A stretch of 48,110 bases of DNA from contig JAEEGS010000062.1 in assembly GCA_016280445.1 (NCBI GenBank), positions 1 to 48,110 on the forward strand, given 5' to 3'. Under the pieces are notes generated by a model that searched no databases, was not told where the DNA came from, and saw nothing but the letters and a program-made list of their open reading frames with translations. A program made the translations under genes and the position numbers. Source of the DNA: Bacteroidaceae bacterium (GTDB lineage: Bacteria; Bacteroidota; Bacteroidia; Bacteroidales; Bacteroidaceae). Of the stretch, positions 1 to 48,110 are shown one piece after another; position 1 is the stretch's first letter; every line of letters starts with the position of its first letter.

Positions 1-2
1 CC

Positions 3-191
3 AACCACCCAGAGAACGCCGCTGCCGGATGGGTAATCTACAATGACAGACTCAGGTTTAAGCCGGATGTATATGGTTATGCCATATTTATTATTCGAAG
101 CGGCGATTATTATATTATCGAAGATACCATCTTGAGCCAGCCAATCGACACATCTAAGACTTACATGTTTGAGGGGACAACACCAACATAA
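3..191 (+). CDS. C-terminal end of an unidentified protein (5' truncated by window)
   Basis: An open frame runs in from the window edge (first complete codon at 3, beginning N-H-P-E-N-A-A-A-G-W) for 62 codons to TAA at 189-191. The residues alternate polar and hydrophobic with many Tyr and Ile, as in a beta-rich domain. I do not recognise the family. There is no T9SS-type C-terminal signal; the protein ends F-E-G-T-T-P-T. The stop codon lies one base before the 91-bp leader repeat that opens the next gene, and the stop at 2945 is similarly placed. It is probably the end of a third exported protein in the same tandem series, which is inference from position only. Confidence 0.55.
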   Translation, partial: NHPENAAAGWVIYNDRLRFKPDVYGYAIFIIRSGDYYIIEDTILSQPIDTSKTYMFEGTTPT

Positions 192-192
192 C

Positions 193-283
193 CTCGCACG
201 CGTATATATAATAAAGGTATAAACGAAATTAAAAACATTTAGATTATGATACATAATAAATTTAGATATATATTGACGCTCGT
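193..283 (+). repeat. Leader repeat, copy 1 (5' region plus signal-peptide start)
   Basis: These 91 bp recur almost unchanged at 2952-3042. The copies differ by one base shifted between two A-runs (one has an extra A in one run and one fewer in the other), one T/A change before the start codon, and one substitution in codon 9. The block starts CTCGCACGCGTATATATAA, contains the start codon and the first codons of the signal peptide (M-I-H-N-K-F-R-Y), and then fades. No canonical TAnnTTTG box is visible, so it may be a translation leader rather than a promoter. Confidence 0.9.
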
Positions 284-2945
284 GCTGCTACTAACCGCGG
301 CATCGGGCGCATGGGCCGCCCAGGTGGAACTGAAGCTGGGAGCCATAATAAAAAACGGCGACGTGTTGACCTTTGGCGACACCAGGGTTCATTTCACGAC
401 ACCTTGTTCTCGTCCCTATGCAATATTCAGCGGCGTTAACACCAGCACTACCGTCACCATTGGCTACGATGAGAACGGCCAACTGCAGTATATGATGAAC
501 GACACTTACATCGCTTTCACCCCTCTTGTGGACGTAAGTATTTCAGAAGATTATATCGGTACAGGCGAAGGTGAGTCTTTAGGTCTATATACTGGCCAGA
601 CTATTCCCGAGTATGTCATGGTCACCGATGGCACAGGCACTTATGAAGATCCCTTCATCCTGACCTCTTACGCCACCTATAATTGCGGCGGCAATCCCGT
701 GGATGGCAAGGCTATCTGCGATGCTGCCACCCCTGGCACTTACCTCACCCCCGACGCAACAGGCACCATCTGGACGCTGGCCGAAGGTCTGCTTGACGGC
801 GACATGGAGTTGCTGGTGGAGTACCTCAAAGAGCCAGGACTGGCATGGAAGGGCAAGATTCCTGAAGGAGGCTTTGACGCCTATCTGGGTTTCTTCCACC
901 CATCAGCTCTGCCTACAATCAAGAACCCCAATGCTCTGACCGGCATCACCTATAGCAGCAGCAACACTGCTGTGGCTACTGTGGACGAAAACACAGGCGT
1001 TGTCACCGCTCTGAAAGCTGGTAGCACAGTCATTACCGCCACATTTGCCGGTGACGACACCTATGAGGCGGCTTCCATCTCCTATACACTCAACATCGAT
1101 AATCCCGCCATCGTCACCCTGCCCACCAGCACCGATGAGGGCGGCACTGTGACCCTCGTGGCCGGTGCAGGCAACAGCGCACAGGATGGCGACAACCTGA
1201 TTGCCACCAACGCCAACCTGGAGGGTGCCAACACGTCGCGCAACATTGCTGTGGGCACCGATGGCAGCATCCATGTGGTCGATAAGAATACTGTGAGCGA
1301 AGCTGTGATGTATAAGAAGAGCACCGACGGCATCACGTTCAGCGAGCCCGTACAGGTGTCGACTGAAGGTGGTAATGAATGTGAGGTGGCTGTATCGTCG
1401 AACGGTAAGGTCTATGTATCTTATACCACAGGATCAGGCGGATACATCGCCTACAGCACCGATGGCAGCAGCTTTACCAGCAAACAGGTTACTGAAAATA
1501 ATATTAACAGCATACACATCGCCGTAGATGGAGACTATGTTTACGGTATTGAACAAAATGGCCAGGAGTTCTACTACAGCGCTGACGGTGGTCAAAACTA
1601 TGAAACGCATACAGGTTGGAATTTCTATATGTTCTCTGACGTGCTCATCGACAAGTCGAACAACAACGTGGTTGTCATCAAGGATGAACCAAGTGTTGTG
1701 GTACGATACAGCACTGACCACGGCGCCACCTTCACCGAAGAACAGCCCGTGATGAACGGCGCAGATCAACTGGCGGTATTTTTCTCTACTGCTGCAGCAG
1801 GTGCCGGCAAGGTGTTCATTTCCGGTTCAGAGGGAACGATTGCCACCGTTGACTACATCAATGCCACATGCACACAGACCACTATTGAGCAAACTGACAA
1901 CCGTTCGCTTTGCGCCGATGAGGACGAGAACGTCATCGTAGGCGTTGAACAAAACGAGTCACTCTATTACGAACTGAGCACCGATGGCGCACAGACCTTC
2001 GGCGAGAAAGTAAAGGTGTCAGAAGGCAGCGGTGCCAATGCCGCACTCAACACCCACGACGGCTCATTGCTCTATCTGTTTACGAAAGGCACCGACCTCT
2101 ACCTGGCCGTCAAGACGGGTGTGGTTTCTACCGAGACCGTGATTGACAACGGCGACGGCACCTACACCGTGATGCCTGGCACCGAGGTTACTTTCATCGC
2201 CAAAGCCAACGACGGCTACTATGTGAAGAGCTGGAGCAACAACGCAGAGGTGAACGACCTGCAGGAGGCCACTCAGACCCTCACCGTGACGGGCGACCTG
2301 AACATCAGCGCCACCTTCGCCGAGAATGAGTATAACATCACCTTCGTAGAGGGTACTAACCCAGACCCAGAGAATCCTGAGTGGACTGCCACACCGAATC
2401 CCGCCAAGACTAAGGCAACCGTCACCGTCACCTACACCGGCTCGAAGAAAGTCATCGGCGTGAAGGCCGAGAAGAAGGCTGCGACTCCGGCAACTCCGGC
2501 TGAGACCACCGTCACCTGGAACAGCGAAAACATCTCTTTCCTTCAAATCTACGAACCTTCCGCACCATTTACGATGATGGGCATCAAACTGAGTACTAGT
2601 TCTGCGTTGAATACGGCCGATTGGCGGAATATCGGAATTCCGACGAATGATGGCCTCTATTTCAACGTGACCACCACCGGCGGCTATACCTTCACTGCAC
2701 CGAGCGGCAAGAAGTTCACAAAGATCGAGATGACGGTCACTAATGCTAATGGATGGACGCAAGTTCTTATGCAAAGTACGTTAGGCACTGGCTGGCCCTC
2801 AGGTGGGGATGCTGTGACGGTAGTAGAAGATACCAAGAAAGTCACGTGGACGGGCACTGCCGCCTCGACGGTTGGCCTGCTGACAGACGCCAGTTTTTTC
2901 AACGCCTCGCCTGTGACCAGCATCGTGTTCACGCTGGCAGAGTAG
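246..2945 (+). CDS. Exported multidomain surface protein (Big2, beta-propeller-like, InlB-type repeat)
   Basis: 899 residues. Residues 1-24 are a signal peptide (basic start, Leu-rich core, A-W-A cleavage). Around 230-290 is a bacterial Ig-like Big2 domain (T-Y-S-S-S-N-T-A-V-A-T-V, then T-G-V-V-T-A-L-K-A-G). About 330-630 holds Asp-box/BNR-like strands (S-T-D-G-x-x-F, S-A-D-G-G, S-T-D-H-G-A-T-F), suggesting a sialidase-type propeller without identifiable catalytic residues. About 635-690 resembles the InlB/Bacteroides repeat (G-T-E-V-T-F-I-A, G-Y-Y-V-K-S-W). A beta-sandwich module ends the protein. It lacks the T9SS C-terminal signal found in the next genes. ATG 246 is chosen because it heads the signal peptide within the duplicated leader. 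It probably binds glycan or adheres at the surface; no enzyme activity is claimed. Confidence 0.75.
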   Translation: MIHNKFRYILTLVLLLTAASGAWAAQVELKLGAIIKNGDVLTFGDTRVHFTTPCSRPYAIFSGVNTSTTVTIGYDENGQLQYMMNDTYIAFTPLVDVSISEDYIGTGEGESLGLYTGQTIPEYVMVTDGTGTYEDPFILTSYATYNCGGNPVDGKAICDAATPGTYLTPDATGTIWTLAEGLLDGDMELLVEYLKEPGLAWKGKIPEGGFDAYLGFFHPSALPTIKNPNALTGITYSSSNTAVATVDENTGVVTALKAGSTVITATFAGDDTYEAASISYTLNIDNPAIVTLPTSTDEGGTVTLVAGAGNSAQDGDNLIATNANLEGANTSRNIAVGTDGSIHVVDKNTVSEAVMYKKSTDGITFSEPVQVSTEGGNECEVAVSSNGKVYVSYTTGSGGYIAYSTDGSSFTSKQVTENNINSIHIAVDGDYVYGIEQNGQEFYYSADGGQNYETHTGWNFYMFSDVLIDKSNNNVVVIKDEPSVVVRYSTDHGATFTEEQPVMNGADQLAVFFSTAAAGAGKVFISGSEGTIATVDYINATCTQTTIEQTDNRSLCADEDENVIVGVEQNESLYYELSTDGAQTFGEKVKVSEGSGANAALNTHDGSLLYLFTKGTDLYLAVKTGVVSTETVIDNGDGTYTVMPGTEVTFIAKANDGYYVKSWSNNAEVNDLQEATQTLTVTGDLNISATFAENEYNITFVEGTNPDPENPEWTATPNPAKTKATVTVTYTGSKKVIGVKAEKKAATPATPAETTVTWNSENISFLQIYEPSAPFTMMGIKLSTSSALNTADWRNIGIPTNDGLYFNVTTTGGYTFTAPSGKKFTKIEMTVTNANGWTQVLMQSTLGTGWPSGGDAVTVVEDTKKVTWTGTAASTVGLLTDASFFNASPVTSIVFTLAE

Positions 2946-2951
2946 CCCCAT

Positions 2952-3042
2952 CTCGCACGCGTATATATAATAAAGGTATAAAACGAAATTAAAACATTAA
3001 GATTATGATACATAATAAATTTAGATATCTATTGACGCTCGT
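2952..3042 (+). repeat. Leader repeat, copy 2 (5' region plus signal-peptide start)
   Basis: This is the second copy of the 91-bp block at 193-283, starting 6 bp after the TAG of the preceding gene. It again carries the start codon and the first codons (M-I-H-N-K-F-R-Y). Beyond it the signal peptides diverge in the hydrophobic core but converge again at T/S-G-A-W-A. The close match of non-coding bases argues for recent duplication or recombination. Confidence 0.9.
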
Positions 3043-4429
3043 CGCGCTGTTCGCAATGGCGACGGGCGCATGGGCTGCAGACACGTACACCATTACGTTC
3101 AGCGGTTTCGGCAACGAGAACTGTAACAAAACGATCACCGATGCCACACTGGAATATTCCGAAACATTTAATGTTACTGACGTGTATGTAAACTATATTA
3201 TGTTAGGCGGCGTAGGCGGCTCTAATGAGTATGTCAGCATCAGCAAAAGTCAAGATGAAACACAAATTACCATCACCGTCAAAAGCCCCTTCGAGGGCAC
3301 GGTAAATGTCACGGTCTATTATATGAATGAAAATTGGGATGAATCTCAAAGTGACATCTCCGTGACCTGCGTGAAGAGCGCTCCCGCCATCGAGGTAACC
3401 ACCAACGCAGCATCTGAAGGCGCCACCTTCACCGAGGCTTGGTTCAACATGCCCGCCTTCGACGCCACCGCCGAGTACGAGCTGGTGCGCGACATGACGC
3501 AGAGCATGACGACCCAGGTGGGCGACGGTGCCGAGGGCTACCGCATCCGCGTGAAGAAGAACGAGCAGGGTGAGGGCTACGTGCCCGTAGAGATGACCCC
3601 GCAGGCCATGGCATCACTCATCGTCGTACATGATGACATTGAGAATGCCGACCTCACCAACATGACCGATTACACCATCAGTATCTTCGCAGTAGACGAG
3701 CAAGGCCAGCCCACTGGCGAGGCCATCGCTTTTGCCAGCCTCGTGCCCGGCCGCTACGTGGCCATCGCCACCGCAGCCGAGGGCACCATCTACGACGGCC
3801 AGACCCTGGCGAGCAACATCTTCGTGCTCTTCGAGGGCTACGAAATCGAGGTGGCTGCAAACAGCTTCGTGACCTACTACAAGGATGAAGCCGTCACGCT
3901 CGACGAGAGTTCGGCTGATGCCGCCCTCTACACCATCAGCAGCGTGGGCGAGACCGAAGCCGTGCTGAGCGAAGAGATTGACGTGGCACCTGCCAACACG
4001 CCGCTCCTCATCTATAACAGCAGCGACGAGAAGAAGACTGTCCTCCTCATCCCGCTGGCAAGCGACCCAGAGGTGACACTGACCGTGGCTGAAGAGTTCC
4101 AGGGCACACTCGTGGACAAGACCTTCAGCGAGGAAGACATGGCTGTGGCCGACTTCTATGTGCTGAGCGACGCCCAGTCCTTCGTATGGGTGAAGGATGC
4201 CGGCACCATCGCCGCCAACAAGTGCTGGCTCGCCATCCCAATGCGCGTGGCAAGCGCGAACGTCCGTTCGATCAGCATCGTCTTCGACGAAGGAGTGACC
4301 GGCATTGGTGGAGTTGAAAGTGGAAAACTGAAAGCTGAAAGTTGGTACGACCTGCAGGGCCGCAAGGTGAAGAACCCAACGAAGAAGGGTGTATACATCA
4401 AGGGCGGCAAGAAGGTCTTTGTTCAGTGA
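3005..4429 (+). CDS. Exported protein with T9SS-type C-terminal signal
   Basis: 474 residues. The signal peptide (residues 1-24, ending G-A-W-A) is nearly the same as that of the upstream gene because it lies in the duplicated leader. Residues 25-125 form a beta-rich domain starting T-Y-T-I-T-F-S-G-F-G. The middle is acidic and strand-rich with no motif I can name. The last 40 residues (W-Y-D-L-Q-G-R-K-V, then K-K-G-V-Y-I-K-G-G-K-K-V-F-V-Q) match the C-terminal signal used by Prevotella T9SS cargo. Export by the T9SS and attachment or release at the surface is inferred. It is followed by a hairpin of purine-rich repeats. Confidence 0.75.
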   Translation: MIHNKFRYLLTLVALFAMATGAWAADTYTITFSGFGNENCNKTITDATLEYSETFNVTDVYVNYIMLGGVGGSNEYVSISKSQDETQITITVKSPFEGTVNVTVYYMNENWDESQSDISVTCVKSAPAIEVTTNAASEGATFTEAWFNMPAFDATAEYELVRDMTQSMTTQVGDGAEGYRIRVKKNEQGEGYVPVEMTPQAMASLIVVHDDIENADLTNMTDYTISIFAVDEQGQPTGEAIAFASLVPGRYVAIATAAEGTIYDGQTLASNIFVLFEGYEIEVAANSFVTYYKDEAVTLDESSADAALYTISSVGETEAVLSEEIDVAPANTPLLIYNSSDEKKTVLLIPLASDPEVTLTVAEEFQGTLVDKTFSEEDMAVADFYVLSDAQSFVWVKDAGTIAANKCWLAIPMRVASANVRSISIVFDEGVTGIGGVESGKLKAESWYDLQGRKVKNPTKKGVYIKGGKKVFVQ

Positions 4430-4435
4430 AATGAA

Positions 4436-4592
4436 AGAAGTTAAAGGAGTTAAAGAAGTTAAAGGAGTTAAAGACGATAGTCTTGCTGCTCGAAACTTCG
4501 GAAACAACGTACGGAGACAACACCAGCGACAAAGGTAACGTCTTTAACTTCGAGCGAACCGCTCACTTCTTTAACTTCTCTAACTCCTAAAG
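4436..4592. repeat. Purine-rich tandem repeats with inverted counterpart (hairpin), type 1
   Basis: The left part is a tandem of the words GAAGTTAAAG and GAGTTAAAG (4436-4479). The right part carries the opposite-strand words CTTTAACTTC and CTCTAACTCC (4540-4590), so the RNA can fold into a long imperfect hairpin. A 25-bp stretch (4455-4479) recurs exactly at 23994-24018. It lies just after a stop codon and may act as a terminator or mRNA-end structure. Confidence 0.75.
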
Positions 4593-4620
4593 GAATGATA
4601 ACATTAAAACTTAATACAAT

Positions 4621-7600
4621 ATGAAAAAGAAATTATTTGCACTGCTCGCGCTGGCCATGACGGCCATGTCGGCGAGCGCCGTAGCTGGCTACGACCTGAC
4701 CGTGGGCGAGAACGAACACGGAACGGTGAAGTTTACAGTGGGCGGCCAGGAAGTGGACAACGCCGAGGAAGGCGACGAAGTAACCGTGATCGTGAAGGCC
4801 GGGAAGGGCTGGAAGAGCAAGGATGTGACGGCACGTGCCTACACCAGTTTCGACGTGGCACAGGCTCGTCTCCGTAGCGCACCCGCCAGAATCGACGTGG
4901 TGGACTGGCTGACCGTGACACAGTCGGCCGATGTGGACACCGTCTATACCTTCATCATGCCTGCGGCTAACGTGCTGGTGAATGCCGGCTACGACCACCG
5001 CGCGCTGACCAACGACATGATTCAGGCCATCGAAGACCAGACATGGACGGGCAGCGAGGTGAAGCCCACGCTGGTGGTCTATGACCGCAACTACAAGCTC
5101 ATCGAGGGCACGGACTACACCGTGGCCTACACTGAGAACATCGAGAATGGCGTGAACACGGCTACCGCCACCATCACCGCCAAGAACGACATCGATGACT
5201 ACTACCTCGGTACGGCATCGGCCTCGTTCAGCATCCGCAAGGTGATCTCTTACGAGAATGGCTTCACCGCCTACGCCGTGAGCGACAGCGAGCACCCCAT
5301 CATCTACACCGGTGAGCCACAGGAACCTGAGGTGATCGTGCGCGAGATCCGCGAGACACTGGTGAAGGATGTGGACTACACACTGGTATACAACGACAAC
5401 ATCACCGCCACCAGCCCGGGCCAGTTCACTGTGACGGGTATCGGCAAGTATAAGGGCGATCTGACGTCTTACTTCGCCATCAACTCGCGCGACCTGAGCA
5501 GCGAGATGATCACTCCGGTGACGGGCATCGTGTATAACGGCGACCCACAGTATCCCCACCTGGTCATCACCTACAACGGCAAGGAACTGGTGGAGGGCGA
5601 CGACACGAACCCGCTGACCTGCGACTACTACACTCGCTACACCAACAACATTGAGACTGGCGAGGCCACGGTGAAGGTGGAGGGCGTGAACAACTTCTGC
5701 GGCACGTTCGACTACACGTTCAACATCAACGCGAAGGAATTCAGCGCTGACATGATCGGTGCCATCGCCGCCTTGACCTACGACGGCAACGCCAAGGAGC
5801 CAGCTCCCGTGGTGACCTACAACGGCATGACCCTGAACCCCGGCACGGACTACACCGTGAGCTACGCTGACAACATCAATGCCGGCACCGCCACGCTGAC
5901 CATCACCGCTACAGCCCTGAACAACAACTACACAGGCTCGGCATCGACGACCTTCACCATCCAGAAGGCCAAGGTGACTGGCACCAAGCCGACCGTGAAG
6001 GAAGGACTGGTTTACACCGCTGAGGCACAGCCCCTGCTGAACGCAGGCACCGTGGAGGGCGGCGAGATGCAGTACTCGCTCGACGGCGAGACCTACACCG
6101 CTACCGTGAGCACGGGCACCGACGCAGGAGAATACACCGTGTATTATAAGGTGGTGGGCGACGCGAACCACAAGGACGTGGCCGCCAAGACCCTGACCGT
6201 GAGCATCGCCAAGGCCGACCTGACCACGATGACACTGACTCAGAACACTTTCACTTACAACAAGACACAGCAGATTGCACAGGTGGCCACCGTTACTGCC
6301 GGCACCATCCCTGTGGATGCTGAGAACTACACCTTGAGCGGCTACAAGAAGACCAATGTGGGCACCTATACTGCCAAGGTGACTGCCAAGGCTACATCGA
6401 CCAACTTCAAGGGCAAGGCAACTGCCCAGTGGAGCATCGTGGAGGCTGACGCCAATATCTTCACCATGGAGATTGAACCGCTGTCATTCGTGTTCACAGG
6501 CGAGGCTCAGGCTCCTAACGTGACTGTGAAGGACGGCGACGACGTGCTTGTGGAAGACAAGGACTACACACTGGCCTTCGAGAACAACGTGGATGCTGGT
6601 ACCGCCAAGGTGACTGCCACCGGTATGGGTAACTACACGAACACGCAGGAGGCCACCTTCACCATCCAGAAGGCCAACGCCCAGTTTGGCACTGCTCCCG
6701 TGGCTCAGGAACTCACCTACAACCGCGATGCCCAGGAACTGGTTAGCGCCGGCACCATCACAGCCGTCGGCACCACCGATGAAAGCAAGCTGCAGTATTC
6801 GCTCGACGGCGTGAACTTCAGCGACGACATTCCTACCGCCACTGACGCAGGTGCTTACACTGTGAGCTACTTCGTGCTGGGCGATAAGAACCACAACAAC
6901 ACCGACACGCTGACCGTGGCTTGCGCCATCCAGAAGGATCAGGGCACCATGGCCTTCGAGAACAACAGCTATGAACTGACCTACGGCGATGCCAACTTCA
7001 TCAACGCCATCGACCAATTCGGCGACAACGACATCCGCTTCGTGTCGAGCGATCCTCGCGTGGCTGAGGTACACTACTACACCGGCGAGGTGACTGTCAA
7101 GGGCAAGGGCCAGTGCACCATCACTGCCATGATGCAGGAGCACACGAACTTCAAGAAGCAGACCGAGAACATCACCTTCGACATCAGCGTGGCAGCCAAG
7201 GAAATCACGGCCGACAACGTGACTGTAGGCGAGGTGGGCGAGAACGGCGTGCCTGAAATCACCGTGAGCGTGGAGGCTCCTGTGGGCACTCTCGAACCTC
7301 AGGAAATCATCGACTACGTGCTGGCTTACTATGACAACCCGACCGACCGCAATGCCGTGAGCGTGGAGGAGATGAATGCAAATCCTGGCGAGTACGTGGC
7401 CGTGCTGACCTTCTTCGGCAACTATGACGGCTATGTGGAGAAGACCATCACCGTAGGCTCTGCACAGGCTTCAATTCCTGGCGACGTGACTGGCAGCGGC
7501 GAGGTGGATATGGACGACGTGGATGGCTTCATCGAGGACATCCTGGCAGGCAACATCCCAACCGACCCAACCAGCGACGACTTCATCCGCTACGACGCTA

Positions 7601-8190
7601 ACCAAGACGGCCGCATCGACATCGCCGACGCACAGGCCATCCTCAACCTGGCCATGGGCCTGAATGCCGACGGTACCTCTAAGTCGCTTGCCCGTCTCCG
7701 CGGTGCTTCCGTTGCAGAGGAAGAGCTGGTGAGCATGAGCGTGGAGAGCGAGAACCTGGGTGGCGGCATCGTACGCTATGCCCTGAACCTGGAGGGTAGC
7801 GTGAACTTCACCGGCATCCAGATGGACGTCGTGACCAGCGGCACCATCCTCAGCGAGACACTGACCGTCAGCGGCATGCAGATGCGCGCAAACACCCTGA
7901 GCAACGGCGCACGCCGCATCCTGGGTCTGCCCGGCACCGCCGAGCAGCAGGCTGACGGCACCGTGGCCTACGTCTTCGTGCAGGGCGGCAACGCCAGTTT
8001 CGAGAACGTTGTGCTGACCGACGCCAAGGCTCAAAGCATCAGCGTGGTGGGCGACGAGGCTACTGCCATCAACGGAATCTCTGGCAAATCCAAGATCTCC
8101 GGTGAATACTTCGACCTGAGCGGTCGCAAGGTGAACGGCATCCAGAAGGGTATCGTCATCAAGGGCGGCAAGAAGGTTTTGGCTCAGTGA
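4621..8190 (+). CDS. Large exported repeat protein with dockerin-like module and T9SS signal
   Basis: 1189 residues. Signal peptide 1-20. From about 120 to 900 there are roughly eight Ig-like repeats of the MBG/YDG kind, each with Y-x-G-x-x-x-x-P-x-V followed by G-x-D-Y-T-V-x-Y-x-x-N-I and a G-x-Y/G-T-A strand. Residues about 953-1019 contain two EF-hand-like dockerin repeats (D-V-T-G-S-G-E-V-D-M-D-D and D-A-N-Q-D-G-R-I-D-I-A-D). A cohesin-like beta domain follows (about 1035-1145), then a C-terminal T9SS signal (Y-F-D-L-S-G-R-K-V ... K-G-G-K-K-V). It is likely a surface fibre or scaffold. The next gene encodes cohesin-like modules, so the two may bind each other; that is inference. Confidence 0.75.
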   Translation: MKKKLFALLALAMTAMSASAVAGYDLTVGENEHGTVKFTVGGQEVDNAEEGDEVTVIVKAGKGWKSKDVTARAYTSFDVAQARLRSAPARIDVVDWLTVTQSADVDTVYTFIMPAANVLVNAGYDHRALTNDMIQAIEDQTWTGSEVKPTLVVYDRNYKLIEGTDYTVAYTENIENGVNTATATITAKNDIDDYYLGTASASFSIRKVISYENGFTAYAVSDSEHPIIYTGEPQEPEVIVREIRETLVKDVDYTLVYNDNITATSPGQFTVTGIGKYKGDLTSYFAINSRDLSSEMITPVTGIVYNGDPQYPHLVITYNGKELVEGDDTNPLTCDYYTRYTNNIETGEATVKVEGVNNFCGTFDYTFNINAKEFSADMIGAIAALTYDGNAKEPAPVVTYNGMTLNPGTDYTVSYADNINAGTATLTITATALNNNYTGSASTTFTIQKAKVTGTKPTVKEGLVYTAEAQPLLNAGTVEGGEMQYSLDGETYTATVSTGTDAGEYTVYYKVVGDANHKDVAAKTLTVSIAKADLTTMTLTQNTFTYNKTQQIAQVATVTAGTIPVDAENYTLSGYKKTNVGTYTAKVTAKATSTNFKGKATAQWSIVEADANIFTMEIEPLSFVFTGEAQAPNVTVKDGDDVLVEDKDYTLAFENNVDAGTAKVTATGMGNYTNTQEATFTIQKANAQFGTAPVAQELTYNRDAQELVSAGTITAVGTTDESKLQYSLDGVNFSDDIPTATDAGAYTVSYFVLGDKNHNNTDTLTVACAIQKDQGTMAFENNSYELTYGDANFINAIDQFGDNDIRFVSSDPRVAEVHYYTGEVTVKGKGQCTITAMMQEHTNFKKQTENITFDISVAAKEITADNVTVGEVGENGVPEITVSVEAPVGTLEPQEIIDYVLAYYDNPTDRNAVSVEEMNANPGEYVAVLTFFGNYDGYVEKTITVGSAQASIPGDVTGSGEVDMDDVDGFIEDILAGNIPTDPTSDDFIRYDANQDGRIDIADAQAILNLAMGLNADGTSKSLARLRGASVAEEELVSMSVESENLGGGIVRYALNLEGSVNFTGIQMDVVTSGTILSETLTVSGMQMRANTLSNGARRILGLPGTAEQQADGTVAYVFVQGGNASFENVVLTDAKAQSISVVGDEATAINGISGKSKISGEYFDLSGRKVNGIQKGIVIKGGKKVLAQ

Positions 8191-8199
8191 GAGTGAAAC

Positions 8200-8368
8200 G
8201 AACACGAATCACACGGATCTAACGAATAAAAGGATGAGAGAATAGAGTTTAAACATATAATTGCCACGAATGACTCCTATAATTTCTCATGAATAATGAA
8301 TGGATAATTAACGGTCAATTACATGTTGAAGAAAAAAGATATCCGTGAGACTCGTGAGATTCGTGTTC
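8200..8368. repeat. Dispersed inverted words GAACACGAATC / GATTCGTGTTC
   Basis: An 11-bp perfect inverted pair (8200-8210 and 8358-8368), supported by a second pair ACGGAT/ATCCGT (8213-8218 and 8341-8346), brackets the space between two exported-protein genes. The right side also has a direct repeat of the word CGTGAGA/CGTGAGAT. Similar 'attcgtg' words recur at 10214-10240. Confidence 0.6.
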
Positions 8369-8405
8369 AAAAAAAGAAAAAGTAACACTAAAACTAATCG
8401 GCTAT

Positions 8406-10040
8406 ATGATAAAGAGATTATTCGCGTTTCTCGTTCTCGCCATCACGGCGCTGACCGCCGCTGCCGCCGACAAGGTGTACATCAGCGACTTCAGCATCAA
8501 GGCGGGCGAGACGAAGTTGATAGCTGTCAACTTTGAAAGCGACCGTACCGACCTGAAGCGCCTGGAGGGCACCCTCACGATGCCCGCCGGTCTGACGGTG
8601 ATGAACCAAGGCTCCGGAGGTAGCGCACTGTGGATGACTGCCGACGAGACACGCACCAACGGTGCCATCGCGCAGTGCAACACAGTCACCGGCGCAGTGG
8701 CCGTGGTAGGCTTCGGCTCGACGTTCAATGCCGGCACAGGCGCCATCGCCTATATCAAGGTGAGCGCCTCGACCAGTCTGGCTGAGAGCAGCACCATCAC
8801 ACTCTCAGGCTTCACGGCCAAGACCAGCGACGGCGCTACCGTGAACCTGACCAGTCAGAACTGCAGCGTGACACGCGAGGCTGGACAGGGTGGGGGCGAC
8901 GACCCCACGCCCGGAAGCGACGACCTCTCCTTCAGCTACAGCCCGGCCACGCTGACCATGACGGCCGGCGAGGTGAGGCAGGTGGAGGTGCAGATGGTCA
9001 ACGGCATGACAGCCACCGGACTGCAGGCCGACCTCGTGGCATCGACCGGAGTGACCATCCAGAGCGTGACCAAGAGCAGCCGCATGACTGGCTGGAACTA
9101 CAACGAAACGACCGGACGCGTCTTCGCCTTGGGAGCTATCTCGGGCAATGAGGGCACCGTGTTCACCGTTAGCTTGAAGGCCGACGAAGACTTCTCGGGT
9201 ACTGCCACGCTGAAGGCCACCAACCTGGCCGTGACCGATGCTGGTGCCAACAGCTATCAGGCAGAGGAGATTGTCCTGCCCATCACCGTGCAGAGCCAGA
9301 AGAACGTGGCCCTGACCTTCAGCAGTGAGACGGTGAGCCTGGATCCGGGCGAGAGCACCACGGTGGATGTGACACTCAGCAGCGAGGTGGACCTGACGGG
9401 TTTCATGGGCACGCTGACACTGCCCACTGGCATCACGGCCACAATGACCAAGGGTGCCATCATTAACAGTGATCCCACCTACAACACCACAACGGGTGTG
9501 GTCATCTACCTGGGCGGCATGACCGCCAAAGAGGGTGTGCTCTTCACACTGACGCTGACTGCCGATGACAGTTTCACCGCTGACGGCGAGCTGACTTTCA
9601 AGAACATCTCGACCACGACTGCCGGTGCACTGAGCATCGTGCCTGCCGACATCACCCTGCCCGTGAACGTGAAGACCATTGCCGAAGTGGTTGACAAGAC
9701 GGAGCTGAACAACACCATCACCGATGCCGACACCTACTACGAGAGCATCAAGGACGACTATGCCGACATTGCTGCTACGCTGTTGGATGCCATCAATGCC
9801 GCCAAGGGCGTACAGGCCGACGATGCTGCCACTCAGCAGGCTGTCGACGATGAAGTGAACACCCTCAAGGCAGCTCTGCAGACGGCGAAGGACGCTGTGA
9901 ATGGCATCCTGACTTCTATCAAGTCTGTTCAGAGTAAGGGCAACAGTCAGTGGCATGACCTCGATGGCCGCAAGCTGCCGAGCAAGCCCACTCAGAAGGG
10001 CGTGTATGTGAAGGACGGTCAGAAGGTTCACGTCAAGTAA
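8406..10040 (+). CDS. Exported protein with three cohesin-like modules and T9SS signal
   Basis: 544 residues. Signal peptide 1-21. Three related beta-sandwich modules follow (about 22-155, 175-297, 299-422), each with an opening strand then A-G-E-x/P-G-E, V-x-x-x-L-x-x, a G-x-x-x-x-x-x-G-x-V hairpin and a closing strand ending L-P-I/V-x-V. This is the pattern of cohesin-type domains. Residues 425-500 are a helical, FIVAR-like segment (D-K-T-E-L-N-N-T-I-T-D-A). The protein ends with the T9SS signal (W-H-D-L-D-G-R-K-L ... K-G-V-Y-V-K-D-G-Q-K-V). Gly/Asp/Pro linkers separate module 1 from module 2. A likely role is surface display of binding modules; the partner could be the dockerin-like module of the upstream gene. 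Confidence 0.7.
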   Translation: MIKRLFAFLVLAITALTAAAADKVYISDFSIKAGETKLIAVNFESDRTDLKRLEGTLTMPAGLTVMNQGSGGSALWMTADETRTNGAIAQCNTVTGAVAVVGFGSTFNAGTGAIAYIKVSASTSLAESSTITLSGFTAKTSDGATVNLTSQNCSVTREAGQGGGDDPTPGSDDLSFSYSPATLTMTAGEVRQVEVQMVNGMTATGLQADLVASTGVTIQSVTKSSRMTGWNYNETTGRVFALGAISGNEGTVFTVSLKADEDFSGTATLKATNLAVTDAGANSYQAEEIVLPITVQSQKNVALTFSSETVSLDPGESTTVDVTLSSEVDLTGFMGTLTLPTGITATMTKGAIINSDPTYNTTTGVVIYLGGMTAKEGVLFTLTLTADDSFTADGELTFKNISTTTAGALSIVPADITLPVNVKTIAEVVDKTELNNTITDADTYYESIKDDYADIAATLLDAINAAKGVQADDAATQQAVDDEVNTLKAALQTAKDAVNGILTSIKSVQSKGNSQWHDLDGRKLPSKPTQKGVYVKDGQKVHVK

Positions 10041-10058
10041 CCCATTTCCGTTAAACAA

Positions 10059-10100
10059 AAAAAGCCTCCCAGACACTTTGCTGTCGGGGAGGCTTTTTTT
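10059..10100 (+). terminator. Rho-independent terminator
   Basis: GCCTCCC (10064-10070) pairs with GGGAGGC (10087-10093), and the inner arms GACA/TGTC lengthen the stem to 11 pairs with one mismatch and a 6-nt loop. A run of seven T follows (10094-10100). An A-run precedes the stem, so it could also work in reverse. It ends the run of exported-protein genes. Confidence 0.9.
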
Positions 10101-10396
10101 GTTTGATGAAATCTCCGCTTTATCCGCTTCATCATCCCACAGGGATATGTTTTTCTTTTCAACAAGTTCCTTCGGAACGATTGAGCGGATTGAACGGATT
10201 GAGCGGAAGAAAATTCGTGTCATTCGTGCAATTTGTGTTCAAAAAAAATCTTCAGCCGCAGCATGCGGCGTATCCGCCATTCCCTCACTGGAAGGATAGA
10301 AGTCGTTCATAAGTTATGAATATTTGTTCATAACTTATGAACGAACTCTGGTTATTTCATCCGTATGGCAGTGGGTGTGTGGCACTTCCTCTTGTT
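10101..10396. other. Gene-free spacer rich in short repeats
   Basis: No credible gene. It contains a GTTCC-ttc-GGAAC hairpin (10166-10178), three 9-bp tandem units GATTGAGCG/GATTGAACG/GATTGAGCG (10179-10205), repeated 'attcgtg' words (10213-10240), a CCGCA-gca-TGCGG hairpin (10256-10268) and a twin palindrome (10306-10341, listed separately). The degenerate words 'tccgctttatccgcttcatc' at about 10111-10130 run opposite to the GATTGAGCG tandem, giving the tandem-plus-inverted design seen elsewhere in this window. Confidence 0.6.
10306..10341. repeat. Tandem palindrome array A (2 units, 21-bp period)
   Basis: TTCATAA-G-TTATGAA at 10306-10320 and TTCATAA-C-TTATGAA at 10327-10341 are each perfect 15-bp palindromes separated by six bases. 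Together they also form a larger perfect inverted repeat with flanking G and C. The array lies 3' of the minus-strand ATPase gene, 55 bp past its stop codon. Confidence 0.9.
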
Positions 10397-11518
10397 TTAC
10401 TTACTTTTGTTGAGCCATTCATTTAGAAAGTAGTCATAAATGTAGAATGAACCGTTTTCATTGGTGATGATGTCTTTCTCTTGCAGGGCAGAGAGACTTC
10501 GCTGCACGGAGCTGGCTGTAGAGAGACGATACTTTTTGATGAAATCTCCACTGGTGGGGCGGACATTTCTGCCATTGCGGCTCAATGCTATCAGCAGTGC
10601 CTTTTGTTTGGCGGTGAGTCTGGCCATCAAGTCTTGGTAGGTGTCATCCTTCTCTTCCACAGCAAGTTTGATCGCATCCTCAATTTCTGAAGTGCCCACG
10701 GTGTAGCCTGTATCGACAGCGGCAAAAGCCTCGTTGCATATTTTTTGGATATACCATGTAGTTCCTTCGAATCTCTCATATAGGTATCGGATTGATTCCT
10801 CTTCGATACCACGTCCGTTGGCATTGAAGTGGTGCGTGATGAACTGCGTGTATGCTGGTAGAGGTATGGGCTTTAAAGACATGGTGGTGGCACTCTGATA
10901 GAAAGGCCTGGCTGGCGATGAAAACATTTCTCCCATCATGTGTCGCCTTGAACCGGAGAAGACAAACCTGGCGTTGTTGCACGATTGTATGTAGGTGCGC
11001 AACAGAGCCTCCACATTCTTTTCGGGATAATCGGCGATGCTCTGAAATTCGTCAATGGCTACAAGGCAAGGTTTGTCGGCTTGGGCGAGATAATGGAAAA
11101 TCTCTTCCAAGGTGGCTTGGGGTATTTGAATGTCGCCCAACTGAAGGTTCCAGCTCGGTTTGCCAAACTCGTCCAATGTGATGCCTGTGCGGAACGAGTT
11201 GACAATCTGCAGAAAACGTTCCCATGCTTGTCGTTCTTTCGACTTCAGTGTCGAGAGGATGGCGTGTCCCAGTTCGTAGGTGAACTCAGCGAGTGATTTG
11301 GTGGCATAGACATCCACAATGAATAAGTAATACTCTTTCTGCAATGCAGGTTGAGCAAAGCAATGTTTCAATAGTCCTGTTTTCCCCATGCGTCTTGGCG
11401 AAATGAGGGCGACATGGTTCCCGTTTTCCAACAGTGAGGTCAGACGTTTCGTTTCTTCTACGCGGTCGCAGAAGTATTCCGCCCCTCCATACCCATAAGT
11501 GAGAAAAGGATTCTTCAT
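10397..11518 (-). CDS. Orphan AAA ATPase (archaeal-ATPase-like) with C-terminal winged helix
   Basis: 373 residues. Walker A is P-R-R-M-G-K-T-G at 41-48, and Walker B is C-L-V-A-I-D-E-F-Q at 151-159. A sensor-like segment F-V-F-S-G-S-R-R comes near 190. The last 80 residues look like a winged helix (L-T-A-K-Q-K-A-L-L-I-A-L, then S-S-V-Q-R-S-L-S-A-L). This matches the P-loop ATPases related to the archaeal ATPase/STAND group that are numerous in Prevotella and have no settled function. It stands alone between opposing genes. A strong promoter with palindromic operators lies upstream, so self-regulation through the C-terminal helix is possible (inference). Confidence 0.75.
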   Translation of the reverse strand: MKNPFLTYGYGGAEYFCDRVEETKRLTSLLENGNHVALISPRRMGKTGLLKHCFAQPALQKEYYLFIVDVYATKSLAEFTYELGHAILSTLKSKERQAWERFLQIVNSFRTGITLDEFGKPSWNLQLGDIQIPQATLEEIFHYLAQADKPCLVAIDEFQSIADYPEKNVEALLRTYIQSCNNARFVFSGSRRHMMGEMFSSPARPFYQSATTMSLKPIPLPAYTQFITHHFNANGRGIEEESIRYLYERFEGTTWYIQKICNEAFAAVDTGYTVGTSEIEDAIKLAVEEKDDTYQDLMARLTAKQKALLIALSRNGRNVRPTSGDFIKKYRLSTASSVQRSLSALQEKDIITNENGSFYIYDYFLNEWLNKSK

Positions 11519-11550
11519 AAGCGCATTCTATATGAATTTGTTTTACTTTG

Positions 11551-11582
11551 CAAAGTTATAGTATCTTCTCGAATTATACAAA
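11551..11582 (-). promoter_or_regulatory. Bacteroidetes promoter of the AAA ATPase gene
   Basis: On the minus strand TTTG (11582-11579), a 20-nt spacer and TAACTTTG (11558-11551) match the Bacteroidetes -33/-7 consensus. The -7 box ends 32 bp before the start codon. Confidence 0.85.
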
Positions 11583-11606
11583 TTTGTATTATACATTTTT
11601 GTATAA
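11574..11606. promoter_or_regulatory. Two head-to-tail AT-rich palindromes over the -33 box (possible operator)
   Basis: TTATACAAATTTGTA (11574-11588) is followed directly by TTATACATTTTTGTA (11589-11603) and TAA. Each contains an inverted TACA/TGTA pair, and the second, with flanks, forms ATTATACA-TTTT-TGTATAAT less its outer bases shared with unit 1. They cover the -33 box of the ATPase promoter, which suits a repressor site. Confidence 0.6.
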
Positions 11607-11628
11607 TTTTTTATTGTTCATACGATAA

Positions 11629-11663
11629 CAAGGGTGGATGCAGGATTCCTGTATCCACCCTTG
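11629..11663. terminator. Strong hairpin after the secreted-enzyme gene
   Basis: CAAGGGTGGAT (11629-11639) pairs perfectly with ATCCACCCTTG (11653-11663), and inside it CAGGA-T-TCCTG extends the stem to 16 pairs with one mismatch. It lies 42 bp past the stop of the minus-strand gene at 11706. The T-run is weak, so it may be an mRNA-stabilising end rather than a simple terminator. Confidence 0.7.
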
Positions 11664-11705
11664 ATTTGTTTGTCTGTTGGGTATTGTGGGAAAGTGATGG
11701 TATCT

Positions 11706-14700
11706 TTATTTCACTTGTATGGTCTTGCCGTCCATGATGTAAATGCCTCTGCTTTGAAGGTTGGAGGCGGCTATTTTGGTGCCCTGTAGGGTGTAGATGC
11801 CTTTGGGAGCCGTGGTGGCGGAAGGAAGTGAGGGAATGGCATCGGGTTCTTCCACGGGAAGGTAGGTGAGGGTGAAGTTGTCGAAGATGGTCCAGTCTTC
11901 ACCGATGAGGGCAGACTTCTTCACGCCGATGCGCAGTTTGCCGTCTTCGCCTACGGTGCAGGTGAGAGAGTTGGGGTAGAGACCTGCACGGAAGTAGGCA
12001 CTGGTCTGTTCCATCGTGTTGGGCACGTAGCCGAAGCCTGTTGCCATCACTCCGATGGCTCCCTTCTGCCCCGCCTCTTCGATGATGGATTGCAGCGGTG
12101 TGCTCACCTCTTCGGTGCCCTTGGCATAGAGGATAGCATTCAGTTTCTCCGTGCCATTCTTGTGGGTGGAAGCGGCATTGTTGGTGTTGCCAGCACGGTA
12201 GAATCCCTGGCAAGTGAGCAGGTATTGTCCTTGTGGGAGTCCTTCGATCACCTGATAGACATCGAAGGCGGTGTTGTACTTCTCGGCACAGTCGTAATCT
12301 ACGGTTGGACCACCTGACCAGCCTAATTTCGAGTTGCCTTCGAACGTCGGGTTGACGATGTGGCCCGTGTAGTCTGTCTTTTCCACTTCGGGAAAGGTGG
12401 ACACGCTTTCAGCGCGTACCTCATGGTTTTCGTCCAGATAGAAACGGATGGTTTCACCCTTCTTGATGCTGTAGTCGTTGAGGACAGCGGTCGTGATGCC
12501 GATGTTGATGAGGGCATCTTTGTTGGCTGTGATGTAGGCAGAGGTGTCGTCGATGAGTTGGGCGGTCACGTTGTTGCCAGACACGGTCACGGCGAGCGGA
12601 TGTGCCACTGAGTGGTTCTGCTGCAGGGTGAAGGTGACGGTGGCCTTGCTGCCGTTGATGGTGGTGGGCTCGTAGAAGACGGGAGCTACGGCGCCTTGCA
12701 TTTGGAAGTCTTTCAGCGTGGCGGTGTTCTCGCCCTTGAAGTTGCTGGCCAGGAAGTAGTAGCGGTCGGCATCGGGAGCGATGACACCGTTCCATCCCTC
12801 GGGCAACTGGTCTTTCAGCGACAGCAGCAGACCTGCCATCTCTTGGGTCTTTTCAGCCTTGATGTTGCTGTAATAGACGAGGTTGCGGGCATCCACCACA
12901 TCGCCACTCTTCACGGAACGTGGGGTGTTGGCGTACATCGGATAGAGTTTCGAGGTGTAGATGGAGTTGTTGGCACCACGGTCGCCAAAGGCAATCAGCC
13001 CACTCGCTGAGCGAATGACACCCAGTTCGTTGTCGATGTTCACCCAGTTGCTTTCGAACGTGGTGAACGTGCTTCCGTCCGACTGCTTGTGGCTGATGGC
13101 CTCGCCTTTCTGATAATATAATGTACGCGAGAGTTTCATCAGCTCGTCGGTGGAGATGGCGAGCAAGCCTCCCTTCTCGGCAGTGATGGTGGCAGCCGAG
13201 TTGGCGGTCACGTAGTCGAGATAGATGAGGGCGTTCTGTGGGGTGGAGTAGAGGGCGAAGCGGTTGTTGAGCGTGTTGTCGTTCACGTTCAGTTCGCCGT
13301 TCATCACATAGCCATTGCCTTTCAGTTGATAGATGCCGCTCACCACTGGTGTGGCGTTGGTGCCTTTGCCGCTCACTTCATACCAACCCGTCAGGTTGCC
13401 TGTGTTGTTGGCACGGTAAGGCACCACAATCTTGTTCTTGTCGGGGTTGTTGGCAGCGAAGTAACCCGTGTAGGACTTCAGGCCGTTGCTCCACGAGAAG
13501 CAGGTGAAGCGGTCGTCGGTGGCTGCACGGACAATGTTCTGGCAAGGAATCATCTTTGCCTCGCTATATTTCGTGTTGAAGTCATCCCATGCGGTGGGAG
13601 TGAGGTCGGCGGTGGAGAGCACGTCGTGCATCAGGTAGGTCATCATCACACGGTGCGCCTCCACACCCATGCGACGGGCACCCACATCGGCACGAAGCAG
13701 CCAGGAACCATCGGTGGTGGTCTTCTGACGTGCCTTGATGTACTTATAGGCCATGTTCTCCAGCATCAGCGCATTGGCATCGCGCTGGAAGCAAGCCTGT
13801 GTGGTGTAGGAAGTGATTTGGTCGTAGAGGAAGAGGCTCCAGTCATTGCCGTTCGGCATGGCCAGTTCGCCATCAGGCAAAGCAAGCCAGTTGAGGATGC
13901 TGTCCTGCACCTGCTGGTTGTTGTGCATGAGGGCGTTGGTCTTCCATTTCTCCTCGCCATAGAGTCCGAGCTGGAACATCTTGAGTGCCAAAGCTGCCTC
14001 GCCCAGTTCCTGCATCACGACGTTCTGATAGGAGGTGTGGAAAAGGTTGTGGTTCTGGAGGGAGTAGTCGTCGTAGAGGTTCTGTCCCTTGTAGAGGTCG
14101 GCAACGGTCTTGTTGTCGTACCACTCGTCGATGACGGTGGTGTTGTTGATGTCGGCAGGATGTGAGTAACTGTTGATGGCAAACTCCCGCAGGCGTTCGA
14201 ACCACTTGGGTGCCAGTGCGTCGTTGGGGAAAAGACCGAGCGTGGCAGCGAGGATGTCAGCCTCCCATCCGTTCTCTTCCGCCTTGGTGTCGCCAGCATA
14301 GCCGGTGGGGATGGAGCGGTAGAGTTCGTAGTTGCACTCGGCTTTCAGCAGGGCATAGATGTAGCCTTTCTGAGCATCGCTGAGTTTGTCCCACTGGAAG
14401 TAAGCGGAGTAAGCCACTGACATCGCCCAGAGAGAGGATTCCCACACAGCATCCGATGTGGAGGTGGAGCCCCAGTAGTTGCCCCCTGAGCAGACTTTGA
14501 GTTTGTTGGCCTTGTGGGTGGAGTAGGCGAAGACGAGCGACTTCATGGCCATGTCTTCAATCTTGGCCCATGTCACACCTGATGGCAGCGTGACACCCGC
14601 AGGTTTGCCGTACTTCACGAGGAAGGCGCATATCATGGAGAGGTCGGCATTGGGACGAACACCACGTTCATCGTTCGCCATCGTGTTCTCTCCCTTGAAG

Positions 14701-15485
14701 CAACCGCAGGCCTCGTTGATGGAGTTGGGGGCTTGACATTCCTGAAAATCGTTGACCATGTAGGTGGAGAACGTGGCGAGCATCTGCAAGAGGTCTGTCT
14801 TCATAGCTGCCTCGCCCACGAAGTCGGAGGTGATGATGCCTTCGGTGTAAGAAGACACGCTCTCTTCCGTCGGGTCTTCTGGCTCGGTGTAGTCATCGGG
14901 CATCTTGTAAAGACGGAAGTTGTCGATGAGGATGGAACCGCCTGAGCCGCTGCCGAACGTGACTTTCAGTCCGATGGCAAGTGTCTCTTCTTGGGTGGTC
15001 TCGAACATCAGTTCGCTGGTCGTCCATGTGGAGGGAAGGCTGCCTTGAAAGGTCAATGACAGGCTTTCGTTGCCAGCCACGAGATTGGCAGCATGTGAGG
15101 ATTGTGTCACACACCTGTTGTCGAGGGTGAGTTTATACTTTCCCGCAGGTACCGTGATGTTTTGCAAGAGAGAAGCCGTGGAGGCCGTCCAGGCATTGCG
15201 GATGTAGTACATCTGTGTTCCATCAGACGGATTGCCTGGTGCACCGAAGTTGTTGTCGGTGGCTGTGGCTGACGCCGTCATGATGTCGCTGACACCATAA
15301 CTGCCCGTCAACGTCCATCCCGTCACGGATGTTGCCGTATAGGCTCCTCGCGTGTTATCTTTGGGTAGTTTGGAGATATCATCCAGTTCAAACGAGGGGT
15401 TCGTCAAGTACTGTGCCGTGACGTCCTCTTGAGCATTAGCGGATAGCGCCAATGCGAACAATAGTAAAGCAATAGGTTTTTTCAT
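11706..15485 (-). CDS. Large secreted putative polysaccharide lyase/hydrolase with carbohydrate-binding modules
   Basis: 1259 residues. Signal peptide 1-18. Residues 24-195 form a beta-sandwich resembling a carbohydrate-binding module (Y-L-T-N-P-S-F-E at the start, I-L-I-D-N-F-R-L-Y at the end). About 215-640 is a helical domain with repeated W/Y/H-rich helices (N-G-W-E-A-D, Y-D-D-Y-S-L-Q-N-H-N-L-F-H), as in (alpha/alpha) toroid lyases and glycosidases. About 640-1040 is beta-rich, as in the C-terminal sandwich of such lyases. A second binding module follows at about 1045-1215 (I-V-N-P-T-F-E-G-N, F-D-V-Y-Q, F-Y-R-A-G). The end (G-I-Y-T-L-Q-G-T-K-I ... G-I-Y-I-M-D-G-K-T-I) is a T9SS signal. 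I cannot assign a CAZy family; Tyr/His/Asn candidates in the toroid would fit a lyase. There is no SusC/SusD partner nearby. Confidence 0.6.
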   Translation of the reverse strand: MKKPIALLLFALALSANAQEDVTAQYLTNPSFELDDISKLPKDNTRGAYTATSVTGWTLTGSYGVSDIMTASATATDNNFGAPGNPSDGTQMYYIRNAWTASTASLLQNITVPAGKYKLTLDNRCVTQSSHAANLVAGNESLSLTFQGSLPSTWTTSELMFETTQEETLAIGLKVTFGSGSGGSILIDNFRLYKMPDDYTEPEDPTEESVSSYTEGIITSDFVGEAAMKTDLLQMLATFSTYMVNDFQECQAPNSINEACGCFKGENTMANDERGVRPNADLSMICAFLVKYGKPAGVTLPSGVTWAKIEDMAMKSLVFAYSTHKANKLKVCSGGNYWGSTSTSDAVWESSLWAMSVAYSAYFQWDKLSDAQKGYIYALLKAECNYELYRSIPTGYAGDTKAEENGWEADILAATLGLFPNDALAPKWFERLREFAINSYSHPADINNTTVIDEWYDNKTVADLYKGQNLYDDYSLQNHNLFHTSYQNVVMQELGEAALALKMFQLGLYGEEKWKTNALMHNNQQVQDSILNWLALPDGELAMPNGNDWSLFLYDQITSYTTQACFQRDANALMLENMAYKYIKARQKTTTDGSWLLRADVGARRMGVEAHRVMMTYLMHDVLSTADLTPTAWDDFNTKYSEAKMIPCQNIVRAATDDRFTCFSWSNGLKSYTGYFAANNPDKNKIVVPYRANNTGNLTGWYEVSGKGTNATPVVSGIYQLKGNGYVMNGELNVNDNTLNNRFALYSTPQNALIYLDYVTANSAATITAEKGGLLAISTDELMKLSRTLYYQKGEAISHKQSDGSTFTTFESNWVNIDNELGVIRSASGLIAFGDRGANNSIYTSKLYPMYANTPRSVKSGDVVDARNLVYYSNIKAEKTQEMAGLLLSLKDQLPEGWNGVIAPDADRYYFLASNFKGENTATLKDFQMQGAVAPVFYEPTTINGSKATVTFTLQQNHSVAHPLAVTVSGNNVTAQLIDDTSAYITANKDALINIGITTAVLNDYSIKKGETIRFYLDENHEVRAESVSTFPEVEKTDYTGHIVNPTFEGNSKLGWSGGPTVDYDCAEKYNTAFDVYQVIEGLPQGQYLLTCQGFYRAGNTNNAASTHKNGTEKLNAILYAKGTEEVSTPLQSIIEEAGQKGAIGVMATGFGYVPNTMEQTSAYFRAGLYPNSLTCTVGEDGKLRIGVKKSALIGEDWTIFDNFTLTYLPVEEPDAIPSLPSATTAPKGIYTLQGTKIAASNLQSRGIYIMDGKTIQVK

Positions 15486-15500
15486 ATAGTTAGTGGAAAG

Positions 15501-15615
15501 ATTGAAGAATTGAAAGATTGAAGAATTGAAGTCGGGAAAGATTGAAAAGTTGAAGGATTGAAGAATTGAAGTCGGGAAAGAACAAGCCGCAGGAACTTCA
15601 ATTCTTCAATCCTTC
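15501..15615 (-). terminator. Hairpin of purine-rich tandem repeats after aspartate aminotransferase
   Basis: GATTGAAGAATTGAAG-type words are tandemly repeated; a 25-bp block at 15516-15540 recurs 40 bp later at 15556-15580. The last copy (15552-15572) is the perfect 21-bp inverse of 15595-15615, giving a long stem with a 22-nt loop. The stem begins 4 bases past the stop codon at 15620-15622. It is probably the transcript end of the operon above, and the same design recurs at 4436, 23961 and 45746. Confidence 0.75.
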
Positions 15616-15619
15616 AATT

Positions 15620-16813
15620 CTACTTCAGTCGTGCAAGGGTTTCCTTGATGCGCTTCATGGCCTCGACGATGTTCTCGTCGGAAGTGGCGTAGCTCATGCG
15701 GAAACACTCGGGAGAGCCGAAGGCATCACCGCCGACGGTGGCCACATGACCCACTTCGAGGAGGTACATGGCGAAGTCGGTGGAGTTGTTGATGACGCGG
15801 TCGCCGTCTTTCTTGCCGAAGTAGCTGGAGCACTTGGGGAAGAGGTAGAAGGCACCCTGTGGCTCGTTCACCTCCAGACCTGGAATCTCCTTGGCGAGTT
15901 TCACAATGAGGTTCTTGCGACGCTCGAAGGCCTGACGCATATCCTCCACGCACTGCTGGTCGCCGGCGAAAGCAGCCTCGGCAGCCTTCTGAGACACAGA
16001 GCAAGGACCAGAGGTGTACTGACCCTGCAGTTTGTTGCAGCCCTTCACAATCCAGTCGGGAGCAGCGATGAAACCGATACGCCAACCAGTCATGGCGTAA
16101 GCCTTGGACACACCGTTGATGACCACCACGCGGTCTTTGATGTCGGCAAACGAAGCCATCGAAGCGTGCTTGCCCACATAGTTGATGTGCTCGTAAATCT
16201 CGTCGGCAATCACGATGACGCGCTCATGCTTCAGCAGCACGTTCTTCAAGACTTCCAGTTCCTCCTGGCTATACACAGAACCGGTTGGGTTGCTGGGTGA
16301 GCAGAGGATGAGGGCGCGGGTCTTAGGTGTGATGGCAGCCTCCAACTGTGCTGGGGTAATCTTGAAGTCCTGTTCGATAGGGGCATCGATGAAGACAGGG
16401 GTGCCTTCAGCGAGGAGCACCATCTGAGGATAGGAAACCCAGTAAGGAGCAGGGATGATGACCTCGTCGCCTGCATTGATGATGGCCATGATGGCGTTGC
16501 AGACAGACTGCTTGGCACCATTGGAGCAGAGAATCTGTGAGGGCTGATAGTCGAGCCCGTTCTCGTTCTTGAGTTTGTTGACAATGGCCTTTTTCAGTTC
16601 TGGGTAGCCTGGCACGGGGCTGTAACGGCTCCAGTTCTCTTCCACAGCCTTGATGGCAGCGGCCTTGATGTGGTCGGGGGTGTTGAAGTCGGGTTCGCCG
16701 ACACTCATGTTAATCACGTCCACGCCCTGAGCTTTCAGCTCGGAGCTCTTCTGGCTCATGGCAAGAGTGGCAGAAGGGGAAAGTCTGTTAAGACGGTCTG
16801 ATAGTTGTTCCAT
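15620..16813 (-). CDS. aspC: Aspartate aminotransferase (class I/II, subgroup Ib-like)
   Basis: 397 residues, the usual length. It transfers the amino group of aspartate to 2-oxoglutarate with pyridoxal phosphate. Visible are S-V-G-E-P-D-F-N-T-P (substrate loop, 37-46), S-P-S-N-P-T-G with Asn175, A-D-E-I-Y-E-H with Asp204, the Schiff-base lysine Lys237 in S-K-A-Y-A-M-T-G-W-R, and the carboxylate-binding Arg372 in F-R-M-S-Y-A-T-S. These place it with the thermostable-type (Ib) enzymes. It is the last gene of an operon, 11 bp after ribBA. Activity on other amino or prephenate-type substrates is possible for this subgroup. The symbol is by function; aatA would be equally valid. Confidence 0.92.
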   Translation of the reverse strand: MEQLSDRLNRLSPSATLAMSQKSSELKAQGVDVINMSVGEPDFNTPDHIKAAAIKAVEENWSRYSPVPGYPELKKAIVNKLKNENGLDYQPSQILCSNGAKQSVCNAIMAIINAGDEVIIPAPYWVSYPQMVLLAEGTPVFIDAPIEQDFKITPAQLEAAITPKTRALILCSPSNPTGSVYSQEELEVLKNVLLKHERVIVIADEIYEHINYVGKHASMASFADIKDRVVVINGVSKAYAMTGWRIGFIAAPDWIVKGCNKLQGQYTSGPCSVSQKAAEAAFAGDQQCVEDMRQAFERRKNLIVKLAKEIPGLEVNEPQGAFYLFPKCSSYFGKKDGDRVINNSTDFAMYLLEVGHVATVGGDAFGSPECFRMSYATSDENIVEAMKRIKETLARLK

Positions 16814-16824
16814 ATTTTTGAGTT

Positions 16825-18042
16825 TTATTTGTTAAAATGCAAGGTGTGTCCCATGCGCTCCTTCTTCGTGTGGAGGTAACGCTCGTTGTAGGGGTTGGGT
16901 GTGATTTCGATAGGCACGTTCTCGACGATTTCAAGTCCGTAGCCTTCCAAGCCCACACGCTTGACGGGGTTGTTGGTGAGGAGGCGAATCTTGCTGATGC
17001 CGATTTCGCGCAGGATTTGTGCACCCACGCCGTAATCGCGCAAGTCGGGGTCGAAGCCCAGATGGATGTTGGCATCCACGGTGTCGAGTCCCTGTTCTTG
17101 CAACTTATAGGCGGCAATCTTGTTCATCAGGCCGATGCCGCGTCCCTCTTGGATGAGGTACACCACAGCGCCTTTGCCCTCCTTCTCGATGAGTTGCATG
17201 GACTTGTGGAGTTGTTCGCCACAATCGCACCGCTGGCTGCCGAAGATGTCGCCTGTGGCGCAACTGGAGTGCATACGTACCAGCACGGGTTCGTCGGGTT
17301 TCCACTCGCCCTTGATGAGTGCCACGTGTTCAAGACCGTTGCTCTTCTGGCGGAAGGGGATGATGCGGAAGTGGCCGTATGCGGTGGGCATATCGGCTTC
17401 CACGCCCTTCTCCACAAGGCTTTCCTTCCGCAGGCGGTAGGCGATGAGGTCTTTGATTTGGATGAGTTTCAACCCCAGTTCTTCTGCCTTCTCGATGAGT
17501 TGGGGCATACGCGCCATCGTTCCGTCGGGATTGAGAATCTCGATGAGGGCAGCCGCAGGTCTCAGCCCTGCCAGACGTGCCAAGTCGATGGCGGCCTCGG
17601 TGTGGCCCGAACGGCGCAGCACACCGTTGTCCTGTGCGTAGAGCGGATTGATGTGTCCTGGACGGCCAAAATCGGTGGGCTTGGCTTCGGGATTGGCGAG
17701 CCACTGGATGGTGGCGGCGCGGTCGTGCGCACTCACGCCTGTGGTGCAGCCTTCGAGTTTGTCGATGGTCACCGTGAAGGGGGTGCCGAGCATCGAGGTG
17801 TTCTCTTCCACCTGATGGGGCAATTCCAGTTCCTTGGCGCGTGAGATGGTGATGGGTGCGCAGAGCACTCCTCGTCCCTCGCGGAGCATGAAGTTCACCT
17901 TCTCGGGGGTGATCATCTCGGCCGGTGTGATGAAGTCGCCTTCGTTCTCGCGGTCTTCATCGTCGACGACAATGACGAACTTTCCTTGTCGGAAGTCCTC
18001 AATGGCTTCTTCTATTGTGCTGAAGTGAAAAGATTTGCTCAT
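16825..18042 (-). CDS. ribBA: Bifunctional DHBP synthase / GTP cyclohydrolase II
   Basis: 405 residues. The N-terminal half makes 3,4-dihydroxy-2-butanone 4-phosphate from ribulose 5-phosphate, with the acidic loop D-D-E-D-R-E-N at 27-33 and H-T-E-A at 147-150. The C-terminal half (about 206-405) is GTP cyclohydrolase II, with zinc ligands Cys261, Cys272 and Cys274 in S-S-C-A-T-G-D and G-S-Q-R-C-D-C-G, and Q-E-G-R-G-I-G-L further on. Both active sites look complete, so both entry steps of riboflavin synthesis are supplied by one chain. It starts 5 bp after the stop of the permease gene and is followed 11 bp later by aspC. No FMN riboswitch precedes it; expression probably comes from the promoter before the permease. 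Confidence 0.97.
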
Positions 18043-18047
18043 ATTGT

Positions 18048-19973
18048 TTATTTCGTGGATTCGTTAAGTATGTGGGTGATGATGTATTGGTTAATTTTCT
18101 CTGAATACTTGATGACGGCTCTGAGGTCTTTGCGCCGGCGCCTGTAGAAGCGGAACGAGCGGGTGTCCATCACGGGATAGCCGTTGAGCCACTTGAGCAC
18201 CTGGCGGTCTTTGCTGTTGGAGAGCACTTCCACCACATATTCCGTCATCAGCATGATGCCCTCCGCTTTCATGTCCTCACGTTTCGAGAACCAGTAGCGC
18301 AGGATGTAAGCCATATACCCGAAGAACGTCGAGCGTGGCAGCGTGCCCAGATATTGGCGGCTGGTCGTGATGAGTGTGTCCAGCGTCTGGTGCATGTCTG
18401 TGTAGTCGGGGTCGTGGATGATGACCTCCTTGCGGGTGATGTTGCGCTTGGGGCGTATGCCCAGCAGCCGTTTCCAGATGTTCACATAGGCATCGAAGTT
18501 GAAGACTGCGGAGTCGTTGTTCGACTTGACGGTGAAGAACACACCCAGCGGTGCGAGCACGATGGTGCTGAGCCACATGCCCAGCCACACGGGCATTTCT
18601 CCTTCACGGCTCACCTTCATGCCGAATGTGTTGATGATGTAGTAAACGATGAAGATAATCACCGCCACCACCACGGGGAAGCCCAAGCCGCCCTTGCGGA
18701 TGATGGCGCCGAGGGGCGCGCCGATGAAGAAGAACATCAGGCAGGCGAGCGACATGGTGATTTTCTGCCAGTATTGTATCCAGTGGCGGCGTATCTGCTT
18801 GTCGCCCCATTCTATCACATCGGTTTTGTAACTGACGTCCATTTCCTGGAATCCCGCTTTCTGCAGGGCTGCCATCACGATGCGCTGTTTCTGCTGCGGG
18901 TCAACCTGGCTCATGATGGAGTCGATGTTCACGCTTGCAACGGGCACCGTCCTGCTTCTTTCGGCTTTGCGGGTGAGGGCAATCTTTTCCTCCTTCTCCA
19001 ACGAGCGGCGCAGGGTGTCTTTCATGTGGGCGATGGCCATCGAGTCGTAATCGGAGAGCCGTGTCTTGTGGGGGATGTTCAATGCGCTGCGCTGCATGTC
19101 GGCCTTGAAGACGGTGCTCAAACTGTCGTAGTAGGTCTCCATCGAGTCGATGTCGTGCACCAGTTTGTTCATGTCCTTTGTCATCGCGCTGCCTGCCACT
19201 TCTTCTTGGTCGGCCATGTTGAAGTTGGTGTCGAAGTCGATGATGAAGTGCTTCTCCACGAAGGTCTCCCGTCGGTAGGGCACATCGCGTGCCTGCAGGG
19301 CGTCGCTTTGCAGGTTCTCGAACTGTTCGCCTTGATACAGGTGTAGCAGCAGGTGCATCTTGTCGCTGGTCGTCTCCAGATGTCCGGAGTCGGCCAGGAT
19401 GATGTGTGCCTTGTTCACCCCGTCCTGCAGGTTGTAGATGATGACGTTGTACAGCATGCCAGTCTCCTCGTTCTTCCTCTCCACGTAGAGGTTGATGTTT
19501 TCGATGCCGTCGTAGAAGACGCGTTCGGGGATGTCGAGTTCGGGCGACTTCATCTTCATCGAAGTCAGCAGTTGCAGGAGGTTCTGTTGTGCCTCGGGTG
19601 CAATCTTGTTTTGGAAGTGGAAGGAGCCCAGCGACATGAGGGAGACGAGGATGATGAGCGGCCGGAGGGTGCGGAACAGCGAGATGCCGGCGGCTTTGAT
19701 GGCCAGCAGTTCGAGGCGCTCGCCGATGTTGCCGAACGAGATGAGCGAGGCGAGCAGGATGGCCAGTGGAAGTGCCATCGGCACCAGCGTCTCGGCGGCA
19801 TAGAAGAAAAATTTGGCGTAGATTTCGAACGTGAGGCCTTTGCCCACCAGGTCGTTGATGTATTTCCAGAGAAACTGCATCATGACGACAAAAAGACTGA
19901 TGCAGAACGTGCCTGCAAACAGCGTGAGGAAATTATTCAGGATGAAAAGGTCTAGTCGCTTGATGAGTCTCAT
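18048..19973 (-). CDS. LptF/LptG-family permease (YjgP/YjgQ)
   Basis: 641 residues. It belongs to the membrane pair that, with ATPase LptB, extracts lipopolysaccharide from the inner membrane. The start [11 protein letters not shown] and the following three hydrophobic spans (about 13-35, 55-85, 98-120) are typical, including P-L-A-I-L-L-A-S-L and [16 protein letters not shown] periplasmic region follows (about 125-400), then three more spans (about 400-485). It is much longer than the E. coli proteins (about 360), partly because of a 150-residue cytoplasmic tail, a form common in Bacteroidetes. First gene of the operon with ribBA and aspC. Whether it acts as LptF or LptG cannot be told from sequence alone. 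Confidence 0.88.
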
Positions 19974-20019
19974 CTAAATTCGTGGTTCGCCTGTGTGTGC
20001 GTACATTGTATTTGGGGTG

Positions 20020-20051
20020 CAAAGTTACGGCAAATTCTTGTTTCAGTCAAA
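20020..20051 (-). promoter_or_regulatory. Bacteroidetes promoter of the permease-ribBA-aspC operon
   Basis: On the minus strand TTTG (20051-20048), 20 nt, and TAACTTTG (20027-20020) match the consensus, with the start codon 46 bp downstream of the -7 box. Confidence 0.85.
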
Positions 20052-20422
20052 AAAACGCCTGCTTTTTTGCTTTGGAGACTTGTTTTCAGGGATGTTTTGC
20101 CTTTTTTTATGCTGCCTCCGTATAGGAGGCAAGGGTTCATGTGCCGGTGACGGAAAAGGGGCATCGTTTTTTGCGGCTTGTAACACCCTTAAATGTTACA
20201 AGTGTAACACACGCACTGTTACAAGTGTAACACACGCACTGTTACAAATGTAACACTGGAACTGTTACAAGTGTAACATTTTCGCTGCCAAAAATGTAAA
20301 ATTTCCGCTCTCACGACGACCATTTTTCCGTTCTCGCATCGGCATTATTGTTCTTCGTGATGAAAAGAAGGGGAGGATGGATGTTTTTTGCGCTGGCTGG
20401 CTGAAAAGTCATTTTTTTTATG
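20052..20422. other. Gene-free divergent spacer
   Basis: This is the space between the two divergent promoters. Apart from palindrome array B (20194-20278) and a stray TGTAACA half-site at 20179-20185, I see only T-rich and mixed sequence. Small open frames here lack start signals and any coding character. Confidence 0.6.
20194..20278. repeat. Tandem palindrome array B (4 units, exact 23-bp period)
   Basis: TGTTACA-NN-TGTAACA occurs at 20194-20209, 20217-20232, 20240-20255 and 20263-20278. Arms are perfect in all four; the centre is AG, AG, AA, AG. The 7-nt spacers are CACGCAC, CACGCAC and CTGGAAC. A half-site TGTAACA lies one step upstream at 20179-20185. It lies between divergent promoters, about 145 bp from each -7 box or beyond. 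Confidence 0.95.
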
Positions 20423-20430
20423 TACCTTTG
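20423..20430 (+). promoter_or_regulatory. -7 box of prfB promoter
   Basis: TACCTTTG matches TAnnTTTG. It overlaps an upstream in-frame ATG at 20420, which therefore cannot be the translation start. No good TTTG is found at the usual -33 distance. Confidence 0.75.
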
Positions 20431-20449
20431 CAGCCAAAATGACAGAATT

Positions 20450-21562
20450 ATGATTACAGCAGAACAACTGAAGGATTTGAAAGACAGGACGGTGGCACTG
20501 CACCGTTACTTGCAGATTGACAGCAAGCTGATTGAAGTGGAGGAGGAGGAACTGCGCACACAGGCACCGGGCTTCTGGGATGACCAGAAGGCGGCTGAGG
20601 CGCAGATGAAGAAGGTGAAGACGCTGAAGCGGTGGATTGACGGCTACAACGAGGTGAAGGCGGCGACGGACGATACGGAGGTGGCATTCGACTTCTACAA
20701 GGAGGAGATGTCGACCGAAGAGGAAGTGGACGACTACTATGCGAAGGCGCTGGCGCTCGTGGAGGACTTGGAACTGAAGAACATGCTGCAAGGCGAGGCC
20801 GACAACATGGATGCCGTGCTGAAAATCAATGCAGGTGCTGGCGGCACCGAGGCGCAGGATTGGGCGCAGATGCTCATGCGCATGTATCAGCGCTATGCCG
20901 AGCAACACGGCTACAAGGTGACCATCAGCAACTTCCAGGACGGTGAAGATGCGGGCATCAAGACCGTGACGATGGAGATTCAGGGCGAGATGGCATACGG
21001 CTACCTGAAGGGCGAGAGCGGCGTGCATCGTCTGGTGCGTGTCAGCCCCTACAACGCGCAGGGCAAGCGCATGACCTCCTTCGCCAGCGTGTTTGTGACA
21101 CCGCTGGTGGACGACACCATCAACGTGGAGATAGAACAGGCGCGCATCTCTTGGGACACCTTCCGTTCCAGCGGTGCAGGCGGCCAGAACGTGAACAAGG
21201 TGGAGTCGGGTGTGCGACTCAGATACCAATACAAAGACCCCTACACGGGCGAGGAGGAGGAAATCCTCATCGAGAACACGGAGACACGCGACCAGCCGAA
21301 AAACAAGGAAAACGCGTTGAGGCTCCTGCGCTCCATGCTCTACGATAAGGAACTGCAGCACCGCATGGCCGAACAGGCAAAAGTGGAGGCAGGCAAGAAG
21401 AAGATAGAGTGGGGCAGCCAGATTCGTTCGTATGTGTTCGACGACCGCCGCGTGAAGGATCACCGCACAAACTTCCAGACAAGCGATGTGGGCGGTGTGA
21501 TGGACGGCAAACTGGATGGCTTCATCAAGGCATACCTCATGGAATTTGCAACAGAAGAATAG
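20450..21562 (+). CDS. prfB: Peptide chain release factor 2
   Basis: 370 residues from ATG 20450; an earlier in-frame ATG at 20420 lies inside the promoter and is rejected. RF2 releases proteins at UGA and UAA codons. The catalytic G-G-Q is in S-S-G-A-G-G-Q-N-V-N. The codon-reading tripeptide corresponds to S-P-Y in R-V-S-P-Y-N-A-Q-G, where E. coli RF2 has S-P-F. The usual frameshift signal (CTT TGA C) is absent: at the matching position the frame reads straight through R-Y-L-Q-I-D (TAC TTG CAG ATT GAC). The gene is therefore translated without programmed frameshifting. It is followed by palindromic spacers and the CYTH gene on the same strand. Confidence 0.95.
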   Translation: MITAEQLKDLKDRTVALHRYLQIDSKLIEVEEEELRTQAPGFWDDQKAAEAQMKKVKTLKRWIDGYNEVKAATDDTEVAFDFYKEEMSTEEEVDDYYAKALALVEDLELKNMLQGEADNMDAVLKINAGAGGTEAQDWAQMLMRMYQRYAEQHGYKVTISNFQDGEDAGIKTVTMEIQGEMAYGYLKGESGVHRLVRVSPYNAQGKRMTSFASVFVTPLVDDTINVEIEQARISWDTFRSSGAGGQNVNKVESGVRLRYQYKDPYTGEEEEILIENTETRDQPKNKENALRLLRSMLYDKELQHRMAEQAKVEAGKKKIEWGSQIRSYVFDDRRVKDHRTNFQTSDVGGVMDGKLDGFIKAYLMEFATEE

Positions 21563-21576
21563 GAACCCCCTCCCAG

Positions 21577-21635
21577 CCTCCCCCAAGGGGAGGAGCCGGC
21601 AGGCAGGGTGGCGTTTAATTAGGGCGTTTAATTAG
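21577..21635. repeat. GC palindrome and 13-bp tandem repeat before the CYTH gene
   Basis: CCTCCCC-CAA-GGGGAGG (21577-21593) is a 7-bp hairpin 15 bp after the prfB stop. GGCGTTTAATTAG is then repeated exactly in tandem (21610-21622, 21623-21635) just before the CYTH start codon at 21653. The hairpin may end prfB transcription; the tandem repeat lies in the next gene's leader. Confidence 0.8.
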
Positions 21636-21652
21636 AATTTAGATAGAAGAAA

Positions 21653-22222
21653 ATGGCGGATAACACAAACAAGCCGAATGGTTCGTCCCCCCATGGGGGG
21701 ATAAGAGGGGGGCTTGAGATTGAACGGAAGTTTCTGGTGAAGGGCGAATGGAAGCCTTTTGCGGACAGCAAGACCCACATTGAGCAGGGGTATTTTGCGA
21801 CAGAGCTGGGAAGAACTGTGCGGGTGCGCATCCGCGATGACAAGGGCTATCTGACCATCAAAGGCCCTTCGAAAAAGGATGGGCTTGCGCGCTATGAGTT
21901 TGAGACGGAGATATCTCTGGAGGATGCCCGCGAGATGATGAGCCTCTGCATGCCTGGACGTGTGAACAAGGACCGCTACCTCATCAGGAACGGCAAGCAC
22001 ACGATTGAGGTGGATGAGTTCTTTGGCGACAATGAGGGCCTGGTGGTGGCAGAGATTGAGTTGGAGAGCGAGAATGAGCCCTACGAGAAGCCGGACTTTC
22101 TGGGCAAGGAAGTGACGGGCGATTACCATTACTACAATAAGTACATGTTGCGCCGACCTTACAAATTGTGGAAGGACGAAGTGGATTATGAACGGTCGGA
22201 CGACCCAACAGAACGGTTATGA
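21653..22222 (+). CDS. CYTH-domain protein (adenylate cyclase / thiamine triphosphatase / triphosphatase superfamily)
   Basis: 189 residues. The signature E-I-E-R-K-F-L is at 22-28, followed by alternating charged strands (R-V-R-I-R, Y-L-T-I-K-G, E-F-E-T-E, K-D-R-Y, E-V-D-E-F, A-E-I-E-L-E) that form the acidic and basic walls of a triphosphate tunnel. Short bacterial CYTH proteins of this type usually hydrolyse inorganic triphosphate; the actual substrate is unknown. Residues 8-20 (P-N-G-S-S-P-H-G-G-I-R-G-G) are unlike the family, which normally starts right at the E-x-E-x-K strand, and are coded by a palindrome (21687-21700). The stop overlaps the next start (ATGA, 22219-22222), so translation is coupled. 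Confidence 0.85.
   Translation: MADNTNKPNGSSPHGGIRGGLEIERKFLVKGEWKPFADSKTHIEQGYFATELGRTVRVRIRDDKGYLTIKGPSKKDGLARYEFETEISLEDAREMMSLCMPGRVNKDRYLIRNGKHTIEVDEFFGDNEGLVVAEIELESENEPYEKPDFLGKEVTGDYHYYNKYMLRRPYKLWKDEVDYERSDDPTERL
21687..21700. repeat. Perfect palindrome CCCCCCATGGGGGG inside the CYTH reading frame
   Basis: A 14-bp G/C palindrome, followed by a further GGGGGG at 21707-21712, is embedded in codons 12-16 of the CYTH gene. It resembles the intergenic CCTCCCC/GGGGAGG hairpin 100 bp upstream, as if a spacer repeat had been read into the coding sequence. Confidence 0.85.
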
Positions 22223-22611
22223 AATTGAAAGAATATCTGTTCACCACGCTGGTGACGGCCTTCATCGTCACGCTGAGCACCATCCCCATCCCCGAGCATC
22301 CGCCATTGGGCGATGTGCCCCTGATGGACAAATGGGTGCACATGGTCATGTATGGCGGTCTGGTGTTTGTCATGTGGATAGATCATGTGGTGAGGAACAA
22401 ACGGACGTTCTCGTGGAAGGCTCGCGGCATCATGTTGCTCTATTCGATAGCCCTGGGTGGCGTGATGGAGTTGGTGCAAGCCTACCTGACCACGTGCCGC
22501 TCTGGTGAATGGCTTGATTTCGAGGCAGATGCAATCGGCGCGGCCGTTAGCGTCCTGCTGTGCATATATCTCAACAAGTTATGGAACGAGAAAATTTCGG
22601 TTCGAAAGTAG
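22219..22611 (+). CDS. VanZ-like membrane protein
   Basis: 130 residues with four predicted membrane spans (about 7-24, 42-56, 70-90, 102-120). It carries the VanZ-family marks D37-K38-x-x-H41 in the first loop, E-L-V-Q-A-Y near 84-89 and the D-F-x-A-D-A-I-G-A motif near 101-109. Function is unsettled for most members; VanZ itself gives low-level teicoplanin resistance. Start overlaps the CYTH stop by 4 nt, and its 3' end overlaps the transporter start by 31 nt, so the three genes are probably one transcript. Confidence 0.85.
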   Translation: MKLKEYLFTTLVTAFIVTLSTIPIPEHPPLGDVPLMDKWVHMVMYGGLVFVMWIDHVVRNKRTFSWKARGIMLLYSIALGGVMELVQAYLTTCRSGEWLDFEADAIGAAVSVLLCIYLNKLWNEKISVRK

Positions 22612-23957
22612 GAGCCATCCTTGCGGCGGCAGGTTCAGCCGTGGGACTTGGTAATGTTTGGCGTTTCCCCATCGAGACAGGTCAGAATGGTGGTGCGGCG
22701 TTCATCATCATCTATGTGCTTTGCATCCTCGTTTTGGGTTTGCCCATCATGATCAGCGAGTTCCTCATCGGACGCCACACTCATGCCAACACGGCCGGCG
22801 CATACCGCATCCTCTCAGCTGGCTCACCTTGGAAGTGGGTGGGACGACTGGGTGTCTTCACGGGCTGGTTCATCCTGTGCTACTACGTCGTGGTGGGCGC
22901 ATGGACGATGCACTACACCTTCCTTTCGGCCATCAACGCGTTCTATGAAGCGCCTGCAACGCAATACGAGAATATCTTCAATGCCTTTGTGTCCAATCCC
23001 TGGATGCCCACGTTCTGGCTCTTCTTCTTCATTGCCATCATCCACTTTGTCATCATTCGTGGCGTGAAGTTGGGCATCGAGAAGTCGGCCAAAGTGATGA
23101 TGCCCACCTTGTTCGTCATCACGGTGGTGCTGACGGTGTGCTCCATCTGTCTGCCTGGCGCATCAAAGGGTGTGGAGTTTCTGCTGAAACCCGACTGGAG
23201 CAAGGTGGACAGCACCGTCATCCTGCAGGCAATGGGACAGGCATTCTTTTCGTTGAGTCTCGGCATGGGCTGCCTTTGCACCTATGCCAGTTATTTCGAC
23301 AAGAAGACTCCTTTGGCTAAATCAGCGGTGAACGTGAGCATCATCGACACCGTCATCGCCATCATGGCAGGATTCATCATCTTCCCATCGGTGTTCAATA
23401 TCGGCATGAATCCCAACGAGGTGGGTGTGGGTGCTGGCCTCACCTTTGTGTCACTGCCCAACGTCTTCCAACAGGCGTTTGGCGACGGCACCTTGCTGGC
23501 CGTGGTGTTCTCCACATTGTTCTATTTCCTGCTTTTCGTGGCAGCACTCACGAGTGCTATCTCGTTGCATGAGGTGGCGACTGCCTATGTGACCGAGGAG
23601 TTCAAGATGTCGCGCAAGAAAGGAGCCACGATTGTCACGTTGACCATCGTGGTGTTGGGTACCCTTTGTTCCCTCTCTTTCGGTCCTTTGAGCGGCATTC
23701 AGTTGTTCGACCGCAACATCTTCTCCCTGTTCGACGACTTCTCAGGCATGGTGCTGCTGCCGCTGGGTGGCTTGCTCATCAGCCTCTTTGCCGGATGGGT
23801 GCTTGACAGGCAGTTGTATCGCGATGAAATCAGCAACGGCGGCGACTTGAAGACTCCTTACTTCAAACTGCTGGTGTTCTCTCTTCGTTACATTGCTCCT
23901 TTGGCCATCGGTCTTGTGTTCCTGGATCAGATAGGAGTGTTCAACTTCTTGAAATAA
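22581..23957 (+). CDS. NSS-family sodium-dependent transporter
   Basis: 458 residues from ATG 22581; an upstream in-frame ATG at 22560 exists, but the family starts with the segment M-E-R-E-N-F-G-S-K-V-G. G-S-A-V-G-L-G-N-V-W-R-F-P (18-30) is the first unwound helix holding the sodium and substrate sites; N-G-G-A-A-F-I-I-I-Y follows. About 11 to 12 hydrophobic spans are visible, the usual number for bacterial neurotransmitter:sodium symporters (LeuT, MhsT, TnaT relatives). The cargo is likely an amino acid; the exact one cannot be read from sequence. It ends F-N-F-L-K and is followed by the type 1 purine-rich hairpin. Confidence 0.9.
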   Translation: MERENFGSKVGAILAAAGSAVGLGNVWRFPIETGQNGGAAFIIIYVLCILVLGLPIMISEFLIGRHTHANTAGAYRILSAGSPWKWVGRLGVFTGWFILCYYVVVGAWTMHYTFLSAINAFYEAPATQYENIFNAFVSNPWMPTFWLFFFIAIIHFVIIRGVKLGIEKSAKVMMPTLFVITVVLTVCSICLPGASKGVEFLLKPDWSKVDSTVILQAMGQAFFSLSLGMGCLCTYASYFDKKTPLAKSAVNVSIIDTVIAIMAGFIIFPSVFNIGMNPNEVGVGAGLTFVSLPNVFQQAFGDGTLLAVVFSTLFYFLLFVAALTSAISLHEVATAYVTEEFKMSRKKGATIVTLTIVVLGTLCSLSFGPLSGIQLFDRNIFSLFDDFSGMVLLPLGGLLISLFAGWVLDRQLYRDEISNGGDLKTPYFKLLVFSLRYIAPLAIGLVFLDQIGVFNFLK

Positions 23958-23960
23958 GAA

Positions 23961-24091
23961 GATAAAGATATTAAAGAAGTTAGAGAAGTTATAGAAGTTA
24001 AAGGAGTTAAAGACGATACTTAAACTAATAGCCAAACATATGTCTATAACTTCTGAGCGAAGCGATAACTTCTTTGACTCCTATAACTTCT
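23961..24091. repeat. Purine-rich tandem repeats with inverted counterpart (hairpin), type 1 copy 2
   Basis: Tandem words such as GAAGTTAGA, GAAGTTATA and GAAGTTAAAG (23961-24018) face their inverse words (CTATAACTTC, CTTCTTTGACTCC; 24042-24091). The 25 bp at 23994-24018 are identical to 4455-4479, nearly 20 kb away. It lies just past the transporter stop. Confidence 0.8.
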
Positions 24092-24134
24092 ACAAGTTGA
24101 GCACTTGCGAAACTTGAAATAGGAAGGACTTTTG

Positions 24135-24172
24135 AAAAAAGCAGTGGGGATTTGCAATCGCAAGTCCCCACT
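24135..24172 (-). terminator. Rho-independent terminator of the GH98 gene
   Basis: On the minus strand AGTGGGGA...TCCCCACT forms an 8-bp stem (24172-24165 with 24150-24143), extended by TTGC/GCAA, then GC and six T (24140-24135). It lies 26 bp after the stop codon at 24198. Confidence 0.9.
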
Positions 24173-24197
24173 GTCTCTTTAGTTCCTAAAAGACAAT

Positions 24198-27100
24198 CTA
24201 TTTCACCATAATCTTCTTGGTCTGTCCATCCTTTGTGCGGACGAAGTTCAGTCCCTTCTGAAGGGCTGGGATGCGTACACCTGCGGCATTGTAGATGCCC
24301 TCGAGTGCGGTGGCGGTTTCGCCTACAGACTGTATGTCGGTGACATCTGACTGCTTCTTCAGCTTGCACTCTGCCAGCAGGAATTCGGTGTAACCGCCAG
24401 AGGTGGATGCGAACTGGATGACATAATTGCCGGCTGTCGTCACCTTGAACGCCAGCGTGTTGTGCTTGGCTGAGGAGATGTTGCCAGAAGTGCTTCCATT
24501 CACGTTGGGGCTTGCTGTATAGGCGTCTGATGACGCTATGATGGCATTCTCGCTGTTGAGAATGTTCACTTGATACGCAGGTGTTCCCTTCCATGCGGCA
24601 CTGGCAAAGGTCAGCTCGTAGGTGCCAGGCTCCAGAGTCAGGGGATATTGCGTCTGACGTCCGTACTCAGCACTGGTGTTGCGCCAGTAGAGCGCCTTGC
24701 CTTGATAGCCTGTGAAACCAGTCATGGTGCGTGGACCCGTACTGTTGGTGGTTGGATATTCACGCACATTGGTGCCATCGGTGGTGCGCCATCCTTTGGG
24801 GAAGTCACCATTCAGCACTTCGCTGAAATCAAGCATGTAGATGGCTGTTGGGTCGTAGGTAGAGAAAATGGGCAGGATAGTCATGTTGTCGTCTACCATG
24901 TTGAAAGTCACCTCAGTGGCGCCCAGATCTACGGGGATGGTCAAATCCTGCGTGTAGAAGACGGAGTTGATGACCTTCAGGGCTTTGATGCCATAACCCT
25001 CATTAGGTGTGATGGTCAGCGTCACTTCCTCTCCCTCTTCGGCTTCGCTCACATTGGAGGTGATGGTTCCCTCGGCTGTTTCACGGATGAAGACACCGTA
25101 CTTTGGTGCTGCTACGTCGGCAGGGGTGTAGGTTACGTTGTCAATGAAGAGGGAAACTCCACCCGTGTTGGTGATGATGAGTGTGTTGTTACCTGCTTTC
25201 ATCTCTGTGCTGCACGTGATGGTCTTCCACTCGTTTTGTGCCGTCTTGTCATACTTGAGCGTCTTTCGTCCGTTGATGGATACAGCCAAACTGCCTCCCT
25301 TGTTAGGCGAAGTGTAACGAATGGTCACGTTGTAGGTGCCTGCTTCCTTGATGTTGATGATGTGTTTGAGTGCTCCAGATGTGTTGGTGCCCATCTCTAC
25401 AAAGCCCATACCGGCATGTCCACGCATGTTGGGGTACATGTTGAGTGGGATGTTGCCATTGCTTGTACCGCAGCAGGCTTTTATGCTCTTGTAGTCCATG
25501 TCCTCAGCCTCGATGGTGATGGCTCCATGGAACTCCTCTGGCTGCTTGGGCAGGTCTTCGGTGAGGGGTGTCTGGCTCACTTCGTCGGTGCTGCGCTCTG
25601 TGGCTGCACCTTCACAGTTGATGGTCAGGTCAATAGGACCCATGTGGCTCACATTCAGTGTGAACGTTCCTGTTTCGGCATCCCATTCAGATGTGGTGCT
25701 CAAGGTTGCAGCGCCACGTTTCTTCGTGGTGAAAGTGGGTTCGGCTGTGGCACCTTTCACGACAATCTTGTCAAGAACCTTAGTCATTGAGTCAGTTCGG
25801 TAGTTGTTCAGATAGAAGTCGATGTGGTCGGCATGCTCGTGAATGATGCCGCTGCTCAGTTTTCCGTAAGTCAGTTCCAATGTCTCGCAGGTGTTGTACT
25901 GCAGGGGGATGGAGGCTGTTGCGGTGGTCTTCTTGTTCAGGTAGGAGTAGGGCGTGTAGGTGACCAGTTGGTTTTTGTAGCGGTTGACGTAGAGGTCGCC
26001 TGTGCTCACTTCGGGATAGTATTTGTTGAAGTCTCTTGTCTTGAGCGTTTGTGAAGACCATTTTGTGCCATTTTTAACGGCACTCTTCTTGATCTGTAGG
26101 GGAATGGTCTTTGCTGTTTCATCATACAGGCTGAGGCAAACAGGGATGGCTCCATAGCGACCTGTCTTCTTGAAGTAGCAGTAGTTGTTCATCCACCGTC
26201 CATCACTTCTGTTGAAGGGGTCGGTTTGCTTGTAGACTCCATCGTAGAGGTCTCCCCAAGCGGCATACTTCTCTTCGTCGGTGCCTGATGAAATGTCGTT
26301 GATGACTGCAATCTTTGTTTTTGCCACCACTTCTTCACGGGTGGGAATGTACATGGTGCCGTCGATAATCTTGCGGAACATGTCAATCCATGCATTGTCG
26401 AACCCTGGATATTTGGCCCAGTTGCGGCGTGTGTAACCATTTACGGTTGTTTCTGGTTTATTCTGGAAGTCCTCTGTCCAAATCAATTCAGGGCCGTCCC
26501 ACACAGCACCACCGTTCACACAGGTCTGCTCCATTACCGTGCCGATGCCAGCAGACACGGGATATTTGCATAATCCCTCGCCAACAAGGTCGTTTGTAGC
26601 ACCGTTCCAACCACAGTTGTCATAGCGCACGCCATAGTTCTTGGCCAAACCCGAAATGAAGGGTGACCAGGTGACACTCTCGTTGTTGTAGAAGCAGGAG
26701 GAAGTGGTGTACTTATAGAGCCACAGGATGGCTTCTGGATAGTCTTGGCAAGCTTTCAGCAGGTCTTTGTTGCGCTTCATCATGCCCACGGGATTGAGAA
26801 GATGACTCCAGATGTTACCACAGAAGGAGATGGTGAGGACGCCGCCATACTTGTGGTGCATGGGCACCAGTTTTGCAAACAAGGCGATGCGTGATTCTTG
26901 CGAACTTGAACTCTTATCGCCTGCTGCGTCAAAGCCCCAGAACTGCTCGGCATAGTTCCAACCGAGGAAGTTGGGGTAGGTCTTGAAGAAGTATTCGAAA
27001 GTTTCCAGGTCGTCGTCTTGAATGTGGGTGTGACCACCACTGGCTGGCTGGCAAGTGAACCACATGCCGTTGTGTTGACACACAGATGCCCATGACCTAA

Positions 27101-27368
27101 AGGTGCGGACTGCATTTTGTGGTTTCTCGTAGACGTTTTTGTCAGTCTTGTAACTGCATGAAAGCGACAGGTTCATGCACACATACGGCTTGATGTCGTC
27201 GGGAATCAAGTCGATGATTTTCTGTGGGTCTGCCTGATTCCACACATCCACATGGATGAGCCACATGGGGTGTTTTGAGTCAATGGGTCGGCGCTCTTGT
27301 GCGCTTACTGTTTGCACGGCTACCAACAGCAGCACGGCAAGCAACAATTTGGTAAAGATCGTTCTCAT
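24198..27368 (-). CDS. Secreted GH98 glycoside hydrolase with CBM and T9SS signal
   Basis: 1056 residues. Signal peptide 1-23. The catalytic GH98 domain (about 33-350) opens with M-W-L-I-H-V-D-V-W-N-Q-A-D-P-Q-K and contains P-Y-V-C-M-N-L-S-L-S-C-S, C-Q-P-A-S-G-G-H-T-H and G-W-N-Y-A-E-Q-F-W-G-F, with a likely catalytic Glu in the last. A beta-rich GH98 C-terminal domain follows (about 360-600), then a CBM6/35-like module (about 630-755, I-E-A-E-D-M-D), an InlB-type repeat (757-838), another beta-sandwich and a C-terminal T9SS-like signal. Characterised GH98 enzymes are endo-galactosidases acting on blood-group glycans or endo-xylanases on complex arabinoxylan; the sequence does not settle which. 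No SusC/D or other PUL gene is adjacent. Confidence 0.85.
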   Translation of the reverse strand: MRTIFTKLLLAVLLLVAVQTVSAQERRPIDSKHPMWLIHVDVWNQADPQKIIDLIPDDIKPYVCMNLSLSCSYKTDKNVYEKPQNAVRTFRSWASVCQHNGMWFTCQPASGGHTHIQDDDLETFEYFFKTYPNFLGWNYAEQFWGFDAAGDKSSSSQESRIALFAKLVPMHHKYGGVLTISFCGNIWSHLLNPVGMMKRNKDLLKACQDYPEAILWLYKYTTSSCFYNNESVTWSPFISGLAKNYGVRYDNCGWNGATNDLVGEGLCKYPVSAGIGTVMEQTCVNGGAVWDGPELIWTEDFQNKPETTVNGYTRRNWAKYPGFDNAWIDMFRKIIDGTMYIPTREEVVAKTKIAVINDISSGTDEEKYAAWGDLYDGVYKQTDPFNRSDGRWMNNYCYFKKTGRYGAIPVCLSLYDETAKTIPLQIKKSAVKNGTKWSSQTLKTRDFNKYYPEVSTGDLYVNRYKNQLVTYTPYSYLNKKTTATASIPLQYNTCETLELTYGKLSSGIIHEHADHIDFYLNNYRTDSMTKVLDKIVVKGATAEPTFTTKKRGAATLSTTSEWDAETGTFTLNVSHMGPIDLTINCEGAATERSTDEVSQTPLTEDLPKQPEEFHGAITIEAEDMDYKSIKACCGTSNGNIPLNMYPNMRGHAGMGFVEMGTNTSGALKHIINIKEAGTYNVTIRYTSPNKGGSLAVSINGRKTLKYDKTAQNEWKTITCSTEMKAGNNTLIITNTGGVSLFIDNVTYTPADVAAPKYGVFIRETAEGTITSNVSEAEEGEEVTLTITPNEGYGIKALKVINSVFYTQDLTIPVDLGATEVTFNMVDDNMTILPIFSTYDPTAIYMLDFSEVLNGDFPKGWRTTDGTNVREYPTTNSTGPRTMTGFTGYQGKALYWRNTSAEYGRQTQYPLTLEPGTYELTFASAAWKGTPAYQVNILNSENAIIASSDAYTASPNVNGSTSGNISSAKHNTLAFKVTTAGNYVIQFASTSGGYTEFLLAECKLKKQSDVTDIQSVGETATALEGIYNAAGVRIPALQKGLNFVRTKDGQTKKIMVK

Positions 27369-27394
27369 AAAATGATGATTTTGGGTTTTGTGTG

Positions 27395-27402
27395 CAAATG
27401 TA
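27395..27402 (-). promoter_or_regulatory. -7 box of the GH98 gene
   Basis: TACATTTG on the minus strand, 26 bp before the start codon, fits TAnnTTTG. A clear -33 TTTG at the usual distance is not seen. Confidence 0.6.
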
Positions 27403-27428
27403 CGTCAAAAATTTCCAAAGACACCTTT

Positions 27429-27466
27429 CTCCATGTTGCAGGTATTTTTGCGAATGTTACATGGAG
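27429..27466. terminator. Hairpin after sprA
   Basis: CTCCATGT (27429-27436) and ACATGGAG (27459-27466) are perfect inverses with a 22-nt loop, 23 bp past the sprA stop. There is no long T-run, so terminator function is only plausible. Confidence 0.5.
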
Positions 27467-27489
27467 GCATGAGAATGAAGAAGAAAGTA

Positions 27490-30400
27490 TTATCTTGTCA
27501 AAGAGAACTTCATGCTGACACCAAAGTCGGCAGTGGTGGTGGGATAGGAGGATTGTGAAACCAGAGGCACATTGCGTTGCCAGTCGAGGAAGCCTGACAG
27601 CGTGAGGAGTCGGCTGAAAGTGTAGTCGGCAGCGATGGCTAGTTTATAAGCGGTAGCACCGCCTGTGGCAGTAGTGACAGAGGTCTGGATGTTGCGGTTG
27701 AGGGCATTCTGCAGACGGTAGGAGAAATCGGCACGGAGGTTGAGGTCGTGGCTCACCCCTCGTGTACGGGCACTGGTTCGGCTACTGCTGTTCTTGTCGT
27801 TGTTGTTATTCTTGCCCTTCCCTTTTGACTTACGGGACTTGCGACCCTCATCGGATTGAATGGATTTTGCACCGAAAAGGTTGAGATCCTTGAATTTATA
27901 ACCCATACCGATCACGAAGTCGTTGGAGAAGTTCTCGGTCAGTGCGACGGAGGTCATGGACAGGTTGAGGGTGCGTGTCTTGCGGTATTCGAGTTTGGCA
28001 GTCATGCCGCTGTTGAAGGTCATGTCCACTCCAATGAGCGGAGAGAAACTCTCGTTGATGCTGACCGTGGAGACGTTGTACATGGAACTGGGCACAGGGT
28101 TGCCTGTAGTGACATCCTTGATGAAGCCCCATTCGCCCATGTATTCCATGAAATTGGAGTAGGAGTTGTAAGCTCCGACAGCGTAGATGCTCTTGTAGGC
28201 ATGGTTGATGTTGAAACTCTTGAAGTGGTCGGAAAGCCATGGGGAGAGTTTAATCAGACCGCTGTATTTGACGCTCCAGTTAGGCATGAGCCGAGCCAGA
28301 GTGGGGAAGATGTCGAGCGGTGCGGAGAGAGCGTTCTTTCCGCAGTAGGTGGACAGGAATGCTGGTACCATCACATCGGCAGAATAGAGTTGGACACCTC
28401 CGTTCATAGGGTCGTATGCCTTGCCAGCCCATTCTGTGCCAGCGGTTTTTGGATAGGTGGCATTGGCGTATTTCTGTTCAAGGCGATTTTGGATGACAGG
28501 CAGGTTGGCTAAGAATTTGTCGAAATGCTTGGAATGGTAGTTGTTGTTGATGCTGCCACCCGATTCGAAGGCTGAACCGATAGAGATGACGGTCATGGAG
28601 AAACTGCCGCTTTGGGTGCGTGGCATACCTTCATACATGAACTGTATGCTCTTGGTCTTGTTGATGGTTCGGCTTGCATTCAGGTCTATCTTGAAGTCTT
28701 TGAAAGGTTCGAGGGTGGCTTTCAACTGGAGGTCTTCCATCGAGGCTGTGGTGGCAGGGGTGGTGATGTTGGAGTCGTTCTGCATGAGCCATCCGTTGCG
28801 GGCAGCCCGATTGATGTAGCTGTCATCGACCGTACCGAAGGCAAAACCCAATCCTGGGGAGAGCATGCCGTTCTGACGCTTCTGACCAAAGGCATCGCCG
28901 ATCTCAGTGCGGAAACCTGGCAAGGTGAGGGCATAGGTGTTACGGTATGAGATGCTGATGTTGCGTACAGTCATGAGACCGCGTGCGAAGATCTGAGCGG
29001 TCTTGTACCATGTGAGGTCGTCAAGTGGCTTCTTGGCCACCACATGAATCTTCACGGGGATGGTGTCATGGTTCTTCACCAAGATGGTGTTTGCATCCAT
29101 CTTCTTGTACTTCAGTTTGTATGTCCGGCCCTTTTCCGTTGTAGCGCGTACAGAAAGACGTTTGGAGTTCTGCCCATGTTTCACTTCCACGTTGGTGGAG
29201 TCATTGAGCGTCACTTCTTTGGTGAACCCTCTTGTCTTTGTGGTGCTGGCTGTCTTTTTGCCATCATCTTTCTTGTCGTCTTTCCCATTTTTCTCGTCTT
29301 TGTTGTCCTTTCCATCTTTCTTCTTGATGGTTTTGGTGGTGGCAGTCCTGCTGTTACGACTACCCAGCCCGTTGTTGCCACTTCCCGAGAAGCGTTTCTC
29401 AGTGTCAGCCAGGAACTTCCACTTCTTGTAGAGTGTCTCGAAGTTGAGGCGACCATTGATGTTGATGGTGCGTTGGGTGCTGATGGTGTGTCCTAGCGAG
29501 GTGCCGTCTTCGAGTTCGGTGCCACGTGTCCAGTTGTAGTTCGAGTTGTAAGAGCCGTCGGCTGTCACCCAATCGAAGATAGGAATCTTGTTGAATGGCA
29601 CTTGATAGGAGCCAGTGAAGGTGCTGCGGTAAGTGAGTGGACGACCGAAGGAACGGAGACTGCGGAGCACGGAGTCTTTCCATGCGGAATACTCGTCGGG
29701 ATAGAGATGCTTGTTCACCACGGTATAAGGCTCTTCTATCTCTGCGTGGGTGGAAGAGGTCCACGACATCTTGAGGGCCTTGAAGATGTCCCACTTGACG
29801 GTCAGGTCGCGGTTCCACAGAATCTGGTCGGAGAAGACCACTGGCAGTTTGGTGCCAGCGTCGATGTCGCGTTCTTGGAACTCATAATAACTGCGTGTGA
29901 GGTCTGTGTTGAACGAGATGCTCTGTGGCAGCCATTGCAGGTTCTGTGCCTTGAGAATATCCAGCCACTTTGATTTGCCCTTTAGTTTCTTGAAAGGCTC
30001 CCAGGCCTTGTACTTCGGCGAGTAGTTGTATGACATGTTGAGTTTCCAGTTCTCCTCGTTCTCATAGACCGTCGTTTCACCAGTCTTGTATCGCTGGCTG
30101 TAACTGTAACTGAAAGAGAAGTTGGCTGGGTCGTAAGGCATAGGCTTACGGCTTTGTACACCTGAATGCCAGTTGGCCAAAGAGAAGTTCTTGTTCTTCA
30201 CGATACTCTCGGTCAGGCTGCTCAGCGAGTCGCGTTCGGCTTTGGTGGCACATTCGTTCAGGGCGTCCTTGAGCAACATGTCGCTGTCGAACGGGTTGTA
30301 CTTGGGTGAGAGTTTCTGCCAGGAGTAGGAATAATAGAGGGGGAGGGTCATCTTCCACTTCTCGGGGAAGAACTTTCCGAGTTCGATTTGTGTGGTGATG

Positions 30401-33400
30401 CTCCATTCGTAGAGGTTGTCTTTGCGGCGCTCGTTCACATGCTCCTCCAAACCACCGAAACCTGCAGTCTCGACATGTCCGGTTACATTGATGGAACCGA
30501 GGTCGGAGAGTTGTACATTCAGATTGCCTTGGGCAGCCCAACCACCTTCATCGCTGTAATTTTGCATGCGGAGTTCGTTCACCCACACTTCCACACTGCC
30601 AGTGCGGCGTCCGTTGTTGCGCACACCAATCATCATGGTTTTCACCTCGCCGAGCGAGGGATTACCAATGATGCTCACTTTGTTGTTGGGCTTGTTCTCG
30701 TCGTAAGCGTAATACAGTTGTGTATAACTTGCATCGCCTGTGGCTTTAGCCTTGTTACGCTCATGCTTCAGGTTGGTGAAGACGCTGAAATCGATGTCGA
30801 GCATGTTCTCTTCAGGCCAAACAGCCTTGCATCCTTGGGCGGTGTAGGTGTCGTAATGGCCAGCGGGGGTGAGTTTCAGCGGTATCTCGTATTCATAGTA
30901 GTTGTTCTTGTAGTCGCTGCCCAATCGCATGAACACGCTCATTTGGTTGTCTTGCAGTTCGTTGTCACCCTCCATGGCGTTGGCGTGGATGAACATTTGC
31001 AGGTGCTTGTAACTGCGGAAGTCCATGTTCATGGTTTTATAGACGGCACGTGCGTCGCCTGTAGCGAGGTTCTCAACAGTGAGTGCCAACGCTTGTTCGT
31101 TCTCTTGCGAGAGTTGGGGCTGAGACGGGTCAAGCACACGGGTGATGCCTGGTGGCAACACGTAGTTGACAGGGGTCTTGTCGTTGTTTTCCTCAATGTT
31201 GACGGCAGAGGGAACGATGCTACCGCTCACGCTGGGTTTTGTGCCAGTGTAGAGCGGTTGGGTGTAGTTGCGCCATTCTCCGCGCACGAGGTCGAGGTTC
31301 GCCAAACGCACGACAATAGGCTCTTGGAATCCAGTCATGTACATACGCATAAAGCGGATGCTGCTGAGGTCGTTGATGCTGCCTTCTTTTCCTTCGTACT
31401 CGTCAACGGGGATGCGGAAGAGATACCAGGTGGCCTGCTCCTTGTTGCCATTGCGCAGTCCGACCGACGTTTCACGAGAATCAACGATGAAGTTACGTCC
31501 CACTTGCATGTCTTCTGGACGGAGGCTGACGTGGTACTCGTAGAAGTTCTCGTATTCGTTCATGGTGTAGTCGGAGTTGACATCCTCCGCATCAGGAGTG
31601 CTCTTGTAGGCAGTGGAGTAACTCTCTCTCGATTCGCTGGTGTTGGGTGAGTTGCCCTCGGGTGAGTTGATGAACTTGTAGCGGTCGAGAATGGAGGTGT
31701 GATTGGCATCGAAGTCGCTTCCGCGGAAGTAGTGGTAGTCGTCGCCTGCGGGGTCGTTGTAGATGGAGTCGTAGGCAGCTGCACTTACTTTTCCCTGCAT
31801 GGCATTCAGATAGTCGGAATAGATGCCGAAGGTACGTTCGTCGGCATCGACAAGGCCGTTCAGACCGATGTCTTGGCGTGGACGTGCACCGCTTTCGTTG
31901 GAGAAGGAGTAGATGACCGATTTCTCGCTTGGAACACGTCCCCAGGTGGTCTCCGTGTAGGTGGAAGCACTGTTGACAGGCATACCGCTTTCATAGGCTT
32001 TCTTTCCGTCTTTGAGCACGTCCTCGCTGATGTCGCCCAAGTTGATGTAGAAGTCGCCGCCGTAACGATGGTCGTCTTTCGTGTAGATGAAGGGGTCGAG
32101 CATCCAGAACTCGATGTACTGCACGTTGCTGGTCTCAAAGTCACTTGTGTCGAGTTTCCTCATCATACCGCCCCATCGTTTCTGAGGGTCGTTCAGATGC
32201 GCATTGGCGTCCACGTCGGTGTCGAGGTTGTAAGGACCTCGTTCGCTGGGGTAGTAGGCCAGGTTCAGGATGCTGAGCGTGTTGCTTTCGCCCGTGTTGG
32301 TGTCGCGGTTGGGGTAGACCTCTCTTACATAGACCTCTCGCACATAGTGGTTCGAGAGCTGGTCAAGGTCGCTCTTGATGTGGCTGGGTGTGAGCGATGA
32401 AGAACGGCGGGTGAAGAGAGGGTCGATGTTGTACCAAGCCAATCGGGCACGATTGTAGCCATACTTCACATCATTGGTGAGTTTGCCGTATTCGAGATGG
32501 GAAGGTGTGGACGAGAGCACCCACTCCTTCGGGTTGCTCACGTCAATAGGCATCTTGGTGGCTTCAAAGTCGTCCAGATAGGAGGCGTTGCCCTGTGTGC
32601 CGCTGGCAGTGCCGGCCTTGAGTTGTGCATACTCTCCTGTGAAGGAGATGCTGGAAGGGGCGCTGAGGTGGAGGAAAGGCAACTTGTCCAGCATGTTGGT
32701 GAGCCACTGCGAGTTCTGTTTCCAGTTCATGTGGAGTCCCCACAACGTGTTGTTGAGAGGCTCGCTTCCCATGGCCACTTTGCTGGTCAGAGGCTTTTCG
32801 CTGACTTTGAGATAGGTACCTCCGATGTTGAAGTTCTTGGAGAAGTCGTATTCCCAGTTCAAGCCCAGCATGGTCTTGCGCATCAGCGAGTAGTCTTCTT
32901 GGCTTTCGAGGCTGACGCTCACGTTGGTTCCGGCATCAAGAATGCTTTGGTTGATGATGGTGACGGTACCATTACGGTAGTCGACCGTGTAGTCGCTGCC
33001 CTCTGTGAGGGTGACACCTCCAGCGGTGACCACCACAGAGTGTTGCGGAATGTAAGAACTGCCCAGGTCTATCACACTTCCATTGGTGGCCTTGTATTCA
33101 CCAGTCAGCGTGAATTTGTTCTTTTCAGCAATTTGGCGAGCCGTGGTCTTTGTCGAGTCGTAGAGGGCGTCATAGCAGTATTTGTCAGCCAAGGCATCGT
33201 TGCCTAATTTCTGTCGCAGCCAGTCGCCGAAAGGCTCGACGACAGGGAAGATGATGCGGCCGGTGCTGGCTTGTATGGTATAGCCCTCTATGAAGTCAAA
33301 CTTGCCGTTGGGGTTTGTCTTCTCGTTGTTGTCCAGGCGGTCCAGGTTCATCATCTTCAGCAGGGTTGTCTGCTTGAACGGGTCTTCCGGTATGTAACTG

Positions 33401-35043
33401 AGGCTCACACCTGTAGTATCACTCAGGAACTTGATGTCCAGTTTGAACTTTTCTCGCTGCACCGACTGGGCATTCAGGCTATACACGTTCTTCATCATCA
33501 AGTCCCAGTTGCCGATGCGTGGAGAGTTGCTCGTGTTCTTCAAGAGTTTGACATACAGCGCCTTGTCGTTGTCCTTCAGGTCGGAAGAGAATTCGCCCAC
33601 CTGGTAGGTCTGTCCGTTGTAAGTGTACTCATAAGCCACAGCCAACACCTGGTTGCTTTGGAGTGTGGATTTCAGGCTGATGTAGCCCAAGTGCTTGTTC
33701 AACGTGTATTCTGATGAAGTGAGCAAACGCGCATTCTCCACTTTCTCGTACTCGATGCCGCCCTTCATGACGGGGTCAAGCACAGAACTGGTTTGGTCGG
33801 AATAGCGCGCATTGCTGTAGGTGTTCACCATGTGGGAGTATTGCGTGTTGCTGGCATTGCTTGGGAAGGAGGTGCCGGATGATGCCCAGTTGCTGTTAGT
33901 AATCTTCTGACCTTCAGCCAAATCGACCAAACCGATGATGTTGCGTGTGTTTTCAGTTGAACCGCCCGTGTTGGTCACCCAGAGTTCAATTCTGTTGATG
34001 GTGATGCCACTGGTGATGTTAGGCAGGGTAGAACAAGCCTTGTCGTAGGTGTCGTGGAAGTAGTGCGCCAGGAAGAAGTGGCGGTTCTCGTCGTAGTCGT
34101 AGGCTTGAATTTCGAAAGTGGACAACTGGCTTCCGCCTTGGCTGCCGACGGTCTTTGACACGGATTTCTTCTGGCTGACGACTGTCTGCAATCTGAGACG
34201 ACCGAACTGAAGGTCGGCCATCACACCAAACAAGGCTTGAGAACCCTTGATGAGGCTGGAGTTGGTGGGGAACTCGATATGACCGCCTTCCAACTTCTTG
34301 ACAATCTCGTCCTCCTTGCCCTCGTAGGCGAGTTTCAGGTTCTTGGAGTCAAAATCGAAGGTGGCTTCGGTGTCGTAACTGATGTGGAAATCCATCTTGT
34401 CGCCCACCTTCGCATCGACGTTCACGTTGATTTTCTCGTCAAAATCAAAGGATTTGGTGGTGCGGTTGCGCTCCGACAGCGATGGGTTGTCGATAAATTT
34501 GTAGTTGTAGCCGAATTTGAGTTCTGCACTACCTCGTGTGCTGATTTGCACGCCGCCAGGACCGAAAATCTTTTCCGCAGGCCCCAAGTCGAAGTGCATG
34601 TTGGTGAAGTCAAACTTTTCCTTGCCCTTCGTGACAAACAGCGAGTCGTTTCTCACCTTGAAATAGTTGTTGAATGACTTCTGTTCCGACCACCTCATGT
34701 ACTCTTCAGGGGTCATCATCCAAGGTTGGCTCAAGAAGTTGTTGCCCAACTTGGTTCCCACCTTGTAATAGCCTGATTTTTCATCATATATGGCGGTGTC
34801 GGGCTTCAAGTTGTCGGGGTCTCGAAGATCCATCGGAAACTCTTCTCCATGCACGTCTTGGGGGTAATCCGTCTTCTTCACCTTGACGGTGTCGGCCGAT
34901 GCAACATCCTCGCTTGGCGCATCCTCTTTTTCAGACACAACAGCTACTGACGAGAACAAACGGCTATTGCTCACTTCTGCAATAGCACTTATGCTCGTCA
35001 TTACCAATAAGATATATAATATATTTCGAAGTGTCTGCTTCAA
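27490..35043 (-). CDS. sprA: T9SS outer-membrane translocon protein SprA (Sov)
   Basis: 2517 residues, the usual great length of SprA, which forms the 36-strand outer-membrane channel of the type IX secretion system and passes folded cargo bearing C-terminal signals. A signal-like hydrophobic start (residues 5-22) is present. Family marks include P-W-M-M-T-P-E-E-Y near 75, a long run of amphipathic strands throughout, G-S-A-E-L-K-F-G-Y-N-Y-K and C-terminal strand residues ending F-S-L-T-R. Two Lys/Asp/Asn-rich low-complexity stretches occur at about 1900-1930 and 2398-2428. The start codon is TTG (35043); the upstream ATG is followed at once by a stop. It serves the several T9SS-signal proteins in this window. 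No clear TAnnTTTG box precedes it. Confidence 0.95.
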   Translation of the reverse strand: MKQTLRNILYILLVMTSISAIAEVSNSRLFSSVAVVSEKEDAPSEDVASADTVKVKKTDYPQDVHGEEFPMDLRDPDNLKPDTAIYDEKSGYYKVGTKLGNNFLSQPWMMTPEEYMRWSEQKSFNNYFKVRNDSLFVTKGKEKFDFTNMHFDLGPAEKIFGPGGVQISTRGSAELKFGYNYKFIDNPSLSERNRTTKSFDFDEKINVNVDAKVGDKMDFHISYDTEATFDFDSKNLKLAYEGKEDEIVKKLEGGHIEFPTNSSLIKGSQALFGVMADLQFGRLRLQTVVSQKKSVSKTVGSQGGSQLSTFEIQAYDYDENRHFFLAHYFHDTYDKACSTLPNITSGITINRIELWVTNTGGSTENTRNIIGLVDLAEGQKITNSNWASSGTSFPSNASNTQYSHMVNTYSNARYSDQTSSVLDPVMKGGIEYEKVENARLLTSSEYTLNKHLGYISLKSTLQSNQVLAVAYEYTYNGQTYQVGEFSSDLKDNDKALYVKLLKNTSNSPRIGNWDLMMKNVYSLNAQSVQREKFKLDIKFLSDTTGVSLSYIPEDPFKQTTLLKMMNLDRLDNNEKTNPNGKFDFIEGYTIQASTGRIIFPVVEPFGDWLRQKLGNDALADKYCYDALYDSTKTTARQIAEKNKFTLTGEYKATNGSVIDLGSSYIPQHSVVVTAGGVTLTEGSDYTVDYRNGTVTIINQSILDAGTNVSVSLESQEDYSLMRKTMLGLNWEYDFSKNFNIGGTYLKVSEKPLTSKVAMGSEPLNNTLWGLHMNWKQNSQWLTNMLDKLPFLHLSAPSSISFTGEYAQLKAGTASGTQGNASYLDDFEATKMPIDVSNPKEWVLSSTPSHLEYGKLTNDVKYGYNRARLAWYNIDPLFTRRSSSLTPSHIKSDLDQLSNHYVREVYVREVYPNRDTNTGESNTLSILNLAYYPSERGPYNLDTDVDANAHLNDPQKRWGGMMRKLDTSDFETSNVQYIEFWMLDPFIYTKDDHRYGGDFYINLGDISEDVLKDGKKAYESGMPVNSASTYTETTWGRVPSEKSVIYSFSNESGARPRQDIGLNGLVDADERTFGIYSDYLNAMQGKVSAAAYDSIYNDPAGDDYHYFRGSDFDANHTSILDRYKFINSPEGNSPNTSESRESYSTAYKSTPDAEDVNSDYTMNEYENFYEYHVSLRPEDMQVGRNFIVDSRETSVGLRNGNKEQATWYLFRIPVDEYEGKEGSINDLSSIRFMRMYMTGFQEPIVVRLANLDLVRGEWRNYTQPLYTGTKPSVSGSIVPSAVNIEENNDKTPVNYVLPPGITRVLDPSQPQLSQENEQALALTVENLATGDARAVYKTMNMDFRSYKHLQMFIHANAMEGDNELQDNQMSVFMRLGSDYKNNYYEYEIPLKLTPAGHYDTYTAQGCKAVWPEENMLDIDFSVFTNLKHERNKAKATGDASYTQLYYAYDENKPNNKVSIIGNPSLGEVKTMMIGVRNNGRRTGSVEVWVNELRMQNYSDEGGWAAQGNLNVQLSDLGSINVTGHVETAGFGGLEEHVNERRKDNLYEWSITTQIELGKFFPEKWKMTLPLYYSYSWQKLSPKYNPFDSDMLLKDALNECATKAERDSLSSLTESIVKNKNFSLANWHSGVQSRKPMPYDPANFSFSYSYSQRYKTGETTVYENEENWKLNMSYNYSPKYKAWEPFKKLKGKSKWLDILKAQNLQWLPQSISFNTDLTRSYYEFQERDIDAGTKLPVVFSDQILWNRDLTVKWDIFKALKMSWTSSTHAEIEEPYTVVNKHLYPDEYSAWKDSVLRSLRSFGRPLTYRSTFTGSYQVPFNKIPIFDWVTADGSYNSNYNWTRGTELEDGTSLGHTISTQRTININGRLNFETLYKKWKFLADTEKRFSGSGNNGLGSRNSRTATTKTIKKKDGKDNKDEKNGKDDKKDDGKKTASTTKTRGFTKEVTLNDSTNVEVKHGQNSKRLSVRATTEKGRTYKLKYKKMDANTILVKNHDTIPVKIHVVAKKPLDDLTWYKTAQIFARGLMTVRNISISYRNTYALTLPGFRTEIGDAFGQKRQNGMLSPGLGFAFGTVDDSYINRAARNGWLMQNDSNITTPATTASMEDLQLKATLEPFKDFKIDLNASRTINKTKSIQFMYEGMPRTQSGSFSMTVISIGSAFESGGSINNNYHSKHFDKFLANLPVIQNRLEQKYANATYPKTAGTEWAGKAYDPMNGGVQLYSADVMVPAFLSTYCGKNALSAPLDIFPTLARLMPNWSVKYSGLIKLSPWLSDHFKSFNINHAYKSIYAVGAYNSYSNFMEYMGEWGFIKDVTTGNPVPSSMYNVSTVSINESFSPLIGVDMTFNSGMTAKLEYRKTRTLNLSMTSVALTENFSNDFVIGMGYKFKDLNLFGAKSIQSDEGRKSRKSKGKGKNNNNDKNSSSRTSARTRGVSHDLNLRADFSYRLQNALNRNIQTSVTTATGGATAYKLAIAADYTFSRLLTLSGFLDWQRNVPLVSQSSYPTTTADFGVSMKFSLTR

Positions 35044-35173
35044 GTTTCTACATCTATTGTGTGAGGAGTCAATCCTCTCTCTTACATATTTCTATCATCA
35101 TAAACGTAGAAATCCCCACATTATTGTATTTATAGGGCAGAAAATACAAGGCAGACTGTCAATTTGCTGCTGT

Positions 35174-37384
35174 TCAGAACTCAAAACCGAGGTTGAGATA
35201 GAGGTGTACCTTCTTGGTCTCGTTCGTATAGCCCATCGTGGCGCCTAACGGACCGACGACGGTGTTGTAGTAGTAGGCGAGTTGACCACCCAGCATCGTT
35301 TTGTGCTCGAACACATGCTTGAACGCCTCGTCATGTTGTGCTGCTGCCACCCGTAAGAGGATGAAATGGTTGGTGAAAAGTCGCTGCTGTCCCTGTATTT
35401 GCAGGGCGAGGAAGTGCCTGTCGGTATATTCGAGGTTGCCCACTCCCGCAAAGGGCATTTGCTGCTCCACGTAGTGTCCGAACCACTCCCCTCCGATGGT
35501 GTTGCCATAGATGACGGGAATATTCGCTCCGAAAAGGCATCTGCCATAGAGCAGAGGTTGCAAGGTAAACCGCTTGTTGAAGGGGATGGAGGTGCGCCAG
35601 TTGGCATTGATTTCGCTCACACCTGCCTTCTTGTTCATCTCGGCAAAGTTGTCGGTCACGTAGGCATATTCCATATTGAAACGTGAACCAATCGTAGGGA
35701 AGTTCCAGTTGTCCTCCGAGTTATACTTGACCATGGCGCGATAGCTGATATAGTGGTCGTTATCCAGTTTGATGGACTTGTTACCCGTGGTCAGGATGTT
35801 GCCAAGGAAGTGGATGTAGTCCCATCGGAGGGTGGTTTGCAGATTGAAGTTGCGCACGTTGAAGTTGAAAGGCGTCAGGTTCGTCTGGTGATGGTTGTAC
35901 TTGAAGCTGTGGTCTCGTTCACCTTCTTGGTAGATGTCCATATCGTTGTGGCGATAGACATAGGAGATGCTGGGTCGGGTGAAACTGCGTGGATGGAAGG
36001 TCAGTTCCCCCTTTCCCATGATGCGTTTACCCAGTCGGAGGGTCACATCCATGTCGATAGGGATAGCTGTCGAAAGCGGATGGTCGGCATTGACCTGCAG
36101 CGCCAAAATCTCTTCCGTGTCAAAGCGTCCACCCAGGTTCACTTGACTGGTCTTTTTGTTGCCAGCAGTGAAGTAGAGGATGTAGCCGTCACCCTCCTGA
36201 ATGGAACGGGTATCGACCGTCTGATAGAAGAGGTCCACACGCATGGAGGTGGCAATCTTCTCCTCCTGACGGGAGTCGATGCTGTCGTATCTGCTCAGAT
36301 GGAACTTTGAACGGATGAAGTGCTCATCGTGAGGTGTAACATTCTCAAAGACAAAGCCCTTGACCTTCACCTTCTCCGTCAGCACGGACGCACTTTTTGG
36401 GGTGAGGATGGTGGGTTTGAAATCGTCGCTGATACCGATTCTCCGTTTAAGGGCAATCAATTCATCCCAGTGTTTCATCGCTTCTTCCTCGCCTCGTCGG
36501 ATGAGTTCGTTGATGGCATTGTCGGTGAAGCTGGCAGCATTGTACCCCTCGGTGTTCACACGGATAGGCACATCGGTGATGGCCAAGTTCTCATCGTATT
36601 TGTTCTTACAGTTGACATCGATAATCTGGCTGAGGATGCTGATGGTGTGTCCCAGATCCTCACTCGTCTTGGGTGCACCCTGAACGGTCACACCAATGAT
36701 GATGTCGGCACCCATCTCACGGGCGATGTCGGCTGGGTAGTTGTTCCTCAAACCACCATCCACCAGCACCTTATCACCGATGCGTACAGGGGAGAAGGCA
36801 GCTGGAATCGCCATCGAGGCACGCATGGCCTGTGGCAAACGGCCTGCATGAAAATCATGTTCTGTATTGTCAATGATGTCGGTCGCCACACAGGCAAAGG
36901 GAATGGGAAGTGAGTCGAAATCCAACGAGTCTGTATACCCCAAACAGAGTTTCTGGAACAGCTGTGCGAGGTTCTGCCCTTTGATGATACCGCCATCGTT
37001 GCTGTTGCTCTTGCCCAACGTGAATCCTCGTGAGAATGCGTAGGTGTTCTGCTTCTCACGGTCACGCAGACTTTGCTGACTCATGTCCTCACGGTCGGAG
37101 AGGGTATAGTTCCAGTCGATGGTGCGCACCAACGAATCAAGGATGTTGGCATTGTACCCAATCGAATAGAGTCCACCCACGATGCTGCCCATGCTGGTGC
37201 CCGTGACAATATCCACAGGAATGCCCGCCCGTTCAATCACTTTCAGCGCTCCAATGTGCGCCATACCCTTGGCACCACCGCCACTCAGCACCACTGCCAC
37301 CTTCTTCCTTTTCGGTTCGGCATCTTGACACCACACAGTGGTCACCATCAAAAACGTAACAATCAGTAGTAATATCTTTTTCAT
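35174..37384 (-). CDS. Patatin-like phospholipase fused to an outer-membrane barrel
   Basis: 736 residues. Signal peptide 1-19. The patatin domain (about 27-320) shows the oxyanion loop G-G-G-A-K-G at 35-40, nucleophile Ser64 in G-T-S-M-G-S, and catalytic Asp209 in V-D-G-G-L-R-N-N-Y-P, so the Ser-Asp dyad is complete. About 325-385 resembles a POTRA-like linker (V-K-G-F-V-F-E-N-V-T). From about 385 to the end, amphipathic strands ending Y-L-N-L-G-F-E-F indicate a barrel of the BamA/TamA kind. This is the layout of PlpD-type (type Vd-like) proteins: a lipase domain exposed by its own barrel. It lies upstream of sprA on the same strand with a 130-bp gap. Confidence 0.9.
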   Translation of the reverse strand: MKKILLLIVTFLMVTTVWCQDAEPKRKKVAVVLSGGGAKGMAHIGALKVIERAGIPVDIVTGTSMGSIVGGLYSIGYNANILDSLVRTIDWNYTLSDREDMSQQSLRDREKQNTYAFSRGFTLGKSNSNDGGIIKGQNLAQLFQKLCLGYTDSLDFDSLPIPFACVATDIIDNTEHDFHAGRLPQAMRASMAIPAAFSPVRIGDKVLVDGGLRNNYPADIAREMGADIIIGVTVQGAPKTSEDLGHTISILSQIIDVNCKNKYDENLAITDVPIRVNTEGYNAASFTDNAINELIRRGEEEAMKHWDELIALKRRIGISDDFKPTILTPKSASVLTEKVKVKGFVFENVTPHDEHFIRSKFHLSRYDSIDSRQEEKIATSMRVDLFYQTVDTRSIQEGDGYILYFTAGNKKTSQVNLGGRFDTEEILALQVNADHPLSTAIPIDMDVTLRLGKRIMGKGELTFHPRSFTRPSISYVYRHNDMDIYQEGERDHSFKYNHHQTNLTPFNFNVRNFNLQTTLRWDYIHFLGNILTTGNKSIKLDNDHYISYRAMVKYNSEDNWNFPTIGSRFNMEYAYVTDNFAEMNKKAGVSEINANWRTSIPFNKRFTLQPLLYGRCLFGANIPVIYGNTIGGEWFGHYVEQQMPFAGVGNLEYTDRHFLALQIQGQQRLFTNHFILLRVAAAQHDEAFKHVFEHKTMLGGQLAYYYNTVVGPLGATMGYTNETKKVHLYLNLGFEF

Positions 37385-37407
37385 ACATCTCCCTTTTGTG
37401 AGTAACT

Positions 37408-37439
37408 TCGAGCGCAGCTCGATACGCTTCGCAAAGCGT
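37408..37439. repeat. Two adjacent small hairpins
   Basis: TCGAGC-GCA-GCTCGA (37408-37422) is followed directly by ACGCTT-CGCA-AAGCGT (37424-37439). Both are perfect 6-bp stems with short loops. They lie between the ATPase stop and the patatin start. Related words (GAGCGAAGCG) sit in the type 1 hairpin loops at 24054 and, less well, 4551. Confidence 0.7.
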
Positions 37440-37459
37440 TGTCGAATATCGTAGGATGA

Positions 37460-38755
37460 TCAGAGCAGCTTCCCTTGATCCAAGTTCAGCAGCCATTTCC
37501 AGCATGGAATAACCTCTATGGTGCCATGTTTATCAGTCAGCGTGCCTTCTTCGTCATAGGTGATGATGATGCGCCTACGGCAAGCATGCACATTTGGAAG
37601 TTTCTCCAATGGTTCTTTTTCCCGCTTCTCTGTCTCCGTATCGGCTATAGAATACGATACTTGTATGGCCAGTTCGTCCTCCGGCACATAGAAATCCACT
37701 TCAACATTGACATTGTAGTAGAAAACTCGTTCGTTGTCCTCGTCGTGTCCATACTTGCGGAACAAAGATAGGGCTACCATGTTTTCAAGCAAGATTGTGT
37801 CTGCACCCAACAGTTGCAATGTCAGCAAACCGTTGTCTATGAAGTAATATTTACAGATGCTTTCCCTGTCGCTGAACGATGACGCAAAATTCCTCAGACG
37901 AAGCAGCAACCACGCATCCTCGGAATAACTGATATAGTTTGATACCGTAGGAACGCTAATCTTACCCGACACGCTTGAAAGGATCTTCGATATGCGATTG
38001 TATGATACAGGCTGCATGACGCTTTCAGCCATTTTTTTAATCATCAACTGAAGCAGGCGTGGATTGGATATTCCGTTGCGCTGCACGATGTCACCAAGGT
38101 ATATCTTTTGGAAGACACTCGACAGATAGTTTCGCTTCACAGGCAGTTTGATAGACTCTGGCAAACCTCCCCAAGTAAAGTACTCACCATACGCCTTCAT
38201 AAACCGCGCCTTTGATTCTGTAGCCGTCAGAGCCAAGTCGTCATAGGCTACACCAATATAAGACAGGTATTCCTTAAAACTGAAGGGATATACTTCTACA
38301 GGCAAGTAGCGTCCGCCCAATGCAGACATGATCTCCTTCGACAGCATCTTAGCATTCGAGCCCGTAATGAATACGCTGTATTTCTTGTCTGCCAGGTTGC
38401 GGGCAAACTTCTGCCAGCCATCCACATTCTGGATTTCGTCAAGAAACAGCATGGGGCGTTTTCCGTACATCTCCTGATGGCACTCCAATATCAGATTGAA
38501 GTCATCGGCAGAAAAACCCTCCAGCCGGGTGTCCTCAAAGTCCAGATAGAGCATTTCGTCCCACCCCTTGCCGTCGGCCAGCAGCTGCCGCATCTTCTGG
38601 AAGAGGAGGAAAGATTTGCCGGAACGTCTGACTCCCACAAATATCATTAACGGAAAATTTTCGAGGTCATAATGACGAGGAAAGATGTCGTACTGTTCCA
38701 CATCCTTCTGGTTGTCAAGCATCACTTGCTTCAACGTATTTCTTGTTATGCTCAT
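37460..38755 (-). CDS. AAA_14 / DUF4143 ATPase
   Basis: 431 residues. Walker A G-V-R-R-S-G-K-S at 41-48; Y-L-D-F-E-D at 70-75; Walker B M-L-F-L-D-E-I-Q-N-V-D-G-W at 102-114; sensor-like F-I-T-G-S-N-A near 130. The C-terminal half (about 200-420) has the DUF4143 pattern: a winged helix (S-V-S-G-K-I-S-V-P-T-V-S-N-Y-I), Y-Y-F-I-D-N-G-L-L, E-N-M-V-A-L-S-L-F, and a nuclease-like V-D-F-Y-V-P ... A-I-Q-V-S-Y core (D-x-n-Q-V). Such proteins are widespread and of unknown role; the D...Q-V core resembles a restriction-endonuclease fold. It has its own promoter and no obvious partner. Confidence 0.85.
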   Translation of the reverse strand: MSITRNTLKQVMLDNQKDVEQYDIFPRHYDLENFPLMIFVGVRRSGKSFLLFQKMRQLLADGKGWDEMLYLDFEDTRLEGFSADDFNLILECHQEMYGKRPMLFLDEIQNVDGWQKFARNLADKKYSVFITGSNAKMLSKEIMSALGGRYLPVEVYPFSFKEYLSYIGVAYDDLALTATESKARFMKAYGEYFTWGGLPESIKLPVKRNYLSSVFQKIYLGDIVQRNGISNPRLLQLMIKKMAESVMQPVSYNRISKILSSVSGKISVPTVSNYISYSEDAWLLLRLRNFASSFSDRESICKYYFIDNGLLTLQLLGADTILLENMVALSLFRKYGHDEDNERVFYYNVNVEVDFYVPEDELAIQVSYSIADTETEKREKEPLEKLPNVHACRRRIIITYDEEGTLTDKHGTIEVIPCWKWLLNLDQGKLL

Positions 38756-38801
38756 CTGTCTAAAAGGCTTGTTTTATAAAACCGCATTTAACAAATCGCT
38801 G

Positions 38802-38833
38802 CAAAAGTATAAAATTTAATCTAACAAAACAAA
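38802..38833 (-). promoter_or_regulatory. Bacteroidetes promoter of the DUF4143 ATPase gene
   Basis: On the minus strand TTTG (38833-38830), 20 nt, TACTTTTG (38809-38802). The start codon follows 47 bp downstream. Confidence 0.8.
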
Positions 38834-38911
38834 CTCTTTACAGAATATTCCACTCTTTCACTAAACTTTTTGTGAATTCATTCTTCTTTCCCTCTCCTCA
38901 ATGAATAGCAA

Positions 38912-38919
38912 TACATTTG
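38912..38919 (+). promoter_or_regulatory. -7 box directly before the YoeB-like toxin gene
   Basis: TACATTTG ends only six bases before ATG 38926. Transcription from it would start at or within a few bases of the start codon, giving an almost leaderless mRNA. There is no matching TTTG at -33. Confidence 0.55.
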
Positions 38920-38925
38920 CAGTTT

Positions 38926-39204
38926 ATGAGCCGTTACATTGTCGAGATTAAGCCACAGGCTCAAGAATACCTTAAAGTGTTGAGCGAGAGTGATCCCAAA
39001 GCCTACAAAAAGGCTCTTGTACTCATTGCTGAACTTTACGACCATCCGCAGACAGGCACAGGAAAGCCAGAACAACTGAAGGGAAGCGGAGGCACATTGT
39101 GGAGTCGTCGCATCACCAAGAAACATCGTTTGATCTATGAGATTTTTGATACGATAGTTCATGTTGACGTGCTTTCTGCTTATGGACATTATGATGATAA
39201 ATAA
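38926..39204 (+). CDS. YoeB/RelE-family toxin (ribosome-dependent mRNase)
   Basis: 92 residues from ATG 38926; a TTG three codons earlier lies in the -7 box. The family pattern is clear: I-K-P-Q-A-Q-E near the start, P-Q-T-G-T-G-K-P-E-Q-L-K-G at 41-53, W-S-R-R-I at 59-63, H-R-L-I-Y at 67-71, and the ending S-A-Y-G-H-Y. Candidate active residues are Glu49, Arg62/68, His88 and Tyr89. These toxins cut mRNA on the ribosome and are normally held by an antitoxin encoded just upstream. No antitoxin gene fits in the 170 bp upstream, so this copy looks orphan. It faces the restriction gene tail-to-tail, 51 bp apart. Confidence 0.85.
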   Translation: MSRYIVEIKPQAQEYLKVLSESDPKAYKKALVLIAELYDHPQTGTGKPEQLKGSGGTLWSRRITKKHRLIYEIFDTIVHVDVLSAYGHYDDK

Positions 39205-39255
39205 GTTCGACAAGGAAAAAACTTCTATGCTTATTTCATCAAAATCTAGTCCTTT

Positions 39256-42200
39256 TTATTCCATTGGTTTTATCATCGACTCGATAAAAGCGATTTCTTC
39301 ATCTGACAAGTTGTATTTCTTGTAGAGTTCTTCGTCTGTCCAAGGTTTGGTGAAGTCTTGGAGGGGAACAAACATGAATTTGTCTGCTGACAAATCTTGC
39401 GAGGTTAATGTTGGAAGAATTAAGCCACGTACAAATTTCGTTTTGAGATACGTAAGGTAATTTACCGCTTCTTCAACATTCTCGAATACGCCACCAACAA
39501 GATAGCTTTGTGTACAGATCTCATTCGGCTTCAATATCTTCATTGTAGAGAACACTCTATACATTCCATTTCTATCTGGTGTTCCTGCATGTTCACAAGT
39601 AGCCTTTGAGAATATGACCTTATATAAGTCTATCCAATTCTTGTTTTTCTTCACTTCGCTCAGTTTTACATAAGTAATTCCCCCACTTGTATATAAAGCC
39701 ACATCTCCTTCTTCTCTTCGTTCTCTACCACGATATGTGGTGACGAAGCCAAAAGGAGTCTGAGGACTAATCTGTGACGACAAAGAAGGCTCATTCTGCT
39801 GTTTTATCTGCGATATTAACGAAAGCGCAGCATTTTGCCTAGTGAATATCTCATATTCATCCAATTTTCTTAAAAGGTTAGTCTCTTGAGCGTTTACTAT
39901 AGAATGGAAATCGCATAGTCCTGAATAATTTGTATCCCAAAGGAAGTAATTGATACCACCCGAAATATCAGCCGTCGGAAAGATGTCCTTGGCATCAATG
40001 AAGTCTTTAATGTAACGAATTCTACGATCCTTCAGCATGGTTTTTCTGAATTCTTCCAGTCCACGACCACCTGTAAACCACCTTGATGGAGAGATCATAG
40101 AGATATACATGGGTTTTAGCGCCTTTGAAATATTTATAAAGTGATTGTAGATGGGAATTCCATAATTGTCTTTCTTTTCTCCGACATTCACTTGATACGG
40201 TGGATTTCCCACTATTGCGTCTAATTTCATATTCTCATTATTATTGATTTTCCAGAAGTGCTTGCCGTCCTTGAAGGTATTGACAACGGCTGTTGGCTTC
40301 TTGGATATGTTCTTGATTAAGTCTTTATAATATTGTGCGTTCACTCTTGTGTTTCTGAATCCAGCAAGAGTGCGTTTGGTGATGCTTCTTGCCATAGGTG
40401 TCTTGCACACCACCAAGATGTTCTCTTCAATGGTGACATCCCACAGCATCATTGCCATATTATGATTCACATCACCATATTTCTCTTGGGTGGCTTTCAC
40501 TCTATTCCTGTATATATTATAGGCTACATACAGAGGATAGAGACCGCTCTTGGAATTGATTTCCAGCACGTGTGCATCTGTCTTGAACACATCAGTAGTT
40601 ACTTGTCCCCTGTCCACATAACGAGGCTCATTCAGCATCTGCTTAAACTCATCATCATAAAAACACCAGCCACCCAGACAGTCGCTCATGTGCATATTCA
40701 CCACTCGCCAAGGAGTCAAGACGGTTTCCTTGTCGGGATTGCGGAAAGTGTTGAAGATGGTGGCAAGTCGCTCAATACGTTCTTCAATGGTGAACTTGTC
40801 AGCAGCTCTTGCCATTTCCCTGATGCGTTTGCCTGCCTCACGGAACACGTCTGCCTCGTAATATTTCTTGAAGTTCTCAAAGTCATCCTTGGTCACACCC
40901 TTTGGCATGAACTCTTCCCAAGACACATCATCCACCAAGTTGGTGAAGTTGTCAATGGTCAGTTCCTCTTCCTCGTTCTTCAGTTCTGCACCATAGATAA
41001 GCAACGGCATTCTGATGCTGATGCCACGCAGGATGCTGATGGCTTCAGCCCTCTGTGTCTTTTTCTTTTTCAGCTCATCCAACCGTGCTTTCTCTTCTGG
41101 CGTGAGGTCTTTCTTCTTTTTCTTCTCCAGCTTTTCCTTCTCAGCATATTCCTCTTTGGTGAAACCTTGCTGGTTCACATCGATGTCGCCACTCTTTGCC
41201 ATCGCCTTGGTGGCACCAATCTTGCCCTTCAAGTGCTGGAAAGCAGCCAATTCCACATCCGTCAGTTTCAGCAGTTCGTCATTATAGAGCGCTCCATCCT
41301 CGAAGCCACATTGCACCACCTTCTCAATCTGTGCCTTCTTCAGCTGACCCATCATCGTCTTCACATCGTATGGCTTCATCTGGCTGCCCTCAATGGAGAT
41401 GATAGGACAGAAGTTCAGGAAGTCACCCAATATCTGCCTGTCTCCATCCGTCTGTTTGCCTGCCTTCGTCGATACCTTTGCCGCTTCCGCCAAGACTCGG
41501 AGTGTCCTGTCCGGCGCAAAGTCAAAGGCATAGCATTGCTCCTTCATGCGACCGTTGTGGCAGTAAGGTGTCTGTACACGGAAGATGGTCTGCATATATC
41601 CAGCCGCAGAAGTGCTGAACGAACCAGCCATCATGAACACGCCCGTCCAAGGCTTCACGCTCACGCCTGTGGTCAGTCGCCCACATGAGAGGGTGATGGT
41701 GTATGTTTCATCGGGATCTTCTCCAATAGCCTTTTCCACCATCTTCAATGCCTCAGCATTTTCCTCATCCTTGTCACCATCGCCAGCCACATTCACCACC
41801 TTGAACAAACCAAAAACAGCATGCGCCTGCAGTTTCGCACTAAGTGCCTTGGCTGCCTTCACGCCTGGCACCATCCAGAGTGTGTGCCTGAAGATGCGAC
41901 GGTATTCATCGTTGGAATAGGGGTAGAGACTGTCCTTGTTATCCCTGCACATCAAATCCAGAAACCGTTCCACATCCTTGTCATGAACAAAGCTGCCGTC
42001 ATCCTTGGTGCGGAAGAACTCACGGAAGTTGAAAGCCTTTTCGTCTTCCACAAACTCGCTCATCAGGTTGCCCAGGTCGTAGGTGTAGATATTGATGGCA
42101 GGAAGCGAAGCGTATGGATTGGGTTCGTAAGGATTATCCACAGCCCAAGCCTGTTTCGCCTTCTGCTCCATCACGTAATCCCAAGTGTAGATGTCCGCTT

Positions 42201-43176
42201 CTGCATAGTCATCAAAGAGGTTGAACGGAGTGCCTGAGAGTTGGAGCACCTTGGTCTTTTCCTTGGTCAGCTCTTTCAGCACATTTTGCCCCAGTTCGGT
42301 CTTCGTGCCCTCATGTGCCTCATCCACGATGATGAAATCCCAAGGCGTGCTGAACACACGGTCGTTCTTGTCAAACTTTCCTCCTACAGTCTCTGAACCT
42401 CTTAAATCCTGCATGGAGGCAAAGAACACATATTTCTGTCCTTTTGCCACCATTCTCTCCAATGAGCCAAAGTCCTCCCCGTTGATGCGTGAACCATAAC
42501 GATAGTCCTTCCTGTCGTAGAATATCTTGCCGAAGTCCTCAAACCATCCCTTGTCCACCACAGGGCGATGGGTCAATATCAAGGTACGCACGAACTCCTC
42601 TTCCTTCACTACCTGCAAGGCTGAGAGGGTCTTGCCGAAACGCATCTTGGCATTCCACAGCATCTGGTTGCCTTTCTTGAAACGTGTCCTTGTCCTGTCT
42701 ATCGCCTCACGCTGTTCAGGACGGAAGATGATAGGTGTCTGCCCTTGGGTGATGTCGGAAGCATGCAGGCTTGTCTCACCTTTCTTCACGGCCTTGATGG
42801 CTTTCTTCACCGTTTCAAGGTCACAGCAATACCATTCATCCGCTCCCTTCACATCAGCAAACTCCTTCTTGGGGATGCCACTACGCTCCAGCACCTTATG
42901 CACCTGCTTATCGTTGAAGGAGAGAATCATGCCACTCCTTCTGAAAATGGTGTCCTCCGTATAGAGCAGCTGATAAGCGATGCCTGCCGTCTTGGTGTAT
43001 TGGAGGATGCGCTTGTGAGCCGCTTGGTTCAGCAGATCAGAATTGGGTGAGAGGTCACCACCATCATCTTCATTGAGGGTGGTCTCGCCAATCTTCAAAC
43101 AGTCACGATGCCGTTCGTCGTTGATGGCGAACACATAAATCAGTTTGGATTTCAGGGATGAGGTAAAGGTTGCCAT
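39256..43176 (-). CDS. Single-chain restriction-modification-like enzyme: GIY-YIG nuclease + SF2 helicase + adenine methyltransferase
   Basis: 1306 residues. N-terminal GIY-YIG (T5orf172-like) domain: I-Y-V-F-A-I-N at 13-19, K-I-G-E-T-T at 28-33, H54/R56, E74. SF2 motor: Q-motif F-R-P-E-Q at 151-155, motif I A-K-M-R-F-G-K-T at 176-183, D-E-A-H at 285-288, S-G-T-P at 314-317. A Lys/Glu-rich helical coupler lies near 690-740. The methyltransferase core has E-I-N-S-K-S-G-L-Y-P at about 873 and the catalytic N-P-P-Y at 991-994. The rest is probably target recognition. The order nuclease-motor-coupler-methylase-recognition is that of Type ISP enzymes (LlaGI, LlaBIII), but with a GIY-YIG-like nuclease and an odd SAM motif. 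The start is 8 bp after the partner gene's stop, so it is co-transcribed. Confidence 0.8.
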   Translation of the reverse strand: MATFTSSLKSKLIYVFAINDERHRDCLKIGETTLNEDDGGDLSPNSDLLNQAAHKRILQYTKTAGIAYQLLYTEDTIFRRSGMILSFNDKQVHKVLERSGIPKKEFADVKGADEWYCCDLETVKKAIKAVKKGETSLHASDITQGQTPIIFRPEQREAIDRTRTRFKKGNQMLWNAKMRFGKTLSALQVVKEEEFVRTLILTHRPVVDKGWFEDFGKIFYDRKDYRYGSRINGEDFGSLERMVAKGQKYVFFASMQDLRGSETVGGKFDKNDRVFSTPWDFIIVDEAHEGTKTELGQNVLKELTKEKTKVLQLSGTPFNLFDDYAEADIYTWDYVMEQKAKQAWAVDNPYEPNPYASLPAINIYTYDLGNLMSEFVEDEKAFNFREFFRTKDDGSFVHDKDVERFLDLMCRDNKDSLYPYSNDEYRRIFRHTLWMVPGVKAAKALSAKLQAHAVFGLFKVVNVAGDGDKDEENAEALKMVEKAIGEDPDETYTITLSCGRLTTGVSVKPWTGVFMMAGSFSTSAAGYMQTIFRVQTPYCHNGRMKEQCYAFDFAPDRTLRVLAEAAKVSTKAGKQTDGDRQILGDFLNFCPIISIEGSQMKPYDVKTMMGQLKKAQIEKVVQCGFEDGALYNDELLKLTDVELAAFQHLKGKIGATKAMAKSGDIDVNQQGFTKEEYAEKEKLEKKKKKDLTPEEKARLDELKKKKTQRAEAISILRGISIRMPLLIYGAELKNEEEELTIDNFTNLVDDVSWEEFMPKGVTKDDFENFKKYYEADVFREAGKRIREMARAADKFTIEERIERLATIFNTFRNPDKETVLTPWRVVNMHMSDCLGGWCFYDDEFKQMLNEPRYVDRGQVTTDVFKTDAHVLEINSKSGLYPLYVAYNIYRNRVKATQEKYGDVNHNMAMMLWDVTIEENILVVCKTPMARSITKRTLAGFRNTRVNAQYYKDLIKNISKKPTAVVNTFKDGKHFWKINNNENMKLDAIVGNPPYQVNVGEKKDNYGIPIYNHFINISKALKPMYISMISPSRWFTGGRGLEEFRKTMLKDRRIRYIKDFIDAKDIFPTADISGGINYFLWDTNYSGLCDFHSIVNAQETNLLRKLDEYEIFTRQNAALSLISQIKQQNEPSLSSQISPQTPFGFVTTYRGRERREEGDVALYTSGGITYVKLSEVKKNKNWIDLYKVIFSKATCEHAGTPDRNGMYRVFSTMKILKPNEICTQSYLVGGVFENVEEAVNYLTYLKTKFVRGLILPTLTSQDLSADKFMFVPLQDFTKPWTDEELYKKYNLSDEEIAFIESMIKPME

Positions 43177-43184
43177 AGTATCTT

Positions 43185-44198
43185 TTATTTCATGAGGTCA
43201 ATAAATCGGATTTTTCTATTATTTTCGCCCGTTTTGAGATCTTTGTTTCCCCAATCACGAAGCAGGCAGTAGATGCCGTTGTGCCGTCGGATGTCGTCTT
43301 GCTGGCAACCTGAGCAATGAACTATCTGTTCTTCCTCGCCAAAGAGGGTTTGGATTTTCTCTTTCACACCATGCCTGCACGAGTCAGGCACAACGCCCTT
43401 CAATCCATCCATCTGGAAGAGATTCCACGAAATGATGTAAGCGATGTAGTTGATGGATTTCACAAGAGGAGCCTTGCCGAACTTCTCTTGATAGTATTCA
43501 ATGAACGTCCATAGCAAAGCTTCACGAGCCAGCAGCAGATTGTCGCCTTGCCACTCGAAACCATAAGTGTGCATGTAAGCTATTTGTGCCCAATCCAGCC
43601 AGTCGCCACTAACATCCACATTCTCGCTGATGACCCGCAGTTTCCTGTCGAGCAGACCTATTCGTTCTTGCAAGGGAATGGGTTCGCCCGTCGTGGCATC
43701 ATATCGGCTGACGAGATAGGGAGCCTCGCCACAAGTCATTTCCATACGGGTGGCTCTCACATAGTCCTTCCAGGTCTTTCCTTCAGGGAATTCTATTTTG
43801 TCGGGGTTGGATTGCCAAGTATGGCCGGTCGTGTTTTCCACATTAAATACGTCCTTACGTCCAAACCACGCTTCGTCCACCAAATTGTTCTGCGCATTGC
43901 ACACCCACGAAGGGGTGAACACCTCTGCCATATCCTTGGCTCGGTCTGTCTGCTCAGCCTTCGACTTCAGCACACGCGGTCTGATGACCATTCCATTCTC
44001 GCCTGTAATCAGTTCAGGCAGTATCTGCGAATGGTAATCATACGCTGAGCCGAGCGCTTCATAGTCATGCGTCGCCCAGAAGATGTTATTCCCTGTGGTG
44101 TGGTCACGCAGCAGCGTCTCAAGCACTTCTGGTGAGATATCCCTCAGGTCGTCCTCCCTGATGTCGATACAGGCAGGACTCAATTCCTTGTTTGGCAT
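43185..44198 (-). CDS. Methyltransferase-like partner ('restriction subunit M'-like) of the single-chain enzyme
   Basis: 337 residues from ATG 44198; an open frame from TTG 44258 begins inside the terminator of the upstream RNA and is rejected. A-E-V-F-T-P-S-W-V-C at 91-100 is the helical F-T-P motif before N6-adenine methyltransferase cores. T-C-G-E-A-P-Y-L at 155-162 resembles SAM motif I ([DE]-P-x-C-G-x-G-x-[FY]). Y-G-F-E-W-Q-G-D-N-L-L-L-A-R at 212-225 resembles the strand holding SAM. No [DNS]-P-P-[YFW] catalytic motif is present. Near the C-terminus C295-x-x-C298 and C311 could bind metal. It likely assists or completes methylation by the downstream enzyme; that is inference. Confidence 0.65.
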   Translation of the reverse strand: MPNKELSPACIDIREDDLRDISPEVLETLLRDHTTGNNIFWATHDYEALGSAYDYHSQILPELITGENGMVIRPRVLKSKAEQTDRAKDMAEVFTPSWVCNAQNNLVDEAWFGRKDVFNVENTTGHTWQSNPDKIEFPEGKTWKDYVRATRMEMTCGEAPYLVSRYDATTGEPIPLQERIGLLDRKLRVISENVDVSGDWLDWAQIAYMHTYGFEWQGDNLLLAREALLWTFIEYYQEKFGKAPLVKSINYIAYIISWNLFQMDGLKGVVPDSCRHGVKEKIQTLFGEEEQIVHCSGCQQDDIRRHNGIYCLLRDWGNKDLKTGENNRKIRFIDLMK

Positions 44199-44256
44199 TC
44201 TTTGTGCTATGCATTGATGCGTATTGCTTATCTTCGGAGGCAGACTATTAGGACAC

Positions 44257-44288
44257 AAAAAGCATGAACGATATTCTCATCCATGCTT
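44257..44288 (-). terminator. Rho-independent terminator of the structured RNA
   Basis: On the minus strand AAGCATG (44288-44282) pairs with CATGCTT (44266-44260), with an inner GAT/ATC pair, and the stem runs into TTTTT (44261-44257). The left arm overlaps the 3' side of the closing stem GCTTCAA/TTGAAGC, so the two folds compete in part. Confidence 0.75.
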
Positions 44289-44485
44289 CAAAGGCCCTAG
44301 GAATAGCCTGCCAACCCAGATAAGTCACGCCCATGCTTAACGCACAGACGTTTGCGACTTATTCTTTCGGGTTGAACTATCTTGAATTTCCTAGGTTCTT
44401 GAAGCAATTCCGAATAACAGCAAACGCTTGTTATTATTTTCATTATGTCACATTGGCACCTCCGCTGAGGCTGTTGCCAATGATT
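44257..44485 (-). ncRNA. Candidate structured RNA of about 229 nt with its own promoter and terminator
   Basis: On the minus strand, downstream of a perfect promoter, the RNA can fold as follows: hairpin 1 ATTGGCA/TGCCAAT plus CCTC/GAGG (44481-44452); hairpin 2 AATAAC/GTTATT plus AGC/GCT (about 44437-44415); a long closing stem GCTTCAA/TTGAAGC (44405-44399 with 44291-44285) and CCTAGGAA/TTCCTAGG (44395-44388 with 44303-44296); an open internal bubble; then AACCC/GGGTT, ATAAGTC/GACTTAT and AACG/CGTT. A terminator ends it. No reading frame explains it. A closing stem, bubble and terminal arm recall 6S RNA, but I cannot confirm any family. It could instead be a leader of the restriction genes, whose start is 59 bp past the terminator. 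Confidence 0.65.
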
Positions 44486-44490
44486 GAATA

Positions 44491-44521
44491 CAAAGGTACA
44501 ACATTTTTTTCTCTTTCCAAA
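44491..44521 (-). promoter_or_regulatory. Bacteroidetes promoter of the structured RNA
   Basis: On the minus strand TTTG (44521-44518), 19 nt, TACCTTTG (44498-44491). The start codon of the nearest gene is almost 300 bp away, but the structured RNA begins within a few bases. Confidence 0.85.
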
Positions 44522-44674
44522 TAAATTCCGCTCTTTTTCATTCACAATCACTAGCCAAGAGGGAAAAAGTCTTTCTATGCTCCCGTTTTTCACAAAATAA
44601 CAAATCGGTTGCTCCACTGCCTCTTGTCCCTCTGCTCTACAGCCTCCTTTTCGGTGCTTCCACTGCCTCGGAAA

Positions 44675-44739
44675 CGGTGTGAGTCACACCGCCACCCTCG
44701 GTCTGAGTCAGACCGACCCCCTCGGTGTGACTCACACCG
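44675..44739. repeat. Tandem palindrome array C (3 units, exact 24-bp period)
   Basis: CGGTGTGA-G-TCACACCG (44675-44691), CGGTCTGA-G-TCAGACCG (44699-44715) and CGGTGTGA-C-TCACACCG (44723-44739) are perfect 17-bp palindromes separated by 7 nt (CCACCCT, ACCCCCT). The middle unit differs at one arm position and the matching base in the other arm is changed too, a compensatory pair. Confidence 0.95.
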
Positions 44740-44836
44740 ATTTTGGGGTAGTGGAGGTGTCGTGTTGGTGGTTCTTCAACAGAGTAATATGTGGCAGTGG
44801 AAGTCGGAAGACAAAGGGACAACAAGCTGTTACAGC

Positions 44837-44953
44837 GTTACAGTGTTACAGTTCCAAAATCAATTGTGAGAAGTCAAAATTTGACTCTATATTTAAAATA
44901 TAGAAGTGTTTTGGGGGAGCGGAAAAGGCTTTCGAGAACTGTAACACTGTAAC
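44837..44953. repeat. 18-bp perfect inverted repeat with nested palindrome
   Basis: GTTACAGTGTTACAGTTC (44837-44854) is the exact inverse of 44936-44953. Between them lies CTATATTT-A-AAATATAG (44887-44903), a perfect palindrome. The arms are built from the TGTTACA/TGTAACA word also used in array B. Confidence 0.9.
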
Positions 44954-44992
44954 AAGTGCAACGCGTGGATGTCTTCTCCACTAACGAAATTA

Positions 44993-45055
44993 CGGCAACG
45001 ACAGTTCCGTAATTACGCTTGTGTCGTTGTCGTAATTATGGAACTGACGTTGCCG
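44993..45055. repeat. 25-bp hairpin between ruvA and the palindrome cluster
   Basis: Arms 44993-45017 and 45031-45055 are inverse with two mismatches in 25 (CGGCAACG-N-CAGTTCC-N-TAATTACG in both), with a 13-nt loop. It begins 36 bp past the ruvA stop. No T-run follows in either direction. Confidence 0.85.
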
Positions 45056-45090
45056 CAGAAGGGTGAGGCGAGGTCTGTTTGTATGCAGGT

Positions 45091-45696
45091 TTACAGCATC
45101 TTGAGCGCCATCTTGATGACCTTCTCGACAGGGGCGGAAGGCTCGTCCTTGAGGATGGCTTTGACGGTCTTGGCAACAGGAGCAGGCGGGAAGCCGAGCA
45201 TCTTGAGGGCTTCGAAGGCTTCGTTGTAAACCTCGCTGTTGGGGGCGGCTGCTGTGTTGCTTGGCTCGCCAGATGGGCTTGTGGCCGCAATGCCGAGCGA
45301 AACCACCTTGTCGCGGAGTTCCACGATGATGCGCTGGGCGGTCTTGGCTCCCAGTCCCTTGACTGTCTTGAGCATACGCTCGTTGCCTTCCATGATGAGT
45401 CCTGCCAGTTCGGGGGCAGAGAAACTGCTGAGCATGGTGCGGGCCGTGTTGCCACCCACGCCGCTGACGCTGATGAGCATGAGGAAGAGTTCGCGTTCCT
45501 GTTTGGTGGCAAAGCCGAAAAGTGTCCATGCATCCTCGCGGATGGACTCATAGACAAAGAGGCGTGCCTCGCCCTTACCTTGCAGGGCGGTGTAGGTGTT
45601 CAATGAGATGTTGAGAAGGTAGCCGACGCCATGCGCCTCGATGGTGGCTTGAGTGGGGGTGAGTTCGTCGAGAATTCCTCGGATATATTCAATCAT
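45091..45696 (-). CDS. ruvA: Holliday junction branch migration protein RuvA
   Basis: 201 residues from ATG 45696, the usual size; a longer frame from 45723 runs into the -7 box and is rejected. RuvA tetramers hold the four-way junction for the RuvB motor. The OB-fold start is M-I-E-Y-I-R-G-I-L; helix-hairpin-helix motifs are S-G-V-G-G-N-T-A and V-K-G-L-G-A-K-T-A-Q-R-I; a flexible Ser/Pro/Ala-rich linker (about 134-150) precedes the RuvB-binding domain (Y-N-E-A-F-E-A-L-K-M-L-G-F). In several Bacteroidetes ruvA adjoins sprA; here accessory genes lie between. Confidence 0.96.
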   Translation of the reverse strand: MIEYIRGILDELTPTQATIEAHGVGYLLNISLNTYTALQGKGEARLFVYESIREDAWTLFGFATKQERELFLMLISVSGVGGNTARTMLSSFSAPELAGLIMEGNERMLKTVKGLGAKTAQRIIVELRDKVVSLGIAATSPSGEPSNTAAAPNSEVYNEAFEALKMLGFPPAPVAKTVKAILKDEPSAPVEKVIKMALKML

Positions 45697-45720
45697 GTAA
45701 AGTTTAAAGTTTAGAGAAGG

Positions 45721-45728
45721 CAAAGGTA
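45721..45728 (-). promoter_or_regulatory. -7 box of ruvA
   Basis: TACCTTTG on the minus strand, 24 bp before ATG 45696. The -33 region is occupied by the purine-rich hairpin repeat and has no clear TTTG. Confidence 0.7.
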
Positions 45729-45745
45729 CGAAAATAAAGTGAAAA

Positions 45746-45840
45746 GTGAAGAGTGAAAAGTGAAAAATTTGCTACCGCGATGGTTCGCCAACAGTTGACG
45801 CACAAGTGCGGTAGCAAATTTTTCACTCTTCACTCTTCAC
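45746..45840 (-). terminator. 33-bp inverted repeat between aminopeptidase and ruvA
   Basis: Arms 45746-45778 and 45808-45840 match over 33 bp with one mismatch. The outer part is tandem GTGAAGA/GTGAAAA words and the inner part GTGAAAAATTTGCTACCGC. It lies one base past the aminopeptidase stop; on the minus strand the inner stem GCTACCGC/GCGGTAGC is followed by AAATTTTTCAC, so it probably ends that transcript. It has the tandem-plus-inverted design of the hairpins at 4436, 15501 and 23961. Confidence 0.8.
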
Positions 45841-45841
45841 T

Positions 45842-47605
45842 TCAAATTGGTTTGACGACTTCTTTGAGCCAAGCTTGGTGCTCCTCGTCGAGACGGGGAG
45901 CAAGGCGGTCATAGACGGTTTGTTGATAACTGTTGAACCAAGTGCGCTCTTCCTCCGTGAGCATCTCCACGAGGATGGGAGAGGTGAGGATGGGGCAGAG
46001 GGTGAGGTGTTCGAAGGTGTAGTAGGGGCCGAAGGTGATGCCTTCGGTGGCGTTGACCACAAGCATGGTGTCTTCGTGGCGAACCCCGTGGCTGCCCTCG
46101 ATGTAGATGCCGGGTTCATCGGTGATAATCATGCCCGGAAGGAGTGGGGTGGGACGCCACTGCATGCGGAACTGGTGCAGGTCGATGGCTTCGTGAACAG
46201 ACATGAACTGGCCGACACCATGACCCGTTCCGTGCAGGTAATTGATGCCGTATTTCCACATGGCCTCGCGGGCAAGGGTGTCGAGTTGGGTACCGCAGGT
46301 TCCTTTTGGGAAGACGGCGGAACCGAGACGAATCCATCCTTTGAGCACCAGCGTGTAGTCGCGGCGCATCTCCCATGTGAGAGGACCGAGCGGGATGGTG
46401 CGGGTGATGTCGGTGGTGCCGTCGAGATACTGACCGCCAGAGTCGATGAGCAGAAGACCTTCGGGGCGGACGGGAATGTCCGTTTCGGGTGTCGGGTCGT
46501 AGTGTACAATGGCGCCATGATGTGCATAACCCATGATGCTCTCAAAACTGATGCCTTTGAACAAGGGCTGTTCGGCACGGAACTCTTCCAATTTCTTGGA
46601 CAGGGAAAGTTCTGTCTGTCCGCCCTTGGGCACATTCTCCAATGTCCACTTCATCCACTTGACCATCGCCACACCGTCCTTCTCCATCGCGTTGCGGAAA
46701 CAGTTGATTTCTGTCTCGTTCTTAAAGATGAGCATTTGTTCCACCACGCTCTCTTTGCGGACGGGGGTCTGGATGGCTGAATAGACTGCATAGTTGGTCT
46801 TTTCGGGCTGCACATAAACGGGCATGTCGAGGGCTTGCAGGTCGGGGATGATGTCGCTATACGCTCGGATGCTCACTCCTTCACCTGTCAGATAGTCAGC
46901 CACTTCGGGCGTAACTTTCTCCTCGGCTATATATAATAATGTGTCCGTGGGAGTGATGACTACGTAACTGAGAATGAATGGGGTGCACTCCACGTCGTTG
47001 CCACGCAGGTTGAGTGTCCAGGCCACTTCTTCGAGGCTGGACACAATGATGGCATTCTGTCCGATTTTCTCGCGGATGCGCTGAATCTTGGATGCCGCAC
47101 TCTCGCCGGCAAACTCTAAGCCTTGGATGAACGCCTTGCTTGGAGGAATGGCGGGACGGTCTTCCCATATCTCGGCATAGGGGTCGAGGTCGGTGCGGAG
47201 GGTGAGGCCATAGGCCTTCAGTTCGTTCTCCAGGTTTTCCACCTCAGAGGTGGTGTTGACCCACGCATCGACTGCCACTACGCTTCCCGTGGGGAGAACA
47301 GCACTTAGCCATTCGGCGATGGTGGGTGTGCCCTCAATCTTCTCCTTCATCAACACAAAGCCCGTGCCTGCCAGTTGTTCGGTGGCTTGGATGAAATAGC
47401 GTGAATCGGTCCACAGGGCGGCCTGATGGGTCGTGACTACCGCCGTTCCTGCCGAACCAGTGAAGCCGCTGATCCAGCGACGAGATTTCCATCGTTCCGG
47501 CACATACTCGCCAGCGTGAGGGTCGGTGCTGGGGGTGATGAAGGCGTGGATGCCTTCTCGTTGCATGAGGCGACGGAGTGCCTCAATTTTTTCAGTTGTT
47601 TTCAA
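45842..47605 (-). CDS. Aminopeptidase P (Xaa-Pro aminopeptidase, M24B), three-domain type
   Basis: About 587 residues. It removes the N-terminal residue before proline. Two creatinase-like domains precede the pita-bread catalytic domain (last 270 residues), which shows the metal ligands in L-L-I-D-S-G-G-Q-Y-L-D-G-T-T-D-I-T-R (two Asp), H-G-T-G-H-G-V-G (His), T-D-E-P-G-I-Y (Glu) and V-R-H-E-D-T-M (Glu). The length fits the XPNPEP1-like long form. No ATG is in frame before the conserved start; TTG 47605 (M-K-T-T-E-K-I-E-A-L) is chosen because the open frame further upstream (47659) runs into the -7 box. Confidence 0.92.
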   Translation of the reverse strand: MKTTEKIEALRRLMQREGIHAFITPSTDPHAGEYVPERWKSRRWISGFTGSAGTAVVTTHQAALWTDSRYFIQATEQLAGTGFVLMKEKIEGTPTIAEWLSAVLPTGSVVAVDAWVNTTSEVENLENELKAYGLTLRTDLDPYAEIWEDRPAIPPSKAFIQGLEFAGESAASKIQRIREKIGQNAIIVSSLEEVAWTLNLRGNDVECTPFILSYVVITPTDTLLYIAEEKVTPEVADYLTGEGVSIRAYSDIIPDLQALDMPVYVQPEKTNYAVYSAIQTPVRKESVVEQMLIFKNETEINCFRNAMEKDGVAMVKWMKWTLENVPKGGQTELSLSKKLEEFRAEQPLFKGISFESIMGYAHHGAIVHYDPTPETDIPVRPEGLLLIDSGGQYLDGTTDITRTIPLGPLTWEMRRDYTLVLKGWIRLGSAVFPKGTCGTQLDTLAREAMWKYGINYLHGTGHGVGQFMSVHEAIDLHQFRMQWRPTPLLPGMIITDEPGIYIEGSHGVRHEDTMLVVNATEGITFGPYYTFEHLTLCPILTSPILVEMLTEEERTWFNSYQQTVYDRLAPRLDEEHQAWLKEVVKPI

Positions 47606-47656
47606 AATGTAATGTTTTTCGTGTAAATACACTAATTTATGGGTGTAATTTGTCCA

Positions 47657-47664
47657 CAAAGTTA
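47657..47664 (-). promoter_or_regulatory. -7 box of the aminopeptidase P gene
   Basis: TAACTTTG on the minus strand, 51 bp before TTG 47605. It rules out the upstream TTG at 47659 as a start. No clear -33 TTTG. Confidence 0.7.
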
Positions 47665-47723
47665 TTGGTTTTTGAGTAAATTTGAAAGTTTTTCCTTAAA
47701 AAAGATATTTTTTTGTTAGATTT

Positions 47724-47755
47724 TTTGTGTTTTTTGTGGAAAAAGTCTATCTTTG
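47724..47755 (+). promoter_or_regulatory. Bacteroidetes promoter of glutamate dehydrogenase
   Basis: TTTG (47724-47727), 20 nt, TATCTTTG (47748-47755) match the consensus exactly. The start codon is 138 bp further on, leaving a leader of about 130 nt in which I see no clear riboswitch or strong hairpin. Confidence 0.85.
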
Positions 47756-47893
47756 CACCCGAAATCAAAAAACGCAGGCACTTAACGCCACTTTTGACGG
47801 TCTGTTTTCATGTTTTTCGTCAAGTAGGCTCTGTCCGCAAAATAGAACAAAGACATTTATTTATCAACCATATTATTAAAAACGTTTTCACAA

Positions 47894-48110
47894 ATGGACG
47901 CAAAAAAAGTATTGGAAGACCTTAAGCGTCGCTTTCCAAATGAACCTGAGTATCATCAGGCAGTAGAAGAAGTTCTCGGCACTATCGAGGAAGAGTACAA
48001 CAAGCACCCAGAGTTCGACAAGGTGAACCTCATCGAGCGTCTCTGCATTCCAGATCGTGTATATCAGTTCCGCGTTACTTGGATGGATGACAAGGGTCAG
48101 ATTCAGACCA
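47894..48110 (+). CDS. gdhA: NADP-type glutamate dehydrogenase, N-terminal part (cut by window end)
   Basis: 72 codons of the 5' end are present (M-D-A-K-K-V-L-E-D-L-K-R-R-F-P). The segments E-Y-H-Q-A-V-E-E-V-L, I-E-R-L-C-I-P-D-R-V-Y-Q-F-R-V-T-W and D-D-K-G-Q-I-Q-T are those of the hexameric (about 445-residue) glutamate dehydrogenases that join ammonium to 2-oxoglutarate. The catalytic and nucleotide-binding parts lie outside the window, so coenzyme choice is assumed from the family. Confidence 0.88.
   Translation, partial: MDAKKVLEDLKRRFPNEPEYHQAVEEVLGTIEEEYNKHPEFDKVNLIERLCIPDRVYQFRVTWMDDKGQIQT

Follow-up and report, generated by a model that had tools for sequence, protein, structure and literature searches.

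A structured RNA family upstream of restriction-modification operons in Bacteroidia: candidate cis-acting leaders with two predicted alternative folds

INTRODUCTION

A restriction-modification operon in a Bacteroidaceae bacterium is preceded by a structured mRNA leader. The leader belongs to a diverged, multi-copy RNA family that is widespread in Bacteroidia and apparently undescribed. Sequence comparison supports its helices P2 to P6, and a pseudoknot that ties them together, by very strong covariation, and the stretch between this core and the gene is predicted to form a second fold that excludes the first. The best overall explanation, which we rate as a little better than an even bet, is a cis-acting bistable leader whose most likely mode of action is transcription attenuation. 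In the taxonomic family to which the bacterium belongs, the genes under its apparent control are mostly restriction-modification operons, often with the methyltransferase gene first.

Several kinds of RNA bear on this explanation. The SAM, cobalamin and lysine riboswitches and the attenuator leaders have a conserved core followed by a strand-exchange region before the gene. The D12-methyl RNA motif is a candidate cis-element upstream of DNA adenine methyltransferase genes. 6S RNA, a housekeeping RNA, is present in a single copy per genome. To our knowledge, restriction-modification systems have so far been found to be controlled by proteins or by DNA inversion.

The window analysed here is a stretch of 48,110 nucleotides (contig JAEEGS010000062.1 of assembly GCA_016280445.1). 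An earlier, sequence-only reading proposed a 229-nucleotide structured RNA at positions 44257-44521, on the minus strand, and offered three identities for it: a 6S-like housekeeping RNA, a leader that controls the restriction genes by termination, or an RNA component of a defence module. Here we report the structure, distribution and genetic context of this RNA and weigh what it may do.

RESULTS

The leader and its operon

Read off the sequence, the minus strand carries a promoter at 44491..44520, with TTG at 44520-44518 and the -7 box TACCTTTG at 44498-44491; together these fit what we take to be the Bacteroidetes consensus. A promoter scan of 43900-44700 found no E. coli-type sigma-70 site. 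Of 71 non-redundant copies of the RNA, 57 have the motif TAnnTTTG no more than 160 nt ahead of the core, against 5.7 in mononucleotide shuffles. The promoter proposed from the sequence is thus borne out, as one of the Bacteroidetes type. Between it and a ruvA-like gene (45091-45723), the stretch 44670-44740 holds imperfect repeated palindromes, GTGTGAGTCACAC and GTCTGAGTCAGAC.

The RNA predicted at 44257-44521 is real, but its end at 44257 does not stand: the leader continues to the start codon at 44198, and the stretch 44490-44199 (minus strand) is the mRNA leader of the restriction operon. The originally proposed interval folds at -89.5 kcal/mol (z -6.8), and none of 200 shuffles was equally stable; for the whole leader up to the gene the folding z is -6.4. 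The claim that the interval holds no reading frame was too strong, in that mechanically called ORFs cross it (for example 44297-44617, minus strand), yet leader ORFs are shorter than shuffled ones. Closed ATG ORFs average 18.8 aa in the leaders and 23.5 aa in shuffles, and one of at least 20 aa is present in 31 of 71 leaders. A leader-peptide attenuator was rejected on these lengths and on the lack of a conserved short frame.

The operon is of the restriction-modification type, as judged from its two genes. The first (43185..44198, minus strand) encodes a 337-aa protein like type II DNA methyltransferases (PADLOC MTase_II PDLC03390, E 2.2e-125) with no Pfam or NCBIfam match. The second (39256..43176, minus strand) encodes a type IIG-like protein of 1306 aa with a ResIII helicase and an Eco57I methylase domain (Pfam Eco57I 8.8e-31 and ResIII 4.4e-13; PADLOC REase_MTase_IIG 7.9e-57). 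Elsewhere in the window, 24198-27368 and 35174-37384 encode a GH98 glycosidase with CBM domains and a patatin-Omp85 fusion.

Architecture of the core

The two 5' hairpins noticed in the sequence are found at 44482-44451 and 44435-44413, both in the fold and on reading the sequence, and the predicted fold also contains the long closing stem with a bubble and a nested arm. All the elements that follow lie on the minus strand. P1, the 5' hairpin of the predicted fold (44451..44482), has the form CATTGGC..CCTCAGCGGAGG..GCCAATG. In the P2 hairpin (44413..44435) the loop CGTTTGC, at 44426-44420, pairs with 44355-44349; this is the pseudoknot PK1. The closing helix P3 (44285..44405) joins 44405-44399 to 44291-44285, and within it P3b (44296..44395) joins 44395-44388 (CCTAGGAA) to 44303-44296 (TTCCTAGG). 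Further in are the sequence-variable helix P4 (44312..44374; 44374-44369 with 44317-44312), the nearly invariant helix P5 (44320..44362; 44362-44356 with 44326-44320) and the hairpin P6 (44327..44351; 44351-44342 with 44336-44327), which has conserved G-U pairs. In the whole-leader fold, a further hairpin with a U-run, P7 (44257..44288), uses the P3 3' strand in its lower stem.

The 5' end is the more changeable part. The GCGGAGG motif of the P1 region is present in most copies from the genus and is altered or absent in many more distant ones, and P1 is exchanged in some copies for a longer, multi-hairpin 5' domain. In L006, L007, L008, L012, L014 and L018 this domain has CGTCA..TGACG and a second hairpin ahead of the CTCAGCGGAGG hairpin. 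L005 and L007 have near-identical cores with unlike 5' domains, which suggests recombination between copies. Incomplete copies also occur in genus genomes: L025 ends after P2, L013 near the 3' end of the core and L022 at a contig end.

A diverged family with many copies

An Rfam search suggested by the sequence-only reading matched no family, 6S included. The window has no match at the Rfam 15 gathering scores, and permissive Rfam scans of the element and of five loci with homologues returned only sub-threshold matches. With blastn the interval matches 23 of 45 genus genomes, four of which (G015, G017, G037 and G038) match at the promoter end only. From 19 genus copies, mostly beside restriction genes, we built a covariance model of the core (R1). 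It finds seven matches in the bacterium's own genome, three of them weak (E 1e-6 to 4e-3). The six copies other than that of the window lie ahead of different genes, and their P3 and P4 sequences are not alike, which is what one would expect of cis elements.

R1 finds matches in 200 of 399 family genomes, a set that includes the genus genomes used to build it; these tallies include the bacterium's own genome. A second model, R2, built from 100 copies, finds matches in 140 of 393 order genomes, 73 of 345 class genomes and 26 of 296 genomes of a phylum sample, one of the 26 lying outside the class. The searches at these four ranks scored the best 7 to 10 candidates per genome, and the many genomes without a match serve as a control for specificity.

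A DNA-pattern search of named genomes gave at least 118 stretches, and R2 confirms 104 of the 118 listed (71/80 and 33/38). Thirteen of the 14 listed stretches that R2 does not support come from records named outside Bacteroidota and one from Bacteroidaceae (L233). This named sample overlaps the close sample used below, through the same records (for example L205/L003, L204/L087, L242/L078, L251/L077 and L267/L098); the copies of the RNA in L003 (G011:C11) and L205 (JAFSKK010000061.1) are 99% identical. Named isolates that carry a copy include Segatella copri Indica, Prevotella disiens JCM 6334 and Porphyromonas pasteri JCM 30531. One confirmed copy (L249, 500-644) lies in a metagenome bin named Sulfurospirillaceae, outside Bacteroidota, by transfer or mis-binning. 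Plasmid and phage collections searched with the window sequence gave no match. In IMG/VR the pattern had 15 hits, of which the model accepts one as a true copy (L316, 2044-2186); the next gene on this contig, which is filed as viral, resembles by eye the N-terminus of a type I restriction subunit.

Covariation in the helices and the pseudoknot

The sequence-only reading had named compensatory change in the stems beforehand as a test that could refute it, and the stems show such changes strongly. Mutual information, a structure-free statistic computed here on an alignment of 98 copies fitted to R1, ranked P3, P3b and P4 at the top, followed by P5, P2 and PK1, with P6 lower. (This test and the core-to-downstream pairing tests below did not use L070 and L071.) Short GGC/GCC and GAA/TTC flanks around P3b also covary (pairs 126-137, z 11.0, and 36-50, z 5.2).

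In alignment A4, made of 73 named or viral copies, 92.7% of the pairs are standard. Cells changed on both sides number 751, against 230 in shuffled alignments and 86-167 with slid partners; structure-fitted alignments favour the structure, and it is the slid-partner controls that give the size of the effect. Helix by helix, P3 is 97% paired with both-side changes in all seven pairs, P3b 99.8% with all eight pairs double-changed, P4 94.4% with all four modelled pairs double-changed, P5 99.2% and P6 92.0%. Alignment A3 exceeds its controls on all five covariation measures; in A4 one of the five, the number of further pair types, does not exceed its shuffles, 70 of 500 of which were as high.

PK1 was the best of 110 helices tested in each of three alignments. 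In A2 it is 91% paired, with 59-68 double-changed cells. In the mutual-information test above, its pair 10-83 has a z of 6.7. Its double-changed cells number only 4-6 in A4, where the pattern used for selection fixed part of PK1.

Genes downstream of the copies

The close sample comprised 100 loci, two of them without an ORF before the contig end; G262:C94 had been dropped beforehand, its contig being too short. With ORF starts picked mechanically, the next ORF begins 50-130 nt after the core in 83 of 98 copies and 74-110 nt after it in 70. In the named sample a start lies within 350 nt of the core in 69 of 73 copies.

By clustering and Pfam, 71 of the 98 next genes are restriction-type, a share biased towards such genes by the origin of R1, which came mostly from copies beside them. 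Methyltransferase-like genes make up 55 of these 71, both figures being sums over clusters assigned through annotated representatives. The 71 comprise 19 EcoRI_methylase genes, 15 SNF2 helicases (some with PLDc, none with a methylase of its own), eight MmeI, seven type II MTase, six MmeI-like/Eco57I pairs, five HsdM, four N6_N4, three D12 and four single cases: an N6_Mtase with a specificity domain, two Eco57I and a DUF4011/MTES_1575 protein. In the six pairs the first gene matches MmeI_Mtase below the Pfam cut-off and Eco57I is in the second gene. Also counted among the 71 are two short proteins with no Pfam match of their own (L118 and L163) and an ORF that starts 491 nt after the core (L139). 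The remaining next genes encode LRR proteins, PAP2, acyltransferases, a redoxin and further secreted proteins, and weaker copies are more often upstream of non-restriction genes.

In the named sample, picked by DNA pattern, 69 ORFs were tallied from the first 80 listed stretches and one viral copy. The overlapping Pfam counts are led by EcoRI_methylase 14, MmeI_Mtase 11, N6_Mtase 10, Eco57I 10 and N6_N4 8, and 40 of the 69 are restriction-type when only genes that cluster with annotated representatives are counted. For the 60 nearest upstream ORFs, the top 25 of 102 Pfam families include no methyltransferase family with two or more members. The PADLOC candidate PDC-S02 is matched by three of the 60, which means that there are defence-like genes among the upstream neighbours as well.

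The association with restriction genes is not exclusive. That homologues always accompany them, a possibility raised from the sequence, is false, as many copies precede other genes. In the other direction, the RNA is present at eight of the 30 EcoRI-type methylase loci examined (48 genomes matched); of these eight, two score weakly (38.9 and 31.5 bits) and a contig end truncates one. Distant copies are often upstream of secreted proteins: of 14 class-level loci inspected by eye, nine precede a protein with a signal-like N-terminus, and in one (L334) the protein resembles a type IIG enzyme. The proteins encoded next to three order-level or named copies (L167, L171 and L225) are alike, starting MKLSEILKGSE or MKLSEVLKGSE. 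At L074-L088 and other loci the gene after EcoRI_methylase often looks, by eye, like what we take to be DUF262, and the two may form an uncharacterised two-gene restriction system.

Pairing between the core and the stretch before the gene

A stretch that resembles an expression platform, and whose pairing would be exclusive with the core, is present between core and gene. We compared the pairing of each core strand with its own core-to-gene stretch against mismatched partners taken from other copies. In 47 non-redundant copies own-copy pairing is better for the P3 3' strand (p 8e-10), the P6 3' strand (p 4e-9) and the junction (p 4e-7). A control segment, the P2 region, also beat mismatched partners (p 3.5e-5), so relatedness inflates these p-values; for this reason the test was repeated in 71 copies by scanning every window of the core's final 105 nt. 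There the P3 3' strand, the GGGCC and GGC strands and the P6 3' strand reach t -6.8 to -8.2, and other windows reach -4.8 at the strongest. The P3 and P6 3' strands find their partners no further than 40 nt past the core (t -7.8 and -8.2) and the junction strand 20-70 nt after it (t -8.2). Extra pairing of the P5 3' strand is weak (p 0.02 in 47 copies; t -3.6 in the scan), and strand exchange that includes P5 lies outside our main claim.

In the window copy, the strands with alternative pairings are 44291-44285, 44312-44303 and 44336-44329, and their partners are the P7 region and 44248-44239. The junction strand 44312-44303 pairs with 44239..44248 (GGCAGGCTAT with ATAGTCTGCC, minus strand) in the MFE fold of the whole leader, and 44269-44262 is complementary to the P6 3' strand, 44336-44329. 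Because the P3, P6 and junction strands are shared by both folds, the folds are mutually exclusive. In a comparison of single helices, the P3 3' strand pairs more strongly with its own 5' strand than with the downstream partner in 41 of 47 copies, and P6 energies are about equal in the two folds. Folding of 40 whole leaders, without constraints and without pseudoknots, nevertheless gave the P3 3' strand a downstream partner in 31 copies and one in the 5' half in nine. In class-level copies the region ahead of the gene looks different by eye.

The terminator claimed for the RNA is a borderline case in the window copy. The predicted fold has a 13-bp hairpin at about 44288-44257 that adjoins a U5 run and shares sequence with the closing stem, but a strict terminator scan does not call it. 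By raw count, 40 of 47 copies have at least four consecutive U no further than 60 nt past the core.

DISCUSSION

We consider it very probable that the RNA is a cis-acting leader, and more likely than not that two exclusive folds are used in the cell. That the output is transcription attenuation rather than something else is a tentative assignment, with rather less than an even chance. In fold A, which the covariation demonstrates, the core forms P3, P3b, P4, P5 and P6, tied by the pseudoknot from the P2 loop. In fold B the roughly 70 nt after the core would capture the P3 and P6 3' strands and the GGC junction strand, and the complementarity observed there would allow, on refolding in the cell, an extended hairpin beside the U-run. 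If a ligand, a protein or slow folding kept the core intact, P7 would be cut short and the polymerase would read on; if not, P7 would form fully by the U-run and transcription would stop. The leader-control option offered from the sequence thus gains from the spacing, from the copy-specific pairing of core and downstream stretch, and from the genes downstream; that transcription ends there is what we infer. The mixed set of downstream genes points to no ligand. SAM sensing, a thought prompted by the methyltransferases, was set aside, as many targets do not look SAM-dependent.

The main rival, which we think unlikely, is that the leader acts on translation, with refolding that masks or exposes the region of the first gene where ribosomes bind. 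The alternative partners are all found in the 110 nt or so that follow the core, near the start codon, and over 40 copies the start region is less open in the full leader than in its 3' half alone (0.40 vs 0.48, p 0.004). A hairpin seems by eye to cover the ATG in some copies, but the 40 copies do not support one as a general feature: with the 60 nt just ahead of the ATG, the start is as open as in shuffles (0.45 vs 0.47, p 0.83). The frequent U-runs after P7 also speak against control at this level. More doubtful still is a separate trans-acting RNA of about 230 nt, for example one that is bound by a restriction protein or titrates a regulator, with the downstream gene expressed by read-through. 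Such an RNA would fit the promoter motif of its own, the terminator-like hairpin and the very strong fold. It would not explain why the spacing to many unrelated genes is similar, why the core matches the pre-gene leader copy by copy, or why P3 and P4 differ among copies within one genome; gene spacing and cis-specific pairing thus disfavour a trans-acting role. Nor is a component of the defence system supported, since copies also precede acyltransferase, PAP2, LRR and other secreted-protein genes.

Somewhat less probable again is that the RNA governs mRNA stability through catalysis or processing, as a self-cleaving RNA or a landing site for RNase, or that it marks a conserved cassette boundary where accessory genes are swapped. 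The nested pseudoknots are ribozyme-like, the genes downstream are exchangeable accessory genes, and mosaic (L005/L007) and incomplete copies exist. Against this, no Rfam ribozyme was matched, and a DNA boundary needs neither covariation at the RNA level nor an alternative fold. We give almost no chance to the housekeeping 6S RNA that the stem-and-bubble outline had suggested. RF00013 is unmatched in the window and in the bacterium's own genome, while five of 14 control genomes give a match; the seven own-genome copies, with different accessory genes downstream, refute this identity in practice.

What remains best supported, a cis-acting leader that may act by attenuation, has likenesses among known systems. 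It shares with riboswitches a pseudoknotted conserved core followed by a strand-exchange region, a hairpin, a U-run and the gene, and has both a covarying structured core and a same-strand position in the 5' leader. It differs from them in that several core strands (P3, the junction and P6) are contested by the downstream region, in having no Rfam match, and in that its targets, methyltransferase and restriction operons and surface or secreted proteins, suggest no apparent pathway. The D12-methyl RNA motif is likewise a structured RNA ahead of DNA methyltransferase genes; a literature search for this motif found nothing. The 6S RNAs (RF00013 and RF01685) have a similar stem with a large internal bubble, whereas the leader RNA is multi-copy and gene-linked and has other conserved elements.

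Protein and DNA-level controls act on similar genes. C proteins of restriction-modification systems are reported to time the expression of methyltransferase and nuclease; here the control element would be an RNA, ahead of type I, II, IIG/IIL and III-like systems. Inversion of DNA in Bacteroidales controls surface proteins, restriction systems and SusCD, according to PMC12632263. That gene set is similar, but the mechanism lies in the DNA, as against conserved RNA pairing here. 6S-Flavo RF01685 is named in a table of PMC2864571. A search of open journal papers, among them the main texts of PMC2864571, PMC11109978, PMC8632094 and PMC12632263, turned up no description of the RNA.

If our reading is correct, a dominant group of gut and rumen bacteria harbours a large, so far overlooked orphan class of RNA, present in several copies in many of the genomes, and unrelated restriction-modification systems would have an RNA-based control in common. 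The question of which signal switches restriction on and off in Bacteroidales would then become testable, with the covariance models and the named isolates that carry a copy as starting points.
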